DNA of 64,000 nucleotides, taken from positions 682,001 to 746,000 of the forward strand of contig NZ_SAXU01000001.1 of NCBI RefSeq assembly GCF_008016455.1. Reading direction: 5' to 3'. Under the pieces are notes generated by a model. The model searched no databases. It was given only the letters and a program-made list of their open reading frames with translations, and was not told the DNA's origin. The translations under genes were made by a program, and so were the position numbers. Positions 1-64,000 of the stretch are shown piece after piece. This DNA comes from Brachyspira aalborgi. GTDB taxonomy: Bacteria > Spirochaetota > Brachyspiria > Brachyspirales > Brachyspiraceae. Position 1 is the first letter of the stretch; the number at the start of each line of letters is the position of its first letter.

Positions 1-180
1 CTGACTTTTTATTGTAATTCCTCTTTCTCTTTCTATATCCATAGAATCTAATATTTGAGCTTTCATCTCTCTGCTTGAAATAGCTTTTGTATGTTCTATA
101 ATTCTATCGGCTAAAGTGCTTTTCCCATGGTCGACATGAGCGATTATGCAGAAATTTCTAATCTTATCGGAATAGGACAT
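1..180 (-). CDS. lepA: Elongation factor 4 (LepA), N-terminal part, cut by window edge
   Basis: Only the first 60 codons are present; the gene runs off the left edge. The reading shows the translational GTPase G1 motif AHVDHGKST near residues 14-22 and the switch I segment [10 protein letters not shown] at residues 51-60. The stretch [15 protein letters not shown] is typical of LepA rather than of EF-G or TypA. LepA is a ribosome-bound GTPase. The ATG at 178-180 is preceded on the minus strand by an AAAGG about 11 bases upstream. It is divergent from the glycine reductase operon. Confidence 0.95.
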
Positions 181-229
181 TTATAAAAAACCTTTGCTAT
201 ATAAATTTTTATTTAATATATTAAGGTTA

Positions 230-258
230 ATTATAATTCGGTTATTAGGTTTTTGCAA
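230..258 (-). promoter_or_regulatory. Probable lepA promoter
   Basis: On the minus strand there is a -35-like TTGCAA (253-258), a 17-base spacer and a perfect -10 TATAAT (230-235), about 50 bases upstream of the lepA ATG. Assigned by consensus only. Confidence 0.6.
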
Positions 259-324
259 ATTAATTTATTAAAAGTCTTATAATTTAATAAAGTTAAATTT
301 TGTAAAAATATATTGATTTAATAT

Positions 325-352
325 TTGACAAATTTTTATTTTATGTTATTTT
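325..352 (+). promoter_or_regulatory. Upstream promoter copy of the grd operon (P1)
   Basis: TTGACA at 325-330, a 16-base spacer ending in TGT, then TATTTT at 347-352 (extended -10 form). It lies in the first copy of the 79-base duplication. Transcripts from it would carry the second copy as leader. Confidence 0.65.
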
Positions 353-403
353 ATATATGTTAAATGATAAATTAAATTTTGTAAAAATATATTGATTTAG
401 TAT

Positions 404-431
404 TTGACAAATTTTTATTTTATGTTATTTT
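404..431 (+). promoter_or_regulatory. Downstream promoter copy of the grd operon (P2)
   Basis: TTGACA at 404-409, a 16-base spacer ending in TGT, then TATTTT at 426-431. The predicted start of transcription falls within a few bases of the grdX ATG at 436, and no Shine-Dalgarno sequence lies in front of that ATG. A leaderless or almost leaderless message is therefore likely from this copy. Confidence 0.65.
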
Positions 432-435
432 ATAT

Positions 436-828
436 ATGTTAAATAAAAAGAAAAATATAATAATTACGAATAATCCGAAAATATTAGAAGAAATTTCCGA
501 TAAAAATATAGAAATTTCTTATTTTGAGCAAGCGGATTTTATGGAGATTTCATATAAGGCGAGGGATTTTATACATTTAGGATATAAACTTTTAACTCAT
601 CCTATTGTCAGCAGTATAAAACCTTATGAAACTCCTTATAAAACCATAGTTCTTGCTTATAATAACGGAGAAATTGATTTAGAATCTATAGAATTAATAG
701 AAAATTCTATAGAATTATTAAAAAATTTTTTAGATAAACCGAGAAGAAAATTGACTAAAAGTATAGACGAAGATTTTAAATTAATAGATTATAAATTAAT
801 AAGCGAGGCTATAGAAAGTATAGCTTAA
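436..828 (+). CDS. grdX: GrdX family protein
   Basis: A 130-residue cytoplasmic protein with no signal or membrane segment. The opening IIITNNPKILEE and the central segment with PYKTIVLAYNNGEID resemble GrdX, a small protein of unknown function encoded at the head of glycine/betaine reductase operons. It is 17 bases upstream of trxB, so it is probably the first gene of the operon. The ATG lacks a Shine-Dalgarno sequence and is part of the duplicated promoter segment, so the start codon was captured in the duplication. The call rests on context and overall look rather than a catalytic motif, since the family has no known activity. Confidence 0.8.
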   Translation: MLNKKKNIIITNNPKILEEISDKNIEISYFEQADFMEISYKARDFIHLGYKLLTHPIVSSIKPYETPYKTIVLAYNNGEIDLESIELIENSIELLKNFLDKPRRKLTKSIDEDFKLIDYKLISEAIESIA

Positions 829-845
829 ATTTTTAAGGAGATTTT

Positions 846-1799
846 ATGAGTAATTTGTATGATTGTATTATAATAGGCGGCGGACCTTCAGGATTGGCTG
901 CGGCTATATATTCTGCAAGAGGCAAAATGAAAACTATTCTTTTTGAAAAAGGTAGTTTTGGCGGACAAATAAGCATAACGGACGAAATAGCAAATTATCC
1001 TGGTTTTTATGAAACTACTGAAGAAGGCAGGCATCCTAAAAATCTTATAAATAAAATGATAGAGCAGGCTAAAGAATTCGGAGCGGAAATAGAGCATAAA
1101 GAAGTTATAGATGTTAATTTTAATGATAAAATAAAAGAGATTAAAACTTCCGACGGCAATACTTACCAAGCTAAAGCCGTTATTATAGCTACAGGCGCTC
1201 AACCTAGAAAATTAGGTTGCAAAGGCGAATTAGAATATACGGGAAAAGGCATTTCTTATTGCGCTACTTGCGATGCAAACTTTTTTGAAGGAATGGAGGT
1301 ATTTTGTATAGGTGGAGGCGATACTGCCGTTGAAGAAGCTATGTATTTATCTAAATTTGCAAGAAAAGTAACTTTAGTGGTTAGAAAAGATTATGTTCGT
1401 TGCGCCGATTCTATAGAAGAAAAGGCTAAAGCTAATCCGAAAATAGAAATTAAATTTAGAACCGAACTTTTGGAAGTTAAAGGCGAAGGCATAGTTGAAT
1501 CCGCTATATTTTTAAATAATGAAACGGGCGAACAATGGGAATATAAAGCCGATGAAGAAGACGGAACTTTTGGAGTATTTATATTTGTAGGATATGTTCC
1601 TCTTACCAAGTTATTTGAAGGCAAGGTTAACATGGAAGAAGGCTATATAATAACTGACGAAGAGATGAAAACAAATATACAAGGCGTTTTTGCCTGCGGA
1701 GATTTAAGACCGAAAATGCTTAAACAAGTGATTACGGCAACGGCAGACGGCGCTATAGCGGCAATATCGGTAAATAAATATATTGAAGCTAATTTTTAA
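846..1799 (+). CDS. trxB: Thioredoxin reductase
   Basis: A 317-residue pyridine nucleotide-disulfide oxidoreductase, usual length for TrxB. FAD-binding GGGPSGLAAA is near residues 11-20, the redox-active CATC is at residues 139-142, and the NADPH-binding GGGDTAVEEA is near residue 158. The C-terminal FAD segment reads GVFACGDLR. It passes electrons from NADPH to thioredoxin, which reduces the selenoprotein parts of glycine reductase. It has a clear TAAGGAG in front of the ATG. In many glycine reductase operons trxA follows trxB; here no thioredoxin is found and the place is taken by the UGA-containing small ORF. Confidence 0.97.
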   Translation: MSNLYDCIIIGGGPSGLAAAIYSARGKMKTILFEKGSFGGQISITDEIANYPGFYETTEEGRHPKNLINKMIEQAKEFGAEIEHKEVIDVNFNDKIKEIKTSDGNTYQAKAVIIATGAQPRKLGCKGELEYTGKGISYCATCDANFFEGMEVFCIGGGDTAVEEAMYLSKFARKVTLVVRKDYVRCADSIEEKAKANPKIEIKFRTELLEVKGEGIVESAIFLNNETGEQWEYKADEEDGTFGVFIFVGYVPLTKLFEGKVNMEEGYIITDEEMKTNIQGVFACGDLRPKMLKQVITATADGAIAAISVNKYIEANF

Positions 1800-1854
1800 T
1801 TTTACAATTTAATATTTGATAGGTTTAATAATTAAGAGATTTTAAGGAACAACA

Positions 1855-2073
1855 ATGAGAGATATTTTAATTTACAAACTTTGCGAATGAGAATTAATTG
1901 GCTATTGCGGCGCAATAAAAAGTATTATCATAAAAACTATGATTTGTAAATTATTATATTGCATTAATATTTTAAAAAAGTGGAAAAATAATATATTTTT
2001 TCTGCTTTTTTTATGCCTTGATTTAAATTATAAATTAATATATAATAAAATAACTTTTAAGGAGACTATATGA
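1855..2073 (+). CDS. Candidate selenoprotein or selenocysteine-sensing leader ORF upstream of grdE
   Basis: The ATG at 1855 has a good ribosome binding site (AAGGA at 1844-1848, six bases upstream). The frame holds a TGA as codon 12 (1888-1890) and otherwise stays open for 72 codons. It ends at a TGA (2071-2073) that overlaps the grdE ATG as ATGA. Twelve bases after the internal TGA starts the hairpin TATTGC-GGC-GCAATA, matching the grdB SECIS in distance and in the core TTGC-GGY-GCAA. If UGA is read as selenocysteine the peptide begins MRDILIYKLCEU and contains several cysteines and a hydrophobic middle (FFLLFLCL). If not, it is an 11-residue leader peptide. It does not look like thioredoxin. 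A decayed selenoprotein gene cannot be excluded. Confidence 0.5.
1888..1917 (+). promoter_or_regulatory. Bacterial SECIS-like hairpin after the TGA at 1888
   Basis: TGA at 1888-1890, 12 spacer bases, then a perfect 6-bp stem TATTGC (1903-1908) / GCAATA (1912-1917) with loop GGC. Loop distance and the G at the first loop position fit the bacterial SECIS pattern recognised by SelB. The layout equals that of the grdB element at 5045-5074. Confidence 0.65.
1974..2012 (+). terminator. A/T-rich hairpin, possible attenuator before grdE
   Basis: AAAAAAGTGGAAAAA (1974-1988) can pair with TTTTTCTGCTTTTTT (1997-2011) over 15 positions, two of them G-U, with an 8-base loop. The T-run forms the descending arm. 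It could act as a weak intrinsic terminator between the UGA-containing ORF and grdE, but its stability is low. Confidence 0.4.
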
Positions 2074-3356
2074 AGTTAGAAGTAGGAGAGATTTATATTA
2101 AAGATATAAAACTCGATAAAAATTCAAAAGTTGAAAATGGGACGCTTTATGTCAATAAGGACGAAATAACAAAAATTGTCCTTGAAGACGAAAAGTTAAA
2201 AAGCGTTCAAGTTGAAGTTGCTCATCCTGGAGAATCTGTTCGTATAACGCCTGTTAAAGATGTTATAGAGCCGAGAGTAAAAGTAGACGGCAGAGGCGGA
2301 ATGTTTCCAGGTATGATTTCAAAAGTTGATACCGTAGGCGAAGGCAAAACTCATGTATTAAAAGGAGCGGCGGTTATAACTTGCGGTAAAATAGTTGGTT
2401 TTCAGGAAGGAATAATCGATATGAGCGGACCCGGAGCCGATTATACGCCTTTTTCAAAACTTAATAATTTATGTTTGGTTATAGAACCTGTAGAGCCTAT
2501 AGAAAAACATGATTATGAAGCCGCGGTTAGAGGAGCGGGATTAAGAGTCGCTACTTATTTAGGAAAATTAGCTAAAGATGTGAAACCTGACAATACTTAT
2601 AGCTATGAAACTAAACCTATATTTGAGCAGGCTTCTATGTATCCTAATCTTCCAAAAGTCGGTTATGTGTATATGCTTCAAACTCAAGGTTTATTGCATG
2701 ACACTTATGTTTACGGAGTGGACGCTAAAAAAATAGTGCCTACTTTTATATATCCTACCGAGATTATGGACGGAGCTATAGTAAGCGGAAATTGTGTGTC
2801 TGCATGCGATAAGAATACGACTTATCATCATTTGAATAATCCGATAATAAAAGCCTTATACGAAAAACATGGAAAAGAAATTAATTTTATGGGCGCTATA
2901 ATAACGAATGAAAATGTATTTTTAGCCGATAAAATGCGTTCTTCCGATTGGGCTTCTAAATTGGCTAATTATTTCGGTTTGGACGGAGTTATAATATCCG
3001 AAGAAGGTTTTGGCAATCCTGATTCCGATTTAATAATGAATTGTAAAAAAGCCGAAGCTTTCGGAATTAAAACTTGTATAGTAACGGACGAATATGCGGG
3101 ACGAGACGGTTCTTCCCAATCGTTAGCCGATGCCGATGTATCCGCTAACGCCGTAGTTACCGCTGGAAACGCCAATGTAGTTATAAATTTGCCTAAAATG
3201 GATAAAATTATAGGTATGTTGGATTATACCGATAAGATAGCGGGAGGATTTGAAGGCTCTTTAAAACCTGACGGTTCTATTGAAGCGGAGTTGCAGGTTA
3301 TAACTGGAGCTACAAACGAATTAGGTTTTAATAAATTTAGCGCTATGGGTTATTAA
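2070..3356 (+). CDS. grdE: Glycine reductase component B, alpha/beta proprotein GrdE
   Basis: A 428-residue precursor of the two non-selenium subunits of the glycine-specific substrate-binding protein B. In characterised GrdE the chain splits itself before a cysteine to leave a pyruvoyl group. Here the expected pair Asn241-Cys242 sits in SGNCVSACDKN, at the same residue number as in known GrdE. The SD is AAGGAG at 2059-2064. The ATG overlaps the stop of the upstream UGA-containing ORF, so translational coupling is possible. It works with GrdB to bind glycine as a Schiff base and hand a carboxymethyl group to the selenium of GrdA. Confidence 0.96.
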   Translation: MKLEVGEIYIKDIKLDKNSKVENGTLYVNKDEITKIVLEDEKLKSVQVEVAHPGESVRITPVKDVIEPRVKVDGRGGMFPGMISKVDTVGEGKTHVLKGAAVITCGKIVGFQEGIIDMSGPGADYTPFSKLNNLCLVIEPVEPIEKHDYEAAVRGAGLRVATYLGKLAKDVKPDNTYSYETKPIFEQASMYPNLPKVGYVYMLQTQGLLHDTYVYGVDAKKIVPTFIYPTEIMDGAIVSGNCVSACDKNTTYHHLNNPIIKALYEKHGKEINFMGAIITNENVFLADKMRSSDWASKLANYFGLDGVIISEEGFGNPDSDLIMNCKKAEAFGIKTCIVTDEYAGRDGSSQSLADADVSANAVVTAGNANVVINLPKMDKIIGMLDYTDKIAGGFEGSLKPDGSIEAELQVITGATNELGFNKFSAMGY

Positions 3357-3405
3357 TAATCGGCGTTGAATTTTTAAAATAAATAAAAATTTTTGGAGGA
3401 AAGCC

Positions 3406-3882
3406 ATGAGTATTTTAAGTGGTAAAAAAGTGATTATCATCGGCGACAGAGACGGCATTCCTGGAGAGGCTATTAAAGCTTGCGTTGAAACGGTAAAAGA
3501 CGCTGAAGTTTTATTTGCTTCTACGGAGTGTTTTGTTTGAACAGCCGCAGGAGCAATGGATTTGGAGAATCAAAAGAGAATTAAAGAATTTAACGAAAAA
3601 TTTGGAGGAGAAAATTTAGTAGTATTATTTGGAGCAGCCGAGGCGGAAGCTACGGGATTAGCCGCAGAAACCGTTATGATAGGTGACCCTACTTATGCGG
3701 GAGCGTTGGCTAATGTTTCGCTCGGATTGGCAGCTTATCATGCCGTAGAGCCTGAATTTAAAGAAGCTGTTGACCCAGCGGTTTATGACGAGCAGGTTGG
3801 TATGGCAGAGATGACATTGAATGTAGATGAAATCATCGCCGAAATTAAAAAGATGCGCGATGAAAACTGCCAATACAAATAA
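3406..3882 (+). CDS. grdA: Glycine reductase selenoprotein A (selenocysteine at codon 45)
   Basis: Read through the in-frame TGA at 3538-3540, the gene encodes 158 residues. The active site is [13 protein letters not shown] with Sec45, the GrdA signature. A conventional call would see only the 108 residues after the TGA. GrdA is a small mobile carrier: its selenol takes the carboxymethyl group from GrdB/E and delivers it to protein C as a thioester-generating intermediate, and thioredoxin re-reduces it. The SD is TTGGAGGAAAGCC before the ATG. The bases after the TGA form only an imperfect hairpin around AGGAGC, less tidy than in grdB. Confidence 0.97.
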
Positions 3883-3929
3883 TAGCTAAATTTTTTAACT
3901 AAATAAATAATTCTCTAAAATCCATTAAA

Positions 3930-3983
3930 AAAACCGGTTCGGTTTTAAAATAACTTGGCAGTCTCTTTAATAGAGAGGCTGCC
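3930..3983 (+). other. Two hairpins between grdA and grdB
   Basis: AAAACCG-GTT-CGGTTTT (3930-3946) and GGCAGTCTCT-TTAAT-AGAGAGGCTGCC (3957-3983, small bulge). They sit in the 127-base gap before grdB. There is no long T-run after the second, so they may be partial terminators or RNA-processing/stability elements that set the GrdA:GrdB ratio. Confidence 0.6.
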
Positions 3984-4009
3984 TAAAATTAAAAAAATAG
4001 GAGGCTTAA

Positions 4010-5308
4010 ATGCCAGAATATAAAATTGTTCATTACATTAATCAATTTTTCGCTAATATAGGCGGAGAAGAAAAGGCGGATATAGCGCCAGAAAAAAGAG
4101 ACGGAGTCGTAGGTCCTGGAGCTGGACTTGATGGCGAATTAAAGAAAAGCGGAATTGAAGCAAAAATAATTGGAACGGTAATATGCGGAGATTCTTATTT
4201 TAATGAAAATCTTGAAAAAGCTAAAAAAGAAGTTTTGGATATGATTAAGAGCTTTAATCCAGATTTGGTTATAGCAGGTCCCGCTTTTAACGCTGGTCGT
4301 TATGGAACGGCTTGCGGAACTGTAGCGAAGATGGTGCAAGACGAATTAAAGATTCCAGCAATTACGGGAATGTATATTGAAAATCCAGGCGCCGATATGT
4401 TTAAAAAAGATGTTTATATAATATCTACAAAAAATAGCGCTGCAGGTATGAGAGACGCTTTGCCTAAAATTGCTAAATTGTCTAAAAAACTTCTTAATAA
4501 AGAAGAAATAGGAACTTCGGAAGAAGAAGGATATATAGCGAGAGGAGTTCGTAAAGTATTATTCAGAGAAAAAAACGGAGCCGAAAGGGCTGTCGATATG
4601 CTTATTAAGAAACTTAAAAGCGAAACTTTTTCTACGGAATATCCAATGCCAGATTTCGATAGAGTGACTCCTGGAGAGGCTATAGCGGATATAACTAAAG
4701 CCAAAATAGCGCTTGTAACGAGCGGCGGAATAGTTCCTTCGGGAAATCCAGACCATATAGAATCTTCTTCCGCTTCAAAATACGGCAGATATTCTATAAA
4801 CGATATGGGCGAGACTGCGCATGGAGGTTATGACCCTACTTATGCAAATCAAGACCCTAATAGAGTATTGCCTGTCGATGTATTGAAAGACCTTGAAAAA
4901 GAAGGAAAAATAGGAGAGCTTTATCCTTATTATTATACTACTACAGGAAATGGAACTTCTGTTAAAAATTCAAAGGCTTACGCGTCTGAGTTTGCTCAAA
5001 CTTTGGTTAAAGACGGAGTTCAAGCCGTTATATTGACATCAACCTGAGGAACTTGCACTCGTTGCGGTGCAACGATGGTAAAAGCGATAGAATCAACGGG
5101 AATTCCTGTGGTTCATATTTGCACAATTGTTCCTATATCTTTAACGGTTGGAGCTAATAGAATAGTTCCAGCGGTTGCTATTCCTCACCCTTTAGGAAAT
5201 CCAAATTTGACTAAAGAAGATGAGAAAAAATTAAGACGGACGCTTGTTGAAAGAGCGTTAAAAGCATTAACGACTCCCGTAGACTCGCAAACCGTTTTTG
5301 AAAATTAA
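4010..5308 (+). CDS. grdB: Glycine reductase component B gamma subunit, selenoprotein (Sec at codon 346)
   Basis: Reading through TGA 5045-5047 joins the upstream 345 codons to the downstream frame and gives 432 residues. The redox centre reads TSTUGTCTRCGATMVKA. GrdB carries the substrate-specific selenocysteine that attacks the carbon of glycine bound by the pyruvoyl group of GrdE. The SD is TAGGAGGC before ATG. In databases such genes are often split into two ORFs at the TGA. The near-perfect hairpin after the TGA is annotated separately. The single GrdB copy next to grdE supports glycine rather than betaine or sarcosine specificity. Confidence 0.97.
5045..5074 (+). promoter_or_regulatory. 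SECIS element of grdB
   Basis: TGA (5045-5047), 12 spacer bases, then CGTTGC (5060-5065), loop GGT, GCAACG (5069-5074). The G-starting loop and the distance fit bacterial SECIS hairpins that bind SelB. Confidence 0.8.
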
Positions 5309-5316
5309 AAATTATA

Positions 5317-5359
5317 AATAAGGGGCGATTAAAAACTTATAATAGTTTCGCCTCTTATT
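5317..5359 (+). terminator. Intercistronic hairpin between grdB and grdC
   Basis: AATAAGGGGCGA (5317-5328) pairs with TCGCCTCTTATT (5348-5359) over 12 positions including one G-U, followed by TTAATAAAT. It could be a leaky terminator or a processing site. grdC is still likely transcribed from upstream because no strong promoter is visible in the remaining 27 bases. Confidence 0.55.
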
Positions 5360-5386
5360 TTAATAAATATAAAAATGGAGTAAAAA

Positions 5387-6973
5387 ATGAGTTACGCTGT
5401 ATTAAAAGACGCCGCTTACGCTATAGTTCATGCGCCCGATATGGTTATCAATAACGGAACTACGCAAACGGTTGAAAGGGAAGTTAATCCCGATTCTCAA
5501 TATTTAAAGGACATAAAAAAACATCTTAGAAAATTTGAAGATGTTATTAATTATGCTCCAAATCAAACTTATATTGGAAATCTTCATCCCGAAGAATTAA
5601 AAAAATTAGCGGGACAATGTTCCGAAGAGGTAAAAAAATCTGGAGGAAGTTGGATAGGAGTTCCTTGTAAAGGCGATAGAAACGGCAAATTTGGAGAGAT
5701 ATTTTCCGAAGACGAATTTATATTTATGATGAAAATTGCAGATTCTTTTGAGCTTGTATATTTGGAAGCGGAATTTGAAAAGAAAATGAAAGAATTATAT
5801 ATTTCTAAAGAATCTAAATTTAAAAGCGAAGAAGATTTAAATAAAGAATTATCGGGAATAAAATGCGAAACTAAAATAGCCGATATAGAGAAATTATTAA
5901 AAGAAGAACATGCCGAAGGACTTTATTTTAATGAAAAATTAGTCGGATGTATAAAGAGAGCGCATGATGTGGATATTAATTTAAGCGCTCATGTTATGTT
6001 TGAAAATTTAGCGGTAAAAGCTTCTGGCGTTATGGCTTTAAAAGAACTTATAAGAAAGAAAAATATAGACGCTTCAATCATTGATTTGGTTATAGAATGT
6101 TCTGAAGAAGCTTGTGGCGATATGAATCAGAGAGGAGGCGGTAATTTTGCAAAAAGCGTTGCGGAAATTGCTGGAATTCCTAACGCTACAGGTTTTGATA
6201 TAAGAGGATTTTGCGCTGCTCCTTCGCATGCTTTGGTTACGGCGGCTTCATTGGTTAAATCAGGTTCGTATAAAAATGTAGTAATAGTCGCTGGAGGCGC
6301 TACGGCTAAATTAGGTATGAATGGCAAAAGTCATGTCGGTAAAAATTTGCCTATTATTGAAGATATATTAGGAGCTTTTGCTATTTTAATAAGCGAAAAT
6401 GACGGAATTCATCCCGTTATAAGAACGGATTTACTCGGAAAGCATACCGTTTCTACGGGAAGCGCTCCTCAAGCGGTTATGAATTCTTTAGTAGTAAATC
6501 CTTTAGAAAAAGCAAATTTGAAAATTACGGATATTGATAAATATACCGTTGAAATGCAAAATCCCGATGTCACTAAACCTGCGGGAGCGGGAGATGTGCC
6601 TGAAGCAAATTATAAAATGATAGCCGCTATAGGCGTTAAAAAAGGCGATATAGAAAGAAGTCAATTAGCCGAATTCGTTGAAAAGCATGGTATGTCGGGC
6701 TGGGCGCCTACTCAAGGACATATTCCTTCTGGAGTGCCTTATTTGGGATATGCAATAGACGATATTATGAGCGGTAAAATTAATCGCGTAATGTTAGTCG
6801 GAAAAGGTTCTTTGTTTTTGGGAAGAATGACAAATCTTTTTGACGGAATATCCGTTATAATAGAAAAAAATAGCGGAGATAAAGGCGGAAGCGAAGGAGT
6901 TTCAAAAGAAGAAGTTAATAAACTTATAGCAAACGCTATGAAAGATTTTGCTAAAAGTATGTTAGGCGAATGA
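5387..6973 (+). CDS. grdC: Glycine/sarcosine/betaine reductase component C, beta subunit
   Basis: A 528-residue thiolase/FabH-like protein. The C-terminal two thirds carry the fold, with Cys276 in the segment RGFCAAPSHALVTAA, where 3-ketoacyl-ACP synthase III enzymes place the acyl-cysteine. Together with GrdD it forms protein C, which cleaves the Se-carboxymethyl group on GrdA and releases acetyl phosphate. It starts MSYAVLKDAAYAIVHAPDM, as in the family. The gene is followed after 12 bases by grdD with its own AGGAGG. Confidence 0.95.
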   Translation: MSYAVLKDAAYAIVHAPDMVINNGTTQTVEREVNPDSQYLKDIKKHLRKFEDVINYAPNQTYIGNLHPEELKKLAGQCSEEVKKSGGSWIGVPCKGDRNGKFGEIFSEDEFIFMMKIADSFELVYLEAEFEKKMKELYISKESKFKSEEDLNKELSGIKCETKIADIEKLLKEEHAEGLYFNEKLVGCIKRAHDVDINLSAHVMFENLAVKASGVMALKELIRKKNIDASIIDLVIECSEEACGDMNQRGGGNFAKSVAEIAGIPNATGFDIRGFCAAPSHALVTAASLVKSGSYKNVVIVAGGATAKLGMNGKSHVGKNLPIIEDILGAFAILISENDGIHPVIRTDLLGKHTVSTGSAPQAVMNSLVVNPLEKANLKITDIDKYTVEMQNPDVTKPAGAGDVPEANYKMIAAIGVKKGDIERSQLAEFVEKHGMSGWAPTQGHIPSGVPYLGYAIDDIMSGKINRVMLVGKGSLFLGRMTNLFDGISVIIEKNSGDKGGSEGVSKEEVNKLIANAMKDFAKSMLGE

Positions 6974-6985
6974 GGAGGTATTTTA

Positions 6986-8164
6986 ATGAGCAATACTTCT
7001 AATAATTCGATAGTAAAATCTATGATAGGAGAAACTTTTCTTTCTCTTGCAAACGCTTTGGAAACGGGACAATTTGGTAAAAAAATAGTAGTTGGTATAA
7101 CCAATAGAGGAAGCGAACATGGAGCTGAAGCGGTATCTTTAGGCGGCGTTATTGCTATGAGCAGAAATAAAAATGTTGAAGTTATTTTAATAGGCGAAAA
7201 AAACAATTCTGGATTAAAAACTATAGAAACTGATTGCGATGAAAAAGCCCATAAAATAATGGAAGAGATGCTTAAAAAAGGAGAGCTTGATGCATGCGTT
7301 ACTATGCATTATCCTTTTCCTATAGGCGTTTCTACGGTTGGCAGAGTTATATCTCAAGCTAATGGCAAAGAATCTTTTATTGCCACGACTACAGGAACTT
7401 CGGCTACTATAAGAGAGCAGGCTATGTTTAAGAATGCCATATATGGAATAATTACCGCTAAAGCTTGCGGAATAGAAGAGCCTACGGTAGGAATATTAAA
7501 TATAGATTCCGCTCGCACAGTCGAAAGAGCTTTAAAAGATTTAGCCTCAAACGGATACAATATAAAATTTGGAACTTCAAATAGAGCTGACGGCGGAGTA
7601 GTTTTAAGAGGAAACGATATTATAACGGGAGCGGTTGATATTGTAGTTTGCGATTCTCTTACGGGAAATATACTTATAAAAATGTTTTCTTCTTTTAATA
7701 GCGGCGGAAGTTATGAAGCTATAGGATACGGATACGGTCCTGGAATAGGTTTTGGTTTTACAATGCCTATATTTATTATATCGAGAGCTTCTGGTAGTAA
7801 TGTTATAGCGGGAGCTATAGAATACGCTTATCAATGCATAAACGGGAATATTATATCCGTTATGAATAAAGAAGAAAAGGAAGTTAAAAAATGCGGTTTT
7901 GATTCTATATTAGAAAGTTTGAAACCTAAAAATTCCTCCGTTTCTGGAAGCGATAAGGATAAGCCTAAAGTTGAAAAAGAAGTTGTAACCGCTCAAATAT
8001 CTGGAATCGAAGTTATGGATTTGGATGCGGCGGTTGATTTAGTTATGGGAAACGGAATATATGCAGAATCTGGTATGGGATGCACGGGTCCTATAATATT
8101 AGTAAGCGAGAAAAATAAAGAAAATGCAGAAACTATTTTGAAAAATGGCGGATTTATATCTTAG
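6986..8164 (+). CDS. grdD: Glycine reductase component C, alpha subunit
   Basis: A 392-residue protein related to phosphate acyltransferases (PlsX/Pta-like fold). The segment GMGCTGPII places Cys366 near the C terminus, matching the cysteine that carries the acetyl group in known GrdD. It transfers acetyl to phosphate, giving acetyl phosphate for ATP synthesis via acetate kinase. It is the last gene of the grd operon; an intrinsic terminator follows. Confidence 0.95.
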   Translation: MSNTSNNSIVKSMIGETFLSLANALETGQFGKKIVVGITNRGSEHGAEAVSLGGVIAMSRNKNVEVILIGEKNNSGLKTIETDCDEKAHKIMEEMLKKGELDACVTMHYPFPIGVSTVGRVISQANGKESFIATTTGTSATIREQAMFKNAIYGIITAKACGIEEPTVGILNIDSARTVERALKDLASNGYNIKFGTSNRADGGVVLRGNDIITGAVDIVVCDSLTGNILIKMFSSFNSGGSYEAIGYGYGPGIGFGFTMPIFIISRASGSNVIAGAIEYAYQCINGNIISVMNKEEKEVKKCGFDSILESLKPKNSSVSGSDKDKPKVEKEVVTAQISGIEVMDLDAAVDLVMGNGIYAESGMGCTGPIILVSEKNKENAETILKNGGFIS

Positions 8165-8226
8165 TTTAAGATTAGAAAATAACGCCGAGACATACAATAA
8201 CGGTAATTTTATTTACTGCAAAAAGG

Positions 8227-8270
8227 ACGGAATTTATTATGCATATTTGTATAATATATTCCGTTTTTTT
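8227..8270 (+). terminator. Terminator of the grd operon
   Basis: ACGGAAT (8227-8233) pairs with ATTCCGT (8258-8264), with additional A/T pairing inside, followed by TTTTTTT. It lies 63 bases after grdD and before the first symporter gene. Confidence 0.85.
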
Positions 8271-8300
8271 ATAAAAAAATTTAATTAAAAGGAGTATTTT

Positions 8301-9701
8301 ATGGACATTATTTCAAGTATTGTCGGAAAAATCAACAGTTTTTTATGGGATTTCGCTTTGTTGTTTTTACTATGCGGAACGGGAATATATTTCACCATTA
8401 GGTTGAAATTCGTTCAAATCGCAAAGTTTAAAGACGGCTGGGACAGAACATTTGGCGGACTCTCATTGAGAGGAAAAGCGGCGGACAAAGAAGGAATGAG
8501 TTCTTTTCAGTCTTTAGCAACCGCTGTGGCGGCTCAAGTTGGAACGGGCAATTTAGCTGGAGCGGCGACGGCTTTGATAGCTGGAGGACCTGGAGCTATA
8601 TTCTGGATGTGGTTATCTGCATTTTTTGGTATGGCTACAATATTTGTCGAGGCTTCTTTAGGACAGCAATATAAAACTGTTACGGAGAGCGGAAACGCAA
8701 TCGGAGGTCCCGCTTATTATATAAAAGCGGCATTCAAAGGTCCTTTCGGTAAATTTTTGGCTGGTTTATTTGCTATATTTATAATACTTGCTTTAGGTTT
8801 TATGGGGAATATGGTGCAGTCAAATTCTATTAGCGGAGCTTTCGTTAACGCATTTCCTCAAATTAAGCCTATATATATTGGTATAGCATGCGCTTTGGTA
8901 GCGGCTTTCATATTTATAGGCGGATTAAAAAGAATAGCTTCATTTGCAGAAAAAACTGTTCCTATAATGGCTTTATTCTATATCATAGGTTCTGTAATAA
9001 TATTAATAATGAATATTAAGAATCTTCCAAGCTCAATAGTTTTAATATTTACTTCCGCTTTTAATCCTCAAGCGGTTATAGGAGGAGGATTGGGCATCGG
9101 AGTTCAGCAGGCTATGAGATACGGAGTTGCAAGAGGATTATTTTCAAACGAAGCTGGTATGGGTTCTACGCCTCATGCGCATGCATTGGCAAAAGTTAAA
9201 CATCCTTGCGAACAGGGAGTTGTGGCTATGATAGGCGTATTTTTCGACACATTTATCGTAGTTACTTTAACCGCTTTGGTTATATTATCTTCTGATATAC
9301 TTCAAACTAAAATATATCCGTTAGACACCGCTAGCGCTATTCCAGAAACTTTAAAAGGAGTGGGATTACCTCAAGCGGCTTTTAGCAATGGATTTGGATT
9401 CTTTGGAGTAGTATTCGTTGCAGTTTGTTTATTATTCTTCGCTTTTACCACGATAATAGGTTGGTATTTCTTTGGAGAGCAGAATGTTAAATATTTATTC
9501 GGAGAAAAAGCCGTAAAAGTTTATGCAGTCCTTGTAGTTGGCTTTATACTTTTAGGCTCAGTTTTAAAAGTTGATTTAGTTTGGGATTTAGCGGACTGTT
9601 TCAACGGTTTAATGGTTATACCGAACCTTTTGGGAATACTCGCATTAAGCGGTATAGTTGGAACTTTATTTAAAGAATACAATAATTTAAACAAAAAATA
9701 G
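8301..9701 (+). CDS. Alanine/glycine:cation symporter (AGCS family), copy 1
   Basis: A 466-residue polytopic membrane protein with about ten hydrophobic segments. AGCS hallmarks are seen: GTGNLAGAATALIAGGPGAIFWMW near residue 80, a GGPAYYI segment and the strongly conserved FSNEAGMGSTPHAHA. The family takes up alanine or glycine with Na+. Being directly downstream of the glycine reductase operon, it is probably the glycine feeder of that pathway. The SD AAAAGGAG is in front of the ATG. Upstream there is a terminator and no strong promoter, so some readthrough from grd may be needed. Confidence 0.93.
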   Translation: MDIISSIVGKINSFLWDFALLFLLCGTGIYFTIRLKFVQIAKFKDGWDRTFGGLSLRGKAADKEGMSSFQSLATAVAAQVGTGNLAGAATALIAGGPGAIFWMWLSAFFGMATIFVEASLGQQYKTVTESGNAIGGPAYYIKAAFKGPFGKFLAGLFAIFIILALGFMGNMVQSNSISGAFVNAFPQIKPIYIGIACALVAAFIFIGGLKRIASFAEKTVPIMALFYIIGSVIILIMNIKNLPSSIVLIFTSAFNPQAVIGGGLGIGVQQAMRYGVARGLFSNEAGMGSTPHAHALAKVKHPCEQGVVAMIGVFFDTFIVVTLTALVILSSDILQTKIYPLDTASAIPETLKGVGLPQAAFSNGFGFFGVVFVAVCLLFFAFTTIIGWYFFGEQNVKYLFGEKAVKVYAVLVVGFILLGSVLKVDLVWDLADCFNGLMVIPNLLGILALSGIVGTLFKEYNNLNKK

Positions 9702-9731
9702 ATTATTAATAATTATTTTTACAATTTTATA

Positions 9732-9775
9732 ATGGGGCTTTAAATTTTAAGCCCCATGTATTATTTTATATTTTT
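9732..9775 (+). terminator. Terminator between the two symporter genes
   Basis: ATGGGGCTT (9732-9740), 8-base loop, AAGCCCCAT (9749-9757), then a T-rich stretch ending in TTTTTT. Strong GC stem. Confidence 0.85.
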
Positions 9776-9827
9776 TATTAAAATTTTTGGAATTTTAGAA
9801 TTAATAAAATTTTTTATTGGAGATTAA

Positions 9828-11243
9828 ATGGTTATTATAGAACAGTTAGTCGCAAAAATTAATTCTTTTTTATGGGATTACACTTTAATTATATTTCTTT
9901 GCGGAACAGGATTATATCTCACTATAAGATTAAGATTTATACAAGTTAAAGAGTTTATGTATAGCATTACGCATGCTTTTACATCCGCTTCATTAAAAGG
10001 AGAGGCTGCAGACGAGCATGGTATGAGTTCTTTTCAGTCTTTGGTTACTTCTATAGCGGGACAAGTTGGAACGGGAAATTTGGCGGGAACTGCAACCGCT
10101 TTGGTATCGGGCGGTCCTGGAGCTATATTCTGGCTTTGGGTTTCGGCATTTTTTGGCATGGCTACAATATTTTCAGAAGCCACTTTAGCGCAACAATTTA
10201 AAAGATATAAAGACGGGCAAATAATTGGAGGTCCCGCTTGTTATATAAAAGCTGCTTATAAGGGAAAATTGGGAAAAATTTTAGCGGCATTATTTTCAAT
10301 TTTTATTATTTTAGCTTTGGGAATAATGGGAAATATGGTTCAATCAAACTCAATAGACGCGGCGTTTGCTAATTCTATACCTGTAAATGAAACCATAATA
10401 GGAATTATAACGGCTTCAATTTCTGGATTTATATTTTTAGGAGGGATAAAAAGAATAGCTTCTATAACCGAAAAAGTAGTTCCAATAATGGGAATATTAT
10501 ATATATCTGGAGCTTTAATATTTTTGATTTTTAATATAAATGAAGTTCCTCATGCATTTTATATGATATTCGTATCCGCATTTAATCCTAAAGCGATAAT
10601 AGGAGGCTCTTTGGGAATAGGAATTCAACAAGCTATGCGTTTTGGAGTTGCGAGAGGATTATTTTCAAACGAAGCTGGGATGGGTTCTACGCCTCATGCG
10701 CATGCCATAGCAAAAGTTGAGCATCCTTGCGAGCAGGGAGCTGTGGCTATGATGGGAGTATTCGCCACTTTTATAGTAATAACTTTAACTTCTTTAGTAA
10801 TATTAACTTCAGGCTTATTGCAAGACAATGTATATAATTTATCTTCGCCAAGTTTAATTTCAGAAACTTATAAAGGAATTAGTTTAACTCAAGAAGCTTT
10901 TAAGACGAGATTTGGCGATATAGGAGTTTTATTTATAGCCGTTTGTTTATTATTTTTCGCTTTTTCAACTATAATAGCTTGGTATTTTTTCGGAGAGCAG
11001 AATATAAGATATTTATTTGGGAATAAAATGTCTAAAGTATATGGAGTAATAGTAGTTATATTTATTTTTATAGGTTCGACTTTAAAAGTAGATTTAGTTT
11101 GGGCGTTAGCGGATTGTTTTAACGGCTTAATGGTTATTCCAAATCTTCTTGGAATTTTAGCTTTAAGTCCGTTGATTTCAAAATCGACGAAAGATTATAA
11201 TAAATTTAAAAAAAGAAAAACTGAAAATAAATTAGAAAAATAA
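9828..11243 (+). CDS. Alanine/glycine:cation symporter (AGCS family), copy 2
   Basis: A 471-residue paralogue of the preceding symporter, similar across its whole length (both carry FSNEAGMGSTPHAHA and GGPAxYIKAA). The pair arose by tandem duplication, but has diverged enough that distinct affinity or substrate (alanine versus glycine) is plausible. The C-terminal tail is basic (KKRKTENKLEK). A terminator upstream means it has its own expression. The weak SD is ATTGGAG. Confidence 0.92.
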   Translation: MVIIEQLVAKINSFLWDYTLIIFLCGTGLYLTIRLRFIQVKEFMYSITHAFTSASLKGEAADEHGMSSFQSLVTSIAGQVGTGNLAGTATALVSGGPGAIFWLWVSAFFGMATIFSEATLAQQFKRYKDGQIIGGPACYIKAAYKGKLGKILAALFSIFIILALGIMGNMVQSNSIDAAFANSIPVNETIIGIITASISGFIFLGGIKRIASITEKVVPIMGILYISGALIFLIFNINEVPHAFYMIFVSAFNPKAIIGGSLGIGIQQAMRFGVARGLFSNEAGMGSTPHAHAIAKVEHPCEQGAVAMMGVFATFIVITLTSLVILTSGLLQDNVYNLSSPSLISETYKGISLTQEAFKTRFGDIGVLFIAVCLLFFAFSTIIAWYFFGEQNIRYLFGNKMSKVYGVIVVIFIFIGSTLKVDLVWALADCFNGLMVIPNLLGILALSPLISKSTKDYNKFKKRKTENKLEK

Positions 11244-11315
11244 TTATATTTTAGTTATATTTTATTAAAGATTAAAGACTTAACTTTTATAAGTATATGA
11301 TTTAATATTTTTCTT

Positions 11316-11678
11316 TTATTCTTTAGGCTTAAAAATCAAAGAAATAGAATTAACGCAATGCCTTATATTTTTGTCGGTTAAATTTTCGCCTTCAAATACA
11401 TGTCCCAAATGTCCGCCGCAATTATTACAGGTTATTTCTATTCTATATCCGTCCGCATCCAAAGAGCGTCTAATAGCTCCTTTTATTTCATCGTCAAAAC
11501 TTGGCCATCCGCAATGAGATTTGAATTTATCTTTAGAGCGATATAATTTCGCTCCGCATTGTTTACAGCAATATATTCCTTCTTCAAAAAAGTCGTTATA
11601 TTCTCCCGTAAAAGGATATTCTGTTCCTTTGAAAATTATAATATTTTTTTCTTCTTCGGTTAATTCTCTTTTTTCCAT
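11316..11678 (-). CDS. msrB: Peptide methionine-R-sulfoxide reductase
   Basis: A 120-residue MsrB domain. Two CxxC pairs (Cys38/41 and Cys84/87) form the structural zinc site. Catalytic Cys108 is in RHCVNSISL, where many MsrB proteins have Cys and some have Sec; here the codon is a normal TGC even though the organism uses selenocysteine. It reduces methionine-R-sulfoxide in proteins with thioredoxin. It lies convergent to the symporter gene and just downstream of pepF, 17 bases apart on the same strand. Confidence 0.96.
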   Translation of the reverse strand: MEKRELTEEEKNIIIFKGTEYPFTGEYNDFFEEGIYCCKQCGAKLYRSKDKFKSHCGWPSFDDEIKGAIRRSLDADGYRIEITCNNCGGHLGHVFEGENLTDKNIRHCVNSISLIFKPKE

Positions 11679-11695
11679 TTATAATCCTTAAATTA

Positions 11696-13501
11696 TTAAT
11701 TTAATTTTTTTAATTCTTCAACTTCTTTTGCAAATAGTTTTAAAGCGCTTTTTACAACTTCGGGTTTTGTCATATCCACTCCTGCAACTTTCAAATTTTC
11801 TATAGGAGTTTTACTTCCGCCGCTTTTTAAGAATTTTAAATAATTATTTCTATTTGTATAATCGTTTCTTTTATTTCCTTCTATAACTCCGTTTGATAAA
11901 GCTACAGCCGCAGACATTCCCGTAGCGTATTTATAAACATAGAAAGAGCGATAAAAATGAGGAATTCTCAAAGCTTCTAAATCGCTTACCTCTTCCAAAG
12001 CGGCATTTTTGCCGAAATATTTTTTTAATAAATCTTTGTAAACTTTTCTTATAAGTTCTAAAGTAGTAGGATTTCCTTCTTCCGCTTCTTTATGAATTAT
12101 ATGCTCGAATTCTGCAAACATTGTCTGTCTAAAAACAGTTGCGACAAATCCGTTAATGTCTTTATTTAAGAGAAATTTTTTAACTTCTTTTTTGCTTTCG
12201 TTTTGCATCAAATAATTAAATAATAATTTTTCGTTAAAAGTTGACGCGACTTCAGCCTCAAAAATAGTATAATTATGATGCTGATAAGGATTATTTTTTC
12301 TACTGTAATAACTATGCATACTATGTCCAGCTTCATGCGCCAATGTAAATACAGATTCTATAGTTTCGTCTCTAAAATTCATTAATATATAAGGTTCTGA
12401 AACATAACAACCCGCCGAAAATGCGCCGCTCGTTTTTCCTTTATTTTCGTATTTATCAACCCATCTTGAATTTAATCCTTTTGTTAAAATATTTGTATAT
12501 TCTTCTCCCAAAGGCTCGAAAGCTTTACTCAAAATATTAACCGCATCGTTAAAAGTATTTTTTATTTTTACATTTTTCACTATTGGAGCGTATTTGTCAT
12601 ATTGTCTAAAATCTTTTATTCTCAATTTTTTCTGACAATATTTATAATAATTATGCAAAGAAGGAAGCGCATTATGAACGCTCTCAATTAAACTATCATA
12701 AACGCTTATGGGAATATCGTCTTGGAATAATTCCATTTCTCTAACGCTTTTATAATTTCTAATTTTAGCCGAAAATATATCTTGCTTAATTTGGCTTGCA
12801 TAAAGTTCCGCTAAAGTATTTTTATGTTTATCGTATTCTTTATAAAATTGATTGTAGCTTTCTTTTCTTATCTTTCTATCTTGACTCTGCTGAAAACTTG
12901 AAAAAGTGGCATGAGTTAAGGGCATTTTTTTATTATTTATTTTAATCTCTCCAAAATCCAAATCGGCGTCATTTAAAGTGTCGAATACATTTGAAGCCGT
13001 TGAAGATAATTCGCCCTGCAACGCGAGTATTCTCTCTTCTTTTTCCGACAAAGTATGAGGTTTATATTTAAGAATATTATTCAAATAAATTAAATATTCT
13101 TTTAAAACTTCGTCTTTTAAAAAAGATTTAATTTTTTTATCTTCTATACTCATTAATTCTGGTCCAAAAAAACTTAAATTTGCTGAAATTTCAGAAGATA
13201 ATTTTGATAATCTCGCCGCTTTAATATTTGAATCGTTATTTGTTAAATCTTCCGTTTGTTTTAAGAAAGCATAAGAACCTAATTTTTCCAAAATTATTGA
13301 CGCTTTCATTATAGAATCTAATATATTTTTTAATTCGCTTGCAGAGTTCGATAAATTGCCTTTGAATTTTTTCGCTTTATTTGAAAATTCTTCCATTTTC
13401 TTAAAATCGCTTTCAAATTCTTTATCGTTTTTATATAGCAAAGTTAGATTCCAAGTATCTTCGGTTTTTACATTTTTTCTTAAAATTAATTTATTTTCCA
13501 T
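11696..13501 (-). CDS. pepF: Oligoendopeptidase F (M3 metallopeptidase)
   Basis: A 601-residue soluble peptidase. The zinc motif HExxH is at residues 389-393 (LAHEAGHSMHS), with downstream FEAEVASTFNE providing the third ligand. The length and the N-terminal helical segment match the PepF family. It degrades oligopeptides in the cytoplasm, which fits an organism living on amino acids and peptides. The SD is AAGAGGAT upstream of the ATG. Confidence 0.96.
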   Translation of the reverse strand: MENKLILRKNVKTEDTWNLTLLYKNDKEFESDFKKMEEFSNKAKKFKGNLSNSASELKNILDSIMKASIILEKLGSYAFLKQTEDLTNNDSNIKAARLSKLSSEISANLSFFGPELMSIEDKKIKSFLKDEVLKEYLIYLNNILKYKPHTLSEKEERILALQGELSSTASNVFDTLNDADLDFGEIKINNKKMPLTHATFSSFQQSQDRKIRKESYNQFYKEYDKHKNTLAELYASQIKQDIFSAKIRNYKSVREMELFQDDIPISVYDSLIESVHNALPSLHNYYKYCQKKLRIKDFRQYDKYAPIVKNVKIKNTFNDAVNILSKAFEPLGEEYTNILTKGLNSRWVDKYENKGKTSGAFSAGCYVSEPYILMNFRDETIESVFTLAHEAGHSMHSYYSRKNNPYQHHNYTIFEAEVASTFNEKLLFNYLMQNESKKEVKKFLLNKDINGFVATVFRQTMFAEFEHIIHKEAEEGNPTTLELIRKVYKDLLKKYFGKNAALEEVSDLEALRIPHFYRSFYVYKYATGMSAAVALSNGVIEGNKRNDYTNRNNYLKFLKSGGSKTPIENLKVAGVDMTKPEVVKSALKLFAKEVEELKKLN

Positions 13502-13543
13502 TTTTGTATCCTCTTATAAATCGTAAAATATAGAATTAAAAAT

Positions 13544-14008
13544 TTATTTATCCAAACTTGAAGTGCAATTAGGACATTTAACCGCTTTTATGTTTATATT
13601 AGAAAAACAATAAGGGCAGGCTTTTTCCGTAATTTCTTTTTGCTCTTTTTCTTTTTTTACAAAAGAATTTTCCATTTTATTAAAAGCTTTTATAACTAAA
13701 AATATTGCCAAAGCCGTTATAAAAAAAGTTATAAGAGTATTGATAAAAACGCCGTAGCTTATAACGACAGCTCCTGCGGATTTAGCGGCTTCCAAAGAAT
13801 GATAAGGTCCTTCGTTTTCAACGCCTTTTTTTATAACTAAAAATATATTAGAAAAATCTATTCCTTTTAAAAGCAAACCTATTGGAGGCATTAAAATATC
13901 ATTAACCAACGAATCTGCTATTTTGCTAAACGCCGCTCCTATAATAATACCGACAGACATATCGAGTATATTTCCTCTCATAATAAACTTTTTAAACTCT
14001 TGTAGCAT
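13544..14008 (-). CDS. mscL: Large-conductance mechanosensitive channel with C-terminal zinc ribbon
   Basis: A 154-residue protein. The first 100 residues are Msc[21 protein letters not shown] (TM1 and pore), a periplasmic loop and TM2 around residues 70-95. The tail after the cytoplasmic helix holds [18 protein letters not shown], a four-cysteine zinc-ribbon-like extension that the standard roughly 136-residue MscL lacks. It opens under membrane tension to release solutes. Clear SD GGAG before the ATG. Confidence 0.95.
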
Positions 14009-14339
14009 GATTTAATCTCCGTAATTTTTAATTTGCGTATAATTATATATTAATAAAATGAAAATTAAAAGTATGATTTAAATATTTTTATGAAACTTTT
14101 GATTATGATTAAATTAAAAATCGGCTATAAATTTGATTTAAACATGTTTTATGATATACTTTGAAAATACCAATCAAAATATATAATAATAAGTAATAGA
14201 AATTTCAAGTTAACATAATACTTATTATAGGAACATAAATTATTAAATTATGATTAAATTTCACTTAAATTTTTGATAATTTATTATTTTTTGATTAATA
14301 TGCTAATTAAAGAATACAAACAATATTTATATTTTACCG
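14009..14339. other. Non-coding A/T-rich spacer between mscL and a divergent methyltransferase gene
   Basis: Very A/T-rich, no ORF with a ribosome binding site, no RNA gene recognised. It contains several TGATTA-like words but no clear repeat unit. The promoter of the next gene begins at 14340. Confidence 0.6.
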
Positions 14340-14368
14340 TTGATATTTTATTTTTTGTATGTTATAAT
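14340..14368 (+). promoter_or_regulatory. Promoter of the methyltransferase gene
   Basis: TTGATA (14340-14345), 17-base spacer, TATAAT (14363-14368). The leader to the ATG at 14445 is about 70 bases, with GGGAG before the start. Confidence 0.75.
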
Positions 14369-14444
14369 GGCTTTTATTATAAATTATTGAGGTTGCATAT
14401 TCCGATAATAAGTAATATGTTAACAAACTCTGGGAGAAAAATAT

Positions 14445-15371
14445 ATGAATGACAAAACTATAAACAATATTGTATGGTGGATACCTATTAGGAAATTAAG
14501 AGATAAAGTCAGATACGATTTATTAAAACTTGTAGAAGAAAGAAAATATATGCCCCCGAAATTGAAATATCTATTAAACGAAATAATCATAGATGGCGAA
14601 AATATTGAAACCGATGAAGAAAATAGAAAATTAATAAAAGATATATTAATAAATTCGGAAAATGAAAATAATAGTATTCTTCATAACTATTTTATTAACA
14701 ATAATTCAAACGCAATACATAAAGGCTTTTCGTATTTCGATTTGTATGAAAGATATTTTTCAAGATTTAAAGGCAGGGATATTAATTTATTAGAAATAGG
14801 AGTTCAGAATGGAGGTTCTACTAAAATGTGGGAGTATTATTTTAAAAAAATAAATCCCAATTTTAAAATAAACATATTTGGATTAGATATTGACAATAGA
14901 GTTAAATCACTTGGTATTGAAAACGAAAATATAAAATTATTTGTAGGCTCTCAATCCGATAGAGATTTTTTAAGGAAATTAAAATCCGAAATACCAAAAA
15001 TAGACATATTGATTGATGATGGCGGGCATCGTATGGAAGAACAAATTATAACTTTTGAAGAAATGTATTCCCATATAAAAGACGATGGAATTTATTGGTG
15101 TGAAGATTGTGGAACATCTTATTGGAAAGGACATTATGGTGGCGGTTATAAAAATCCAAATTCTTATATAGAATATATGAAAAATTTAATAGACTCTATA
15201 AATGCATACAATGCTACTGAAAAAGATAATTTAAGAGTTTCAAATTTTACGAATACTGCATACGGAATATATTTCCATGAAAATGTCGTGGTTGTAGAGA
15301 AAAAATTAAGAAATCCTTATTATGTCAATATTGCAATAGGTTCAAGTATCGGAAAACATATTATTTATTAA
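14445..15371 (+). CDS. SAM-dependent methyltransferase, glycan-modification type
   Basis: A 308-residue soluble protein. The SAM-binding motif LLEIGVQNGGSTKMWEYY is near residue 115, the acidic post-II segment FGLDID follows, and IDILIDDGGHRMEEQ is the later motif seen in CmcI/rhamnosyl O-methyltransferase-like enzymes. The first 30 residues carry NIVWWIPIRKLRDKVR, a module also found near the C terminus of the glycosyltransferase-like protein at 62258-63247. That suggests both belong to surface glycan synthesis. The exact acceptor cannot be read from sequence. Confidence 0.8.
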   Translation: MNDKTINNIVWWIPIRKLRDKVRYDLLKLVEERKYMPPKLKYLLNEIIIDGENIETDEENRKLIKDILINSENENNSILHNYFINNNSNAIHKGFSYFDLYERYFSRFKGRDINLLEIGVQNGGSTKMWEYYFKKINPNFKINIFGLDIDNRVKSLGIENENIKLFVGSQSDRDFLRKLKSEIPKIDILIDDGGHRMEEQIITFEEMYSHIKDDGIYWCEDCGTSYWKGHYGGGYKNPNSYIEYMKNLIDSINAYNATEKDNLRVSNFTNTAYGIYFHENVVVVEKKLRNPYYVNIAIGSSIGKHIIY

Positions 15372-15444
15372 AATATTTTTTAAATAAAATGAATAATTCA
15401 ATTAATTTTTTATTACAAATTGTAAATTAAAAATATTATTAAAT

Positions 15445-15473
15445 AATAATTAATTGTTTATAAATTAATTATT
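15445..15473. terminator. All-A/T inverted repeat between convergent genes
   Basis: AATAATTAATT (15445-15455) and AATTAATTATT (15463-15473) are perfect complements around a 7-base loop. It sits between the converging methyltransferase and fhs genes. With no GC pairs it is a weak terminator candidate. Confidence 0.3.
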
Positions 15474-15485
15474 TAAACTTTGAAA

Positions 15486-17150
15486 TTAAAATAATCCTTT
15501 TATATTTCCTTTTTTGTCTATGTCAATATTGCAAGCTGCGGGAATTTTAGGAAGACCAGGCATATCAATTATTCCGCCAGCCATAGCGATTATAAAGCCC
15601 GCGCCAGAAGCGAGTTTTATTTCGTCAATATTTAAAGTATAATTTTTAGGCGCTCCGAGTAATGAAGGATTATCGGATATTGACTTTTGCGTTTTTGAGA
15701 TGCAAATCGGAAAATTCCCAAATCCTAAACTTTCGGCTTTTTTTATCATTTTAAGCGCTTTATTTGAAAATTCTATTTTTTCAGCTCCGTATATTTCTTT
15801 GCATATAATTTCAATTTTTTCTTTTACGGGCAAATTTAATTTATATAAAGGTTTGTAATTTGATTTTTTTGTTTCTATAATTTTTACGACTTTTTTAGCC
15901 AATTCTTTAGCGCCGTTTCCTCCATGCTCCCAAGCCTCGCATAAAGCTATTTTGATATTCAAAGATTTGCAATGTTCTTTTATAAGATTTATTTCTTTTT
16001 CTGTATCGGAAGAAAATTTATTTATAGCGACAATAATCGGAATATTATATTTTTGCATATTTTCTATATGTTTATCTAAATTGTCAAAACCTTTGCTTAA
16101 AGCTTTTAAATCTTCTTTTGAAAGTTCTTTTGCTTCGCCATGATGTTTTAAGGCTCTTATTGTCGCCACTAAAACTATACAATTAGGATTTAATTTTGCT
16201 AATCTGCATTTTATATCCAAAAATTTTTCAGCTCCCAAATCTGCAGCAAATCCCGCTTCGGTTATCGTATAGTCTGCAAGTTTCAAAGCCATTTTTGTAG
16301 CCAAGATTGAATTGCATCCATGCGCTATATTTGCAAAAGGACCGCCATGAACTATAGCGGGAGTATTTTCAAGAGTTTGAACTAAATTAGGTTTTATAGC
16401 ATCTTTAAGCAAAACTGCAGCCGAACCTTCAATTTTTAAATCTTTTACTTTTAATGGATTGTCGTTTTTATCGTAAGCAAAAATTATATTTCCAATTCTT
16501 TTTTTCAAATCCATTAACGAAGTCGACAAACATAATATAGCCATTATTTCGGATGAAACCGTAATTTGAAAAGAAGATTCTCTCGGAATTCCATTTTGAC
16601 TTCCGCCAAGTCCGATTATTATATTTCTTAAAGCTCTGTCGTTCATGTCAACCGCTCTTTTGAAAACAATTTTATTAATATCGATATTTAATTTATTTCC
16701 TTGTTTTATATGATTGTCTATGCATGCGGCTATAAGATTATGAGCGCTCCCGATTGCATGAAAATCTCCATTGAAATGCAAATTAATATCTTCCATAGGA
16801 ATTATTTGAGAATATCCGCCTCCGCAAGCTCCTCCTTTAATTCCAAATACTGGACCTAGCGAAGGCTCTCTTAAAGCGGCGATTGTCCTTTTTCCGATTT
16901 TATTTAAGCCTTGAGTTAATCCGATTGTAACGGTTGATTTTCCTTCTCCCGCTGGAGTCGGAGTTATCGCCGTCACTAAAATAAGTTTTCCGTCTTTTTT
17001 ATTTTTTAATTTGTCTAAAAGCGACAATTCAATTTTAGCTTTATATTTTCCGTAGACTTCATAATCTCCGTCTTTTAAGTTTAATTTTTTCGCTATCTCT
17101 TCGATTCTTTTTAATTTGCATTCTTGAGCTATTTGTATATCGGTTTTCAT
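15486..17150 (-). CDS. fhs: Formate--tetrahydrofolate ligase
   Basis: A 554-residue ATP-dependent ligase making 10-formyl-THF. The P-loop TPTPAGEGKST is near residues 65-75, and FHAIGSAHNL and EAGFAADLGAEKF are family segments. I chose ATG 17150: GGAGG lies at 17156-17160, ideally placed for it. An ATG four codons upstream (17162) would overlap that site. It links one-carbon units with formate and complements glycine-based metabolism. Confidence 0.96.
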   Translation of the reverse strand: MKTDIQIAQECKLKRIEEIAKKLNLKDGDYEVYGKYKAKIELSLLDKLKNKKDGKLILVTAITPTPAGEGKSTVTIGLTQGLNKIGKRTIAALREPSLGPVFGIKGGACGGGYSQIIPMEDINLHFNGDFHAIGSAHNLIAACIDNHIKQGNKLNIDINKIVFKRAVDMNDRALRNIIIGLGGSQNGIPRESSFQITVSSEIMAILCLSTSLMDLKKRIGNIIFAYDKNDNPLKVKDLKIEGSAAVLLKDAIKPNLVQTLENTPAIVHGGPFANIAHGCNSILATKMALKLADYTITEAGFAADLGAEKFLDIKCRLAKLNPNCIVLVATIRALKHHGEAKELSKEDLKALSKGFDNLDKHIENMQKYNIPIIVAINKFSSDTEKEINLIKEHCKSLNIKIALCEAWEHGGNGAKELAKKVVKIIETKKSNYKPLYKLNLPVKEKIEIICKEIYGAEKIEFSNKALKMIKKAESLGFGNFPICISKTQKSISDNPSLLGAPKNYTLNIDEIKLASGAGFIIAMAGGIIDMPGLPKIPAACNIDIDKKGNIKGLF

Positions 17151-17300
17151 TTTCGCCTCCAAAATATTAGTTTTCTAATTATATACGGTATATAAAAAAT
17201 AACAATTTTTTTATTTATTTGAAATTAAAATTTATTCTTACTTTAATTAACATCAAAAAAGTTGAGAGTAAATTTTTTGCATCCGTCTACCTTTGGCATA

Positions 17301-17326
17301 GTTATTTTTTATGGGATAAAAATAAC
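17301..17326 (-). terminator. Hairpin downstream of fbp start-side spacer
   Basis: GTTATTTTT (17301-17309) and AAAAATAAC (17318-17326) form a 9-bp stem with an 8-base loop. It lies downstream of the fbp stop on the minus strand and could end that transcript, though no T-run follows. Confidence 0.35.
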
Positions 17327-17418
17327 ATCAATTTTTTTATACCTTTTATTATAAATAATTAAAGTAAATAAATCTCACTGAAAGCAAACAGTCAACATAA
17401 AATATTGCTTTATATCAA

Positions 17419-19380
17419 TTATCCTCTCTTCTCTTTTACTATTCCGCTTTTATAGGCATTTAAAAGTTCCGACAAATCGGATATTCTTTTTGAAAGCGCT
17501 TTTCCCGTATCGGTTTCTCCTACTGTAACTCTTTTATTAAATCTTTCGACTATGGTAATTTTTGGAGAGATTTTAAATCCAGAATCTACAACTTCGGCAA
17601 AAGGTCTATGTTCAGCGATAATCATCATATTTGAATTTGATATTAAAGTATATCCTCCAATTCCAGTGCTTTTATGATATGCTTTTGATAATCCGCCGTC
17701 TATAACGAGCAATATTCCTCCGCCTTTTATAGGGCTTTCTCCTTTATGAGTTTTTACGGGAACATGTCCGTTTACAATATGCGATTTATTAATATCCAAA
17801 TCAAATTCTTTCAATATGCTTTTACAATAATCTCTGTCCTCTATATGATAATAATATGGATTATAATGCTCTTTATGAGTGGCTTTATCTTCAATAAAAT
17901 ATCTTTCAAAAGTCGTCATTTTATTTTTTCCAAATAATGGCGATTTTGGTCCGCTCCATAAATACCAACAATAATCTAAAGCGTTTAATTGCTCTTCGCT
18001 TCCAACCTCGCAATAAAACGCCTTTCTTACTTTATCTTCAACCTGTTTTAAATATTTCCATCCCGATAAATATTGTCCGTCAATATAAACATCGTCAAAA
18101 GTTCCGTCCTCTTTTGTAGGAATGCAACCATGATAAAGCAAATTGCCGTTAAATATTTTATATATTCCGCCCTTATCATAAATATAATTCATATGTCTTT
18201 GCAAAACGGGACTATTTATAAAAGAGAACGCCAAACTTTGTATTAAAGTATTTTCGCCTTCGGTTAATTCAAAAGGATTTTCTGGATTAATTGTAGGAAA
18301 ATTTTTATCTTTTAATTCGTAAACTTTGCCTTCAATATTTATAGTTCCGTTTTTATAATCGATTTTATCGAGTAAAATTCTTTCGTCCATTCCGTAATTA
18401 GGATGTCTTTTTATTAATTGACATTCCAATTTAAATTGAATTATAGAAATCGCTTTATGCATTTTTGCAGCTAATTCTTTATCAACTTCGTCATACATAT
18501 TTTTATCTAAAGTGTTCGGCTTAAAAACTTCGCAAGGGTCGTCTTTATAAACTTCGTTTGCAAAAGAAGAAAGCGAGCGCAAATTTATTCCATAACTATA
18601 TTCAAGCAAATCAAAATTATTATATCTTATTGCAAGACGCGCCGCATTGGCTACGCAAATTAAACTTCCTTTAGCCGCTCCAAGCCAATGGATATCATGA
18701 TTTCCCCAAGCTATATCGACTTCGTTAAAAGTCATTATGCTTTCCATAACTTTATCGGGATGAGGTCCTCTGTCGTAAATATCGCCGACTATATGAAGTC
18801 TATCGACAGAACATTGACGAATCAAATGGCATAAAGCTATAATAAATTTTTCTTCCGCCGAAATTTCTATTATAGAATCTATTATTGAAAAATAATAATT
18901 TTCTTTATTTTCTTCGTCTCCCGTTTGCAAAAGTTCGTCCAATATATACGCAAAATTTGAAGGCATTTTTTTTCTAATTTTTGAACGAGTATATTTACTT
19001 GTCACAACTTTGCAAATTCTTATAAGTCTATAAATCGTTATTCTGCACCAATCGTTAAAATCTTTTTCGCTTGATTTTTGATTTATAAGATTTTTAGTAT
19101 CAACGATTAATATTTGAAGTTCCACTCTATCATGTTCTGGCAAAGTATTTTTAAATAACAATTCAATTTTTTCTCTTATAACTCCCGAAGAAGTTCCAAG
19201 CAAATATTCAAAACCTTCCGATTCTCCATGTATATCGCTTAAAAAATATTCCGTGCCTTTTGGAAGTTGAGAGATTGCTTTTAAGTTTATTATTTCAACC
19301 GAAGCATCGTCTATAGTCGGATAATTTTTTGAAAGAAGTTCCAAATAATCTTTATCTTTTAAATTTTTGTTCATCATCAT
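17419..19380 (-). CDS. fbp: Fructose-1,6-bisphosphatase, class III
   Basis: A 653-residue enzyme close in size to Bacillus Fbp. Metallophosphatase motifs are visible: YFLSDIHGESEGF near residue 45, HIVGDIYDRGPHPDKVM, DIAWGNHDIHWLGAA, and late VNGHVPVKTHKGESP. It hydrolyses fructose-1,6-bisphosphate in gluconeogenesis, needed by an organism growing on amino acids. The start is MMMNKN with AAGGAG seven bases upstream; any of the three ATGs could be used. Confidence 0.96.
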   Translation of the reverse strand: MMMNKNLKDKDYLELLSKNYPTIDDASVEIINLKAISQLPKGTEYFLSDIHGESEGFEYLLGTSSGVIREKIELLFKNTLPEHDRVELQILIVDTKNLINQKSSEKDFNDWCRITIYRLIRICKVVTSKYTRSKIRKKMPSNFAYILDELLQTGDEENKENYYFSIIDSIIEISAEEKFIIALCHLIRQCSVDRLHIVGDIYDRGPHPDKVMESIMTFNEVDIAWGNHDIHWLGAAKGSLICVANAARLAIRYNNFDLLEYSYGINLRSLSSFANEVYKDDPCEVFKPNTLDKNMYDEVDKELAAKMHKAISIIQFKLECQLIKRHPNYGMDERILLDKIDYKNGTINIEGKVYELKDKNFPTINPENPFELTEGENTLIQSLAFSFINSPVLQRHMNYIYDKGGIYKIFNGNLLYHGCIPTKEDGTFDDVYIDGQYLSGWKYLKQVEDKVRKAFYCEVGSEEQLNALDYCWYLWSGPKSPLFGKNKMTTFERYFIEDKATHKEHYNPYYYHIEDRDYCKSILKEFDLDINKSHIVNGHVPVKTHKGESPIKGGGILLVIDGGLSKAYHKSTGIGGYTLISNSNMMIIAEHRPFAEVVDSGFKISPKITIVERFNKRVTVGETDTGKALSKRISDLSELLNAYKSGIVKEKRG

Positions 19381-19559
19381 AAAATTCTCCTTAAAATAAA
19401 ATAACTTATATTATTAAGTATATACAAATTTATAATTTAATCTATAGATAATTGAAAATATATCAATATTTTATTAGATTTTATACGATAGACATAATTT
19501 TATAAATTAATATTTAGATATTTATCAATTAAATATTTGTTAAAATTAAAAAAAAGTAG

Positions 19560-19587
19560 TTGACTTTTTTAAAAAATTTGTTATCTT
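19560..19587 (+). promoter_or_regulatory. Promoter of the lipoprotein gene at 19645
   Basis: TTGACT (19560-19565), 16-base spacer, TATCTT (19582-19587). The leader carries a small GGAT-GTAA-ATCC hairpin immediately before the GAGGAG ribosome binding site. Confidence 0.6.
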
Positions 19588-19644
19588 AAGTATAGAAAAT
19601 AAATAAAAAAATGTTTGGATGTAAATCCTAACGAGGAGATTTAA

Positions 19645-20124
19645 ATGACTAAAACGAAACAAAACAAAAGATTGTTATATCTTGTAGCGCTTGCAATTAT
19701 GATAGCGTTAATGTCTATAGCATGCAAAAACAAAGCGACAGCGCCTTTAGCATCATTTTCTGAAGATTCTTCAGAAGAAGTTGTAAAGCCTGAAGGACCA
19801 ACTACGCCTGAAACTCCTGAAGAACCTAAACCAACGGTTGGAACTTTTTCTAAATACGCTGGCAGTTATATAAGCTCTAATAAATATAACGATGGAAAAG
19901 GAGAAGGTTTTTACAAACATAAAGCTGTATTAGACGGCGATAATGTTACGCTCTATAAAGTATATGTAGACAGCGGAAGAGAAGCTAAATGGGAAGCAGG
20001 AAAAAGCGTTAATGGAACATTTACAGTTAAAGGTTCATGGATGACATTTAGCCTTGATATAAGCGGAAATCGAATTATATTAAATCTTCCATACGGACAA
20101 AAGGTTTATGTTAATAAAATCTAA
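19645..20124 (+). CDS. Small lipoprotein of unknown function
   Basis: A 159-residue protein with a basic N terminus, a hydrophobic segment and lipobox MSIAC giving lipid-modified Cys27. After it comes a proline/glutamate-rich linker (TTPETPEEPKPT), then a compact domain of about 95 residues rich in Tyr, Lys and Gly with alternating beta-type pattern. Probably anchored in the inner or outer membrane. No enzyme motif is seen. It has its own promoter and terminator. Confidence 0.85.
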   Translation: MTKTKQNKRLLYLVALAIMIALMSIACKNKATAPLASFSEDSSEEVVKPEGPTTPETPEEPKPTVGTFSKYAGSYISSNKYNDGKGEGFYKHKAVLDGDNVTLYKVYVDSGREAKWEAGKSVNGTFTVKGSWMTFSLDISGNRIILNLPYGQKVYVNKI

Positions 20125-20146
20125 TAATTAAGTAATACGAATTGAG

Positions 20147-20177
20147 AAGACGATGCATGAAAATGTGTCGTCTTTTT
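20147..20177 (+). terminator. Terminator of the lipoprotein gene
   Basis: AAGACGA (20147-20153) pairs with TCGTCTT (20168-20174), followed by TTTTT. Confidence 0.85.
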
Positions 20178-20307
20178 TATTTGTTTCTATTAAATATATT
20201 TACTTTATAATAAATTAAATTGTAAAAAGTAAATTATAAAATTTGTTTGATTTTATAAACGAATATAAATACAATAATTAAACTAATTAATTAAAAGAAA
20301 GATAAAA

Positions 20308-21174
20308 ATGTTTAATATATTATTAGTCATAATAGGTTCTATAGTTTACGGTTTTCTGCCGATATTTGTAAAAAATATTATTCCTTATAATTATTCTTCA
20401 ATATCAATAGTTTTCTACAGATATTTATTTACTTCTATTGCTTTATTTATCATTATAATTATAAGAAAAAAGAGTTTTAAAATAAATAAAAAACAGTTTA
20501 TAGAATTATTTATATTTAGCGTTATCGGACTTGGTTTAACTTTTTATCTTTTATCTCAATCTTTATTATATATTTCAGCTGGGCTTATGAATATGATTCA
20601 TTTTGGTTATCCCGTTGTCGTTTTAATTTTAATGACTTTAATTTATAAAGAAAAAATTAATTTATTAAAAATCTTATCCGCTTTATCTTCTATTATTGGA
20701 ATATTCCTTTTAACTAAAATAGCGGCGATAGAATCTTTTAAGGGAATTATATACGCTTTGCTTACAACGATTACTTACGGAGTATATATAATCGCAAATA
20801 AAAAATCTTCTTTTGCAAGTTTGGATACGATGGTTTCTCTATTTTATATGTCTTTAATCGTATCGGTAGTATTTTTTATAGCTGGAATATTAACTAATAG
20901 TTTGCAGTTATTAAATAATATTTTTGTTTTCTACAATTTTACCGCAATATCAATTTTATGCACAATATTTTCTTTAGGGCTTTTATTATACGGGGTTAAA
21001 CAATTAGGTTCTTCTTTGGCTTCAATACTCAATATGTTCGAGCCTACGACAACAGTTATAGTTTCCGCTTTAATATATGACGAAAAACTAACTATAAATA
21101 TTATAATAGGTTCTATTTTAATTATTTTATCAACGATTTTTATGATTTTATCTAGTAATTCAAATAATAAGTAA
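20308..21174 (+). CDS. EamA-family (DMT superfamily) transporter
   Basis: A 288-residue membrane protein with ten hydrophobic segments in two repeated halves, typical of EamA drug/metabolite transporters. The first half has VFYRYLFTSIALF and the second has an equivalent arrangement after ITYGVYIIANKK. Such proteins often export amino acids or metabolites; the substrate cannot be read. The start has only a weak AAAGA as ribosome binding site. Confidence 0.85.
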   Translation: MFNILLVIIGSIVYGFLPIFVKNIIPYNYSSISIVFYRYLFTSIALFIIIIIRKKSFKINKKQFIELFIFSVIGLGLTFYLLSQSLLYISAGLMNMIHFGYPVVVLILMTLIYKEKINLLKILSALSSIIGIFLLTKIAAIESFKGIIYALLTTITYGVYIIANKKSSFASLDTMVSLFYMSLIVSVVFFIAGILTNSLQLLNNIFVFYNFTAISILCTIFSLGLLLYGVKQLGSSLASILNMFEPTTTVIVSALIYDEKLTINIIIGSILIILSTIFMILSSNSNNK

Positions 21175-21270
21175 ATTGTAAATTGAGATATTATTTTTTT
21201 GTTTAATAAAAATGCCTTAAATAGTATATTATTATATCAATATATAATAATATATAAGATTGTAATTAAT

Positions 21271-21298
21271 TTGACTTTTATTTTTTTTGTAGTAAAAT
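21271..21298 (+). promoter_or_regulatory. Promoter of the 2-oxoacid oxidoreductase operon
   Basis: TTGACT (21271-21276), 16-base spacer, TAAAAT (21293-21298). The leader is about 65 bases, ending in AAAGGAG before a GTG start. Confidence 0.65.
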
Positions 21299-21368
21299 AT
21301 TATAGATTGATATTGTTGTATCGATATTAATTTAAAAATCTCATTTTTATAACAAAAGGAGAAAAGTT

Positions 21369-22415
21369 GTGAAACTTCCAAAAGTCAATGATTTAGGCTT
21401 TTTCGAGATTCGTCTCGAAAGTATAGGCGGAATGGGCGCAAATAGCGCGGGTAAAATGCTTGCCGATGTAGGCGTTTTATCACAAGGTTATAACGGCGCC
21501 GCATTCTCAAGTTATGGTTCCGAAAAGAAAGGTTCTCCCGTTAAATCTTTCGTTAGATTTGCCGATTCGGAAACTTCGGTTAGAGTTAATTCTACCGTTG
21601 AAGAACCACATGTTGTAGCGGTTTTCCATATGAATCTTTTGAAAAACCCAATGACATTAATGGGCGTTAAAGATGACGCTATCGTTATTTTTAATACCAA
21701 TATGTCTCCAAAAGAAGCGAGAGATTTCGCTAAACTTCATGGCGGAAAAGTAGTTTGTGTGGACGCTATTAAAATTGCGGGCGATTTGCATCTTCCATCG
21801 CAAGCCGCAAACACCATTATTATGGGCGCTATGATTAAACAGCTTCCGTTTATAGAAAAAGAACTGTTTGAAAAGCAAATTAGAAAACAGTTTGACGGAA
21901 AGAAGCCCGAATTGGTAGAGCCGAATATAGAGGCGTTTAGAAGAGGATACGATGATTCCGTAGAGGAAGTATTCGCTCCCGAAGACAAATACCCTTATAT
22001 TCCTTACAAAAAACCAGAACCCGTTTACGGTAAAAATAATCAGCTAACGGGCGGTTATATAAGCGCGGCAGGAAACAGCACTTTAAAAGATTTGCAAGTT
22101 ACGAGAACGGGTAAAATTCCCGTATTCAATCCTGCAAATTGTATAGACTGCGCTCAATGCGAAGCGGTATGTCCAGATTTATGCATAGTATGGGAAAGAG
22201 GTCCAGACAGAAAAAAACCAGAAGTTACCGCTATGAATATGATGGGCATAGACTATCAATACTGTAAAGGTTGTTTAAAATGCGTTAGAGCTTGTCCTAA
22301 AGGTCCTTATGCTCCTAAACCTTTGGAGAAAGACCAGCAGGCTTTAAGAATCGAATTAGAAGTAAATTTCGATGTAGATAAATTAACCTACAGTCGTTAT
22401 AAGAAAAATAAATAA
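21369..22415 (+). CDS. 2-oxoacid:ferredoxin oxidoreductase, fused gamma and delta (ferredoxin) subunits
   Basis: A 348-residue protein starting at GTG with AAAGGAG upstream. Residues 1-200 are the gamma domain (FEIRLESIGGMGANSAGKML). The C-terminal part has two 4Fe-4S clusters: CIDCAQCEAVCP and CKGCLKCVRACP. In most bacteria these are separate PorG and PorD chains. It carries electrons from oxidative decarboxylation of a 2-oxoacid to ferredoxin. It pairs with the alpha-beta fusion 11 bases downstream. Pyruvate or branched-chain 2-oxoacids are both possible substrates. Confidence 0.92.
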   Translation: MKLPKVNDLGFFEIRLESIGGMGANSAGKMLADVGVLSQGYNGAAFSSYGSEKKGSPVKSFVRFADSETSVRVNSTVEEPHVVAVFHMNLLKNPMTLMGVKDDAIVIFNTNMSPKEARDFAKLHGGKVVCVDAIKIAGDLHLPSQAANTIIMGAMIKQLPFIEKELFEKQIRKQFDGKKPELVEPNIEAFRRGYDDSVEEVFAPEDKYPYIPYKKPEPVYGKNNQLTGGYISAAGNSTLKDLQVTRTGKIPVFNPANCIDCAQCEAVCPDLCIVWERGPDRKKPEVTAMNMMGIDYQYCKGCLKCVRACPKGPYAPKPLEKDQQALRIELEVNFDVDKLTYSRYKKNK

Positions 22416-22426
22416 GGAGCGTATAA

Positions 22427-24691
22427 ATGGCTAATAAATACAAACTTGCTGAACAAGAAAATATACTTGAAAGTGGTAACGAGCTTGCAGCCATAGCGGC
22501 CGCTCAAATCAATTATCATGTAATGGGTTATTATCCAATAACGCCTTCCACTCAAATAGCCGAATATTTGGACGAAATGAAGGCTAACGGAAGACATGAA
22601 GTATGTATGATACCAGGAGACGGAGAGCATGGAGCTGCGGGAATATGTTTTGGAGCTACCACGGCTGGAGGACGAGTATTCAACGCTACAAGCGCGAACG
22701 GACTCCTATTCGCTATGGAACAGCTTCCCGTTCAATCTGGAACTCGATTCCCAATGGTATTGAATGTGGTAAACAGAACGGTTTCAGGACCTTTGGATAT
22801 TAAATGCGACCAATCGGATATAATGATGGCGCTTAATACGGGTTGGATAATAATAATGGCTCATACTACTCAAATGGTTTACGATTTCAATATTTTGGCT
22901 TTGAAAATTGCAGAAAGAGCTAAACTTCCAATAATAGTTTCTTCGGACGGATTTTTTACTTCTCACCAGAAGAAAAAAGTTCAATTATTTAAAAACGATA
23001 GCGATGTTCAAAACTTTTTAGGAAAATATATTCCAGAAGTTACATCCGTAGAACCTTCTAAACATCCCGTTACAATCGGACCTTACATGAATGAAGACGA
23101 ATTAACGGGAAACAAATTACAATTATCTCAAGCGTTAGAAGACTCTCGTCCAATAATACTTGATGTGTTTGAAGAGTTCGCTCAATTATCGGGAAGAAAA
23201 TATTCGCCGATTGAAACTTATAAAATGGATAATGTAGATGTCGCTTTAATGGTTTGCGGAAGCGCTTATGAAACGGCTACTTTGGCGGTTGATGAGATGA
23301 CAAAAGAAAATCCTAAACTCAAAATAGGAACTTTTGCGATATCTCAAATTCGTCCTTTCCCTGAAAAAGAACTTCAAAAATTATTGGCAAATGTTAAAGT
23401 TGTAGTTGTAGGCGATAGACAAGACACTTATTCTGGTATGGGCGGAAATATGTCTACCGAAATAAGAGCGGCTTTGAAAAATGACGCTACGAATAAAACA
23501 GTCGTTATAAGCAGAACTTACGGACTTGGCGGAACGGAATTCCCTTTAGATAGCGCTAAAAAATTATTCCAAGCTGGAATAGACGAGTTGGCAAAACCTG
23601 GAACAGTTCATAAACATGATTATTTAGAACAGTATATGGGACATGCGGGCGTTGAAATGAAACCTATTCATGAACCGTTGACAATAGAAAGTCAAAAATC
23701 TGGAATAACCGTGACAATGAACGAGCAAACTAAAAAACTTGATGTTAAAGTTCCTCCTTTAAGAGAGTTAACGGGCAAGGCTTATCGATACGCTCAAGGA
23801 CATGGCGCTTGTAACGGTTGCGGTATATTCTCTGGAATAAATACTTTTATGAAAGGAATTGAAGGTTCGGTTGTGCTTTTAGTTCATACGGGTTGTTCGA
23901 TGGTTGTAACTACGGGTTATCCTTACAGTTCTTACAGGACGACTTATGTTCATAACCTATTCCAAAACGGTGCTGCCACTCTTTCTGGCATTGTTGAAAT
24001 GTATCATGAAAGAAAAAGAAGAGGCGAGATAGACGGACCTGAGGACCCTACATTTATAATGGTTACGGGAGATGGCGGACATGATATAGGTATGGGACCT
24101 TCTATTGGAGCTGCGGTTAGAAACCATAAAATGATAATATTAGAATACGATAACGAAGGCTATATGAATACGGGCAATCAGTTGTCGTTCTCTACTCCTT
24201 TAGGACATAGAACTTCAACTTCAAATGTCGGCAAAGCGGAAGTTGGAAAACAATTTAACCATAAAGATGTGGCTCAAATATTTGCGGGTTGTCATATACC
24301 TTATGTAGCTACAGGTTGCGAATCTTATCCAATGGATTTGGTGAAAAAAGCGGCTAAAGCTCAATGGTATGCGAATAATCATGGGACGGCTTTCGTCAAA
24401 ATTTTAATAGCATGCCCTTTAAATTGGAAATCGCCTGACGATATGGGTAAAGATGTTATTAAAGCTGCGGTTGATACTTGTTTCTTCCCTCTATACGAAG
24501 TTGAACATGGAGTAACGACAATAACCAATATGATAGCTGACGATAAAAAATTACCTGTAGAAAAATGGCTTGAAATGATGGGAAAAACGAAGCATCTTTT
24601 GAAATATCCCGATATACTCGGAGCTTTCCAAAAAGAAGTCGACAGAAGATGGACTCGCTTAAAGGCTATGCATGAAAGTCCTGTTCTATAA
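22427..24691 (+). CDS. 2-oxoacid:ferredoxin oxidoreductase, fused alpha and beta subunits
   Basis: A 754-residue fusion. Residues 1-400 are the alpha chain (YYPITPSTQIAEYLDEM; late segment RPFPEKELQKLL). Residues from about 450 are the thiamine-diphosphate beta chain: GHGACNGCGIF, HTGCSMVVTTGYPYSSY, and the Mg/TPP motif GDGGHDIGMG followed by EYDNEGYMNTGNQ. Acting with the gamma-delta protein it makes acyl-CoA, CO2 and reduced ferredoxin. Conserved cysteines near the beta start fit the cluster site of PorB-type chains. The SD is AAGGAG. Confidence 0.93.
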   Translation: MANKYKLAEQENILESGNELAAIAAAQINYHVMGYYPITPSTQIAEYLDEMKANGRHEVCMIPGDGEHGAAGICFGATTAGGRVFNATSANGLLFAMEQLPVQSGTRFPMVLNVVNRTVSGPLDIKCDQSDIMMALNTGWIIIMAHTTQMVYDFNILALKIAERAKLPIIVSSDGFFTSHQKKKVQLFKNDSDVQNFLGKYIPEVTSVEPSKHPVTIGPYMNEDELTGNKLQLSQALEDSRPIILDVFEEFAQLSGRKYSPIETYKMDNVDVALMVCGSAYETATLAVDEMTKENPKLKIGTFAISQIRPFPEKELQKLLANVKVVVVGDRQDTYSGMGGNMSTEIRAALKNDATNKTVVISRTYGLGGTEFPLDSAKKLFQAGIDELAKPGTVHKHDYLEQYMGHAGVEMKPIHEPLTIESQKSGITVTMNEQTKKLDVKVPPLRELTGKAYRYAQGHGACNGCGIFSGINTFMKGIEGSVVLLVHTGCSMVVTTGYPYSSYRTTYVHNLFQNGAATLSGIVEMYHERKRRGEIDGPEDPTFIMVTGDGGHDIGMGPSIGAAVRNHKMIILEYDNEGYMNTGNQLSFSTPLGHRTSTSNVGKAEVGKQFNHKDVAQIFAGCHIPYVATGCESYPMDLVKKAAKAQWYANNHGTAFVKILIACPLNWKSPDDMGKDVIKAAVDTCFFPLYEVEHGVTTITNMIADDKKLPVEKWLEMMGKTKHLLKYPDILGAFQKEVDRRWTRLKAMHESPVL

Positions 24692-24711
24692 GTAATTATA
24701 GAATAAAATAT

Positions 24712-24755
24712 AATAACGCTCTCATATTTTATTAATATGCGGGCGTTATTTTTTA
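24712..24755 (+). terminator. Terminator of the oxidoreductase operon
   Basis: AATAACGC (24712-24719) pairs with GCGTTATT (24743-24750), with an inner CATATT/AATATG stem, followed by TTTT. Confidence 0.85.
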
Positions 24756-24788
24756 TTATATAAAATAATATTAAATAATTTAAAATAA

Positions 24789-25910
24789 TTAATTAAATCT
24801 TTTTAAAGTAAAATTATCATCTAATTTAAAATCTTTTTCTATAAACGCTTTCATTGCTAATTCGCCTAAAACTGTGGCAAACTTAAAACCATGACTTAAT
24901 CCGCCAAAAAATAATATATCTTTATTTAGAAAATCTATTATAAAATCTTCGTCTAAACTCATAGGATAACTGCATGATTTTCCTTCTATAAAATCTCCAA
25001 TATAAGGCATAAATTTTCTGGCATGCTCTCCTATTTCGTTTTTATCTTCTTCTAATTCTCCGAAAGGCGCTCTCTCCTCTCTTTTATTATAATATTGTCC
25101 GCTTAAATTTTTACCTATTTTAAATCCGTCTCCCGCATTTGGAAAACCGTAATAATGGTCGCCGTCTATTTCAAAAGTAAAGGCTGGCAATTTTCCGTAA
25201 ATATATTCTTCGCTTTTCCACCAAGAAAAAATTTTTCTTTTCTTAAAAATAGGTATGCAAGGAAGAGGCATTATTTTTAAAAGCAGATTTAAAATTTCAT
25301 CCGAATATGTTCCCGCGCTTAATACTATATTTTTTGTTTCAAACTCGTAATTTTTAGATATTATTAAATAAGAATTATCATTTTTCTTAATTTCCGTTAT
25401 CTCTTCGTTATAATATTCTTTAGCGCCTAATTTTTTAGCCTCGTTAGACGCCGTTATTATTGATTTATCGCTATAAACATATCCCGTATTTTTTTCGTAA
25501 ACTCCTATAAAATCATTTGGAACAAAAAATTTATATCTTTCTTCTATTTCTTTTTTATCAATGATTTCGCAATCAAGTTTATAATCATTAACGCTTTTTA
25601 TAATATTAATCATAAAATCCGAATTTTTATACCCTATATTAATAACGCCGCATCTTTCAAATAATTTTGTATCGGTTTCTTTTTCAAATTCTCCCCATAA
25701 ATCAAAAGCTCTTTTTAACATAGGAATATATTTTTCGCCTTCGCCATACGCTATTCTAAAAATTCTCGTATCTCCATGATAAGAGCCTTTATCATGCGGC
25801 GGAGAATAAATATCTACCAAAGCGGTTTTAAGTCCTTTTTTAGCCAAATAATAACCTGCGAAAGCTCCGACAGTTCCTACTCCAATAACGCAAATATCAA
25901 ACTTTTGCAT
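24789..25910 (-). CDS. solA: Monomeric sarcosine oxidase / N-methyl-L-tryptophan oxidase-like flavoprotein
   Basis: A 373-residue FAD-dependent amine oxidase. The N-terminal dinucleotide-binding segment is CVIGVGTVGAFAGYYLAKKG, and HGDTRIFRIAYGEG follows as in monomeric sarcosine oxidases. Cys313 in KSCSYPMSLDEDFIID corresponds to the cysteine that binds FAD covalently, and the C-terminal FFGGLSHGFKFATVLGELA segment is typical. It oxidises N-methyl amino acids such as sarcosine, giving glycine, which would feed the glycine reductase pathway; that link is inference. The enzyme needs oxygen or another acceptor. Confidence 0.82.
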   Translation of the reverse strand: MQKFDICVIGVGTVGAFAGYYLAKKGLKTALVDIYSPPHDKGSYHGDTRIFRIAYGEGEKYIPMLKRAFDLWGEFEKETDTKLFERCGVINIGYKNSDFMINIIKSVNDYKLDCEIIDKKEIEERYKFFVPNDFIGVYEKNTGYVYSDKSIITASNEAKKLGAKEYYNEEITEIKKNDNSYLIISKNYEFETKNIVLSAGTYSDEILNLLLKIMPLPCIPIFKKRKIFSWWKSEEYIYGKLPAFTFEIDGDHYYGFPNAGDGFKIGKNLSGQYYNKREERAPFGELEEDKNEIGEHARKFMPYIGDFIEGKSCSYPMSLDEDFIIDFLNKDILFFGGLSHGFKFATVLGELAMKAFIEKDFKLDDNFTLKRFN

Positions 25911-26011
25911 ACAAACTCCTTATAATGTTATATTTATTACTATATAATATTTTTAAAAAATTTATATATTAATTTTTTAATTTTAACAATTTTTATTTTA
26001 GATTAATATCT

Positions 26012-26039
26012 TTGACAAATAAAATTTTTTTGTTATAAT
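26012..26039 (+). promoter_or_regulatory. Strong promoter placed for a leaderless message
   Basis: TTGACA (26012-26017), 16-base spacer ending in TGT, TATAAT (26034-26039): full consensus with extended -10. Only six bases separate the -10 box from the ATG at 26046, so transcription should begin at or next to the start codon. No ribosome binding site exists. Confidence 0.8.
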
Positions 26040-26045
26040 ATTGTT

Positions 26046-26923
26046 ATGAATAAAAAACCTTTTAATGCGCTTAATGATTGTTTCGTTCGGTATTTCTTTA
26101 CTGATAAAGGAGGCGAAAAAGTTTTGCTTGATTTTATAAACGCCGTTATGATTAGCGCTGACATGAAAACTTTTAAGGCAGTTGAAATATTAAATCCGTT
26201 TAATCTTAAAAAACATTACAATGATAAAGAGACTATTGTAGATGTGAAATGCATTACTAAAAACGGAACGGTTGTAATTATCGAAGTTCAGCTTTCAGGC
26301 AATTCAAGATTTCCAGAAAGAATACTTTATTATTGGTCTGCAAATTATAGTAAACTTTTGAAGAAAGGTGAAAAGTATGATGATTTAACTCCTGTTATAA
26401 ACATTAATTTGCTTAATTTTAATTTGAATAAAAAGAATAGCAATGTTCACAGTTGCTATATGATTTACGATACAAAAAGTAAAAGATTATTAACCGACCA
26501 TTTGCAAATACATATGATAGAATTAAAGAAATTTAAATTCAAAGATAATAATTTGAAAAAGGATTTAAATTATTGGCTTGGATTTTTCACTACAAATAAT
26601 ATGGCACGACTGTGCGCAGTAGCGAGGAGTATATGTCAGAGATAGTAAAAGAAAAACCTATAATGGAAGAAGCGCATAAAAGATATAATAATTTTATTAG
26701 AAGTCGATTAATGATGTCGGAGTATGAGAAAAAAGAAATCTATCAATACGATAAACAAATATCGCTTGAAGATAAAAGACGAGAAGGCAAAGCGGAAGGA
26801 ATTAAAGAAGGCAGACTTGCAGAACAAATCTCAATGGCAACCGCAATGAAAAAAGAAAATATTGATATAGAAACTATTAAACGAATTACAGGCTTAACCA
26901 TAAAAGAAATTGAAAAACTATAA
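26046..26923 (+). pseudogene. Rpn-family PD-(D/E)XK nuclease, frame broken by a 23-base insert
   Basis: The first frame (26046-26645) encodes 199 residues with the Rpn/PDDEXK transposase-nuclease look: FVRYFFTDKGGEKVLLDFIN, then IVDVKCITKNGTVVIIEVQL giving the D-xxx-ExQ catalytic core, and RILYYWSANYSKLLKKGEKY. It ends after a shift of frame. The second frame from about 26627 to 26923 continues the family C terminus (YMSEIVKEKPIMEEA, IYQYDKQISLEDKRREG, repeated EGR/EGI helix). Removing 23 GC-rich bases (26604-26626) joins both frames exactly as NNM-EYMSE. Rpn proteins are mobile, DNA-cutting, recombination-promoting. The truncated first part keeps the catalytic residues. Confidence 0.85.
26604..26626. 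other. 23-base GC-rich insert in the Rpn-like gene
   Basis: The insert contains the hairpin GCAC-GACT-GTGC and has far higher GC than the gene around it. Its length (3n+2) explains the frame change. No target-site duplication is obvious. Source unknown. Confidence 0.6.
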
Positions 26924-26968
26924 TTTATAAACCGCATAGAAACAAATAAAATTATTATCTTCATTATA

Positions 26969-27007
26969 AAAAATAAAACCCCTATGCTCTTTTTGAACAT
27001 AGAGGTT
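26969..27007 (-). terminator. Terminator of the Ala-rich lipoprotein gene
   Basis: On the minus strand AACCTCTATG pairs with CATAGGGGTT (one mismatch) around an 11-base loop, followed by TTATTTTTTAT. Confidence 0.75.
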
Positions 27008-27045
27008 GTTGTCTTAAATCTTTATTTTATTCGATATATGCTTCT

Positions 27046-27519
27046 TTAATTTAATTTTTGAGCTGCTGTTTTTAAACTAGTAGCTGCTGTTTTTAAATCA
27101 TCAACTGCTGCTTTTAAATCTGTATTTGCTGCTGTTACTGCTGCTACCGCTCCTACCGCTGCTGTTTCTACTTTGCCTGCCTCTTCTTTTAAATTATTTG
27201 TTGCTGCTTCCGCTGCTGTTTTTACTGCTTCTACTTTTGTTTTTAACTCTCCTGTTGCTGCATCTGCTATTGCTGTTGCTGCTGTTGCTATCATTGTTGC
27301 CACTGTTTTTACTTTTTTTTCTGTTGGTGCTTGTTCTGCTGCTATTGCTGCTGCCTCTGTTTTTGCTGCTGACGCTGCTTGTTTTGCTAATTCAAGTTTA
27401 GTTGGCGTTGGGTTAGTAGGTTTACTTCCGCCTTCGTCCTTGCTACAGCTTACCGACAATAACGATAAAGCCATTACCGTTATTAATAAAGATTTAAGAA
27501 TGTTTTTTGTGTGTTTCAT
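27046..27519 (-). CDS. Ala-rich helical lipoprotein
   Basis: 157 residues from ATG 27519, which has GGAG eight bases upstream; a GTG three codons before would sit on that site and is rejected. Signal peptide with lipobox SVSC, then a charged linker (SKDEGGSKPTNPTPTK). The rest is almost pure Ala/Lys/Glu/Thr helix in quasi-repeats such as KTAAEAATNNLKEEAG and LKAAVDDLKTAATSLKTAA. The 7- and 11-residue spacing of alanines suggests a long coiled coil, like Lpp-type or amphipathic outer-membrane lipoproteins. It is preceded by four tandem promoters and a repeat-bearing leader ORF, so its expression looks variable. Function unknown. Confidence 0.85.
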   Translation of the reverse strand: MKHTKNILKSLLITVMALSLLSVSCSKDEGGSKPTNPTPTKLELAKQAASAAKTEAAAIAAEQAPTEKKVKTVATMIATAATAIADAATGELKTKVEAVKTAAEAATNNLKEEAGKVETAAVGAVAAVTAANTDLKAAVDDLKTAATSLKTAAQKLN

Positions 27520-27559
27520 TTTGCACACTCCTTTTGAATAAATTTTTTTTATAACTAAA

Positions 27560-27575
27560 CAGAGATTTCTCTCTG
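27560..27575 (-). other. GAAA-tetraloop hairpin in the lipoprotein leader
   Basis: On the minus strand CAGAGA-GAAA-TCTCTG is a perfect 6-bp stem with a GNRA loop. It lies between the leader ORF and the lipoprotein ribosome binding site, where translation of a longer leader ORF would unfold it. Confidence 0.7.
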
Positions 27576-27670
27576 ATAAGCTATCGAAAGTAATTGAAGT
27601 TAAAAAGATTTTAACTAAATGTAAAAAATATTTTTGAAATAGAAATTTAAAATAATTATTTAAGATATAA

Positions 27671-27742
27671 TTATGGCTTTGCTTTGCTTTGCTTTGCTTT
27701 GCTTAACAAATTTACAGTATTGTTATTTGTTGTAGTTTTCAT
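27671..27742 (-). CDS. Leader ORF with an AAAGC repeat upstream of the lipoprotein gene
   Basis: Start ATG 27740-27742 with GAGGAA ten bases upstream. The ORF encodes MKTTTNNNTVNLLSKAKQSK then AKP and stops at TAA. The (AAAGC)n repeat makes its second half. With the present five full units it has 23 codons; with four it also stops soon after. With six, the frame stays open for 53 further codons and enters the lipoprotein ATG in frame. The repeat unit of five bases means each slip changes frame. Probably a regulatory leader rather than a functional peptide. Confidence 0.55.
   Translation of the reverse strand: MKTTTNNNTVNLLSKAKQSKAKP
27676..27704 (-). repeat. Pentanucleotide repeat (AAAGC)5.8 on the minus strand
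   Basis: Five perfect GCTTT units plus GCTT on the plus strand. It lies inside the leader ORF of the lipoprotein gene. Such a tract is prone to slipped-strand length change. Confidence 0.95.
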
Positions 27743-27757
27743 ATCAAACTTTCCTCA

Positions 27758-27769
27758 CCGATTTCTCGG
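27758..27769 (-). other. GAAA-tetraloop hairpin before the leader ORF
   Basis: On the minus strand CCGA-GAAA-TCGG, immediately upstream of the GAGGAA ribosome binding site of the leader ORF. It may stabilise the 5' end or tune access to that site. Confidence 0.6.
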
Positions 27770-27788
27770 CAAATACTTTTACAATTAA

Positions 27789-28002
27789 ATTATACAACAT
27801 TTAAAAAATTAGTCAATAGTTTATTTTAAATTTTTTTCAATATTGATTAATTTAATTTAATAATATTATAAAACATTTTAAAAATTTTGTCAACTATTTA
27901 TTTTAATTAATTGAGTAATATTTTACAATATTTAAAAATTTTTGTCAACAAAATAATTTAAATATTTATTAACTATAATACAATCTTTTAAAATAAAGTC
28001 AA
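27789..28002 (-). promoter_or_regulatory. Array of four tandem promoters for the Ala-rich lipoprotein gene
   Basis: Four promoter-like pairs on the minus strand at near-regular spacing. Pa: TTGACT/TATAAT at 27789-27816. Pb: TTGACA/TATAAT, 17-base spacer, at 27865-27893. Pc: TTGACA/TAAAAT, 17-base spacer, at 27920-27948. Pd: TTGACT/TATTAT at 27975-28002. The intervals are 76, 55 and 55 bases. The surrounding bases are alike, so the array probably grew by duplication. The stretch from 28003 to the tRNA promoter holds no gene. Confidence 0.7.
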
Positions 28003-28151
28003 TATAATTAATTTAAATATTTTTAATTTACAAAAAATTTTTAACATTGATTAAAATATATATCAAGCGTTTATTTTAAAAAAATTAAAATAAAATAGGC
28101 GGAAACCAAAAAATTATAAAACTAAATTAATAAAATATACATTTAAAAATA

Positions 28152-28180
28152 TTGACTAAAAAATATATTTATGTTATTAT
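28152..28180 (+). promoter_or_regulatory. Promoter of tRNA-Ser and fliO
   Basis: TTGACT (28152-28157), 17-base spacer ending in TGT, TATTAT (28175-28180). It lies about 33 bases upstream of the tRNA 5' end. Confidence 0.7.
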
Positions 28181-28212
28181 AAAAAAACTTATTTTTAAAA
28201 TGTATAATGTTT

Positions 28213-28299
28213 GGAGAGCTGCCCGAGAGGCCGAAGGGAACAGTTTGCTAAACTGTCGTAGGATTTTTCCTACCGAGGGTTCGAATCCCTCGCTCTCCG
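28213..28299 (+). tRNA. tRNA-Ser (anticodon GCU)
   Basis: Acceptor stem GGAGAGC (28213-28219) pairs with GCTCTCC (28292-28298), discriminator G28299. The anticodon stem-loop CAGTTTGCTAAACTG shows anticodon GCT. A long variable arm (GTAGGATTTTTCCTAC) and T arm GAGGGTTCGAATCCCTC confirm a class II tRNA. It decodes AGC/AGU. The CCA end is not encoded (GCAT follows). Confidence 0.97.
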
Positions 28300-28311
28300 C
28301 ATCGGATTAAA

Positions 28312-28947
28312 ATGAAGAAAGCGATATTTATAATATTTTTTATAGCCGTATCTATGGCTTATTCTCAAAATGGCGATACAAATAACGAAGCAACCTCAAA
28401 TTATTTTAATGTTCCCACAGAAACAGAAAATAATACAAATAACGAACCTGCGATAATTCAAGATATAAGAAATATTGAAAACAGAGCCGCCGTAAGTTCA
28501 ACAGGAATGTTTATAAGAGCGATTATAGGATTTATATTAACTTTAATCGGAATATATTTAGTGTTTATGTATCTTAAAAATAAAACTAAAAAAATATCGG
28601 GTTCAAACGAAATTATAAAAATATTAGCTACAACGACTGTCGCATCAAATAGATATATTTCGATTATAGAGATAGCGGAAGAAATGTATTTAATTTCAAT
28701 ATCCGACCATAATATTAATTTGCTTGAAAAAATAGAAGATAAAGAAATTAAAGACCAAATAAGAATGATGTATATAAACTCTAAAGAAAATGTGGTTGAA
28801 GATAGTTTTAAAAATATTTTAAATCAAACTTTATCTATATTCAGACAACCAAAAATGAAAGAAAAAGACGCTTTACAATCAACAAAAGAAATTAGAGAGA
28901 GATTGAGAAATTTAAATTCCAACGATAATAATGAAAATAATAAATAA
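28312..28947 (+). CDS. fliO: Flagellar biosynthetic protein FliO
   Basis: 211 residues. Signal-like N terminus (FIIFFIAVSMAYSQ), an Asn/Thr-rich periplasmic linker, one membrane segment around residues 68-88 (AIIGFILTLIGIYLVFMYL), then a cytoplasmic domain with KILATTTVASNRYISIIEI and YLISISDHNINLLEKI, the beta pattern of FliO. It helps assemble the FliPQR export gate. It begins only 12 bases after tRNA-Ser and has no separate promoter, so it is probably cotranscribed with the tRNA. No fliP follows here, unlike the usual gene order. Confidence 0.75.
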   Translation: MKKAIFIIFFIAVSMAYSQNGDTNNEATSNYFNVPTETENNTNNEPAIIQDIRNIENRAAVSSTGMFIRAIIGFILTLIGIYLVFMYLKNKTKKISGSNEIIKILATTTVASNRYISIIEIAEEMYLISISDHNINLLEKIEDKEIKDQIRMMYINSKENVVEDSFKNILNQTLSIFRQPKMKEKDALQSTKEIRERLRNLNSNDNNENNK

Positions 28948-29124
28948 AGTTAATATTTCAGCGATAATTAAAATTCTAATTGCTTAATTTAATAAAATTT
29001 AAAATATATCAAATAAACTAAAAAACAAAAAATTTTTACTTTCTTTCTTACTTATATAAAGAACAATAATTCTAGTTTTCTTTAAAATATATTATTTATT
29101 AAATTATATGAATATATAATTAAT

Positions 29125-30468
29125 TTACTTCCCTAATCTATCTCTTAAAGTTTTGCCCATTTCCTCATAACCTTTTTTACCGAGCATAGCAAACATATTC
29201 TTTTTATACTCCTCAACTCCAGGCTGGTCAAAAGGATTAACGCCAAGAATATATCCCGAAATTCCGCATGCTTTTTCAAAGAAATACAAAAGCTCTCCGA
29301 TTGTAAAAGGAGTAATTTTGTCAATGTCGATTATTATATTAGGAACGCCTCCGTCAACATGAGCTAAAACCGTAGCTTCCAAAGCGGATTTATTTATTTC
29401 ATGCAATTTTTTTCCGTCCAAATAATTGAGTCCGTCCAAATCGGAATCTTCTTTTTTTACGCTTAAATCAATATCTTCGTTTCCGACTCTTATAACAGTT
29501 TCAAATAATCCTCTTTTTCCGTCTTGTATGAATTGTCCTAAAGAATGCAAATCTGTTGAAAAATCCACAGAAGAAGGATATATTCCTTTTTTGTCTTTAC
29601 CTTCGCTCTCTCCGTATAATTGTTTCCACCATTCTGAAATATAATGCATTCTTGGAATATAATTTACCATAATCTCCGTTGCAAAACCTTTATTATATAA
29701 AATATTTCTTATTATAGCGTATAACATAGAAGGATTTTTTTTATAATCGCTATCTTTAGTTAATTTTGCCATAGAATTGAAACCTTTAATTAACTCTTCT
29801 ATATTTATTCCCGCGGCCGCAATAGGAATTAAACCTACGGGAGTTAAGACCGAATATCTTCCGCCGACATCGTCAGGTATTACAAAAGTTCTATATTTAT
29901 TTTCAGTCGATAAAGTTTTTAAAGCGCCTTTTTTAGCGTCAGTAGTCGCTATTATTCTTTTTGAAGCTCCTTCTTTTCCGTATCTTTTTTCGGCATATTC
30001 TTTTAAGAATCTAAAAGCTATCGCAGGCTCTGTTGTAGTTCCGCTTTTTGAAATTACATTTATATAAAAATCTTTATTTTCTAAATAATCCAAAAGATGC
30101 TTAAAATATTCTCCGTTCATATTATGTCCCGCGTATATTACTTGAGTAGCGCCTTTTTTAGCTTGAGCGAAAGGATTTAAAAAAGATTCTATAACCGCTC
30201 TCGCTCCCAAATAAGAACCGCCTATTCCAACGGAAACCAAAACTTCCGCGTTTTCTCTAATCTCTTTTCCTATAGAATCGATTTCTTTAAAAGTTTTTAA
30301 AGCTTCCGAAGGCAAATTAACCCAACCTAAAAAATCGTTTCCCGCTCCTTTTTTGTTTTCCAAAAGTTCGTTTGAATATTTTGCAAAATCATGCAAATAA
30401 TCAAGTTCGTATTCTTTCAAAAAATTCAATGTATTTTTATAATTTATAGTTATCATTTGATACTCCAT
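29125..30468 (-). CDS. pgi: Glucose-6-phosphate isomerase
   Basis: 447 residues, the short bacterial form. Visible motifs are VSVGIGGSYLGARAVIE near residue 80, VISKSGTTTEPAIAFR, GGRYSVLTPVGLIP, and the late QPGVEEYKKNMF. It interconverts glucose-6-P and fructose-6-P in the cytoplasm. It is transcribed alone and divergently from dcd. Confidence 0.97.
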   Translation of the reverse strand: MEYQMITINYKNTLNFLKEYELDYLHDFAKYSNELLENKKGAGNDFLGWVNLPSEALKTFKEIDSIGKEIRENAEVLVSVGIGGSYLGARAVIESFLNPFAQAKKGATQVIYAGHNMNGEYFKHLLDYLENKDFYINVISKSGTTTEPAIAFRFLKEYAEKRYGKEGASKRIIATTDAKKGALKTLSTENKYRTFVIPDDVGGRYSVLTPVGLIPIAAAGINIEELIKGFNSMAKLTKDSDYKKNPSMLYAIIRNILYNKGFATEIMVNYIPRMHYISEWWKQLYGESEGKDKKGIYPSSVDFSTDLHSLGQFIQDGKRGLFETVIRVGNEDIDLSVKKEDSDLDGLNYLDGKKLHEINKSALEATVLAHVDGGVPNIIIDIDKITPFTIGELLYFFEKACGISGYILGVNPFDQPGVEEYKKNMFAMLGKKGYEEMGKTLRDRLGK

Positions 30469-30537
30469 ACTTTTATTTTATGAAATATATTATACAATAT
30501 TAAATTAAAAAATAAAGAAAATAATTAAGGCAAAAAT

Positions 30538-31059
30538 ATGATTTTATCGGGACTCGAAATAGAAAAAAATTTAGGAAAAAATATAATAATAGAACCTTTT
30601 AATAGAAATCAATTAAATTCAAATAGTTATAATGTTAAACTCCATAATAAACTTTTAATATATAAAGAAAATTTATTAGACATGAAAAAACCTAACGAAA
30701 CTAAAGAAATTATAATTTCGGAAGAAGGTTTTAAATTAGAACCTAATCAATTATACTTGGGAAGAACTTTAGAATATACAAGCACAAAAAAATTCGTTCC
30801 TATGATTGAAGGACGCTCTTCTATTGGAAGATTAGGAATTTTCATTCATATAACGGCGGGATTTGGCGATGTTGGATTTTCGGGTTATTGGACTTTGGAA
30901 ATATTTTGTATCAAGCCAATAATAATTTATCCAAATGTTGAAATAGCTCAATTATATTATCATACGATTGGCGGAGATTACGAAGAATATAATAGCGGAA
31001 AATATCAGAATAATACCGATATTCAGCCGAGTATGTTATATAAAGATTTTCTAAAATAA
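30538..31059 (+). CDS. dcd: dCTP deaminase
   Basis: 173 residues of the dUTPase-like fold. Signature GRSSIGRLGIFIHITAGFGDVGFSGYWTLE contains the catalytic Glu at its end and the RSS motif. It removes the amino group of dCTP to give dUTP for dTMP synthesis. The GFGDVGF version resembles bifunctional enzymes that go on to dUMP, so that activity is possible. Twelve bases separate it from the pseudouridine synthase gene. Confidence 0.9.
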   Translation: MILSGLEIEKNLGKNIIIEPFNRNQLNSNSYNVKLHNKLLIYKENLLDMKKPNETKEIIISEEGFKLEPNQLYLGRTLEYTSTKKFVPMIEGRSSIGRLGIFIHITAGFGDVGFSGYWTLEIFCIKPIIIYPNVEIAQLYYHTIGGDYEEYNSGKYQNNTDIQPSMLYKDFLK

Positions 31060-31071
31060 AATTTAATCTAA

Positions 31072-32094
31072 ATGAAAAAAGCGAAAAATAAATTAAATTC
31101 AAACCTTGAGGAAATATATAAAAACTCCGTTATAAGAAAATGCAGAATTGAAGAAAATATTGATTCTATGAGATTAGATAAATATTTAGGAAATAGATTT
31201 TCTTATTATTCAAGAAATAAATGGCAGGATTTAGTCGGGCAGGGTTTGGTATTGGTAAACGGAAAGAGAATAAAATATACGAGAGAGATAAAAAAAGGAG
31301 ATGAAATTGTTTATCATTTGATAGGACTAAAAGAACCCGATATTGATAAAAATATTCAAATAATTTACGATGACGGCGATTTGATTATAGTAAATAAGCC
31401 TGCAAATTTGCCCGTTATACCTTCGGGAAAATATTATTATAATACTTTGCATACGATAATGAAAGAAAATTTAAATTGCAATATAAATATGTTAAATAGA
31501 ATAGACAGAGAAACGAGCGGTTGCGTTGTTATGTCGAGAGGACATGAATTGGCTTCAAAATTCTGTTCAATGCATTCAAAAAATAATTCTAATAAAATAA
31601 AAAAAACTTATATAGCGATAGTTGAAAATGCAAAAAATATTGAAGATAATTTTATCGTTGAAGGATACTTGGAAGAGATAGGAAATATTTTTTATAGAAG
31701 ATATCAAATTCTTAATAAGGATATTGAAAATATTAAAGATATAAAAAATAAAAATTTAAAATATTCAAAAACAAAATTTAAAACCTTAAAAAAATTTGGA
31801 GATTATGCAATTGTAATGGCAAGATTATACACGGGAAGAATGCATCAAATAAGAGTTCATTTGCATTCGCTTGGATTTTATACTTTAGGAGATAAAATAT
31901 ACGGAAAATACGGTCCCGAAGTTTTTAATTCTTTTATTAAAAAAAGCGTTATTCCAAAAGATTTTTTTATAAGACAAGCGTTGCATTCATACAAATTAGA
32001 ATTTAATCATCCTATAACAAATAAACTAATAAAAGTAAAAGCTCCTTTGCCTAAAGACTTAAAAGAATTAATTTCAAAAATAAAAAATTCTTAA
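31072..32094 (+). CDS. RluA-family pseudouridine synthase
   Basis: 340 residues. An S4 RNA-binding domain is near residues 28-80 (DSMRLDKYLGNRFSYYSRNK, VLVNGKR). The catalytic domain follows, with Asp in LNRIDRETSGCVV near residue 145, YTGRMHQIRVHLHSLG and DKIYG. It converts uridine to pseudouridine in rRNA or tRNA; the target site cannot be assigned. An insert of charged residues (IENIKDIKNKNLKYSK) interrupts the middle. Confidence 0.92.
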   Translation: MKKAKNKLNSNLEEIYKNSVIRKCRIEENIDSMRLDKYLGNRFSYYSRNKWQDLVGQGLVLVNGKRIKYTREIKKGDEIVYHLIGLKEPDIDKNIQIIYDDGDLIIVNKPANLPVIPSGKYYYNTLHTIMKENLNCNINMLNRIDRETSGCVVMSRGHELASKFCSMHSKNNSNKIKKTYIAIVENAKNIEDNFIVEGYLEEIGNIFYRRYQILNKDIENIKDIKNKNLKYSKTKFKTLKKFGDYAIVMARLYTGRMHQIRVHLHSLGFYTLGDKIYGKYGPEVFNSFIKKSVIPKDFFIRQALHSYKLEFNHPITNKLIKVKAPLPKDLKELISKIKNS

Positions 32095-32098
32095 AAAA

Positions 32099-33646
32099 TT
32101 ATCGATTATTTATAATATTTCCGTCTTTAATTATAAATATATTTTTTCCGTCAGAAACTATAGAAATTGCAGAATCGGTTTCTTCGTTTATAGCCGATAC
32201 AAAATCGTAGCCTCCAAACTCTCTTCTTTTTAAATTCTCTTTATCTAAAATAAAATAATAATATTTCCCAAGTCGCTCGCCCGTGAATGCGAAAGATTCT
32301 CCGATAAACTTAAAAGAATTTATATTATTATAAGAAGGGCTTTCGAAATCGTCAGTAAAAATATATTGTCTATCGCCTTTTGTAGCGTTATAAACTAAAT
32401 TATTATTTGAAGAAAAATATAATTCGTTTATATTATTAAAATCTTTATTTAATCTTTTTCCGTTTAATATTATAAATGAATTACCGTTTGTTTGCGCCGC
32501 ATAGGCGAAAGATTTTGAATCTGCAGAATATTTATATAAAAGAATATTATCATAATTTGTAATTATCTCTCCTCCAACATGAAAACTTAAATTTTCGTTT
32601 GTATCTATATCGATAAATAATAAAGTTTTTCCATCGGGCGAAAAAGACATATTAGTTATTAAATTATATTCGCCTAAATTTCTGCCGTTTAAAATAAGAC
32701 TTGTCATTACAGGAGTGTTTGTAATATTTTCTTGAGATAATTCGGGCATTTGTAATGAAATAAAATTTGTTATAATATTCGTTATAATCATAAGAGCTAT
32801 AGTGTCGGATTGTCCTTTTACAGTTATTCCTTCCTCATTTGTATAGACGCTGATATTCGATAAATTATAATTAGTAATCATTGAAGTATTTGTAGTCGAT
32901 GCGTTTGTAATTATAGAATTATTTATATCGTTAGTATCAATTTCGGGCATAAATTTAACGGCATCAGCATAATTATTAGCGTCAAAAGAAGCAAAATCAA
33001 CGACTTCAAAAAATATATCGGTATCGTCATTCGATAAAGTTGAACTTTCTTCTACTTCAATAATATATATAAGTTCGTCTCCATAGGTAGAATATTTCAT
33101 TCTGTCGACTTTGCCGTCAATTTGTGTCTCTTCTCCGTTTATATTGATAAAATATTCTCCATCTCTTAAATAAGAAAAAGCAAAATCATTGTCGTCAATA
33201 ATAGAAGCGAATAACTCCGAGTATTCCGTTTGTCTTTCGCCGTTTATAATCGCGATTCCATAATCGTTTAATCTTGCAAATATTATAGAATTATTTCCTG
33301 AAAAATCGCTTCTTTCTATAGAATCAAATTCCATTTCTTTATCGCCATAAATTAAAGTCCACATATCTTTTCCCGTAGAAGATTTCAACATTGTGGCGAC
33401 TAAAATATTATTTGGAAGAATTTTTATTATTCCCGCGTCTTTATAGCCCGTTAATCTTTTTTCTTTATAAATTATATCAAAAGTTTTTTGATTATCTATA
33501 TCGGTTTTTTCTATTATAACGGCAAAATTATTTTCGTCTAAAATATATCCGTCTTTTACTCTCTCGCCTCTTTGCAAAGTATATATTTGAGGAAAAGCCG
33601 AAATATTGATTAAAATAAAAGAAATAAATAATATAAAAATTCTCAT
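32099..33646 (-). CDS. Secreted protein with beta-propeller-like repeats, unknown function
   Basis: 515 residues with a signal peptide (FILFISFILINISAFPQ), no lipobox, no other membrane segment. Repeated strand patterns such as FSPDGKTLLFIDIDTNENL and YSADSKSFAYAAQTNGN, with SPDG/SADS turns, resemble WD40/TolB-like propeller blades. A Thr/Asn-rich stretch near residues 240-265 forms a low-complexity loop. Likely periplasmic or surface protein. It converges with the pseudouridine synthase gene. Confidence 0.7.
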   Translation of the reverse strand: MRIFILFISFILINISAFPQIYTLQRGERVKDGYILDENNFAVIIEKTDIDNQKTFDIIYKEKRLTGYKDAGIIKILPNNILVATMLKSSTGKDMWTLIYGDKEMEFDSIERSDFSGNNSIIFARLNDYGIAIINGERQTEYSELFASIIDDNDFAFSYLRDGEYFININGEETQIDGKVDRMKYSTYGDELIYIIEVEESSTLSNDDTDIFFEVVDFASFDANNYADAVKFMPEIDTNDINNSIITNASTTNTSMITNYNLSNISVYTNEEGITVKGQSDTIALMIITNIITNFISLQMPELSQENITNTPVMTSLILNGRNLGEYNLITNMSFSPDGKTLLFIDIDTNENLSFHVGGEIITNYDNILLYKYSADSKSFAYAAQTNGNSFIILNGKRLNKDFNNINELYFSSNNNLVYNATKGDRQYIFTDDFESPSYNNINSFKFIGESFAFTGERLGKYYYFILDKENLKRREFGGYDFVSAINEETDSAISIVSDGKNIFIIKDGNIINNR

Positions 33647-33749
33647 AAAGATTACTCGCTTTAAATTTAATTTAATATCTTAATATTTTACTTTAATAAT
33701 TATTATTAGTAAAGTATTAAAATTAATAAAATATAGATTTTATAATAAA

Positions 33750-33779
33750 AAAGGAACGCATATTTCTACGCGTCCCTTT
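33750..33779 (-). terminator. Terminator of the degraded lipoprotein gene
   Basis: Minus strand AAAGGGACGC pairs with GCGTTCCTTT (one mismatch), followed by TTTATTATA. It lies downstream of the gene remnant at 33806-33946 and is still intact. Confidence 0.75.
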
Positions 33780-33805
33780 ATTATCTAAAATCATTTTATC
33801 TTTCT

Positions 33806-33946
33806 TTATTGAGCTACTTCAACTCCAGCTTTATCTTGAGTTTCAAAATATTTTTGAGTAAATCTTCTGTAAACTAATTCTCCGCCTTCGTCCGTAAATG
33901 TAGCTATAGAACCGTCTCCAATTATGGCGACAGAACCTGCTCTACC
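33806..33946 (-). pseudogene. C-terminal remnant of a small lipoprotein gene
   Basis: An open stretch of 46 codons ending at TAA (33806-33808), closed upstream by TAA at 33947-33949 and without start or signal. It reads GRAGSVAIIGDGSIATFTDE, then GGELVYRRFTQKYFETQD. The pattern RxFTxxxFxxQ after a DGS turn matches the C terminus of the lipoprotein at 39337-39663 (FRSFTKGTFTAQ) in spacing, so it belongs to the same family. The spacer on either side holds only its terminator and the hppA promoter. Confidence 0.65.
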
Positions 33947-34015
33947 TTAATTTTTTTCTAAAAAAATTCTATGTTTTAAATATGCAAATTATATATTAGA
34001 ATTTCATAAAATATA

Positions 34016-34044
34016 TTGACAATTTATATTTTTTTTGTTATAAT
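34016..34044 (+). promoter_or_regulatory. Promoter of hppA
   Basis: TTGACA (34016-34021), 17-base spacer ending in TGT, TATAAT (34039-34044): a full consensus promoter with extended -10. The leader of about 37 bases ends in GGGGA. Confidence 0.85.
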
Positions 34045-34087
34045 CAATTTAATAATTTTTAAAAATTTTAATTTATAGGGGACTATT

Positions 34088-36469
34088 ATGGAAATGTTAA
34101 TTCAAAATGCCCGCTTTTTTACAATATCGGCGGCAGTATTAACTTTAGCATTCGCATTTTATTTCTATAAATGGATGCGAAAACAGGACGAGGGAACGGA
34201 CAAAATGAAAGAGATAGCTTCTCATGTTCGCTCTGGAGCTTTGGCTTACCTTAAACAACAATATAGGGTTATAGCCTTCTTCTTTGGCGGAGCTTTCATT
34301 ATCTTTGCCATTCTTTCTTATGCATTAAAAGTGCAAAATCCTTTCGTTCCGATTGGATTTTTAACGGGAGGTTTTTTCTCAACTCTATCGGGCTTTTTAG
34401 GAATGAAAACAGCGACTTACGCGTCTGCAAGAACAGCTCATGCGGCTTCAAAATCTTTAAATCAAGGTTTGACTATAGCTTTTCGCTCTGGAGCGGTTAT
34501 GGGGCTTACGGTTGTAGGTTTGGCTTTATTCGATATTTCAATGTGGTTTATAATATTAAACGGTTGGCTTGATAATAATTGGTTTAATACGGATTTTTTA
34601 GGAGTTGGAAATATTTCAAGAGATTCTATGGATTATATCGCCGCTAAAATGCATTTTATAACGACAACAATGTTAAGCTTTGGAGTAGGCGCTTCTTTTC
34701 AGGCTCTATTTGCAAGAGTCGGAGGCGGAATATTTACAAAAGCTGCCGATGTCGGAGCGGATTTAGTCGGTAAAGTTGAAGCTGGAATACCTGAAGACGA
34801 CCCAAGAAATCCTGCCGTTATAGCGGATAATGTCGGCGATAATGTCGGCGATGTTGCTGGAATGGGAGCGGACCTTTACGAATCTTATGCTGGCTCAATA
34901 CTTGCGGCAATGAGTTTAGGTTCTGCGGCTTTCGGTTATATAAATCCTACAATAAGCCCAATATATGCGGTTACTCTTCCTCTTATACTCGCTGCAATAG
35001 GAACTTTATCTTCAATAGTCGGAGTTTTCTTCGTTAAAACTAAAGAAAAAGCGTCTATGGGAGAATTATTAAAATCTTTAAGAGTCGGAGTTTATGTAAG
35101 TAGCGTTATTATTATAGTAGTTTCATTCTTACTTGTAAAAGCGCTTCTTCCTAATAATTTGGGATTATTCGTTTCAATAATAGTGGGACTTATCGCTGGT
35201 AATGTTGTCGGTTTCTTCACAGAATATTATACGGCTGCAGAATACAAACCTACTCAATGGGTTGCTGAACAATCAAAAACGGGACCTGCAACAGTTATAA
35301 TCGGAGGACTTGCAATCGGTATGCAATCTACTTTAATACCCGTTGTTACAGTAGTCGTTTCTATAATATTATCTTTCGGTTTTGCGGGCGGTTTCGGTTC
35401 TGAAGTCGGTTCTTTCTCTCAAGGATTATATGGAATAGCTTTGGCTTCAGTTGGTATGTTATCTACTTTAGGAATCACTTTGGCTACGGACGCTTACGGA
35501 CCAATTGCCGATAATGCGGGAGGAAATGCAGAAATGTCTGGTTTGCCTGAAAGCGTTAGAGAGAGAACGGACGCTTTGGATTCTTTAGGAAATACTACGG
35601 CTGCTACAGGAAAAGGTTTTGCAATATGTTCTGCGGCTTTAACGGCTATGGCTTTAGTCGCCGCTTATATAGAAGAAATTAAAACGGCTTTGGGCAGAAT
35701 GATTAATAGCGGTAATTTAAAAGAAATAGTTATAGGTTCGGTAAAATATACCGCGGAAAGTTCTTCAGAATTATATAATAAAGTAGTTTATAGCTTGAGT
35801 ATGAACGAATTTATGCAGGCTTTCAATATTCACTTAATGAATCCAAAAGTAATAGTTGGAATATTTGTAGGTTCAATGCTTGTATTCTTCTTCTGCGCGT
35901 TGACAATGAAAGCGGTTGGAAGAGCTGCTGGCGGAGTAGTTGAAGAAGTTAGAAGACAATTTAGAGAGATAAAAGGACTTTTGGCTGGAGAAGAAGGAGT
36001 TAAAGCGGATTATGAAAAAGCTGTTCAAATTTGCACAAAATCGGCTCAAAAAGAAATGATTATTCCTTCGGTTTTGGCTATAATAGTTCCCGTTTTGGTT
36101 GGCTTCTTATTTGGAGTTCCCGCTGTTATTGGGCTTTTAATTGGCGGATTAACTTCTGGTTTTGCAATGGCTGTTATGATGTCAAACGCGGGCGGTTCTT
36201 GGGATAACGCTAAAAAATATATAGAAGCTGGAAATTTGGGCGGAAAAAAAATTACGGATAAAAATGGAAATAAAATAACAAATCCTAATCATGCCGCTGC
36301 GGTTATTGGCGATACTGTTGGCGACCCATTTAAAGACACTTCAGGACCAAGTTTAAATATTCTTATAAAATTAATGAGTTTAATAAGCGTGGTTTTTGCA
36401 GGCGCGATTATAGCGTTCTCTCCGAAAATTCAGGCTTTGCTTGGAATAGCGGATAAAATAGTGAAATAA
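34088..36469 (+). CDS. hppA: Membrane-bound pyrophosphatase (K+-dependent, probably Na+-pumping)
   Basis: 793 residues with about 16 membrane segments. The catalytic loop [20 protein letters not shown] is followed by [20 protein letters not shown]. Further substrate-site segments are [16 protein letters not shown] and late [19 protein letters not shown]. The sequence [10 protein letters not shown] has Ala where K+-independent enzymes have Lys, so it should be K+-stimulated. It uses PPi hydrolysis to pump Na+ or H+ out. Na+ pumping would feed the Na+/amino-acid symporters; the ion is inference. Confidence 0.96.
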
Positions 36470-36491
36470 AAGCATGAAAGTTTAAAATAAT

Positions 36492-36525
36492 AAAAGCTAT
36501 CGATTTAATAATCGGTAGCTTTTTT
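36492..36525 (+). terminator. Terminator of hppA
   Basis: AAAAGCTA plus CGATT (36492-36505) pair with AATCG plus TAGCTTTT around TAAT, with one G-U, followed by further T residues. Confidence 0.85.
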
Positions 36526-36555
36526 ATATATAAAAAATATTAACAAAGAATAAAC

Positions 36556-37029
36556 TCAATTCAAATAATAATTAAAACCCAAATAAACATGCGTATCAAA
36601 ATAATATTTGCTATATGTTATCGATAAATCTCTAATCATTGAATTATAATAATTATTCATTGTGCTTGAATAGTAAAAAACCAAAGAAAAATTGCTTTTT
36701 TCAAATCTGTATTCTATAGATTTTAAGGTTCTATAAAAATTAAGATAAGTCACAAAAGTATTTACATTTTTATTATAAGCGACAAAAACATATACATCCA
36801 AAATTAAATCCAATATCGGAAAATCCTTAAACCACATTGCCGAACTTACCATAGGAAAACTTAATATTTTTAAATTTTGAGAATAATCGTTATAATTTAT
36901 AGTTTCAATGCCTATTAATTCTTTTTCTTCCATAAGATACATAGGCGAACTTGAAATATAACCGTTTAATTGACTTACGCTTGAAATCGTAATAAATATA
37001 ACAATTAATAAAATCTTTTTTATAAACAT
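36556..37029 (-). CDS. Secreted protein of unknown function
   Basis: 157 residues from ATG 37029, chosen because TTAGG lies seven bases upstream; an ATG 11 codons earlier gives a less normal signal peptide. Signal peptide (FIKKILLIVIFITISSVSQ), then a Tyr/Phe-rich body with alternating strands and a final aromatic NYYLN, a pattern seen in small outer-membrane beta barrels. No family recognised. It is divergent from a second Tyr-rich secreted protein gene. Confidence 0.6.
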   Translation of the reverse strand: MFIKKILLIVIFITISSVSQLNGYISSSPMYLMEEKELIGIETINYNDYSQNLKILSFPMVSSAMWFKDFPILDLILDVYVFVAYNKNVNTFVTYLNFYRTLKSIEYRFEKSNFSLVFYYSSTMNNYYNSMIRDLSITYSKYYFDTHVYLGFNYYLN

Positions 37030-37189
37030 TAATTTACCTAATAAATATACCTTATTTACCATATATTATATAAAAAATATTAAAAATTTAAAGCAAAAAA
37101 TTCTATTGCTTGACATAATTTACATACTATTATATCATACTTTTCGGAAAATCATACTATTAATATTAAATTATAAGTTAGGAGTTAAT

Positions 37190-38197
37190 ATGTTTAAAAA
37201 TTTTATCTATTATAGCGTCTTATTATTATTTTCTATAAATTTATTTCTTTATTGCGATGAAACTAACGGCTCGTTAAAATATAAAATGGATAATTATGAG
37301 GAAAAAGTAAAAACTAAGTGGGAATATAATCCTTTTAAGAATTATGCAACGGATAGATATTTTTCTTCTTGGCTTAATCCAAACGCTTATAATAGCAAAT
37401 TTTGGTTTGGAGATATTTTTAATATAAAAGAAATGTATCCGAATAAAAATTTTAATTTTGACAAAATGATATTATATTATCATCCGACTTTAGCTACAGA
37501 AGTGACGCCAATAAGTTTTAAGCATAATGAAAAACATAGATTTAAAATAGGAGTTGGATATTTGACGCATTTTTTCTTTTCGCATTACGGAAAAGGATTT
37601 AGTCAATATTACGGAAAAAGTTTATTTTACGGAACTTATACGCAGACGGAAGTATTTTTTGATTATATATATAATAATTCTTTTAAGTTTAGATTTTCTC
37701 CTTTAAGGCATGTATGCTCTCATATAGCGGGCGATATATTGGGAGACGATAAGTTATACGATAAATCTACGGAAGAATTTAAAGATAACGGATTTGAGCA
37801 AATGCAATTTTCCGCTCATTACAAATACGGATGGTTTGCTTTTTACGGCGGAGTAGCTTTTGCAATTACGGGTTTTAAAAAATCAAATTTGGTTGATTTG
37901 TTTAATATTTTTTCTGGAATAGGTTTTAGAGTTCCAATTTGGGGAGAGATTAGTTTTATTTCGGGAGTATATTTAGGAGTTAATCTTGACCAAATAAATA
38001 CGATTAAAAGAACTATTGACGATTATATAGCTTTAAGAAGTTATAGCGAATGGACGCCTTCAATATCCGTAGGAGCTGGCGTTGAAATTTACAGAATTAT
38101 AATTGGCGTAAAATATCAATATGAACGCTCTAAACAATTATACGCTTTCAAAAAAATGGAAAGTAAATTTGGACTTGAAGCGAGTTTATATTTATAA
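37190..38197 (+). CDS. Putative outer-membrane or surface protein
   Basis: 335 residues from ATG 37190, which follows TAGGAG; a longer frame from 37106 has no ribosome binding site. Hydrophobic N terminus (YYSVLLLFSINLFLYCDE) with a possible lipobox ending at Cys. The body is rich in Tyr, Phe and Gly, with segments such as HRFKIGVGYLTHFFFSHYG, YGWFAFYGGVAFAITGF and SISVGAGVEIYRIIIGVKYQY, ending ASLYL. This alternation and aromatic C terminus suggest a beta barrel. No catalytic motif. Family not recognised. Confidence 0.65.
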   Translation: MFKNFIYYSVLLLFSINLFLYCDETNGSLKYKMDNYEEKVKTKWEYNPFKNYATDRYFSSWLNPNAYNSKFWFGDIFNIKEMYPNKNFNFDKMILYYHPTLATEVTPISFKHNEKHRFKIGVGYLTHFFFSHYGKGFSQYYGKSLFYGTYTQTEVFFDYIYNNSFKFRFSPLRHVCSHIAGDILGDDKLYDKSTEEFKDNGFEQMQFSAHYKYGWFAFYGGVAFAITGFKKSNLVDLFNIFSGIGFRVPIWGEISFISGVYLGVNLDQINTIKRTIDDYIALRSYSEWTPSISVGAGVEIYRIIIGVKYQYERSKQLYAFKKMESKFGLEASLYL

Positions 38198-38199
38198 AA

Positions 38200-39261
38200 T
38201 TAATATTCGCCTTCAGAATTATTTTCATAATATTTAAAAACATCATAAGGAGAAAATATTCCTAAATCGGTAATTATCGCGCTTACCAAATGCGGCGGAG
38301 TATAATCGAAAGCGGGATAAAATCCTTTAACTCCTTTTTTTGCAGTTTTTACTCCCATAGCTTCCGTTACCAATTTTTCGTCTCTAAACTCAAATTCTAT
38401 ATCTTCAAATCCTCTATGACTTTTATCGGGCGCTCCCGTTACAAAATAAGGAACTCCCAAATATTTTGAAATAATCGCTATTTGATAAGTGCCGATTTTA
38501 TTTACAACCGCTCCGTTTAGGCAAATCAAATCTGCAGCGGAAGTGAATATATCGATTTTTTTCTCTTGCATTGTATAAGCTATCATATTGTCTGTTATAA
38601 CTGTTGTATCGGCATTTTGCTCAAAGGCTACGGTTGCCGTTAATCTTGCTCCTTGAAAATACGGACGAGTTTCAGCGCAAATTATTTTTATATCTTTATT
38701 TTGTTTTTGAAATTCTCTAATCATAAAACCGACTATTGACTCTCCAAAACATTGAGTTAAAATCGTCCCTTTAGAGGGAAACATTGAAACCAAATATTCA
38801 GCCATTTTTTTAATTTTCGAGTATCTTTTTGTGGAAAGTTCTATTCCTTTATTAAAAATTTCCTCTATTATTTCGTTTGAATCTTTGTTTTTATTTATAG
38901 CGTCAATTCCAGCATCTAAACAATTTTTTGTTATAGACATCATTCTTGCGCTTGTAGTCGGACGAGAGTTTGCCAAAGTATCGCAAGCGTTTTTAAGAAA
39001 TTTAATTTTATCTTCGCCTTGCAAATTTTTAGCTTCATATCCCGCCAAAGCCATTCCCATTGCAACAGCCAAATAAGGTCCCGCGCTTTGAGTCACCATA
39101 TCGGCTATTGCTTTAGAAACTTCTTTATAAGTTTTGCATTCGACAAAATTAATTTTATTCGGATAAACTCGCCTATCTAATATTTTTACTATTCCCTCTT
39201 CATACCAAGCTATATTTTCAAATTGAAGCATAAAAGCCAAATCTTTATCGATTCTTTCCAT
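38200..39261 (-). CDS. mtnA: Methylthioribose-1-phosphate isomerase-like protein (eIF-2B alpha family)
   Basis: 353 residues. Family segments are ILTQCFGES (catalytic Cys retained), CAETRPYFQGARLTA, VITDNMIAY (catalytic Asp) and VVNKIGTYQIAIISKYLGVPYF. Two motifs are unusual: the N-terminal RGAP is replaced by QSAGP, and the GADR motif reads SAAD. It converts methylthioribose-1-P to methylthioribulose-1-P in methionine salvage. The nearby mtnK supports this, but a related sugar-phosphate isomerase role is possible. A small lipoprotein gene lies between the two. Confidence 0.75.
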   Translation of the reverse strand: MERIDKDLAFMLQFENIAWYEEGIVKILDRRVYPNKINFVECKTYKEVSKAIADMVTQSAGPYLAVAMGMALAGYEAKNLQGEDKIKFLKNACDTLANSRPTTSARMMSITKNCLDAGIDAINKNKDSNEIIEEIFNKGIELSTKRYSKIKKMAEYLVSMFPSKGTILTQCFGESIVGFMIREFQKQNKDIKIICAETRPYFQGARLTATVAFEQNADTTVITDNMIAYTMQEKKIDIFTSAADLICLNGAVVNKIGTYQIAIISKYLGVPYFVTGAPDKSHRGFEDIEFEFRDEKLVTEAMGVKTAKKGVKGFYPAFDYTPPHLVSAIITDLGIFSPYDVFKYYENNSEGEY

Positions 39262-39336
39262 AGATTTTTCTCTTAAATTAATTTATTTTCTCTCTCAAAA
39301 AATTCTTAAAATTTTTTTAATCATTCAATTTCTATT

Positions 39337-39663
39337 TTATTTTCTAGTAATAATTGTGGGATTTTCTGCTCCTTGAGCGGTGAATGTTCCTTTAGTGAAA
39401 CTTCTAAAATATAAAGCATCGCCTTGTTTATTCTTATAACTTGTCGCGCTAATTCTTGTTATATCGGATGCGTGAATTTTTTTGTCACTACTTTCGCTCA
39501 TAGAACCGTCAGAGTATATCGTAATAACAAGAGTATTATCTTTTACATTATACCATTTGCCCACATAATAGGATAATGTTATCGGGTTTGAATTTGACTT
39601 ACAGCAAATATGAAATAAGGATAAAAAGAATAATATTATTATTAAATTTTTTAGATTTTTCAT
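39337..39663 (-). CDS. Small lipoprotein
   Basis: 108 residues with signal peptide and lipobox FHICC. A short domain of about 80 residues follows: YYVGKWYNVKDNTLVITIYSDGS, and C-terminal YFRSFTKGTFTAQ. The pattern resembles lipocalin-like or META-like small beta domains, but I cannot assign a family. GGAGG precedes the ATG. It sits between mtnK and mtnA on the same strand. The C terminus matches the remnant at 33806-33946. Confidence 0.75.
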   Translation of the reverse strand: MKNLKNLIIILFFLSLFHICCKSNSNPITLSYYVGKWYNVKDNTLVITIYSDGSMSESSDKKIHASDITRISATSYKNKQGDALYFRSFTKGTFTAQGAENPTIITRK

Positions 39664-39683
39664 TGATTAACCTCCACAATGAA

Positions 39684-40880
39684 TTACAAATTAAATTTTA
39701 ACCAATTTGTAAAATCTGCAACTCTTATTAGTTTTTCTCTTTGCATTATAACTTCTTTTCCAATTTTTAGCAAATTATATTCAATGTCGGCTCTCTTTTT
39801 TTCGTCAGAAACGGATTCTATTTCTTTAACTCTCGCACAACCTGTAGTTCTTCTTATTATTTCAAGTCCGCAAATTCCGAAAGAATATTTTAAAATATTA
39901 TCAAGATAATATTTTTTAAACTCTTCGTTTTTTGCCGAAATGTCTTTAATATCTTTTTTAAATTTAATTAAAAATTTCTTTTTGAATAATTTTATTATAT
40001 CGTTTATGGCATTATAAATAAAACGCATAAATTTTTTATTATTCGTAATATTCAAATGATAAACATAAGAAAAAATAAGATTTGCAATTAAAGTTCCCAA
40101 GTCGTAGCCAATCGGTCCATAAAATGCAAATTCGCAATCCATAACTTTAATATATTTGTCGTTTGTAAAAATAGAACCCGTATGCAAATCGCCATGTATC
40201 AAAGCTTGAGGATTATTCATAAACTCGTATTTTAATTTTGCCGCTTCAAATTGCAATTTTTTATTTTTATAAAATTCTTTTTCAACATATTTTTTCAATC
40301 TTTTTGAAAAAACATTTTCTTTAAGCAAATTAAAAAAAGGCTCTGTAAAAACCAACTCCTCGCTTATTTTACATAATTCTTTATTCGTATATTTTATAAC
40401 TTCGTTTTTTTTAGAAAATGCATCTGTAAAAAAATCGGCGGTTGATAAAGTAGTTTCTATTATAAAATCGGTTATCTGTTCGGGCAGATGATAAAGAATT
40501 TTTCCTTTAATCAAAGCGTCTCTTAATATAATGCAATCTTTCAAATCTTCCATTATAAAAAGTTTCATTGTTTCGTCTATATAAAAAATTTTAGGAGCAA
40601 GTTTTGGGAATTTTTTTCCGTAATAAGTTAAAATTTCAGCTTCTTTTTTATTTCTGTTAATATCTAAAATTCTACCCGAAGAATTGCTTCTTGTATGAAC
40701 TCCCGCTTGTTTTATTATGACGGATTTTTTATTATTTTTAACTCTATAAACATAATTTAAATTTCCATCTCCAATTTCATTGCAAGTCGTATCTTTAGAA
40801 TTAAAATATTTAAATTTTTCTTTGGCGTATTCTAAAATATCTTTTTCATTCATTAAAAAATATTTATTAAATTTATTCAT
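39684..40880 (-). CDS. mtnK: Methylthioribose kinase
   Basis: 398 residues of the APH/ChoK kinase fold. EIGDGNLNYVYRV near residue 30 is the MtnK glycine loop, catalytic ALIHGDLHTGSIF is near residue 220, and VMDCEFAFYGPIGYDLGTLIANL is the metal-binding DFG-like segment. It phosphorylates methylthioribose from methionine/polyamine salvage. The stop is 21 bases from the lipoprotein gene start. Length is usual for the family. Confidence 0.9.
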   Translation of the reverse strand: MNKFNKYFLMNEKDILEYAKEKFKYFNSKDTTCNEIGDGNLNYVYRVKNNKKSVIIKQAGVHTRSNSSGRILDINRNKKEAEILTYYGKKFPKLAPKIFYIDETMKLFIMEDLKDCIILRDALIKGKILYHLPEQITDFIIETTLSTADFFTDAFSKKNEVIKYTNKELCKISEELVFTEPFFNLLKENVFSKRLKKYVEKEFYKNKKLQFEAAKLKYEFMNNPQALIHGDLHTGSIFTNDKYIKVMDCEFAFYGPIGYDLGTLIANLIFSYVYHLNITNNKKFMRFIYNAINDIIKLFKKKFLIKFKKDIKDISAKNEEFKKYYLDNILKYSFGICGLEIIRRTTGCARVKEIESVSDEKKRADIEYNLLKIGKEVIMQREKLIRVADFTNWLKFNL

Positions 40881-41078
40881 TTAAATTAATCCTATGTTTT
40901 TATTATTTATATATTAGCATAAAAAATATAAATTTAAATAGAATTATAATGATTTTATTAACTCAAATTAAAAATTAAAAGTTGAAAATTGTAAAATAGA
41001 ATAATTAAATATATAATATGTAAATTATTAATAATAAAATAAATAAAAATTTGAATAAAATATTTTAAGGAGAAAATT

Positions 41079-42566
41079 ATGCAAAAGAAAACTACAAAAG
41101 AAACGGTTGAAAATATAGTTTGGAAGGCATGCGACACTTTTCGAGGCTCAATAGATTCTTCGCTTTATAAAGATTATATTTTAAGTATGCTTTTTGTAAA
41201 ATATTTATCGGACTTTGCGAAAGAAAAAATAAAAGAACTTGAAAGCAAATATTCGGGAGATAAACTTAAAAGAAGACTTGAAAGAATGAATTATAAAATA
41301 AGCAAAGATGCAAGTTTTGAATATTTATTAAAAAATAAGGAAGCGCCAAATATTGGAGAGATAATAAATACGGCTTTAAGAAAAATTGAAAAAGATAATC
41401 CTCAAAAATTTGACGGCATTTTTAATAATATAGATTTTAACGATTCTAATAAATTTGGCGAGACAAAAACAAGAAATGCAATTTTAAAACATTTACTTGA
41501 AGACTTTAGCGACAGCGAACTTGATTTAAGCCCGAGCGCTCTTCAAAATAATGATGTAATGGGAGACGCTTACGAATATTTAATTTCAAATTTTGCTTCG
41601 GATGCGGGAAAGAAAGGCGGAGAATTTTTTACGCCTCCCGAAGTTTCGACTCTTATTGCAAAAATAGTTAGCGATAGAACGGGAGTAAAAATTTACGACC
41701 CGACTTGCGGCAGCGGTTCGCTTTTGATTAAAGTTAATAAAGAAATTGGAAGAGAAAATTGCACAATATACGGACAAGAGAAAAATAGCCAAACATTTGC
41801 TTTATGCAGAATGAATATGTATTTGCATGAAATTGGAGACGAAGCAAAAATTGAATGGGGCGATACGATTAAAGAGCCTAAATTTACGGACAAAGGCGAG
41901 CTGAGAAAATTTGATGTTGTGGTTGCAAATCCGCCTTTTAGTTTAGATAAATGGGGAGAGGAAATTGCATTAAACGATAAATACAATAGATTTGAATTTG
42001 GAGTACCGCCGAAAAGCAAAGGCGATTTAGCTTTTTTACTTCATATGATAAACTCAATGAAAGAAAACGGAATAATCGTAGTCGTAATGCCTATAAGCAT
42101 TTTGTCAAGAGGAGAAAGCGAAGGACTTATAAGGCAGAGAATTATTGAAAATAATTTAATAGATACGATTATAGGACTTCCTTCAAATTTATTTTACGGA
42201 ACTTCTATACCGACATGTTTAATTATTTTGAAAAATAACAAAAAGAATAAAGATATATTTTTTATTGACGGCAGTTTTGAATATTATAAAGATAAACGAC
42301 AAAATAAATTAAGAGAAGAAGATATTTCAAAAATATTAACGGCTTATAGAAAGCGAAAAGATATATTGAAATATTGCCGCGCGGTTAGTTTTGAGGAAAT
42401 TGTAGAAAACGATTATAACTTGAATATAGTAAGATATATAGATACATTTGAGGGCTATGAAAATGTAGATTTAAGAATTTCAAAAGAGGAACTTAAAAAA
42501 TTGCAAATTGAAAGAGTAAAATTAGAAAGCGAAGCCGAAATTATTTTTGATAAGATTGTAATTTAA
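41079..42566 (+). CDS. hsdM: Type I restriction-modification methyltransferase subunit
   Basis: 495 residues. The HsdM N-terminal helical domain (ETVENIVWKACDTFRGSID, DYILSMLFVKYLSD) is followed by the N6-adenine methylase domain: IYDPTCGSGSLLIKV (SAM site, near residue 205) and VVANPPFSLDKW (NPPF catalytic motif). FGVPPKSKGDLAFLLHMI follows. It methylates adenine with HsdS. A TPR-DUF2971 gene is wedged between it and hsdS, and no hsdR is found in the window. Confidence 0.95.
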   Translation: MQKKTTKETVENIVWKACDTFRGSIDSSLYKDYILSMLFVKYLSDFAKEKIKELESKYSGDKLKRRLERMNYKISKDASFEYLLKNKEAPNIGEIINTALRKIEKDNPQKFDGIFNNIDFNDSNKFGETKTRNAILKHLLEDFSDSELDLSPSALQNNDVMGDAYEYLISNFASDAGKKGGEFFTPPEVSTLIAKIVSDRTGVKIYDPTCGSGSLLIKVNKEIGRENCTIYGQEKNSQTFALCRMNMYLHEIGDEAKIEWGDTIKEPKFTDKGELRKFDVVVANPPFSLDKWGEEIALNDKYNRFEFGVPPKSKGDLAFLLHMINSMKENGIIVVVMPISILSRGESEGLIRQRIIENNLIDTIIGLPSNLFYGTSIPTCLIILKNNKKNKDIFFIDGSFEYYKDKRQNKLREEDISKILTAYRKRKDILKYCRAVSFEEIVENDYNLNIVRYIDTFEGYENVDLRISKEELKKLQIERVKLESEAEIIFDKIVI

Positions 42567-42627
42567 ATAATTTATATAACTTTGTTATAATAAATAATTA
42601 TTTTATTTTTTAATGGAAATTTTATTT

Positions 42628-44127
42628 ATGAATGTATTACAAGAAATAACGATGCGTCTCGTTGCTGGCAATGCTAAAGAAGCTTTAGAATTATGCGATA
42701 AAGTGATAAATAATATTAAAGAACCAATTCCCGAACATTCTCAATTTTATAATTTAAGAGGATTAATAAATGTTAGATTAAAAAAATATGAAGAGGCTTT
42801 TAACGATTATAATACCGCATTAAAAATAAACCCTTATGACCAAAGCACATATTTAAATATGTCGATTGTAAATCATGAAATAGGATTATATAGAGAATCA
42901 ATAGACGCTTTTCTTAAATATTCTAAATTAGATAAATATTTTACATATAATTACATTAATCAAATAATATCAATATTCATTTGGAATTATGATAGCGACA
43001 CTATAGAAGATATTTTTAAAATATTATCTAAAAATGAATATAATGATTTATGGCGTAAAGATATCACTTTTAATTTATTAAATAATATTATATCTAAATA
43101 TTTAAAAAATAACGAAAATATATTAAAAGATATAAAAAATATTTTATTATATGAATATTTTTTACTTCAGGTGTTATCTCTTTATTTTATAATAATACAT
43201 ACAAAAAATAATAATATAGAAGTATCACATTATACCTCGTTAAAAGTATTATTTTCTTTATTAAATGATAGTCATAATATAAGAATAACAAATATATCGA
43301 ATGCAAACGACCCTAAAGAAGGCAAAATATTAGAAAATATTTTTAGTAAAAATGGTTTAAATATTAAAATTAAAAACAAGGATAATTTAATTACTTTACA
43401 AACTTCATATAGTAGGAATAAAGACGCTTTAACAATGTTTAGATTTTATGGTAAAGAAGACAATAAAGAAGCTACGGGTATATGCTTATGTATAGATAAA
43501 AATTATTTTAATAACGAACCTCTTTCACTAGCAACACCAATGCAAATGATGTCTAATTATAAAAGAGGTATTAATAATTTATATTTTATACTTTATTATA
43601 ATGAAAAAGAAAATCAATTAATATTTAATCCTACAAATTCAAAGTATTCTAATATAATAGTAGATTTAAATAAATATTGCATGGTAAAACTAAATAGAGT
43701 TATTGACGAAAGTGTAGAAAATATCATAAATTATATATTTTACAAAATATTTAACTATGCAGAAAAAATAGATAATCAAATAGAAAATAAAAATTTAAAA
43801 GACGAAATATTTTCAAATTTATTTGAAAATATAAGATATATAATAAAGCATGAAGCGTTTTTTGAAGAACAAGAATTAAGAATGCTTATTACAACCGATT
43901 ATAAAGACGAGAATATAAAAGTAGATAATAATAAAAGATTGTATATAAATTATAACGAGTTATTTAACGAAAACGAAAATTTTATAGAAGAGATTATATT
44001 GGGCGGTAAAATAGAGGATAAAGAATTAACTTCGGATTATATTAAACAAATTATTTATAATAAATATAAAGATAATGATAAAATGAATAAAATTAAAGTG
44101 AGCATATCTCAAGCTCCTTTAAGATAA
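42628..44127 (+). CDS. TPR protein with C-terminal DUF2971-like domain, inside the type I locus
   Basis: 499 residues from ATG 42628, preceded by GGAAA at a good distance; an ATG five codons earlier is possible. Two to three TPR units occupy residues 10-110 (YNLRGLINVRLKKYEEAFNDY, ALKINPYDQSTYLNMSIVNHEIGLY). From about residue 205 comes a DUF2971-like domain: VSHYTSLKVLFSLLNDSHNI, RITNISNANDPKEGKILE, TLQTSYSRNKDALTMFRFYG. DUF2971 domains occur in stress and defence settings but lack an established activity. The position between hsdM and hsdS suggests a defence accessory; this is inference. Confidence 0.8.
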   Translation: MNVLQEITMRLVAGNAKEALELCDKVINNIKEPIPEHSQFYNLRGLINVRLKKYEEAFNDYNTALKINPYDQSTYLNMSIVNHEIGLYRESIDAFLKYSKLDKYFTYNYINQIISIFIWNYDSDTIEDIFKILSKNEYNDLWRKDITFNLLNNIISKYLKNNENILKDIKNILLYEYFLLQVLSLYFIIIHTKNNNIEVSHYTSLKVLFSLLNDSHNIRITNISNANDPKEGKILENIFSKNGLNIKIKNKDNLITLQTSYSRNKDALTMFRFYGKEDNKEATGICLCIDKNYFNNEPLSLATPMQMMSNYKRGINNLYFILYYNEKENQLIFNPTNSKYSNIIVDLNKYCMVKLNRVIDESVENIINYIFYKIFNYAEKIDNQIENKNLKDEIFSNLFENIRYIIKHEAFFEEQELRMLITTDYKDENIKVDNNKRLYINYNELFNENENFIEEIILGGKIEDKELTSDYIKQIIYNKYKDNDKMNKIKVSISQAPLR

Positions 44128-44137
44128 AGGAATAATT

Positions 44138-45301
44138 ATGAATAAATTACCTTCAGATTGGCAAATTAAAACTTTAAATGAAGCCTGTAATATTTATACG
44201 GGGAATAGTATTAACAAAAAGAAGAAGGAAGAAAATTTTATAGGATTAAAAGAAGGACTAAATTATATTGGGACAAAAGATATAAGTTTTAATAATATAA
44301 TAGAATATGAGAACGGAGTAAAAATTCCTTTTAAGGATTTAAAAGATTTTAAAATAGCAAAATCAAATACTTCTTTATTATGTATAGAAGGCGGAAGCGC
44401 GGGACGAAAAATAGGATTTACAAATCAAGATGTTTGTTTTGGCAATAAACTTTGTTGTTTTGAAGCTATTGAAGATGAACCTAAATTTATTTATTTTTAT
44501 TTACAAAGTAATGATTTTTTACGAGAATTTAATTCAAATATACAGGGTTTAATTGGAGGAGTTAATAAAGAAAATTTAAGAAAAATAAAAATTCCTATTC
44601 CGCCGTTAGACGAACAAAAACGCATTGCATCTGCACTTTCAAAAATTGACGCATATTTAGAAAATACAATTAAATTGATAGAAGAAAAAGAAAGATTTAA
44701 AAGAGGAATTGCTAAAAAATTATTGACTTGTAAAGAAGGCGAAAATATTCCCGAAGCAAGATTTAAAGGTTTTGAAGACGAATGGGAAATAGTTAAACTT
44801 GGCGATATATGTTTAATTAATAATAAAAGTTTAAAAGAAAATACTGATAAAAATTATAAATTCAAATATATAGATTTAACCGCTGTTAAAAAAGGAATAA
44901 TTAATTTTTCAAACGACTATACAACTTTTGAGAATGCTCCGATTTCTGCAAGAAGAATTATAAATAAAAATGATATTATTATGGCAACAGTTCGCCCTTA
45001 TTTATTAGGGCATGCTTTTATAGATTTTGAAGCAAAAGATTATATTTGTTCCAAAGGTTTTGCAGTTTTAACGGCTAATTCAAATATAGAAATGAAATAC
45101 ATATATCAATATTTATATTCGGACGATATGGCAAAACAAATAAAAAGTCGATTAGTAGGTTCTACATATCCTACAATTAGACTTTCAGATATTAAAGAAT
45201 TAAAAATAAAAATTCCAAAATCGATTAAAGAACAAGAAAAGATAGGCGGATATTTAAGTTTGCTTGATAAAGAAATTGATAATTTGAAAAAGCAAAAATA
45301 A
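44138..45301 (+). CDS. hsdS: Type I specificity subunit HsdS, ending early
   Basis: 387 residues with two target-recognition halves: the first starts LPSDWQIKTLNEACNIY, the second FEDEWEIVKLGDICLIN, each followed by a conserved helix (PIPPLDEQKRIASALSKIDAYL and IPKSIKEQEKIGGYLSLLD). They define a bipartite DNA site. The chain stops at TAA 45299-45301 after NLKKQK. The same frame then continues LIKEMKRGAMQKLLSGEVRL to a TAA at 45389-45391, exactly the usual HsdS tail. So one substitution shortened the protein by about 29 residues. Most of the final helix is present; it may still work. Confidence 0.88.
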   Translation: MNKLPSDWQIKTLNEACNIYTGNSINKKKKEENFIGLKEGLNYIGTKDISFNNIIEYENGVKIPFKDLKDFKIAKSNTSLLCIEGGSAGRKIGFTNQDVCFGNKLCCFEAIEDEPKFIYFYLQSNDFLREFNSNIQGLIGGVNKENLRKIKIPIPPLDEQKRIASALSKIDAYLENTIKLIEEKERFKRGIAKKLLTCKEGENIPEARFKGFEDEWEIVKLGDICLINNKSLKENTDKNYKFKYIDLTAVKKGIINFSNDYTTFENAPISARRIINKNDIIMATVRPYLLGHAFIDFEAKDYICSKGFAVLTANSNIEMKYIYQYLYSDDMAKQIKSRLVGSTYPTIRLSDIKELKIKIPKSIKEQEKIGGYLSLLDKEIDNLKKQK

Positions 45302-45412
45302 TTGATTAAGGAAATGAAGAGAGGAGCTATGCAAAAATTATTGTCTGGCGAGGTTAGGTTGTCTAAAAATGCATTTAACGAGAATATTTAAAAATTATAT
45401 CAAGGACGAATA

Positions 45413-45529
45413 GTGAATTATATCGGTTCTAAATTTACTCTATCGTCTTTTTTAGAAGAAAGCATAAAAGAAACTCTAAAAGAAAATAATTCCAAACCTT
45501 TGAAAATAGAAGAAAAATTTTATTCATAA
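45413..45529 (+). pseudogene. N-terminal fragment of a D12-class adenine methyltransferase
   Basis: GTG start with AAGGA upstream. The 38 residues begin VNYIGSKFTLSSFLEESI, the family N terminus (xNYIGSKxxL), and break off at TAA before the SAM-binding FxG motif would appear. The rest of the gene is absent; the GT9 gene follows after 48 bases. This looks like the scar of a deletion at the edge of the modification locus. Confidence 0.7.
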
Positions 45530-45577
45530 ATGTTAAGGTTGTATTTTATAATAATAATAATATAATTAAAATAAATT

Positions 45578-46615
45578 ATGAAAATTTTATTAATAAAACA
45601 AACTTCTCTCGGCGATGTTCTTCACATGACGCCCGTTATAAGAGCTTTGAAAAAATGGAAGCCAGAATCTGAAATTGATATTGTAACCGATAAAAGAGCT
45701 TTGGGAATATTAAAAAATAATCCTTATATTAATAAATTATATGTTTTAGATATTTATAAATACGAAAAAGAAATTTTTAAATCGCCTTTAAAATTTTTTT
45801 CAACTATAAAAGAATTTTTCTCTCATATAAAAGAAGTTAGAAAAAAAAAATACGATATCGCTATAGATTTGCAAGGGCTTGAAAGAAGCATAATTTTTCT
45901 TTATTTATGCAAGGCTAAAAAAAAATATGCAAAAGGAAAATGGGCTTTCGTCAAAAGTAATTATTATGTCGATATTAACGCTATAGTCGGATTAATTTCA
46001 TTTTTAAAATTTTTTGACTGTCCAAATGACGGAGTAGATTTAGATTATTTTCTGCCCGAAACTATAGAAGAAGATTTTAATAAAACTATTGAAAGAATAA
46101 AGCAAACAAAAAATTTTAAAATTGAAAAAGATTATATAGTTTTTTCTCCTTTTTCAAGATGGGAGACAAAAGATTTGTCGGTAAATAAAGCGAGAGAGAT
46201 AATAGCCGAAATAAAAAAATTAAAAGATATTCAAATAATAGTTTCTGCGACTTCGGATTATAATAAAGAATGCAAAGAAATTGTAGAAGGTTTTGATAAT
46301 GTTTTGGATTCTTCGGGACTTTTTAATTTGCCAGAACTTGCATATTTAATAAAAAATTCTCAATGCATGTTAACTGTTGATTCTTTTCCTATGCATACGG
46401 GTTGCGCTTTCAAAAAACCTCTTATTGCAATATTCGGACCGACAAGCGAAATCAGAGTAGGACCTATTGCGGAAAATTCCGAAGTTTTCAGAGCGGATAA
46501 TATAGAATGCGAAAAATGTTATAAAAGGAAAAACTGCCCAAATAATCATATTTGCATTGAAAATATTGATTCAAAATTATTGGCTAAAAGATTAATAGAC
46601 AAAATAATTAGTTAA
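45578..46615 (+). CDS. Glycosyltransferase family 9 (heptosyltransferase-like)
   Basis: 345 residues. N-terminal KILLIKQTSLGDVLHMTPVIRALKKWKP is the GT9 start; C-terminal ECEKCYKRKNCPNNHICIENI and MLTVDSFPMHTGCAFKKPLIAIFGPT match the ADP-heptose-binding half. It adds heptose-like sugars to a lipooligosaccharide core, in the inner membrane face. No ribosome binding site precedes the ATG. Substrate is uncertain. Confidence 0.9.
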   Translation: MKILLIKQTSLGDVLHMTPVIRALKKWKPESEIDIVTDKRALGILKNNPYINKLYVLDIYKYEKEIFKSPLKFFSTIKEFFSHIKEVRKKKYDIAIDLQGLERSIIFLYLCKAKKKYAKGKWAFVKSNYYVDINAIVGLISFLKFFDCPNDGVDLDYFLPETIEEDFNKTIERIKQTKNFKIEKDYIVFSPFSRWETKDLSVNKAREIIAEIKKLKDIQIIVSATSDYNKECKEIVEGFDNVLDSSGLFNLPELAYLIKNSQCMLTVDSFPMHTGCAFKKPLIAIFGPTSEIRVGPIAENSEVFRADNIECEKCYKRKNCPNNHICIENIDSKLLAKRLIDKIIS

Positions 46616-46617
46616 AG

Positions 46618-48432
46618 TTAATTGAAATTAAAATAAGAAACTTCATTAACTATATTTTTCGATTTATCTAAAACATTTTTGCTCGCGTTAGCTCCGTCTT
46701 CAGCTATTTTAGAATTTTCTTGAGTAATATTATTTAATTCTACTACGGCGGCGTTAATTTGAGATATGCTGTCTTCTTCGTTTATTATAGCGTTAGAAAT
46801 ATCTATTAATAATTTTAATACATCATTAACCGAATTTTCAATTTGATTAAGAGTATATGAAGACGCTTTAACCGATATTTTTCCATTATCTATTTTTCGT
46901 ATTGTCTCTTCTACTATTCCAGAAATATCTTTTGCAGCGTTTCCTACATTAAGCGCCAAATTTCTAACTTCGGAAGCTACTACGGCAAAACCTTTTCCTT
47001 GCTCTCCAGCGCGCGCAGCTTCAACGGACGCGTTTAATGCAAGAATATTTGTTTGCAAAGCTATTGATTCTATAGTATTTGTTATTTCGGATATTTTTTT
47101 ACTCGCTTCGGATATTTCATTCATATTTTCGGAAGTATTATTTATAGCGTCTACTCCGTTTTTTGTGGCGTTAGAAACATTTTCGCTCATACTTTTTGCA
47201 TTGCTCGCATTTTTAGCGGTTTCACGCAAAGAAGATAATACAAATTCTACGGAACTTGCCAACTCTTCAAGAGAACTTGCTTGAGAGTTTGCTCTGTCGG
47301 ATAAATTAACGCTTCCGTTTGTAATAATATTAACAGAATCGTTAATTCCGTTGATTTCTTTTTTCATTGAATAAATTATATCGCCTAATTTATTTTGCAT
47401 ACTATTAAGCGCTCTCATAACATCGCCCATTTGGTCTTTTTTATTTAATTCTTTATCCTTAAAAGAAATATTGAAATTTCCTTTAGACATTGATTCTATA
47501 ATTTTAATAGTATTTTCTAAAGTAGAAGAAATAGGTTTTGCGACTATAAGAACAAGACATAATTCTATGCTTGATAAAACTATCAATACGGCAATAAGAA
47601 CAATCATTAAACTTATTAAAGATTTTTTTAAATCGTTTGTCGGCGTAGATACTATCAATATATACGGCATACTTTTAGCCGAAACGGATATATAAGCTTT
47701 ATCTTTTTCTACCCAACCATAATTAGAATTATTTAGAATATTATCTTTATGTTTCGATATGATAGAATCGTCAAAAATATTTTGCTTTAAAATATAAGAT
47801 TTATTAGAACTGTGAAGATATAATCCGCTATGATTTATTATATTCAATTCATAGTCTTTAATAATTTCTAAATCTTCTACAATTTTTGAAAATAATATAT
47901 CGACTCCCACTACTCCCAATAAATTTTCGTTATCATAAATAGCCTTTGAAAAAGTTATTACTATCGGATTGCTCGGGTCTATAATATCTAAATAAGGTTC
48001 GGATACTGCTATATTATCTTTTGATTTTAAAGCTTCTTTATACCAGCCTCTTGAAGTTTGGTCATAATCTGCAGCCAATTTGCCAACAGTATTTAGCATA
48101 TATCCGCCGTCTTTATAAGGAATTCTTCCTCCATAATATATATTCATTATATCTTTATCGTTATCTACAATATTTGAAAATATATTTTTCAATTTATTTG
48201 TATCGGTTTCTTTTTCTAAATACGAACAGAATATATTTACTTTTCCGTAAAGAGATAAAATTCTATTTTCTAATATTACAGTTAAATTATTTATATTAGA
48301 TTCTTCGGCTTTTAAAAATCTTTTTTCGTATTGTGGAAAATACAAAATATAAACCATAATGCAAATAGCAAACATTGAAATTATATAAGGAATTAGAAAT
48401 TTGAGAACTAAACTATTTTTTCTTTTTTTCAT
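46618..48432 (-). CDS. Methyl-accepting chemotaxis protein with Cache sensor
   Basis: 604 residues. TM1 is at residues 9-30, a periplasmic double-Cache-type domain at about 35-270 ([39 protein letters not shown]), TM2 at about 275-300, then HAMP and the coiled signalling domain. The tip reads [19 protein letters not shown] followed by [12 protein letters not shown]. It senses small ligands (often amino acids or carboxylates) and signals through CheA/CheW. No C-terminal CheR pentapeptide is seen. Confidence 0.95.
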
Positions 48433-48734
48433 TTATTTTACTCCATTTTTTCGTATAATTTATATTAACTTTAAAACCTTATTATAGTAATATTTACTTA
48501 CGAATAATACATTAATTATAGAAAATAGTAAACAAATTTTTATATTAAATTTATACTTACTTTTTTATGTAAAAAGGTAGATAAAAATTCTCTGTTATTT
48601 TTTATATAAAGAAGTTAATTCTAAAATAAAATCATAATTTAAAAAGAATTAATTAATATCATTTTACAAATAAATTAAACAAAAAGAATTTTTGCAAAAA
48701 TAAAAAATATTAATCAAAAATTAAAATAAATATA
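48433..48734. other. Non-coding spacer before the chemoreceptor gene
   Basis: About 300 A/T-rich bases. The only structure is a 9-bp A/T stem at 48558-48579 (TACTTTTTT / AAAAAGGTA with one G-U), without a T-run, possibly the end of the unknown gene at 48735. No ORF or RNA gene is seen. Confidence 0.5.
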
Positions 48735-49397
48735 TTACAATCCAAATAACTCGCTAACAATCGGATAAGGAACTGTATCCGCCACATTATTTTTAAGATG
48801 TTGAACAAGCATTTCCGTATCCTCGTCAACATTTTCGTAAATAGATTTATCGACATGCTGAAATTTGCTCAATTCCAATTCGGTTATTTTAACAAATCTA
48901 TCGACATAAATATAACTAACTTGGTCCATATAAGTTATAACCAAAAATTTTACATTATTAAAATCATGCAAATAATAACTAACAGAATCTTCATCGTCAT
49001 CGGTTTTATTAACTTTATATATTTTATAATTTTTTATTCTATTAACAAAATCGCTTATATAATTATTGAGTGAATAAATATTTGTAAGCAATGTAATTTT
49101 GCTGTCGTTATTATAATCGTAAATATACTCGGATATTTTATTTATATTATCTTGATTTATTTTACAATAAAAACTCGTATATTTATCGTTATTATATAAA
49201 TCAATATCTTTAGCGATAGTAAAACTAACTCCAAATGACGATTCCAATTTTTTAAGATAATCCATTAATTTATCGGTATCGGATTGATAAGCGGTTAATA
49301 TTAAATAATTATCTCCGCCTTGAAGTTCATTTTTTGATTTTAATACATCGACTTTTCCTAATGTCGAAGAAATCTTTAAAATATTGTTATCTTCCAT
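48735..49397 (-). CDS. Protein of unknown function
   Basis: 220 residues, acidic and Asp/Asn/Tyr-rich, no signal peptide or membrane segment. Alternating helix and strand with short segments such as NYLILTAYQSDTDKLMDYLKK and VKFLVITYMDQVSYIYVDRF, suggesting a cytoplasmic alpha/beta protein. No motif is recognised. AGGAG precedes the ATG. Neighbours give no hint. Confidence 0.55.
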   Translation of the reverse strand: MEDNNILKISSTLGKVDVLKSKNELQGGDNYLILTAYQSDTDKLMDYLKKLESSFGVSFTIAKDIDLYNNDKYTSFYCKINQDNINKISEYIYDYNNDSKITLLTNIYSLNNYISDFVNRIKNYKIYKVNKTDDDEDSVSYYLHDFNNVKFLVITYMDQVSYIYVDRFVKITELELSKFQHVDKSIYENVDEDTEMLVQHLKNNVADTVPYPIVSELFGL

Positions 49398-49525
49398 AAT
49401 ATAACTCCTAATTTAATTTTTTATTTTGCTCATTAAAACATCTATAATATATATTAAGTATAATCAATAAATATCAATCTGTCAAGCGTTTTAACTTAAA
49501 AATTATAACTAAATAAATATAAATC

Positions 49526-51796
49526 TTAATCAATTATATCGTTAATTTTTAAAAGAACGGGCGATAATAAAAACGAAACCAATATTCCAATAAATAAAAA
49601 TAATCCGAAAGATTTAACGGGAATAAATCCGCTGAAAGATAAAGTTCCGAAAGATAAAGCTGTCGTAATCATAGATAAAAATATCGCAAGAAATGTAACT
49701 TCTTTTTTTGCTTTGCTTTTTGAAAAGAAAATGCAATAATCAATAGATATTCCAATCGAAAGTATAAGTGCGAATACGGAAAATATATTTACGCTTAAAT
49801 TAAATATCGAATGGACGCTTAAATTTACGAAAATTGAAATTATTTGAATTATCATTATCGCAACCGCATGTTTTTTACTCAAGAAAATTATCATAAAGAA
49901 AAATATTATCACATAAGCGATTAGCGCGGTTTTTATAGCCGTTCTTGCGGTTTTATCCAAAGCCTCGTTTATTTCTGCATTTATATTAAAAATTTTTATG
50001 TTTTCGTTTTCTATAATTTTCGTTTCGATTTCGTCCGTTGTGGAAATTATAAAATATTTATCGTTATTTTTTAGAATAAGTTTTTTCAATTCGCTCATAT
50101 TTTCAATTAAATCTCCAATATTTAGAATTTTGTTTTTATTATTTTCAAATTTCGATTTTATTTTATTATAAGTTTCGTTATCAAGACCTAAATCTTCAAT
50201 CTGTTTTTTTAACAAAGGCATCAAATTATTTTCGACAAGTTTTATATTTTCTTTCTGCCTATTTTTAGAATAAAAAACTTTGGATATAGCCGTATAATTA
50301 GTAAAATAATTTTCTAATAATTCTTCGTTTTCTAAAGCATCTTCTAAAGTATCTCCTCTCGATATAATTATATTTTTAGAAATTGAATAATCTAATCTTT
50401 TATAAATTTCCGTTTCGCTATTTATAAGAAAATTCGGAGGATTATAAAGTTGGTTTGAAGAAAAATTAACTTTTAATTTTGGAATACTTATAATTGAAAT
50501 TAAAATAACAAATATTGTTAAAAATATTAAATATTTTTTATTAAAAAAGTTAATATAACCTTTCAATATATTTTTACTTTTATTTAAAATACCATCTCTT
50601 AAAATACTATTATCGTTTTTAAAAATAAAAGAATACAAAGCTATTACGGTTAAAAAAGAACTTGTAAGTCCGAATATTGAAAATAAAGCCGTTTGTTTCA
50701 AAAGAGAAAGCGAAGTTAAAAATAAAGCAAAATAACTTGCAATTGTAGTTATAAAACTTAAACTCATACTCGGCAATATTTTTTTTAAAACCTCTTTTTT
50801 ATCTTTTTCATTATACCATTCAGTTATAAAATGAATCGAATAATCAAGCGATATTCCAATTAAACTTGTCCCAAAAACGAAAGTAAATATATGAATAGAA
50901 TCGAATAATATAGAAAGCAAAAAGAACGAAGTTAACACGGATAAAGATATTGAAATCATAGAAATTATATAAGGCTTTATAGATTTAAATATAAATAAAA
51001 ATATTAAACATATAATAATAATAGAAATTAAAGATATTATGGTTATTTCTTTTTGAGCCGATTTCTGACTATAATACGCATGAATTGGCACTCCCGAAAT
51101 ATATATTTTTACTTTTTTATTTTCTTCTATATTTTTTAAATGCGAAGTTAATTCGTCAAAAAAAATCATATTTCCATTTTCAATTTTTTTAGGAATTTCT
51201 ATATTTAATAGAATATTAAATTTTCCTTTGTAATTTAAAAAATTAATTTCGTCTCTAGTTTCAAAATTATTATTATTTTTAAGAATCTCCATTAATTTTG
51301 AATTTAAAACAAAAAAAGGGTCATCTTCAATATTATCTACTATGTGAATAAAAAAAGGCGAATAAAAATTTGCTATGCCGTTTTCTGCGACTTTATAGCC
51401 TTCGTTAATTAAAAGTAAATTTCTTATTTCTTTTGATATGAGTTGATATTTATATTTTATAATTGTTTCCAAAATATCGTCATAATTTTTAGAGCGCAAA
51501 TTAACTATAATATTTTTATCTTTTTCTTTTATATAATTTTCTATTTCTATAGCGGAATTTTTAGCAGTTTCAAAATTTTCGCTTTCTACAAAAATTTTAA
51601 TTTCGCTCGAATTTTGTATAAAAAAAGTTTCTATGCTCTCTTGAAAATCTTCGCTTTCTGCAAATCTTGGAGCTATCGATAAAAAATTTGTGTCTATTTT
51701 AGCTCTGCAATCGAATCTAAATAAAAATATTAAAATAACGGATAAATGAAAAATTAGCCATAGTAGAACTTTTTTATTCAAAATATTTTTTTTCAT
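49526..51796 (-). CDS. MMPL/RND-type exporter of the polyene-like cluster
   Basis: 756 residues with 12 membrane segments in two halves. Each half has a large periplasmic loop and the motif pair GISLDYSIHFITEW and GISIDYCIFFSKSK, the RND/MMPL proton-relay segments. It is the last gene of the minus-strand operon and overlaps the LolA-like gene by 23 bases. In aryl-polyene clusters a similar exporter carries the lipid-linked product across the inner membrane. Substrate here is inferred. Confidence 0.85.
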   Translation of the reverse strand: MKKNILNKKVLLWLIFHLSVILIFLFRFDCRAKIDTNFLSIAPRFAESEDFQESIETFFIQNSSEIKIFVESENFETAKNSAIEIENYIKEKDKNIIVNLRSKNYDDILETIIKYKYQLISKEIRNLLLINEGYKVAENGIANFYSPFFIHIVDNIEDDPFFVLNSKLMEILKNNNNFETRDEINFLNYKGKFNILLNIEIPKKIENGNMIFFDELTSHLKNIEENKKVKIYISGVPIHAYYSQKSAQKEITIISLISIIIICLIFLFIFKSIKPYIISMISISLSVLTSFFLLSILFDSIHIFTFVFGTSLIGISLDYSIHFITEWYNEKDKKEVLKKILPSMSLSFITTIASYFALFLTSLSLLKQTALFSIFGLTSSFLTVIALYSFIFKNDNSILRDGILNKSKNILKGYINFFNKKYLIFLTIFVILISIISIPKLKVNFSSNQLYNPPNFLINSETEIYKRLDYSISKNIIISRGDTLEDALENEELLENYFTNYTAISKVFYSKNRQKENIKLVENNLMPLLKKQIEDLGLDNETYNKIKSKFENNKNKILNIGDLIENMSELKKLILKNNDKYFIISTTDEIETKIIENENIKIFNINAEINEALDKTARTAIKTALIAYVIIFFFMIIFLSKKHAVAIMIIQIISIFVNLSVHSIFNLSVNIFSVFALILSIGISIDYCIFFSKSKAKKEVTFLAIFLSMITTALSFGTLSFSGFIPVKSFGLFLFIGILVSFLLSPVLLKINDIID

Positions 51797-52352
51797 TATC
51801 GCCTATCTCGTTTTCTATTTGCAAATTTTTCATTATATATTCGATATGTCCTTTTTTATTAAATATTTTTATTCTTTCAATATAGCCTTCTTTGGATATT
51901 TCAATTTCTATTTTATTCAATATTTTTTTCAAATCGTCATTTTTCGGAGTATAAATTATATTTTTGTTTTCGTCTTCGCTTTCAATAAAATAATCTTTAA
52001 GAGAGATTTCATCGTAAGTAAAAATTGATTTTATTATATTTGCAATTTGAGAAAAAATGGCGTTGCTTGAATCCGATATTATTTTTTTATCTCCGTTTGG
52101 AAGTATTTGAGCTATATTTTTTTCTTCCATTACGGTTATCGACTCTTTAGGTTTTTTCGTAATCCAACAAATTCCATATCCGTTCGCTATAAAAAAATCT
52201 CCCGAAGAGACAAAAAATTTATTATTACGATTAAAATATACTATTTGTTTATAATTTCCTTTTAATAGTTTAGCGTTTTTATATTCGCTTTTAATTTGCG
52301 CCGTTAATAATATTGACGATAAAAAATATATTAAAATAAAAATTTTTCTCAT
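51774..52352 (-). CDS. LolA-like periplasmic carrier protein
   Basis: 192 residues with signal peptide (KIFILIYFLSSILLTAQ). The body has the LolA look: KGNYKQIVYFNRNNKFFVSSGDF followed by YGICWITKKPKES and a C-terminal EGYIERIKIFNKKGHIEYIM. It would shuttle a hydrophobic product through the periplasm, with the MMPL exporter. Polyene clusters encode such a LolA-like protein. Its stop lies within the start of the exporter gene. Confidence 0.7.
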   Translation of the reverse strand: MRKIFILIYFLSSILLTAQIKSEYKNAKLLKGNYKQIVYFNRNNKFFVSSGDFFIANGYGICWITKKPKESITVMEEKNIAQILPNGDKKIISDSSNAIFSQIANIIKSIFTYDEISLKDYFIESEDENKNIIYTPKNDDLKKILNKIEIEISKEGYIERIKIFNKKGHIEYIMKNLQIENEIGDNEKKYFE

Positions 52353-52366
52353 AATATTTAATTTTC

Positions 52367-53347
52367 CTAATTTTCTTTATTCCAAAAATAATACATATTA
52401 TACCATTGATAAGGATATTTTATAACCATTTCCTCGATTATTTTAACAAATTCTTTTGTAAGTTCAAGAGATATTCTATTTTTATTATCTTTCGTTAATT
52501 TTTTATTTTGAATATCAGACAAAACTTTAGATTCATAAATATAAAAATCGTATCTTTTCGGAATAATTTTATCTTTTTCTCTTAAAGCGAAAAAATAATA
52601 AGTCGGATACTTAAGCAAAACGGGAATCAAAAAAGCGCCATAAGGAAAAGGAGCTTCATCTCCCAAAAAATTAATCAAATTAAATTTGTCGCTCTTGCTT
52701 GAAGTTCTGTCTCCCGCTATCGCTATTATCTCTCCGTTATTTAATTTCGATTCCATCGCTATTATAGTATCCGCTCCAATATTGGAAGCGTCTATAAAAT
52801 TCACAAAATTATTTTTATTATTTTTTGCAAACGCCATTAAAATATTTATATTTTTATTTAGCTTAAAATCTATTATTATATTTATCTTGCAATTTTTTAT
52901 CGGATTGCCTTCGCTTATGACGGCTAAAGCTCTTAAAAGTTCTATATTTCCAACATGAGCGAACAATATTATCATTCCTTTTTTAGACTTAAGCAAATCT
53001 ATAACCTTATTATAATTTTCTTTTGTTTGTAAAATTAAATCTTTTAATGGAATATCTCCGTTCCAAGCGGCGTATTTTTCGCATATTGAAATTATAAAAG
53101 AAAGCAAATGTTTATAAGAATGAAAAATATTAGATTTTACTTTTTTATTATATTTTGAAATTCTTTTTAAAAAATCTCTCGAAGCTTTTATTCTTCCGCT
53201 AATAAAACAGTAAATAAAATACATAAAACTCACGGGAAATATTAAATAAATTATCATTAAACTTCTGCCGAATATTTTATAAACGGCTATCGACAAAAAT
53301 ATTTTCCAATTATTGCCTATTTCTTTTCCTTCGCTCCAATGTTTCAT
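52367..53347 (-). CDS. Lysophospholipid/lipid A-type acyltransferase
   Basis: 326 residues. Early membrane segment (MIIYLIFPVSFMYFIYCFISG). LPLAT/HtrB-type core: GMIILFAHVGNIELLRAL (H-x4-E-type catalytic His near residue 131), then IAIAGDRTSSKS and AFLIPVLLKYPTYY. It transfers an acyl chain to a lipid or sugar acceptor at the inner membrane. The start overlaps the dehydratase stop, so the genes are translationally coupled. In polyene clusters an enzyme of this type joins the polyene to its anchor. Confidence 0.82.
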   Translation of the reverse strand: MKHWSEGKEIGNNWKIFLSIAVYKIFGRSLMIIYLIFPVSFMYFIYCFISGRIKASRDFLKRISKYNKKVKSNIFHSYKHLLSFIISICEKYAAWNGDIPLKDLILQTKENYNKVIDLLKSKKGMIILFAHVGNIELLRALAVISEGNPIKNCKINIIIDFKLNKNINILMAFAKNNKNNFVNFIDASNIGADTIIAMESKLNNGEIIAIAGDRTSSKSDKFNLINFLGDEAPFPYGAFLIPVLLKYPTYYFFALREKDKIIPKRYDFYIYESKVLSDIQNKKLTKDNKNRISLELTKEFVKIIEEMVIKYPYQWYNMYYFWNKEN

Positions 53348-53682
53348 AATAATGTAATATTCGCTCTGCCTTCGGAGTATTTTTTATCGTTATCGTATAT
53401 TTTAAAAGTTAAAGAATCGTTTAAATAATGCCCTTCTATATCGACTTTTGTATTCGGATATATCATATTCGTAAATTTAACTTTCGATAATTTATTAACC
53501 TTAAAATCTATATTAAAAATTTCTTTTGCCATATCGACTGCTATTTTAATTTGAGCTATTGCGGGAAACAGTTTAAAATTTTCAAAATGTCCGTCAAAGA
53601 AAGGCGAATCTTTAGATATAAAAACTTCCGCTATAAATATATTATCTTTTTTATGTTTCAAATTATAATTTTTAGAATTCAT
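53344..53682 (-). CDS. 3-hydroxyacyl-ACP dehydratase-like hotdog protein
   Basis: 112 residues from ATG 53682, which follows GAGG in the end of the ligase gene; an upstream ATG at 53715 lacks one. Hotdog pattern: FISKDSPFFDGHFENFKLFPAIAQIKIAV, where FxGHF and PxxxQ match the FabZ/ApeI type with His as catalytic residue. It removes water from 3-hydroxyacyl-ACP to make a double bond during polyene building. It overlaps the ligase by 11 bases and the acyltransferase by 4. Confidence 0.82.
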   Translation of the reverse strand: MNSKNYNLKHKKDNIFIAEVFISKDSPFFDGHFENFKLFPAIAQIKIAVDMAKEIFNIDFKVNKLSKVKFTNMIYPNTKVDIEGHYLNDSLTFKIYDNDKKYSEGRANITLL

Positions 53683-55036
53683 TTGCCTCTTCAAAACCTT
53701 CCATAATTTCATCAAGCTTTTTTCTCTCTATTTTACCTAATTCGTTTCTTGGTATTCTTTCTATAAAATAAATCTTTTTAGGAATTACAATTTTCTCAAA
53801 ATAACCTTTCAAATAATCTTTAATATATTTTCTCATATTATCTTTATTGGCGTTTGCATCTTTAAGAACTATAAAAGAAGCCGCATATTCTCTTTTGTCC
53901 GATTTGCAATATATAGTATAACTGTCTATAAAATTTTTATCTTGAAGTATTTGTCTATCTATTTGTTGAACGCTTATTCTCTTTCCTTCAATTTTAACTA
54001 TAGAATCTTCTCTTCCCAAAAGCTCAAATTCGTTTTCGTTTTTCATGTCAACCACATCGCCGACATGCACCCAAAATCCTTCTCCCGTATAACCCGAAGA
54101 GCAGAATAAACTTCCGTTTTCATTAACTTTAAGTTTAACGATTTTTAATCTCGTCCATAAATCTTTTTCGCTTTTCTTTCTGTAAGCCATTCCGCCTCCT
54201 TCGGTGCTTCCGTAAATTTCTATAGCGTCAGTATTAAAAGTTTCTATACATAAATCGCTTGTCTCTTTATCTAAAGCTCCCGTAGAAGAAAATACATACC
54301 ATTTTGATTTTATTTTTAACGAAGATTTGTCTATTCTTTTTAAAAATGCTGGATTCGTTATAAAAGTAATCTCTTTATATTCTTCAAAATTATTTAAAGT
54401 TTCCAAATAATTTATTCTATTGTCCAAAAATTTTAATTCTAAAATATAAGGAACTAAAAAATCAAAAACGAAACCGTAGCTATGATAATGTGGAACGCTA
54501 TAAGCAAAAATAGAATCTTTTAAATTTTCTCCAAACTCCCCTATTATTTTCAAAGCTTCCGCTTCAAATTGTTTTAATGTTTTTTCAATGAGTTTAGGAA
54601 ATCCCGTAAATCCCGAAGTATAAAAATTTATATTCATATTTTCGTCTATTTTATTCGACTTCAAAAATTCAATCCATTTTTCATCATGCTCTTTTTCAAA
54701 TATATCTTTTAATGAAATATTTGATTTTTCATCGTCAGATATATAAATCATAGAATCGTTTATTATGCTTTCGACATATTTCGGACTATTGTTATTAAGC
54801 GCATTGACTTTCTTTTTTAGCAAAAGCGCCGAAGACAAAACTACTATAAAATAATAAGCGTTATCTATAAAAATTGTAATCGTATCTTTTTCTAATTTAG
54901 AAATATACTCCAAACATTTTGCGATATCGATTATAAAATTTTTATAACTTATATTATATTTATTTTCCTTATTAATTAAAAAAATCTCTTCGGAATCTTT
55001 CAACGAATAAAAATTTGTTTCGCTTAATTTTCTCAT
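53672..55036 (-). CDS. Acyl-AMP ligase (ANL superfamily)
   Basis: 454 residues. P-loop-like motif NFYTSGFTGFPKLIEKT near residue 148, EIYGSTEGGGMAYR near residue 270 and LLGREDSIVKIEGKRISVQQID toward the C terminus, ending with RNELGKIERKKL with the catalytic Lys. It activates a carboxylic acid as acyl-AMP and loads it on the ACP encoded just upstream. In polyene clusters this loads the starter acid. No adjacent ammonia-lyase to make an aromatic acid was seen. Confidence 0.88.
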   Translation of the reverse strand: MRKLSETNFYSLKDSEEIFLINKENKYNISYKNFIIDIAKCLEYISKLEKDTITIFIDNAYYFIVVLSSALLLKKKVNALNNNSPKYVESIINDSMIYISDDEKSNISLKDIFEKEHDEKWIEFLKSNKIDENMNINFYTSGFTGFPKLIEKTLKQFEAEALKIIGEFGENLKDSIFAYSVPHYHSYGFVFDFLVPYILELKFLDNRINYLETLNNFEEYKEITFITNPAFLKRIDKSSLKIKSKWYVFSSTGALDKETSDLCIETFNTDAIEIYGSTEGGGMAYRKKSEKDLWTRLKIVKLKVNENGSLFCSSGYTGEGFWVHVGDVVDMKNENEFELLGREDSIVKIEGKRISVQQIDRQILQDKNFIDSYTIYCKSDKREYAASFIVLKDANANKDNMRKYIKDYLKGYFEKIVIPKKIYFIERIPRNELGKIERKKLDEIMEGFEEANEF

Positions 55037-55052
55037 AAATATAGTTTCCCGT

Positions 55053-55319
55053 TTAATCTTCTTTTTTAGAATTCTCTCTTATATATTTTGCCAAAGCGTT
55101 TACAGAGTAGAAATGCTTTTTATTATTTTCTTCAATATCGGAAAAAGTTATTCCAAAATGTTTTCTAACGGCGACTCCAATCTCCAAAGCGTCTATAGAA
55201 TCTAATCCAAGCTCTTCTCCAAATAAAGGCGTATCGTTGTCAATATCGTCTATAGTCATTCCTTCAAGATTCGCAACCTCAATAATTATTTTCTTAATTT
55301 CGTTTTCAAGATTTTCCAT
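55053..55319 (-). CDS. Acyl carrier protein
   Basis: 88 residues, acidic, with GLDSIDALEI carrying Ser41 for the phosphopantetheine arm. It carries the growing chain for the enzymes of this cluster. Spacing of 17-18 bases to genes on both sides indicates one transcript. Probably cluster-specific, distinct from the housekeeping AcpP, which is not in the window. Confidence 0.93.
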   Translation of the reverse strand: MENLENEIKKIIIEVANLEGMTIDDIDNDTPLFGEELGLDSIDALEIGVAVRKHFGITFSDIEENNKKHFYSVNALAKYIRENSKKED

Positions 55320-55336
55320 TTTAATTCTCCGTAATT

Positions 55337-56053
55337 TTATTTAATTTTATTTAATTCTATTTTTCCCAATTTTAAATTAGTTTTATCTTTTAAAGAAATA
55401 AATTTTATAAAATCAATTATAGAATTTTCGTCTTTCTTCTCTTCGCCGTCTATTATTTTAATATTTATATCGCTTTCGTTTTTATCAGCCGATATAATAA
55501 AAGAAAATGCAAAAGAATAATTTTTATCTTTCGATATTTCTTCATAACTTTCGGGAAGTTTTTCATCCGCTATAATTAGAAGCGCTTTATTAGAATTTGA
55601 ATTTTTTAGAAAAGCTATAGCCTGCAAAAGAATCGTATCTAAAAAATTATCGTAGCATGTTATAGCGATAGCTCTCGCGTTATTTTTATAAAATATCGTA
55701 AGTTGCGCTATAGCCGTATTAAAAACCGAATAACTAAATACCGCAGGCGAAGTTTCATGCTCGGTTACTATTTTTTTAGACATATTATATTGTCGATTTA
55801 TCTCGCCATATTTCGAAACAAAGAAAATTGGAATTTGTTCGTTTTCTTTTATAAGATTTTTAACCGATTCAAAAACATATTTAGTTATTTGGCTGAATCT
55901 TCTTCGCTGCGCTATTGATATAAAATCCAAATCGGGAATCGCATCTCCGTAAGTTATATTAATATTTTCGTTTAATTTGTTTAATATATATTCTTTATTC
56001 ATATTTGGAGAAAAGAAATCCCAATCCAAAACTTTAAAATTTAAATTTGACAT
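55337..56053 (-). CDS. Ketosynthase-like chain-length-factor protein
   Basis: 238 residues from ATG 56053 (a TTG two codons upstream is the only longer start). Resembles the N-terminal half of ketoacyl synthases: IPIFFVSKYGEINRQY, PAVFSYSVFNTAIAQLTIFY where the active Cys would stand but is replaced by Ser/Val context, and ALLIIADEKLPE. Without a catalytic Cys it is a likely partner of the KS at 56208-57380, forming a KS/chain-length pair as in polyene clusters. First gene of the minus-strand operon. Confidence 0.78.
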   Translation of the reverse strand: MSNLNFKVLDWDFFSPNMNKEYILNKLNENINITYGDAIPDLDFISIAQRRRFSQITKYVFESVKNLIKENEQIPIFFVSKYGEINRQYNMSKKIVTEHETSPAVFSYSVFNTAIAQLTIFYKNNARAIAITCYDNFLDTILLQAIAFLKNSNSNKALLIIADEKLPESYEEISKDKNYSFAFSFIISADKNESDINIKIIDGEEKKDENSIIDFIKFISLKDKTNLKLGKIELNKIK

Positions 56054-56086
56054 ATACAAAATTTAATATTATTATTTGATAACTTT

Positions 56087-56168
56087 ATTATAAATTATTT
56101 TTTAAATAAAGTCAAGTATTAAAAATCAATTTCTGAAAATTGAAAAAGAAATTAAAATATTATATAAT
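56087..56168. promoter_or_regulatory. Divergent promoter region of the polyene-like cluster
   Basis: Minus promoter: TTGACT (56110-56115), 17-base spacer, TATAAT (56087-56092), serving the ketosynthase-like gene. Plus promoter: TTGAAA (56140-56145), 17-base spacer, TATAAT (56163-56168), serving the ketosynthase gene. The two face outward from a 154-base gap, so both arms can be controlled together. Confidence 0.75.
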
Positions 56169-56207
56169 AAAACTATTATTTTATGTATTATAATTTAAGG
56201 CTTTAAT

Positions 56208-57380
56208 ATGAATAATCTTTTACTCGATTTTGGCGTTATAAATTCAATTTCCAAAAATAAAGAAGAATTATATAATAATTACTTTCTAAATATTCCAAAC
56301 GGATTAAAAGAAAATTTGGAATATAATAAAAAATTTTATCTTGGAAAAATTGAAAATAATTTTTTTGATTTTGAATTAGAAAATCCTTATAATAATAAAA
56401 TAAATAAAATGGCTTTGCATTCGGTTAATCAATTAAAACCTATTATAGACGAAGCCAAAAAAATATACGGAAAAAACAGAATCGGAGTAATTGTCGGAAC
56501 TTGCGAAAACGGAAGCGATGAAACGAAAGATTTTATATTAAATGGTTCGGTAATAGAAGAAAAAAGAATTTTAATAATGCAAAGTTTAAATATATGTTGC
56601 GATTTTATTAAAAAATATTTTGATGTTAACGGAATTTCTTTTACAATATCTACAGCTTGCACTTCTAGTGCTAACGCTATAATATCGGCTGACGAACTTA
56701 TAAAAAGCGATATAATCGATGTAGCCATAGTCGGCGGAGCGGATGTAGTAACCGATACTGTGGTTTACGGTTTCGATTCTTTAGATATAGTCGATTATAA
56801 TAAAATTAACTCTTTTTCAAAAAATAGAAAAGGAATAAATTTGGGAGAAGGAGCGGCTTTTTTTATTTTGGCTAAAGAAAATTTTATCGATAGTAAAGAC
56901 GCCGTTATATTAAAAGGTTATGAAAGCAATTCGGATTCTCATCATATTACGAGTCCAGACACGGAAGCAAAATCTACTTCAAAATGCATAAACAACGCTT
57001 TGAAAAAATCAAATCTAAAAATAGACGATATAGATTATATAAATCTGCATGGAACGGGAACAATTTTAAACGATATAATGGAAAGCGAAACTATTAATAA
57101 AGTCGGCGCTGAAAATATTTATTGCAGTTCAAGTAAAACCGCATTCGGACATACGATTGGAGCGGCGGGTTCAATGGAGCTTGGGGTTTGTTATTTGGCT
57201 TTATCTGGCGTTAATAAAGATAAAATAATTCCAAGACATTTTTATGACGGAGAATACGATAATAATTTGAAAAAAATAAATTTAGCCACAGAAAAAATAT
57301 ACGCAGAAAAATTAAATAATTGTATGAGCGTTTCTTTCGGATTCGGCGGAAGCAATACTTGTTTGATAATAGGAAAATAA
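56208..57380 (+). CDS. Beta-ketoacyl-ACP synthase (KAS I/II type)
   Basis: 390 residues. Catalytic triad is complete: Cys151 in STACTSSANAI, His281 in NLHGTGTILND and His315 in GHTIGAAGSMEL. C-terminal SFGFGGSNTCLI. It extends an acyl-ACP by two carbons. Divergent from the main cluster but with the same logic, it likely pairs with the Cys-less ketosynthase-like protein. Followed after three bases by the hotdog-transporter fusion. Confidence 0.92.
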   Translation: MNNLLLDFGVINSISKNKEELYNNYFLNIPNGLKENLEYNKKFYLGKIENNFFDFELENPYNNKINKMALHSVNQLKPIIDEAKKIYGKNRIGVIVGTCENGSDETKDFILNGSVIEEKRILIMQSLNICCDFIKKYFDVNGISFTISTACTSSANAIISADELIKSDIIDVAIVGGADVVTDTVVYGFDSLDIVDYNKINSFSKNRKGINLGEGAAFFILAKENFIDSKDAVILKGYESNSDSHHITSPDTEAKSTSKCINNALKKSNLKIDDIDYINLHGTGTILNDIMESETINKVGAENIYCSSSKTAFGHTIGAAGSMELGVCYLALSGVNKDKIIPRHFYDGEYDNNLKKINLATEKIYAEKLNNCMSVSFGFGGSNTCLIIGK

Positions 57381-57383
57381 ATT

Positions 57384-58364
57384 ATGAAATACGAATTAAA
57401 AATTCCGCATAAAAATAAAATGCTTTTAATAGACGGAATTGAAAATATAGATTTTGAAAATAAAACTATAATTACTTTTGCTACTATAAAAGAAGAAAAT
57501 ATTTTTTACGAAACTGACGGAATTCCAAGTTATATATTTATAGAATATGTAGCTCAAAGTTGCGCCGCTTATAATTCGCATATTCAAAACGGCAAAACTA
57601 AAAAAATAGGATTTATTTTAAATATAAAAAGCGCAAATTGTTATAAAGAAAAAGTTAAAGCTGGAGAGACAATTTATATAAAGGCGAAAGAAACTTTAAG
57701 AGATTCTAATATCGCCTATTTTGACGGAGAAGTTTATTATTATAATAACGATAAAATAATGGACTGTTCTATTATGGTTATGGAAACGGAAAAAAGCGAA
57801 AATAAGAAAGCGTCTTTTTTAACTATGTTTATATCTTTCTTTTATATAGGATTGGTCACGATAGGCGGAGGTTTAGCTATGCTTCCGATAATGGAAGAAG
57901 AATTTGTAAATAAAAGAAAATTTTTAACTAAATCGGAAATAATCGATGTTTTTGCATTAGCTCAAAGTATTCCTGGAGTTATCGCTGTTAATACTTCTTT
58001 AATAACGGGATTTAAAATTGCAGGAATATTGGGAGGAATTATGGCGGGAATTGGAGTAATGATGCCTTCGTTTATAATAATACTTATAATAGCGCCGATA
58101 TTTGAAAGATTTCAGAATTTAGAATATGTCAATAAAGCTTTTTTGGGAATTAAAGGAGCGATAGCGGGATTAATATTACTTTCGGCTTACGGAATGGGAA
58201 AGGAAATTTTAAAAAATAAATTTACCGCTATACTTTTTATATTTAGTTTTATTCTTGTAGTATTTTTGAAATTTAATGTTATTTATACGCTTTTACTTTC
58301 GGGTTTAATCGGTTGGATTTATTATTTAATAAATAAAAATATAAAAAATAAAAAGGATTTATAA
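57384..58364 (+). CDS. Fusion of a hotdog dehydratase with a chromate-type transporter half
   Basis: 326 residues. Residues 1-135 are a hotdog domain like ApeP-type dehydratases (KYELKIPHKNKMLLIDGIEN, SYIFIEYVAQSCAAYNSHI). From about residue 143 comes a CHR domain: FISFFYIGLVTIGGGLAMLP, FALAQSIPGVIAVNTSLITG and IGVMMPSFIIILIIAPIFE, with six membrane segments. Both parts are in one unbroken frame, and no ribosome binding site precedes the internal ATG where the transporter would normally start. Its TAA overlaps the ATG of the next gene, which encodes the other CHR half. Confidence 0.85.
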   Translation: MKYELKIPHKNKMLLIDGIENIDFENKTIITFATIKEENIFYETDGIPSYIFIEYVAQSCAAYNSHIQNGKTKKIGFILNIKSANCYKEKVKAGETIYIKAKETLRDSNIAYFDGEVYYYNNDKIMDCSIMVMETEKSENKKASFLTMFISFFYIGLVTIGGGLAMLPIMEEEFVNKRKFLTKSEIIDVFALAQSIPGVIAVNTSLITGFKIAGILGGIMAGIGVMMPSFIIILIIAPIFERFQNLEYVNKAFLGIKGAIAGLILLSAYGMGKEILKNKFTAILFIFSFILVVFLKFNVIYTLLLSGLIGWIYYLINKNIKNKKDL

Positions 58365-58942
58365 TGATTTATTTCAGATTATTTTATGTATTCGCAAAAT
58401 TGGGACTTTTCACTTACGGCGGAGGCTACGCTATAATTGCGCTTTTATTAGGAATATTGGAAAATTACGGTTGGATAAGCGCATCGGAATTTTCAAAATT
58501 AGTGGCAATCTCTCAAATAACTCCAGGTCCGATAGCGATTAATTCGGCGACTTTCGTGGGTTATAGAGTGGCGGGAATTTTAGGCTCTTTCTTTGCGACA
58601 TTAGGAATATTTGTCCCTGCATTTTTTATAACTATGATAGTATCTAATTTTTTTTACAAAATAAAAGACAATGAACAATTTAACGCAATAATGAACGCTT
58701 TGAGAGTTTGCGCGGTCGCTTTGATAGCTTCTGCCGTAATCACATTTTCAAAAGACGCTTTTTTTGTAAAACTCACGGAAACCTCGATATTAAGAAATAT
58801 AGATTTTATTCAAAATATTTTTAAGTATATAAGCCCGATTGGAATTTTTATTTTCGCTTTGTCGATATTTTTGAAAATTAAAAAAGTTCCCGTAATAGCG
58901 ATAATATTAATTTCCGCTGTTTTGGGGATTGTTTTATACTGA
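58364..58942 (+). CDS. Chromate-type transporter, second half
   Basis: 192 residues, one CHR domain with six membrane segments: FAKLGLFTYGGGYAIIALL, VAISQITPGPIAINSATFVGY and GIFVPAFFITMIV. Pairs of short CHR proteins assemble as antiparallel dimers. The partner domain is fused to the dehydratase just upstream (TAATG overlap). Chromate is the name-giving substrate, but in anaerobes the true cargo is usually unknown. Confidence 0.9.
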   Translation: MIYFRLFYVFAKLGLFTYGGGYAIIALLLGILENYGWISASEFSKLVAISQITPGPIAINSATFVGYRVAGILGSFFATLGIFVPAFFITMIVSNFFYKIKDNEQFNAIMNALRVCAVALIASAVITFSKDAFFVKLTETSILRNIDFIQNIFKYISPIGIFIFALSIFLKIKKVPVIAIILISAVLGIVLY

Positions 58943-58956
58943 ATTTTTAATATGAC

Positions 58957-60531
58957 TTAATCTTCATTAATCCCCTCAATCTTATAATTCGGCATAACAT
59001 TTAAAATTCTTCCTTTCAAATCCCATTCAACTAATTGAAAAACTACTATATCTGGGTTATATTCCGTTATATTTTCATTTTTGAAAGTGTCTATATGAAT
59101 AAATTCGCTTTGCTTGAATTCCATAGCTATATAATCATACATATTCATTGCATATGAATCTCTTATTATCATAATATTATTTTCATTCTTACATGACTTT
59201 GAATTATAAGAAAAATTAGTTTCTGAAATATAATAATTTGTTTCATAATTTTTTATAATATAATTTGATATAATATAAGTTTTATCATCGTTATAATATT
59301 TTAATCCGCTTAGAGACAACGAATAAGCTATATCGTTATAATTATATATATCAAAATTATATCTTTCATTACCATTCAAACTTTTTATATTAACATTATC
59401 AATATTATCAACATAAATATTTAGTGATTTCATTAATTCACTATAGCCAATATATGCTCCAAGATTATTCCAATGATAATCATATTTATAATATAATTGA
59501 TATTTATCTTTATACTTCAATAATTCCTCTTTAGGATAAACTACTTTTATATCTTTTTTCATATATTCTACAAATATATCAGTATCATTTTTTGTAGATT
59601 TTCTTTTAATATAGTCGGGCATATATTCAGAGTATATAAATCGTTTATTGGGACATACCATTAATATAAAATCAATATTTTTCTTTTTAAGTTCGTCCCT
59701 AAAATGAATTAAATTATTCTTTGCTATTTCTAATTCTTCTTTCGTAAAATAATATCTTTCTATTCCCATATATTTTCCAATTGAATTTACATTTTTAAGA
59801 AATAACCATTTAGCTTTGCCTAATAAAACTCTATCCGATATAATATTCTTAAATACAAATATATCATTTAAATTTTTAAGTTTAACTAATTCGTTTCTAA
59901 ACGGCAAATAATCGTTAAAATATTCTTCATACTTTTTAGGATATTCGTTTATATTAGTTAAAACTAAAATCGGCTTGCTTGCTAAAGTTCTATTCTCATA
60001 ATTAATATGGTCAAAATTTTTGTAAAATATTCTATAAATAATATTTGGCATTATTAAGAAACATAAAAATAAAATAGATATTAAAATATACATATTTTTT
60101 AGTTTAATAAATAATTGTAATAATTCAAATTTTATAAAATCAAATAATATTATAAAATCTACTATTATTACAACAAATATAATTAAACTATTTTTTAATC
60201 TCAAAATATATTTAATATTATCAATTTTTTCTTCTTTAATTATTTTATCCGAAATTATTATTCCAAAAGGACTGCCCAATTCTTTCATTTTTATCTCTTT
60301 AATATATTCGGGCAAACTATTTGTAATTAAATAAACTCCGTAAATATCGCTATTTCTAAATACTTTATCATAATATCCTATTCTAAAATTATAAATATAA
60401 TTAGATTTGCTTCTTTCAATCATTCCAAAATCGCTTAAATACCCTACTCGCTCCTTGCTTCCTAATATATGAAGAGTAATTAAAGTCGCTAATAATAAAA
60501 ATGATAAACCTAAATAAATTATTTTTCTCAT
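58957..60531 (-). CDS. AlgX/AlgJ-like SGNH O-acetyltransferase
   Basis: 524 residues. Two membrane segments early (YLGLSFLLLATLITLHI and one near residue 150), then an AlgX/AlgJ-type domain: DYLPFRNELVKLKN, LGKAKWLFLKN, YYKYDYHWNNLGAYIGY with the Asp-His pair, and IMIIRDSYAMNMYDY with the nucleophile Ser. With the MBOAT protein it O-acetylates a surface polysaccharide. The gene is 13 bases after the MBOAT gene, same strand. Confidence 0.86.
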   Translation of the reverse strand: MRKIIYLGLSFLLLATLITLHILGSKERVGYLSDFGMIERSKSNYIYNFRIGYYDKVFRNSDIYGVYLITNSLPEYIKEIKMKELGSPFGIIISDKIIKEEKIDNIKYILRLKNSLIIFVVIIVDFIILFDFIKFELLQLFIKLKNMYILISILFLCFLIMPNIIYRIFYKNFDHINYENRTLASKPILVLTNINEYPKKYEEYFNDYLPFRNELVKLKNLNDIFVFKNIISDRVLLGKAKWLFLKNVNSIGKYMGIERYYFTKEELEIAKNNLIHFRDELKKKNIDFILMVCPNKRFIYSEYMPDYIKRKSTKNDTDIFVEYMKKDIKVVYPKEELLKYKDKYQLYYKYDYHWNNLGAYIGYSELMKSLNIYVDNIDNVNIKSLNGNERYNFDIYNYNDIAYSLSLSGLKYYNDDKTYIISNYIIKNYETNYYISETNFSYNSKSCKNENNIMIIRDSYAMNMYDYIAMEFKQSEFIHIDTFKNENITEYNPDIVVFQLVEWDLKGRILNVMPNYKIEGINED

Positions 60532-60544
60532 AAATCAACCTCGA

Positions 60545-61957
60545 TTAAAATCTAAAATAAATAAAAGGGTTATAAGTGCCGTTCACTAAATACATAATAC
60601 AAATAAATAATAAGATAAATTGAATCACGCTTTCAAGTATATAAACCTTGTTTGAAAATGTAGCTTCTCTAACTTTTGGAAATATGCTTTGAAATAATCC
60701 GCTAAATAAAATGCCAAATATGAAACAGACAAAAGTTTGAGGATAAAAGAAATAACGGACTGTATAAATACTTTCTTTATAACTAAACATTAATTTATAT
60801 AATTCAAATGCATGTTTTAAATCATCTGCTCTAAATAAAACCCAACCAATTACAAATACAAAGATTACATAAATATGATTGATAAACTTTAATTTATTCT
60901 TTTCTAATAATTTGCCTAAAAATATTCTTTCGATTACCAAAAAGAAACCATGAAATAATCCCCATAAAATAAAATTATAACTCGCTCCATGCCATAAACC
61001 TGTGGCAAAGAAAACTATTAAAAGATTTATATATGCGAATAATTTTCTTTTTCTATTTCCTCCAAGCGGAATATATAAATATTCTTTAAACCAAGTCGAT
61101 AAAGATATATGCCAGCGTCTCCAAAACTCTTTTATAGATTTCGATATATAAGGATAATTAAAATTCTCTAAAAAATTAAATCCGAACATTTTACCCAAAC
61201 CGATAGCCATATCCGAATAACCCGAAAAATCATAATATATTTGAAGAGTATATAAAACAGAGGCGCACCATACTAAAGCCGTGCCTAATTCATCTGTAGG
61301 TTGTTTCAATATTTCATCGCAAGATAATGCAAACATATTTGCCAAAATTACTTTTTTAGATAAACCGTAAATAAATCTTTTAATTCCGTAAAAAATATTT
61401 TCTAAACTCTCATTTCTATTTAATATTTGATTTTCAATATCATGATACTTCACTATAGGACCAGCTATAAGTTGAGGAAAAAATGAAATATATAAAGCCA
61501 AATTAAATATATTTTTCTGCGCTTTATTATGTCCTCTATAAACATCGATAACATAAGATAAAGCCTGAAAAGTATAAAAAGATATTCCTATTGGCAAAAC
61601 TATATTTGTTAATTCTATTATTTTATTTTGAGATAAAGAATTTATAATTGAAATAATAAAATTCGTATATTTGAAATATCCTAATATTGATAAATTTATT
61701 ATAATGCATAAAGCCAAATATATTTTTTTATTTTTTAAATTATTATCTTCTATCGCTTTATCTATAAGTAATGCGAAAATATAATTTATGATTATTGAAG
61801 AGAGCATTATTAAACTATAGCTAACTCCTCCCCAAGCGTAAAATATTATACTCGATATTAAAAGCAAAATATTTTTAAATCTCTTATCGATTAAATAGTA
61901 TGAACAAAATACTAACGGAAGAAAAAGCCAAAGAAATATCATAGAGCTAAATAACAT
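60545..61957 (-). CDS. MBOAT-family O-acyltransferase (AlgI-like)
   Basis: 470 residues, 10-12 membrane segments. MBOAT hallmarks: FPQLIAGPIVKYHDIE, YDFSGYSDMAIGLGKMFGF, NFNYPYISKSIKEFWRRWHISLSTWFKEYLYIP and the catalytic His in ATGLWHGASYNFILWG. It passes acetyl groups across the membrane to the SGNH enzyme for glycan acetylation. The leader contains a strong promoter, a repeat-bearing short ORF and a hairpin, so expression may be phase-variable. The site before the ATG (CGGGGTTATT) is not a normal ribosome binding site. Confidence 0.92.
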   Translation of the reverse strand: MLFSSMIFLWLFLPLVFCSYYLIDKRFKNILLLISSIIFYAWGGVSYSLIMLSSIIINYIFALLIDKAIEDNNLKNKKIYLALCIIINLSILGYFKYTNFIISIINSLSQNKIIELTNIVLPIGISFYTFQALSYVIDVYRGHNKAQKNIFNLALYISFFPQLIAGPIVKYHDIENQILNRNESLENIFYGIKRFIYGLSKKVILANMFALSCDEILKQPTDELGTALVWCASVLYTLQIYYDFSGYSDMAIGLGKMFGFNFLENFNYPYISKSIKEFWRRWHISLSTWFKEYLYIPLGGNRKRKLFAYINLLIVFFATGLWHGASYNFILWGLFHGFFLVIERIFLGKLLEKNKLKFINHIYVIFVFVIGWVLFRADDLKHAFELYKLMFSYKESIYTVRYFFYPQTFVCFIFGILFSGLFQSIFPKVREATFSNKVYILESVIQFILLFICIMYLVNGTYNPFIYFRF

Positions 61958-62004
61958 AATAACCCCGCGATATTTAACTTAAATGAAAAAATGCAATGAC
62001 AAAA

Positions 62005-62025
62005 TCCCTTTTTACAATAAAGGGA
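62005..62025 (-). other. Hairpin in the MBOAT leader
   Basis: Minus strand TCCCTTT-ATTGTAA-AAAGGGA, a perfect 7-bp stem between the leader ORF and the MBOAT start. In the open repeat phase translation of the leader ORF would pass through it. Confidence 0.65.
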
Positions 62026-62050
62026 AAATAATAAAAAATTAAGAATATAC

Positions 62051-62107
62051 CTATATGTATTGTATTGTATTGTATTGTATTGTATTGTATTGTATTGTAT
62101 TGCGCAT
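62051..62107 (-). CDS. Leader ORF with an ATACA repeat upstream of the MBOAT gene
   Basis: ATG 62105-62107, weak ribosome binding site (AGTAGA). With the present nine units it encodes MRNTIQYNTIQYNTIQYI and ends at TAG. With ten units the frame stays open through the hairpin and past the MBOAT ATG, ending at TGA 13 bases inside that gene. With eight it ends at a TAA shortly before the MBOAT start. A regulatory role is inferred; translation is unproven. Confidence 0.4.
   Translation of the reverse strand: MRNTIQYNTIQYNTIQYI
62056..62102 (-). repeat. Pentanucleotide repeat (ATACA)9.4 on the minus strand
   Basis: Nine perfect TGTAT units plus TG on the plus strand, in the 5' leader of the MBOAT gene, inside a short ORF. 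A slippage-prone tract. Confidence 0.96.
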
Positions 62108-62136
62108 AAATTTTCTACTAATTTTTAATTTGATTA

Positions 62137-62164
62137 ATTATAACATATTTAATAAAAATGTCAA
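62137..62164 (-). promoter_or_regulatory. Promoter of the MBOAT/AlgX-like operon
   Basis: Minus strand TTGACA (62159-62164), 16-base spacer ending in TGT, TATAAT (62137-62142). Nearly identical, spacer included, to the promoter at 63451-63478. The leader is about 170 bases and includes the ATACA repeat. Confidence 0.85.
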
Positions 62165-62257
62165 TAATAATTATAATATTAATTTCGGTAGTTTTTGGAA
62201 TTATTCTTTATTATTAAACAATAATTAAAAAAATTATTTAGTAAAATAAAAATCATA

Positions 62258-63247
62258 TTATATAAGATTTATATTTTGCATCTCGTTAATAAAATTTTTA
62301 ATTTTATTTGATTTAATAAAGGCGTTCATTTTATTTCTTAAATACAATTTTACTAAAAAATCTATCGGATTATATATTTTATCGTTAGTTCGTTTATTAT
62401 ATATTAAATCTAACAAAATATTACTGCAATAATCATAATACATTTTTCTTATTTCATCTCTATTCTTTCTTATCGGCATCCACCATACTATTTTATTTAT
62501 GTATTTTAGAATATTATTATCAATAATTTTTCTCTTATCTCTTAATGCATTAAAAGGGAAATTTTTGCTATTTACTTCAAACTCTCCAGCATACACGGTA
62601 GAAACATTATAAATTTTAGAGAATATAGAAAAAACACTTTGGTCATGTCTATGTTCTATAAATCCATCCAAATTTGGCAATTTTGAAGGAGTATCGTCAA
62701 CTAAAGAAAAATCGTCATAAAAAACTTGAAGCCATTTATTAACAAATTCTAAATTAATATCATTCTTTTCAAATATACAAATAGTTGCAGGTCTCATCGA
62801 AGTGTCTGTAATATTTTTATCTTTGAGTTTATCGAAATAATTGAATAAATCGGCTTTTGTATAATGGGCTTCTACCCAATGCGATTTATAGCATAAAGCT
62901 TTATGTTCAATTACAATATCCAAATATTCGTAAAATCGTTTTTCTCCTTCTTTATTTATATGACAACCTACATCCGCATAAACTAAAATATCGCCGTCTT
63001 TTATATTTTCTAAAGTTTTTAAGATTATAAAAGGTTTCCAGCACCAATAACCAAATCCTCTACTCGGAACTAATTTATGAGATAATAACGCTTCAAATTT
63101 TTCATCTTTCGGCAAATTATATTCGTTGTAAATAAAAATATTGTCGAAAAAATTACTCTCTTTTGCCTGATTATGAAATCTAATAATAGACGGCATAAGT
63201 TCTATATTAGCGAAAGCGCATAAGTATATGTTTCTTCCCTTATACAT
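62258..63247 (-). CDS. Glycosyltransferase-like protein with IVWWxPIRKxRD tail
   Basis: 329 residues, no signal. N-terminal NIYLCAFANIELMPSIIRF, RGFGYWCWKPFIILKTL near residue 85 and DILVYADVGCHIN, where an acidic motif like the DxD of nucleotide-sugar transferases stands. HRHDQSVFSIFS is another segment typical of this family. The C-terminal KIVWWMPIRKNRDEIRK matches the N terminus of the methyltransferase at 14445-15371. Likely in surface polysaccharide synthesis. A repeat-bearing leader ORF lies upstream. Confidence 0.72.
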   Translation of the reverse strand: MYKGRNIYLCAFANIELMPSIIRFHNQAKESNFFDNIFIYNEYNLPKDEKFEALLSHKLVPSRGFGYWCWKPFIILKTLENIKDGDILVYADVGCHINKEGEKRFYEYLDIVIEHKALCYKSHWVEAHYTKADLFNYFDKLKDKNITDTSMRPATICIFEKNDINLEFVNKWLQVFYDDFSLVDDTPSKLPNLDGFIEHRHDQSVFSIFSKIYNVSTVYAGEFEVNSKNFPFNALRDKRKIIDNNILKYINKIVWWMPIRKNRDEIRKMYYDYCSNILLDLIYNKRTNDKIYNPIDFLVKLYLRNKMNAFIKSNKIKNFINEMQNINLI

Positions 63248-63292
63248 ATACTACGCCCCGCAAATATAAAAGATTCAATGCGAAATTATATT

Positions 63293-63352
63293 TTAGAGTA
63301 TAATTATAGTTCTGTTCTGTTCTGTTCTGTTCTGTTCTGTTCTGTTCTTCAT
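63293..63352 (-). CDS. Leader ORF with a CAGAA repeat upstream of the glycosyltransferase-like gene
   Basis: ATG 63350-63352, AAGG nine bases upstream. With the present seven units it encodes MKNRTEQNRTEQNRTIIIL and ends at TAA. With eight units it ends at once (CTA TAA). With six the frame stays open to the next gene and its TAA overlaps that start (ATGTATAA). A hairpin AATTATA/TATAATT (63284-63305) follows the repeat. Regulatory role inferred. Confidence 0.5.
   Translation of the reverse strand: MKNRTEQNRTEQNRTIIIL
63310..63348 (-). repeat. Pentanucleotide repeat (CAGAA)7.8 on the minus strand
   Basis: Seven perfect TTCTG units plus TTCT on the plus strand, in the leader of the glycosyltransferase-like gene and inside a short ORF. 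Confidence 0.96.
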
Positions 63353-63382
63353 GAGAATTTACCTTCGTTAAACTAACATAGA

Positions 63383-63422
63383 GCCAAATGCATACTTATG
63401 CAAGCAAACTTATTTATTTGGC
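63383..63422 (-). other. Structured segment in the glycosyltransferase-like gene leader
   Basis: Outer stem GCCAAAT (63383-63389) / ATTTGGC (63416-63422) encloses the hairpin GCATA-CT-TATGC (63390-63401). It lies between the promoter and the repeat-bearing ORF. Function unknown. Confidence 0.55.
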
Positions 63423-63450
63423 GTTTAATTAATATTTTCAATATAGAAAA

Positions 63451-63478
63451 ATTATAACATATTAAATAAAAATGTCAA
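63451..63478 (-). promoter_or_regulatory. Promoter of the glycosyltransferase-like gene
   Basis: Minus strand TTGACA (63473-63478), 16-base spacer ending in TGT, TATAAT (63451-63456). Matches the MBOAT-operon promoter with one changed base in the spacer. The leader is about 195 bases. Confidence 0.85.
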
Positions 63479-63495
63479 TAACTTATATTATATAT

Positions 63496-64000
63496 TTAAG
63501 GAACTATATAACCTGATTCTTCTTCACCAAACATATCTCTATATTGCACTCTAACTTTTATAGCTCTATACTGTCCGCTTTCTCTTATATTTTTATAACT
63601 GCTATAATAAATATAATATCTTCCGAAATTGATATTTTTTATATTATTAATCGCCTCTCTATAATTGATTGAACTATCGCCGTTAATTATATAGCCATAA
63701 GTATTTTTTGAAATGAAATCTAAAAAATAATTATTTTTATTTAATCCCAAATAAACTTGATTTAATGAAACCGCGTTATTTTTTGCGAAACTTGACAAAT
63801 CGTTAAAATCCATTGAAACAAAAGCGTTATCGTCAATATCGCTTACTGAAAAATGTATAATCGCCGTTTTCTTAAAGCTATTTAAAGATTGTCTTATCGC
63901 TTCATAATAAGCTTCTCCAAGCGCCGAATTTCCGCCCGAAAATCTAAAATTATTTGCGTTTTCAATTATCCTTAAATTAGCTTGAGAATAATTTTCCGAT
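63496..64000 (-). CDS. VWA-domain protein, C-terminal part, cut by window edge
   Basis: The frame is open from the right edge to TAA at 63496-63498 (168 codons). An internal ATG at 63813 is not the real start, because the frame continues upstream as RFSGGNSALGEAYYEAIR and FKKTAIIHFSVSDIDDNAFV. This resembles a von Willebrand factor A fold: a small-residue loop GGNSAL and a buried strand AIIHFS. Metal-site residues are only partly visible. The C-terminal part (YYIYYSSYKNIRESGQYR, ending GYIVP) is beta-rich. Secretion cannot be judged without the N terminus. Confidence 0.6.
   Translation of the reverse strand, partial: SENYSQANLRIIENANNFRFSGGNSALGEAYYEAIRQSLNSFKKTAIIHFSVSDIDDNAFVSMDFNDLSSFAKNNAVSLNQVYLGLNKNNYFLDFISKNTYGYIINGDSSINYREAINNIKNINFGRYYIYYSSYKNIRESGQYRAIKVRVQYRDMFGEEESGYIVP

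Follow-up and report, generated by a model that had tools for sequence, protein, structure and literature searches.

Anatomy and reading frames of the lipoprotein locus

The window, by which we mean the whole stretch of 64,000 nucleotides of Brachyspira aalborgi DNA that was analysed, carries on its minus strand a gene for an alanine-rich lipoprotein of 157 amino acids (27046..27519; all positions are window coordinates), recognised as an ORF with the lipobox LLSVSC. A Pfam search of the lipoprotein gave no match, and its family is mainly found in B. aalborgi. Reading 5' to 3' on the minus strand, the gene is preceded by four tandem promoter-like sites, a small hairpin, a Shine-Dalgarno sequence, a leader ORF, a pentanucleotide tract, a spacer and a ribosome site AAGGAG (27528..27533), and it is followed by a hairpin (26977..27007) that a pattern scan scored as resembling an intrinsic terminator. 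The promoter-like sites extend from 28002 to 27789, partly inside 55-bp repeats; the proximal one, TTGACT-16-TATAAT (27789..27816), which we assign to the leader, agrees with the consensus at 11 of 12 positions, and a further one (27893-27865) at all 12. More than one promoter-like site was also seen at several paralogous leaders. The small hairpin, CCGA-GAAA-TCGG (27758..27769), was read from the sequence in the 5' untranslated region just upstream of the leader Shine-Dalgarno sequence and is present in most AAAGC leaders; a small hairpin abutting the leader Shine-Dalgarno sequence recurs with different repeat units as well (leaders in L139 and L133). An Rfam search returned only a tRNA-Ser and an antisense artefact below the gathering score.

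The leader ORF (27671..27742) starts at an ATG at 27742-27740, has 18 relatives in the genome and, at its present five repeat units, a closed phase, encodes the 23-codon product MKTTTNNNTVNLLSKAKQSKAKP. The tract within it (27676..27704) consists of five full AAAGC units (27700-27676) and a preceding AAGC, counted by TRF as 5.8 copies; its unit is not a multiple of three and it is longer than expected by chance. The preliminary description had placed the repeat inside an ORF equipped with its own ribosome site, which is indeed what we found, with the Shine-Dalgarno sequence GAGGAAAG at 27756-27749. Between the tract and the lipoprotein gene lies a spacer of 156 nucleotides, or 52 codons (27520..27675), in which the paralogous copies differ by in-frame insertions and deletions.

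We translated the leader in silico for every repeat number (n) from 1 to 12. At n = 3, 6, 9 and 12 the frame met no stop in the 52 codons of the spacer and stayed open to the end of the lipoprotein ORF (27519-27046), whereas at n = 4, 5, 7 and 8 it stopped at once, four units giving 25 codons and five giving 23, in agreement with the early stops described for these two numbers. The frame had also been said to join the lipoprotein gene at six units; it does, through all of the spacer, but six is one instance of a rule, since the spacer is free of stops solely in the frame entered at n = 0 mod 3, and the other two frames stop 2 and 13 nucleotides past the tract. Judged from the sequence, a change in unit number thus alters the frame that is translated into the lipoprotein gene. 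Since some phase was open to the gene in 4% of dinucleotide-preserving shuffles of this spacer, the lipoprotein locus taken singly is only suggestive.

The spacer also contains a two-part hairpin (27551..27584, minus strand; z -2.95) with an outer stem ATAGCT/AGTTAT and an inner stem-loop CAGAGA-GAAA-TCTCTG, located some 18 to 50 nucleotides upstream of the lipoprotein ribosome site. Compensatory changes support it: in an alignment of ten paralogous loci, four of the five inner pairs are changed on both sides and 99.1% of the cells are paired. Although it resembles a terminator by pattern scan, its T run is taken up by pairing within the outer stem. When the last 90 nucleotides before the start were folded, the ribosome site was not commonly hidden (mean z -1.26), so a single sequestering structure is unsupported. 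With regard to attenuation of the trp type, the leader, apart from TTT and NNN, lacks runs of any one regulatory amino acid. The leader peptide was considered as the active part but is disfavoured, since the nucleotides ahead of the tract are conserved yet read in different frames (L110, L114, L099 and L095), which makes it unlikely that the peptide itself matters.

Recurrence of the leader with AAAGC and other repeat units

The assembly comprises 2,504,147 bases in 8 contigs and derives from short reads, so that long tracts may be miscounted, although tracts of 5 to 19 five-bp units should fit within one read. Matches to the leader region occur at some 39 sites of the genome. All AAAGC tracts that we examined sit in such a leader, which gives 19 loci with TTAAGC(AAAGC)n and n ranging from 3 to 19. 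The flanks of the closest paralogous leaders are 93-98% alike within this one strain, and from such paralogs the repeat number of the lipoprotein locus itself would be expected to vary. The genes behind AAAGC leaders encode a family of lipoproteins that share the signal peptide, a porin-like protein, an ABC transporter ATPase, a dynamin-like GTPase, a TM2 protein and a SpoIID-domain protein. Among 26 genomes of the genus, these leaders are restricted to the B. aalborgi genome and B. catarrhinii; scanning the collection for the tract gave, beyond B. catarrhinii, just one chance match, in Aliamphritea, and scanning viral contigs gave one chance match in an unrelated phage. L110 and L114 are near-identical leaders, yet the genes behind them in B. 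aalborgi and B. catarrhinii differ, which looks like an exchange of partners by the control cassette. Some lipoprotein paralogs look retired (L010 and L015/L232), one with an interrupted AAAGC tract and one without a leader and with an in-frame stop.

A census of sampled stretches totalling 864 kb of the genome revealed 4 GC-containing heptamer tracts and 24 pentamer tracts of at least 4 units, whereas three Markov simulations produced 0 such pentamer tracts; tetra-, hexa- and octamer tracts were absent from this sample. Extrapolated in proportion, the sample corresponds to about 70 pentamer tracts genome-wide; 700 kb of other Brachyspira contained one. Most of the pentamer tracts lie in a short ORF behind a strong promoter, and the genes downstream of tracts other than AAAGC include methyltransferases, a glycosyltransferase of family 61, a radical SAM protein, an MBOAT acyltransferase and an LPP20-like lipoprotein. 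Three sampled tracts lie at the 3' ends of coding genes and not in leaders (L121:8884-9144, L120:4974 and L121:19906); the first of these runs to 52 pentamer copies.

Two further pentamer tracts, both on the minus strand, lie in the window and obey the same phase rule as the lipoprotein locus. The first, (AATAC)9 at 62056..62102, is in a short leader ORF before the MBOAT acyltransferase gene (60545-61957); in the n = 1 mod 3 phase the leader stop overlaps the second ATG of the gene, forming ATGA. The other, (AGAAC)8 at 63309..63348, is likewise carried by a short leader ORF, here ahead of a glycosyltransferase-like gene (62258-63247; so labelled by inspection only, Pfam giving no match), and at n = 1 mod 3 the leader frame terminates in ATGTATAA across the gene start. 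Both are now closed. Because translation of a pentamer repeat runs through every register, the repeat can be read only when all five of its cyclic triplets are sense codons. Each of the 15 distinct units, heptamers included, proved to be stop-free on the leader strand, while 7 of them contain a stop on the opposite strand. The design extends beyond the pentamer expansion: in other, more distant Brachyspira, leaders containing an (AAAC)39 tract (L181:9739-9895) and a heptamer tract (L167:13355-13448) follow the rule too, their open phase terminating at the next gene in ATGA or TAATG.

The phase rule over 35 leader loci

For 35 leader loci we compared the three frames that follow the tract, taking dinucleotide shuffles of the spacers as the null. 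One phase reached the gene in 33 of them, against 4.6 expected, and the remaining two frames usually stopped much earlier. When related spacers were merged into families, the rule held in 10 of 11, against 2.6 expected (P about 6e-11). The fitting loci divide into 10 in-frame fusions, 12 whose open phase ends at most 25 nucleotides after the start position and 11 in which it ends at most 25 nucleotides before; at one of them, L126, the start had first been placed too early, and with the corrected start the open phase ends 18 nucleotides before the gene, a near-start stop and not a fusion, so that it fits either way. The two leaders that do not fit are L111 and L125, the latter with a stop 37 nucleotides before the start. 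In ordinary intergenic regions 13 of 35 would be expected to reach the start, a figure above that of the shuffles, probably owing to mis-called start codons that leave the gene's own frame open upstream. Counting stops at the start avoids this problem: the open phase ended within 6 nucleotides of the start codon at 12 of the 35 loci, where length-matched ordinary intergenic regions predict 0.73. The junctions formed in the open phase are of the types ATGA, TAAGGAG..ATG and TAGAATG, and by the same count the leaders and their genes have, as a class, the layout of coupled ORF pairs, the lipoprotein locus itself being a fusion in its open phase.

The frame is also kept where sequences diverge. 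Paralogous lipoprotein spacers differ in length by 6, 42 and 48 nucleotides with the frame preserved, and where a leader begins in another frame (L110, L095, L114) the spacer is shifted to compensate. A related lipoprotein gene, L236, stands behind a leader that is unrelated and carries (AACTC)8, with a spacer that also differs; here again only one phase, that of n = 7 or 10, enters the gene. The B. catarrhinii leaders L113, L114, L115 and L117 obey the rule as well. One could suppose that the tracts are neutral microsatellites that spread with a duplicated 5' cassette and have no switch function, and the AAAGC leaders are in fact recent copies of one another; however, the same rule operates in unrelated leaders with 14 other units, and neutral repeats would not account for the absence of tetra-, hexa- and octamers from the 864-kb sample, so that we find this explanation scarcely credible.

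More weight has to be given to the view that the leader ATG is the real start of the gene, that the repeat thus lies inside the gene and that the open phase makes an N-terminally extended lipoprotein, as in an Opa-like switch. The open phase is an in-frame fusion at the lipoprotein locus and at nine more of the 35 loci, and at L095, L113 and L151 a signal peptide follows the tract without a start of its own, which makes some members of the class Opa-type. On the other hand, 23 of the 33 fitting loci end at or just before the downstream start and produce no fusion, and at the lipoprotein locus the 52-codon spacer leads to AAGGAG with an ATG (27533-27517) and a complete signal peptide, which are kept among paralogs. 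For the lipoprotein gene we therefore regard an Opa-like switch as unlikely, if still to be reckoned with. The preliminary description had left the outcome of the open phase between an extended fusion and coupled translation; of the two, coupling, that is, delivery of ribosomes to the gene's own start, is favoured, and the extended fusion is disfavoured, since most loci are not in-frame fusions and the fused ones retain the downstream ribosome site.

At present, 31 of the 33 fitting loci are closed, where two thirds would be expected (P about 2e-4); the two open ones are L107b (ABC transporter, n=9) and L137. The excess may reflect selection for silence in culture, or it may mean that the logic is inverted, with the short leader as the expressed state and read-through of the spacer repressing the gene, whether through occlusion or because the resulting fusion is useless. 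That the lipoprotein gene possesses its own ribosome site would suit such an arrangement, but a stop that coincides exactly with the start codon (ATGA) or with the ribosome site (TAAGGAG) marks a junction for reinitiation, not occlusion, and L095, L113 and L151, lacking another start, could be expressed only in the open phase. We thus hold inverted logic to be improbable. Since so many loci are closed, we assign ON to the open phase on the strength of the coupling junctions and of the few loci that lack another start.

A proposed frame-controlled switch and its relation to known systems

Taken together, these observations make it quite likely that the locus is a phase-variation switch, in which a dedicated promoter, a repeat-bearing upstream ORF and a stop-free spacer deliver ribosomes to the start of the surface-lipoprotein gene. 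The firm part of this proposal is its anatomy, the phase rule, the recurrence with many units and genes, and the avoidance of stops. In living populations, slippage by one unit would shift the leader frame. In one phase of three, the spacer would be translated up to or through the gene start, by coupling or in-frame entry, and the gene would be on; in the other two, translation would stop within a few codons, leaving about 150 nucleotides untranslated and expression low. We infer the ON state from what the fused and the coupled loci share, which is the arrival of ribosomes at the gene's own start region in one phase. Silencing in the closed phases could operate via the spacer structure, which a translating ribosome would open, via mRNA decay or via Rho-dependent polarity. 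With its good ribosome site, the lipoprotein gene might be translated in every phase. Phase variation through an upstream ORF, as suggested in the preliminary description, is thus the best-supported reading, given the leaders that reach the downstream start in one phase, the open phases that end within 6 nucleotides of the start codon and the absence of stops from every register of the units, which holds for the leader strand only.

Beyond this locus, we lean towards the view that some tens of unrelated surface and envelope genes are under one design, composed of a promoter, a disposable leader ORF in which the repeat may be any pentamer or heptamer free of stops, and a spacer constrained mainly to keep one phase open up to the start. 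The control unit would be separable from the gene, reused by duplication and reached independently with many units; most of the genes would be silent by default, each cell expressing a small random subset. If this is true, expression is predicted to follow n mod 3 at every locus, a little-studied human gut spirochaete would possess a large combinatorial surface repertoire, and searches for phase-variable genes that are restricted to repeats within annotated genes would miss such loci.

Known systems share single elements with this design. In Neisseria fetA, a change in repeat length alters the promoter. The same is true of Haemophilus hmw (PMC2651432), and in both cases the repeat lies, as here, upstream of the gene and outside it. 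From such cases, and from the conserved, terminator-like hairpin of the spacer, it could be argued that repeat length acts on transcription or mRNA structure and that the reading frame is irrelevant. However, whereas promoter strength is changed in fetA and hmw, our tract is neither in nor upstream of the promoter (27816-27789) but downstream of it, transcribed and in a translatable frame, and a length effect has no need for a stop-free spacer, for units that are stop-free on one strand or for indels that keep the frame; we consider it very improbable. A frame-dependent switch is closer to Neisseria opa, in which (CTTCT)n drives the phase variation of paralogous surface-protein genes that each have an individual n (PMC5320596). 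In both, a pentanucleotide tract lies close to the 5' end of a frame that is translated, and the surface proteins form a paralogous family, but the opa tract is inside the frame of the gene, as it is in L095, L113 and L151, whereas the lipoprotein locus has a separate leader, followed by a 52-codon spacer and then by another ribosome site and start.

Another comparison is offered by lex2A, a short repeat-bearing ORF ahead of lex2B. In Haemophilus influenzae lex2A, the number of (GCAA)n units modulo 3 sets ON or OFF (PMC6479036 Table 1), so that there, too, a repeat-bearing frame decides by n mod 3, but lex2A is one locus with a tetranucleotide, whereas here dozens of loci are concerned. We saw no reference to the design in the genome paper of the strain (PMC6779451) or in a recent review of phase variation (PMC11868660); in the open literature, repeat slippage is known and coupling is known, and we found no general leader cassette that unites the two over dozens of genes. 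A co-located stop and start is a signature used for translational coupling (PMC3711429), and the open-phase junctions, with ATGA or a stop on the ribosome site, are of this type; ordinary coupling of overlapping ORFs is constitutive, however, whereas here a hypermutable tract would decide whether the first ORF reaches the junction. Thus, while the tract in usual repeat-driven phase variation is in the gene or its promoter, here it is carried by a separate leader that can be attached to any gene and that leaves the protein and its signal peptide untouched.
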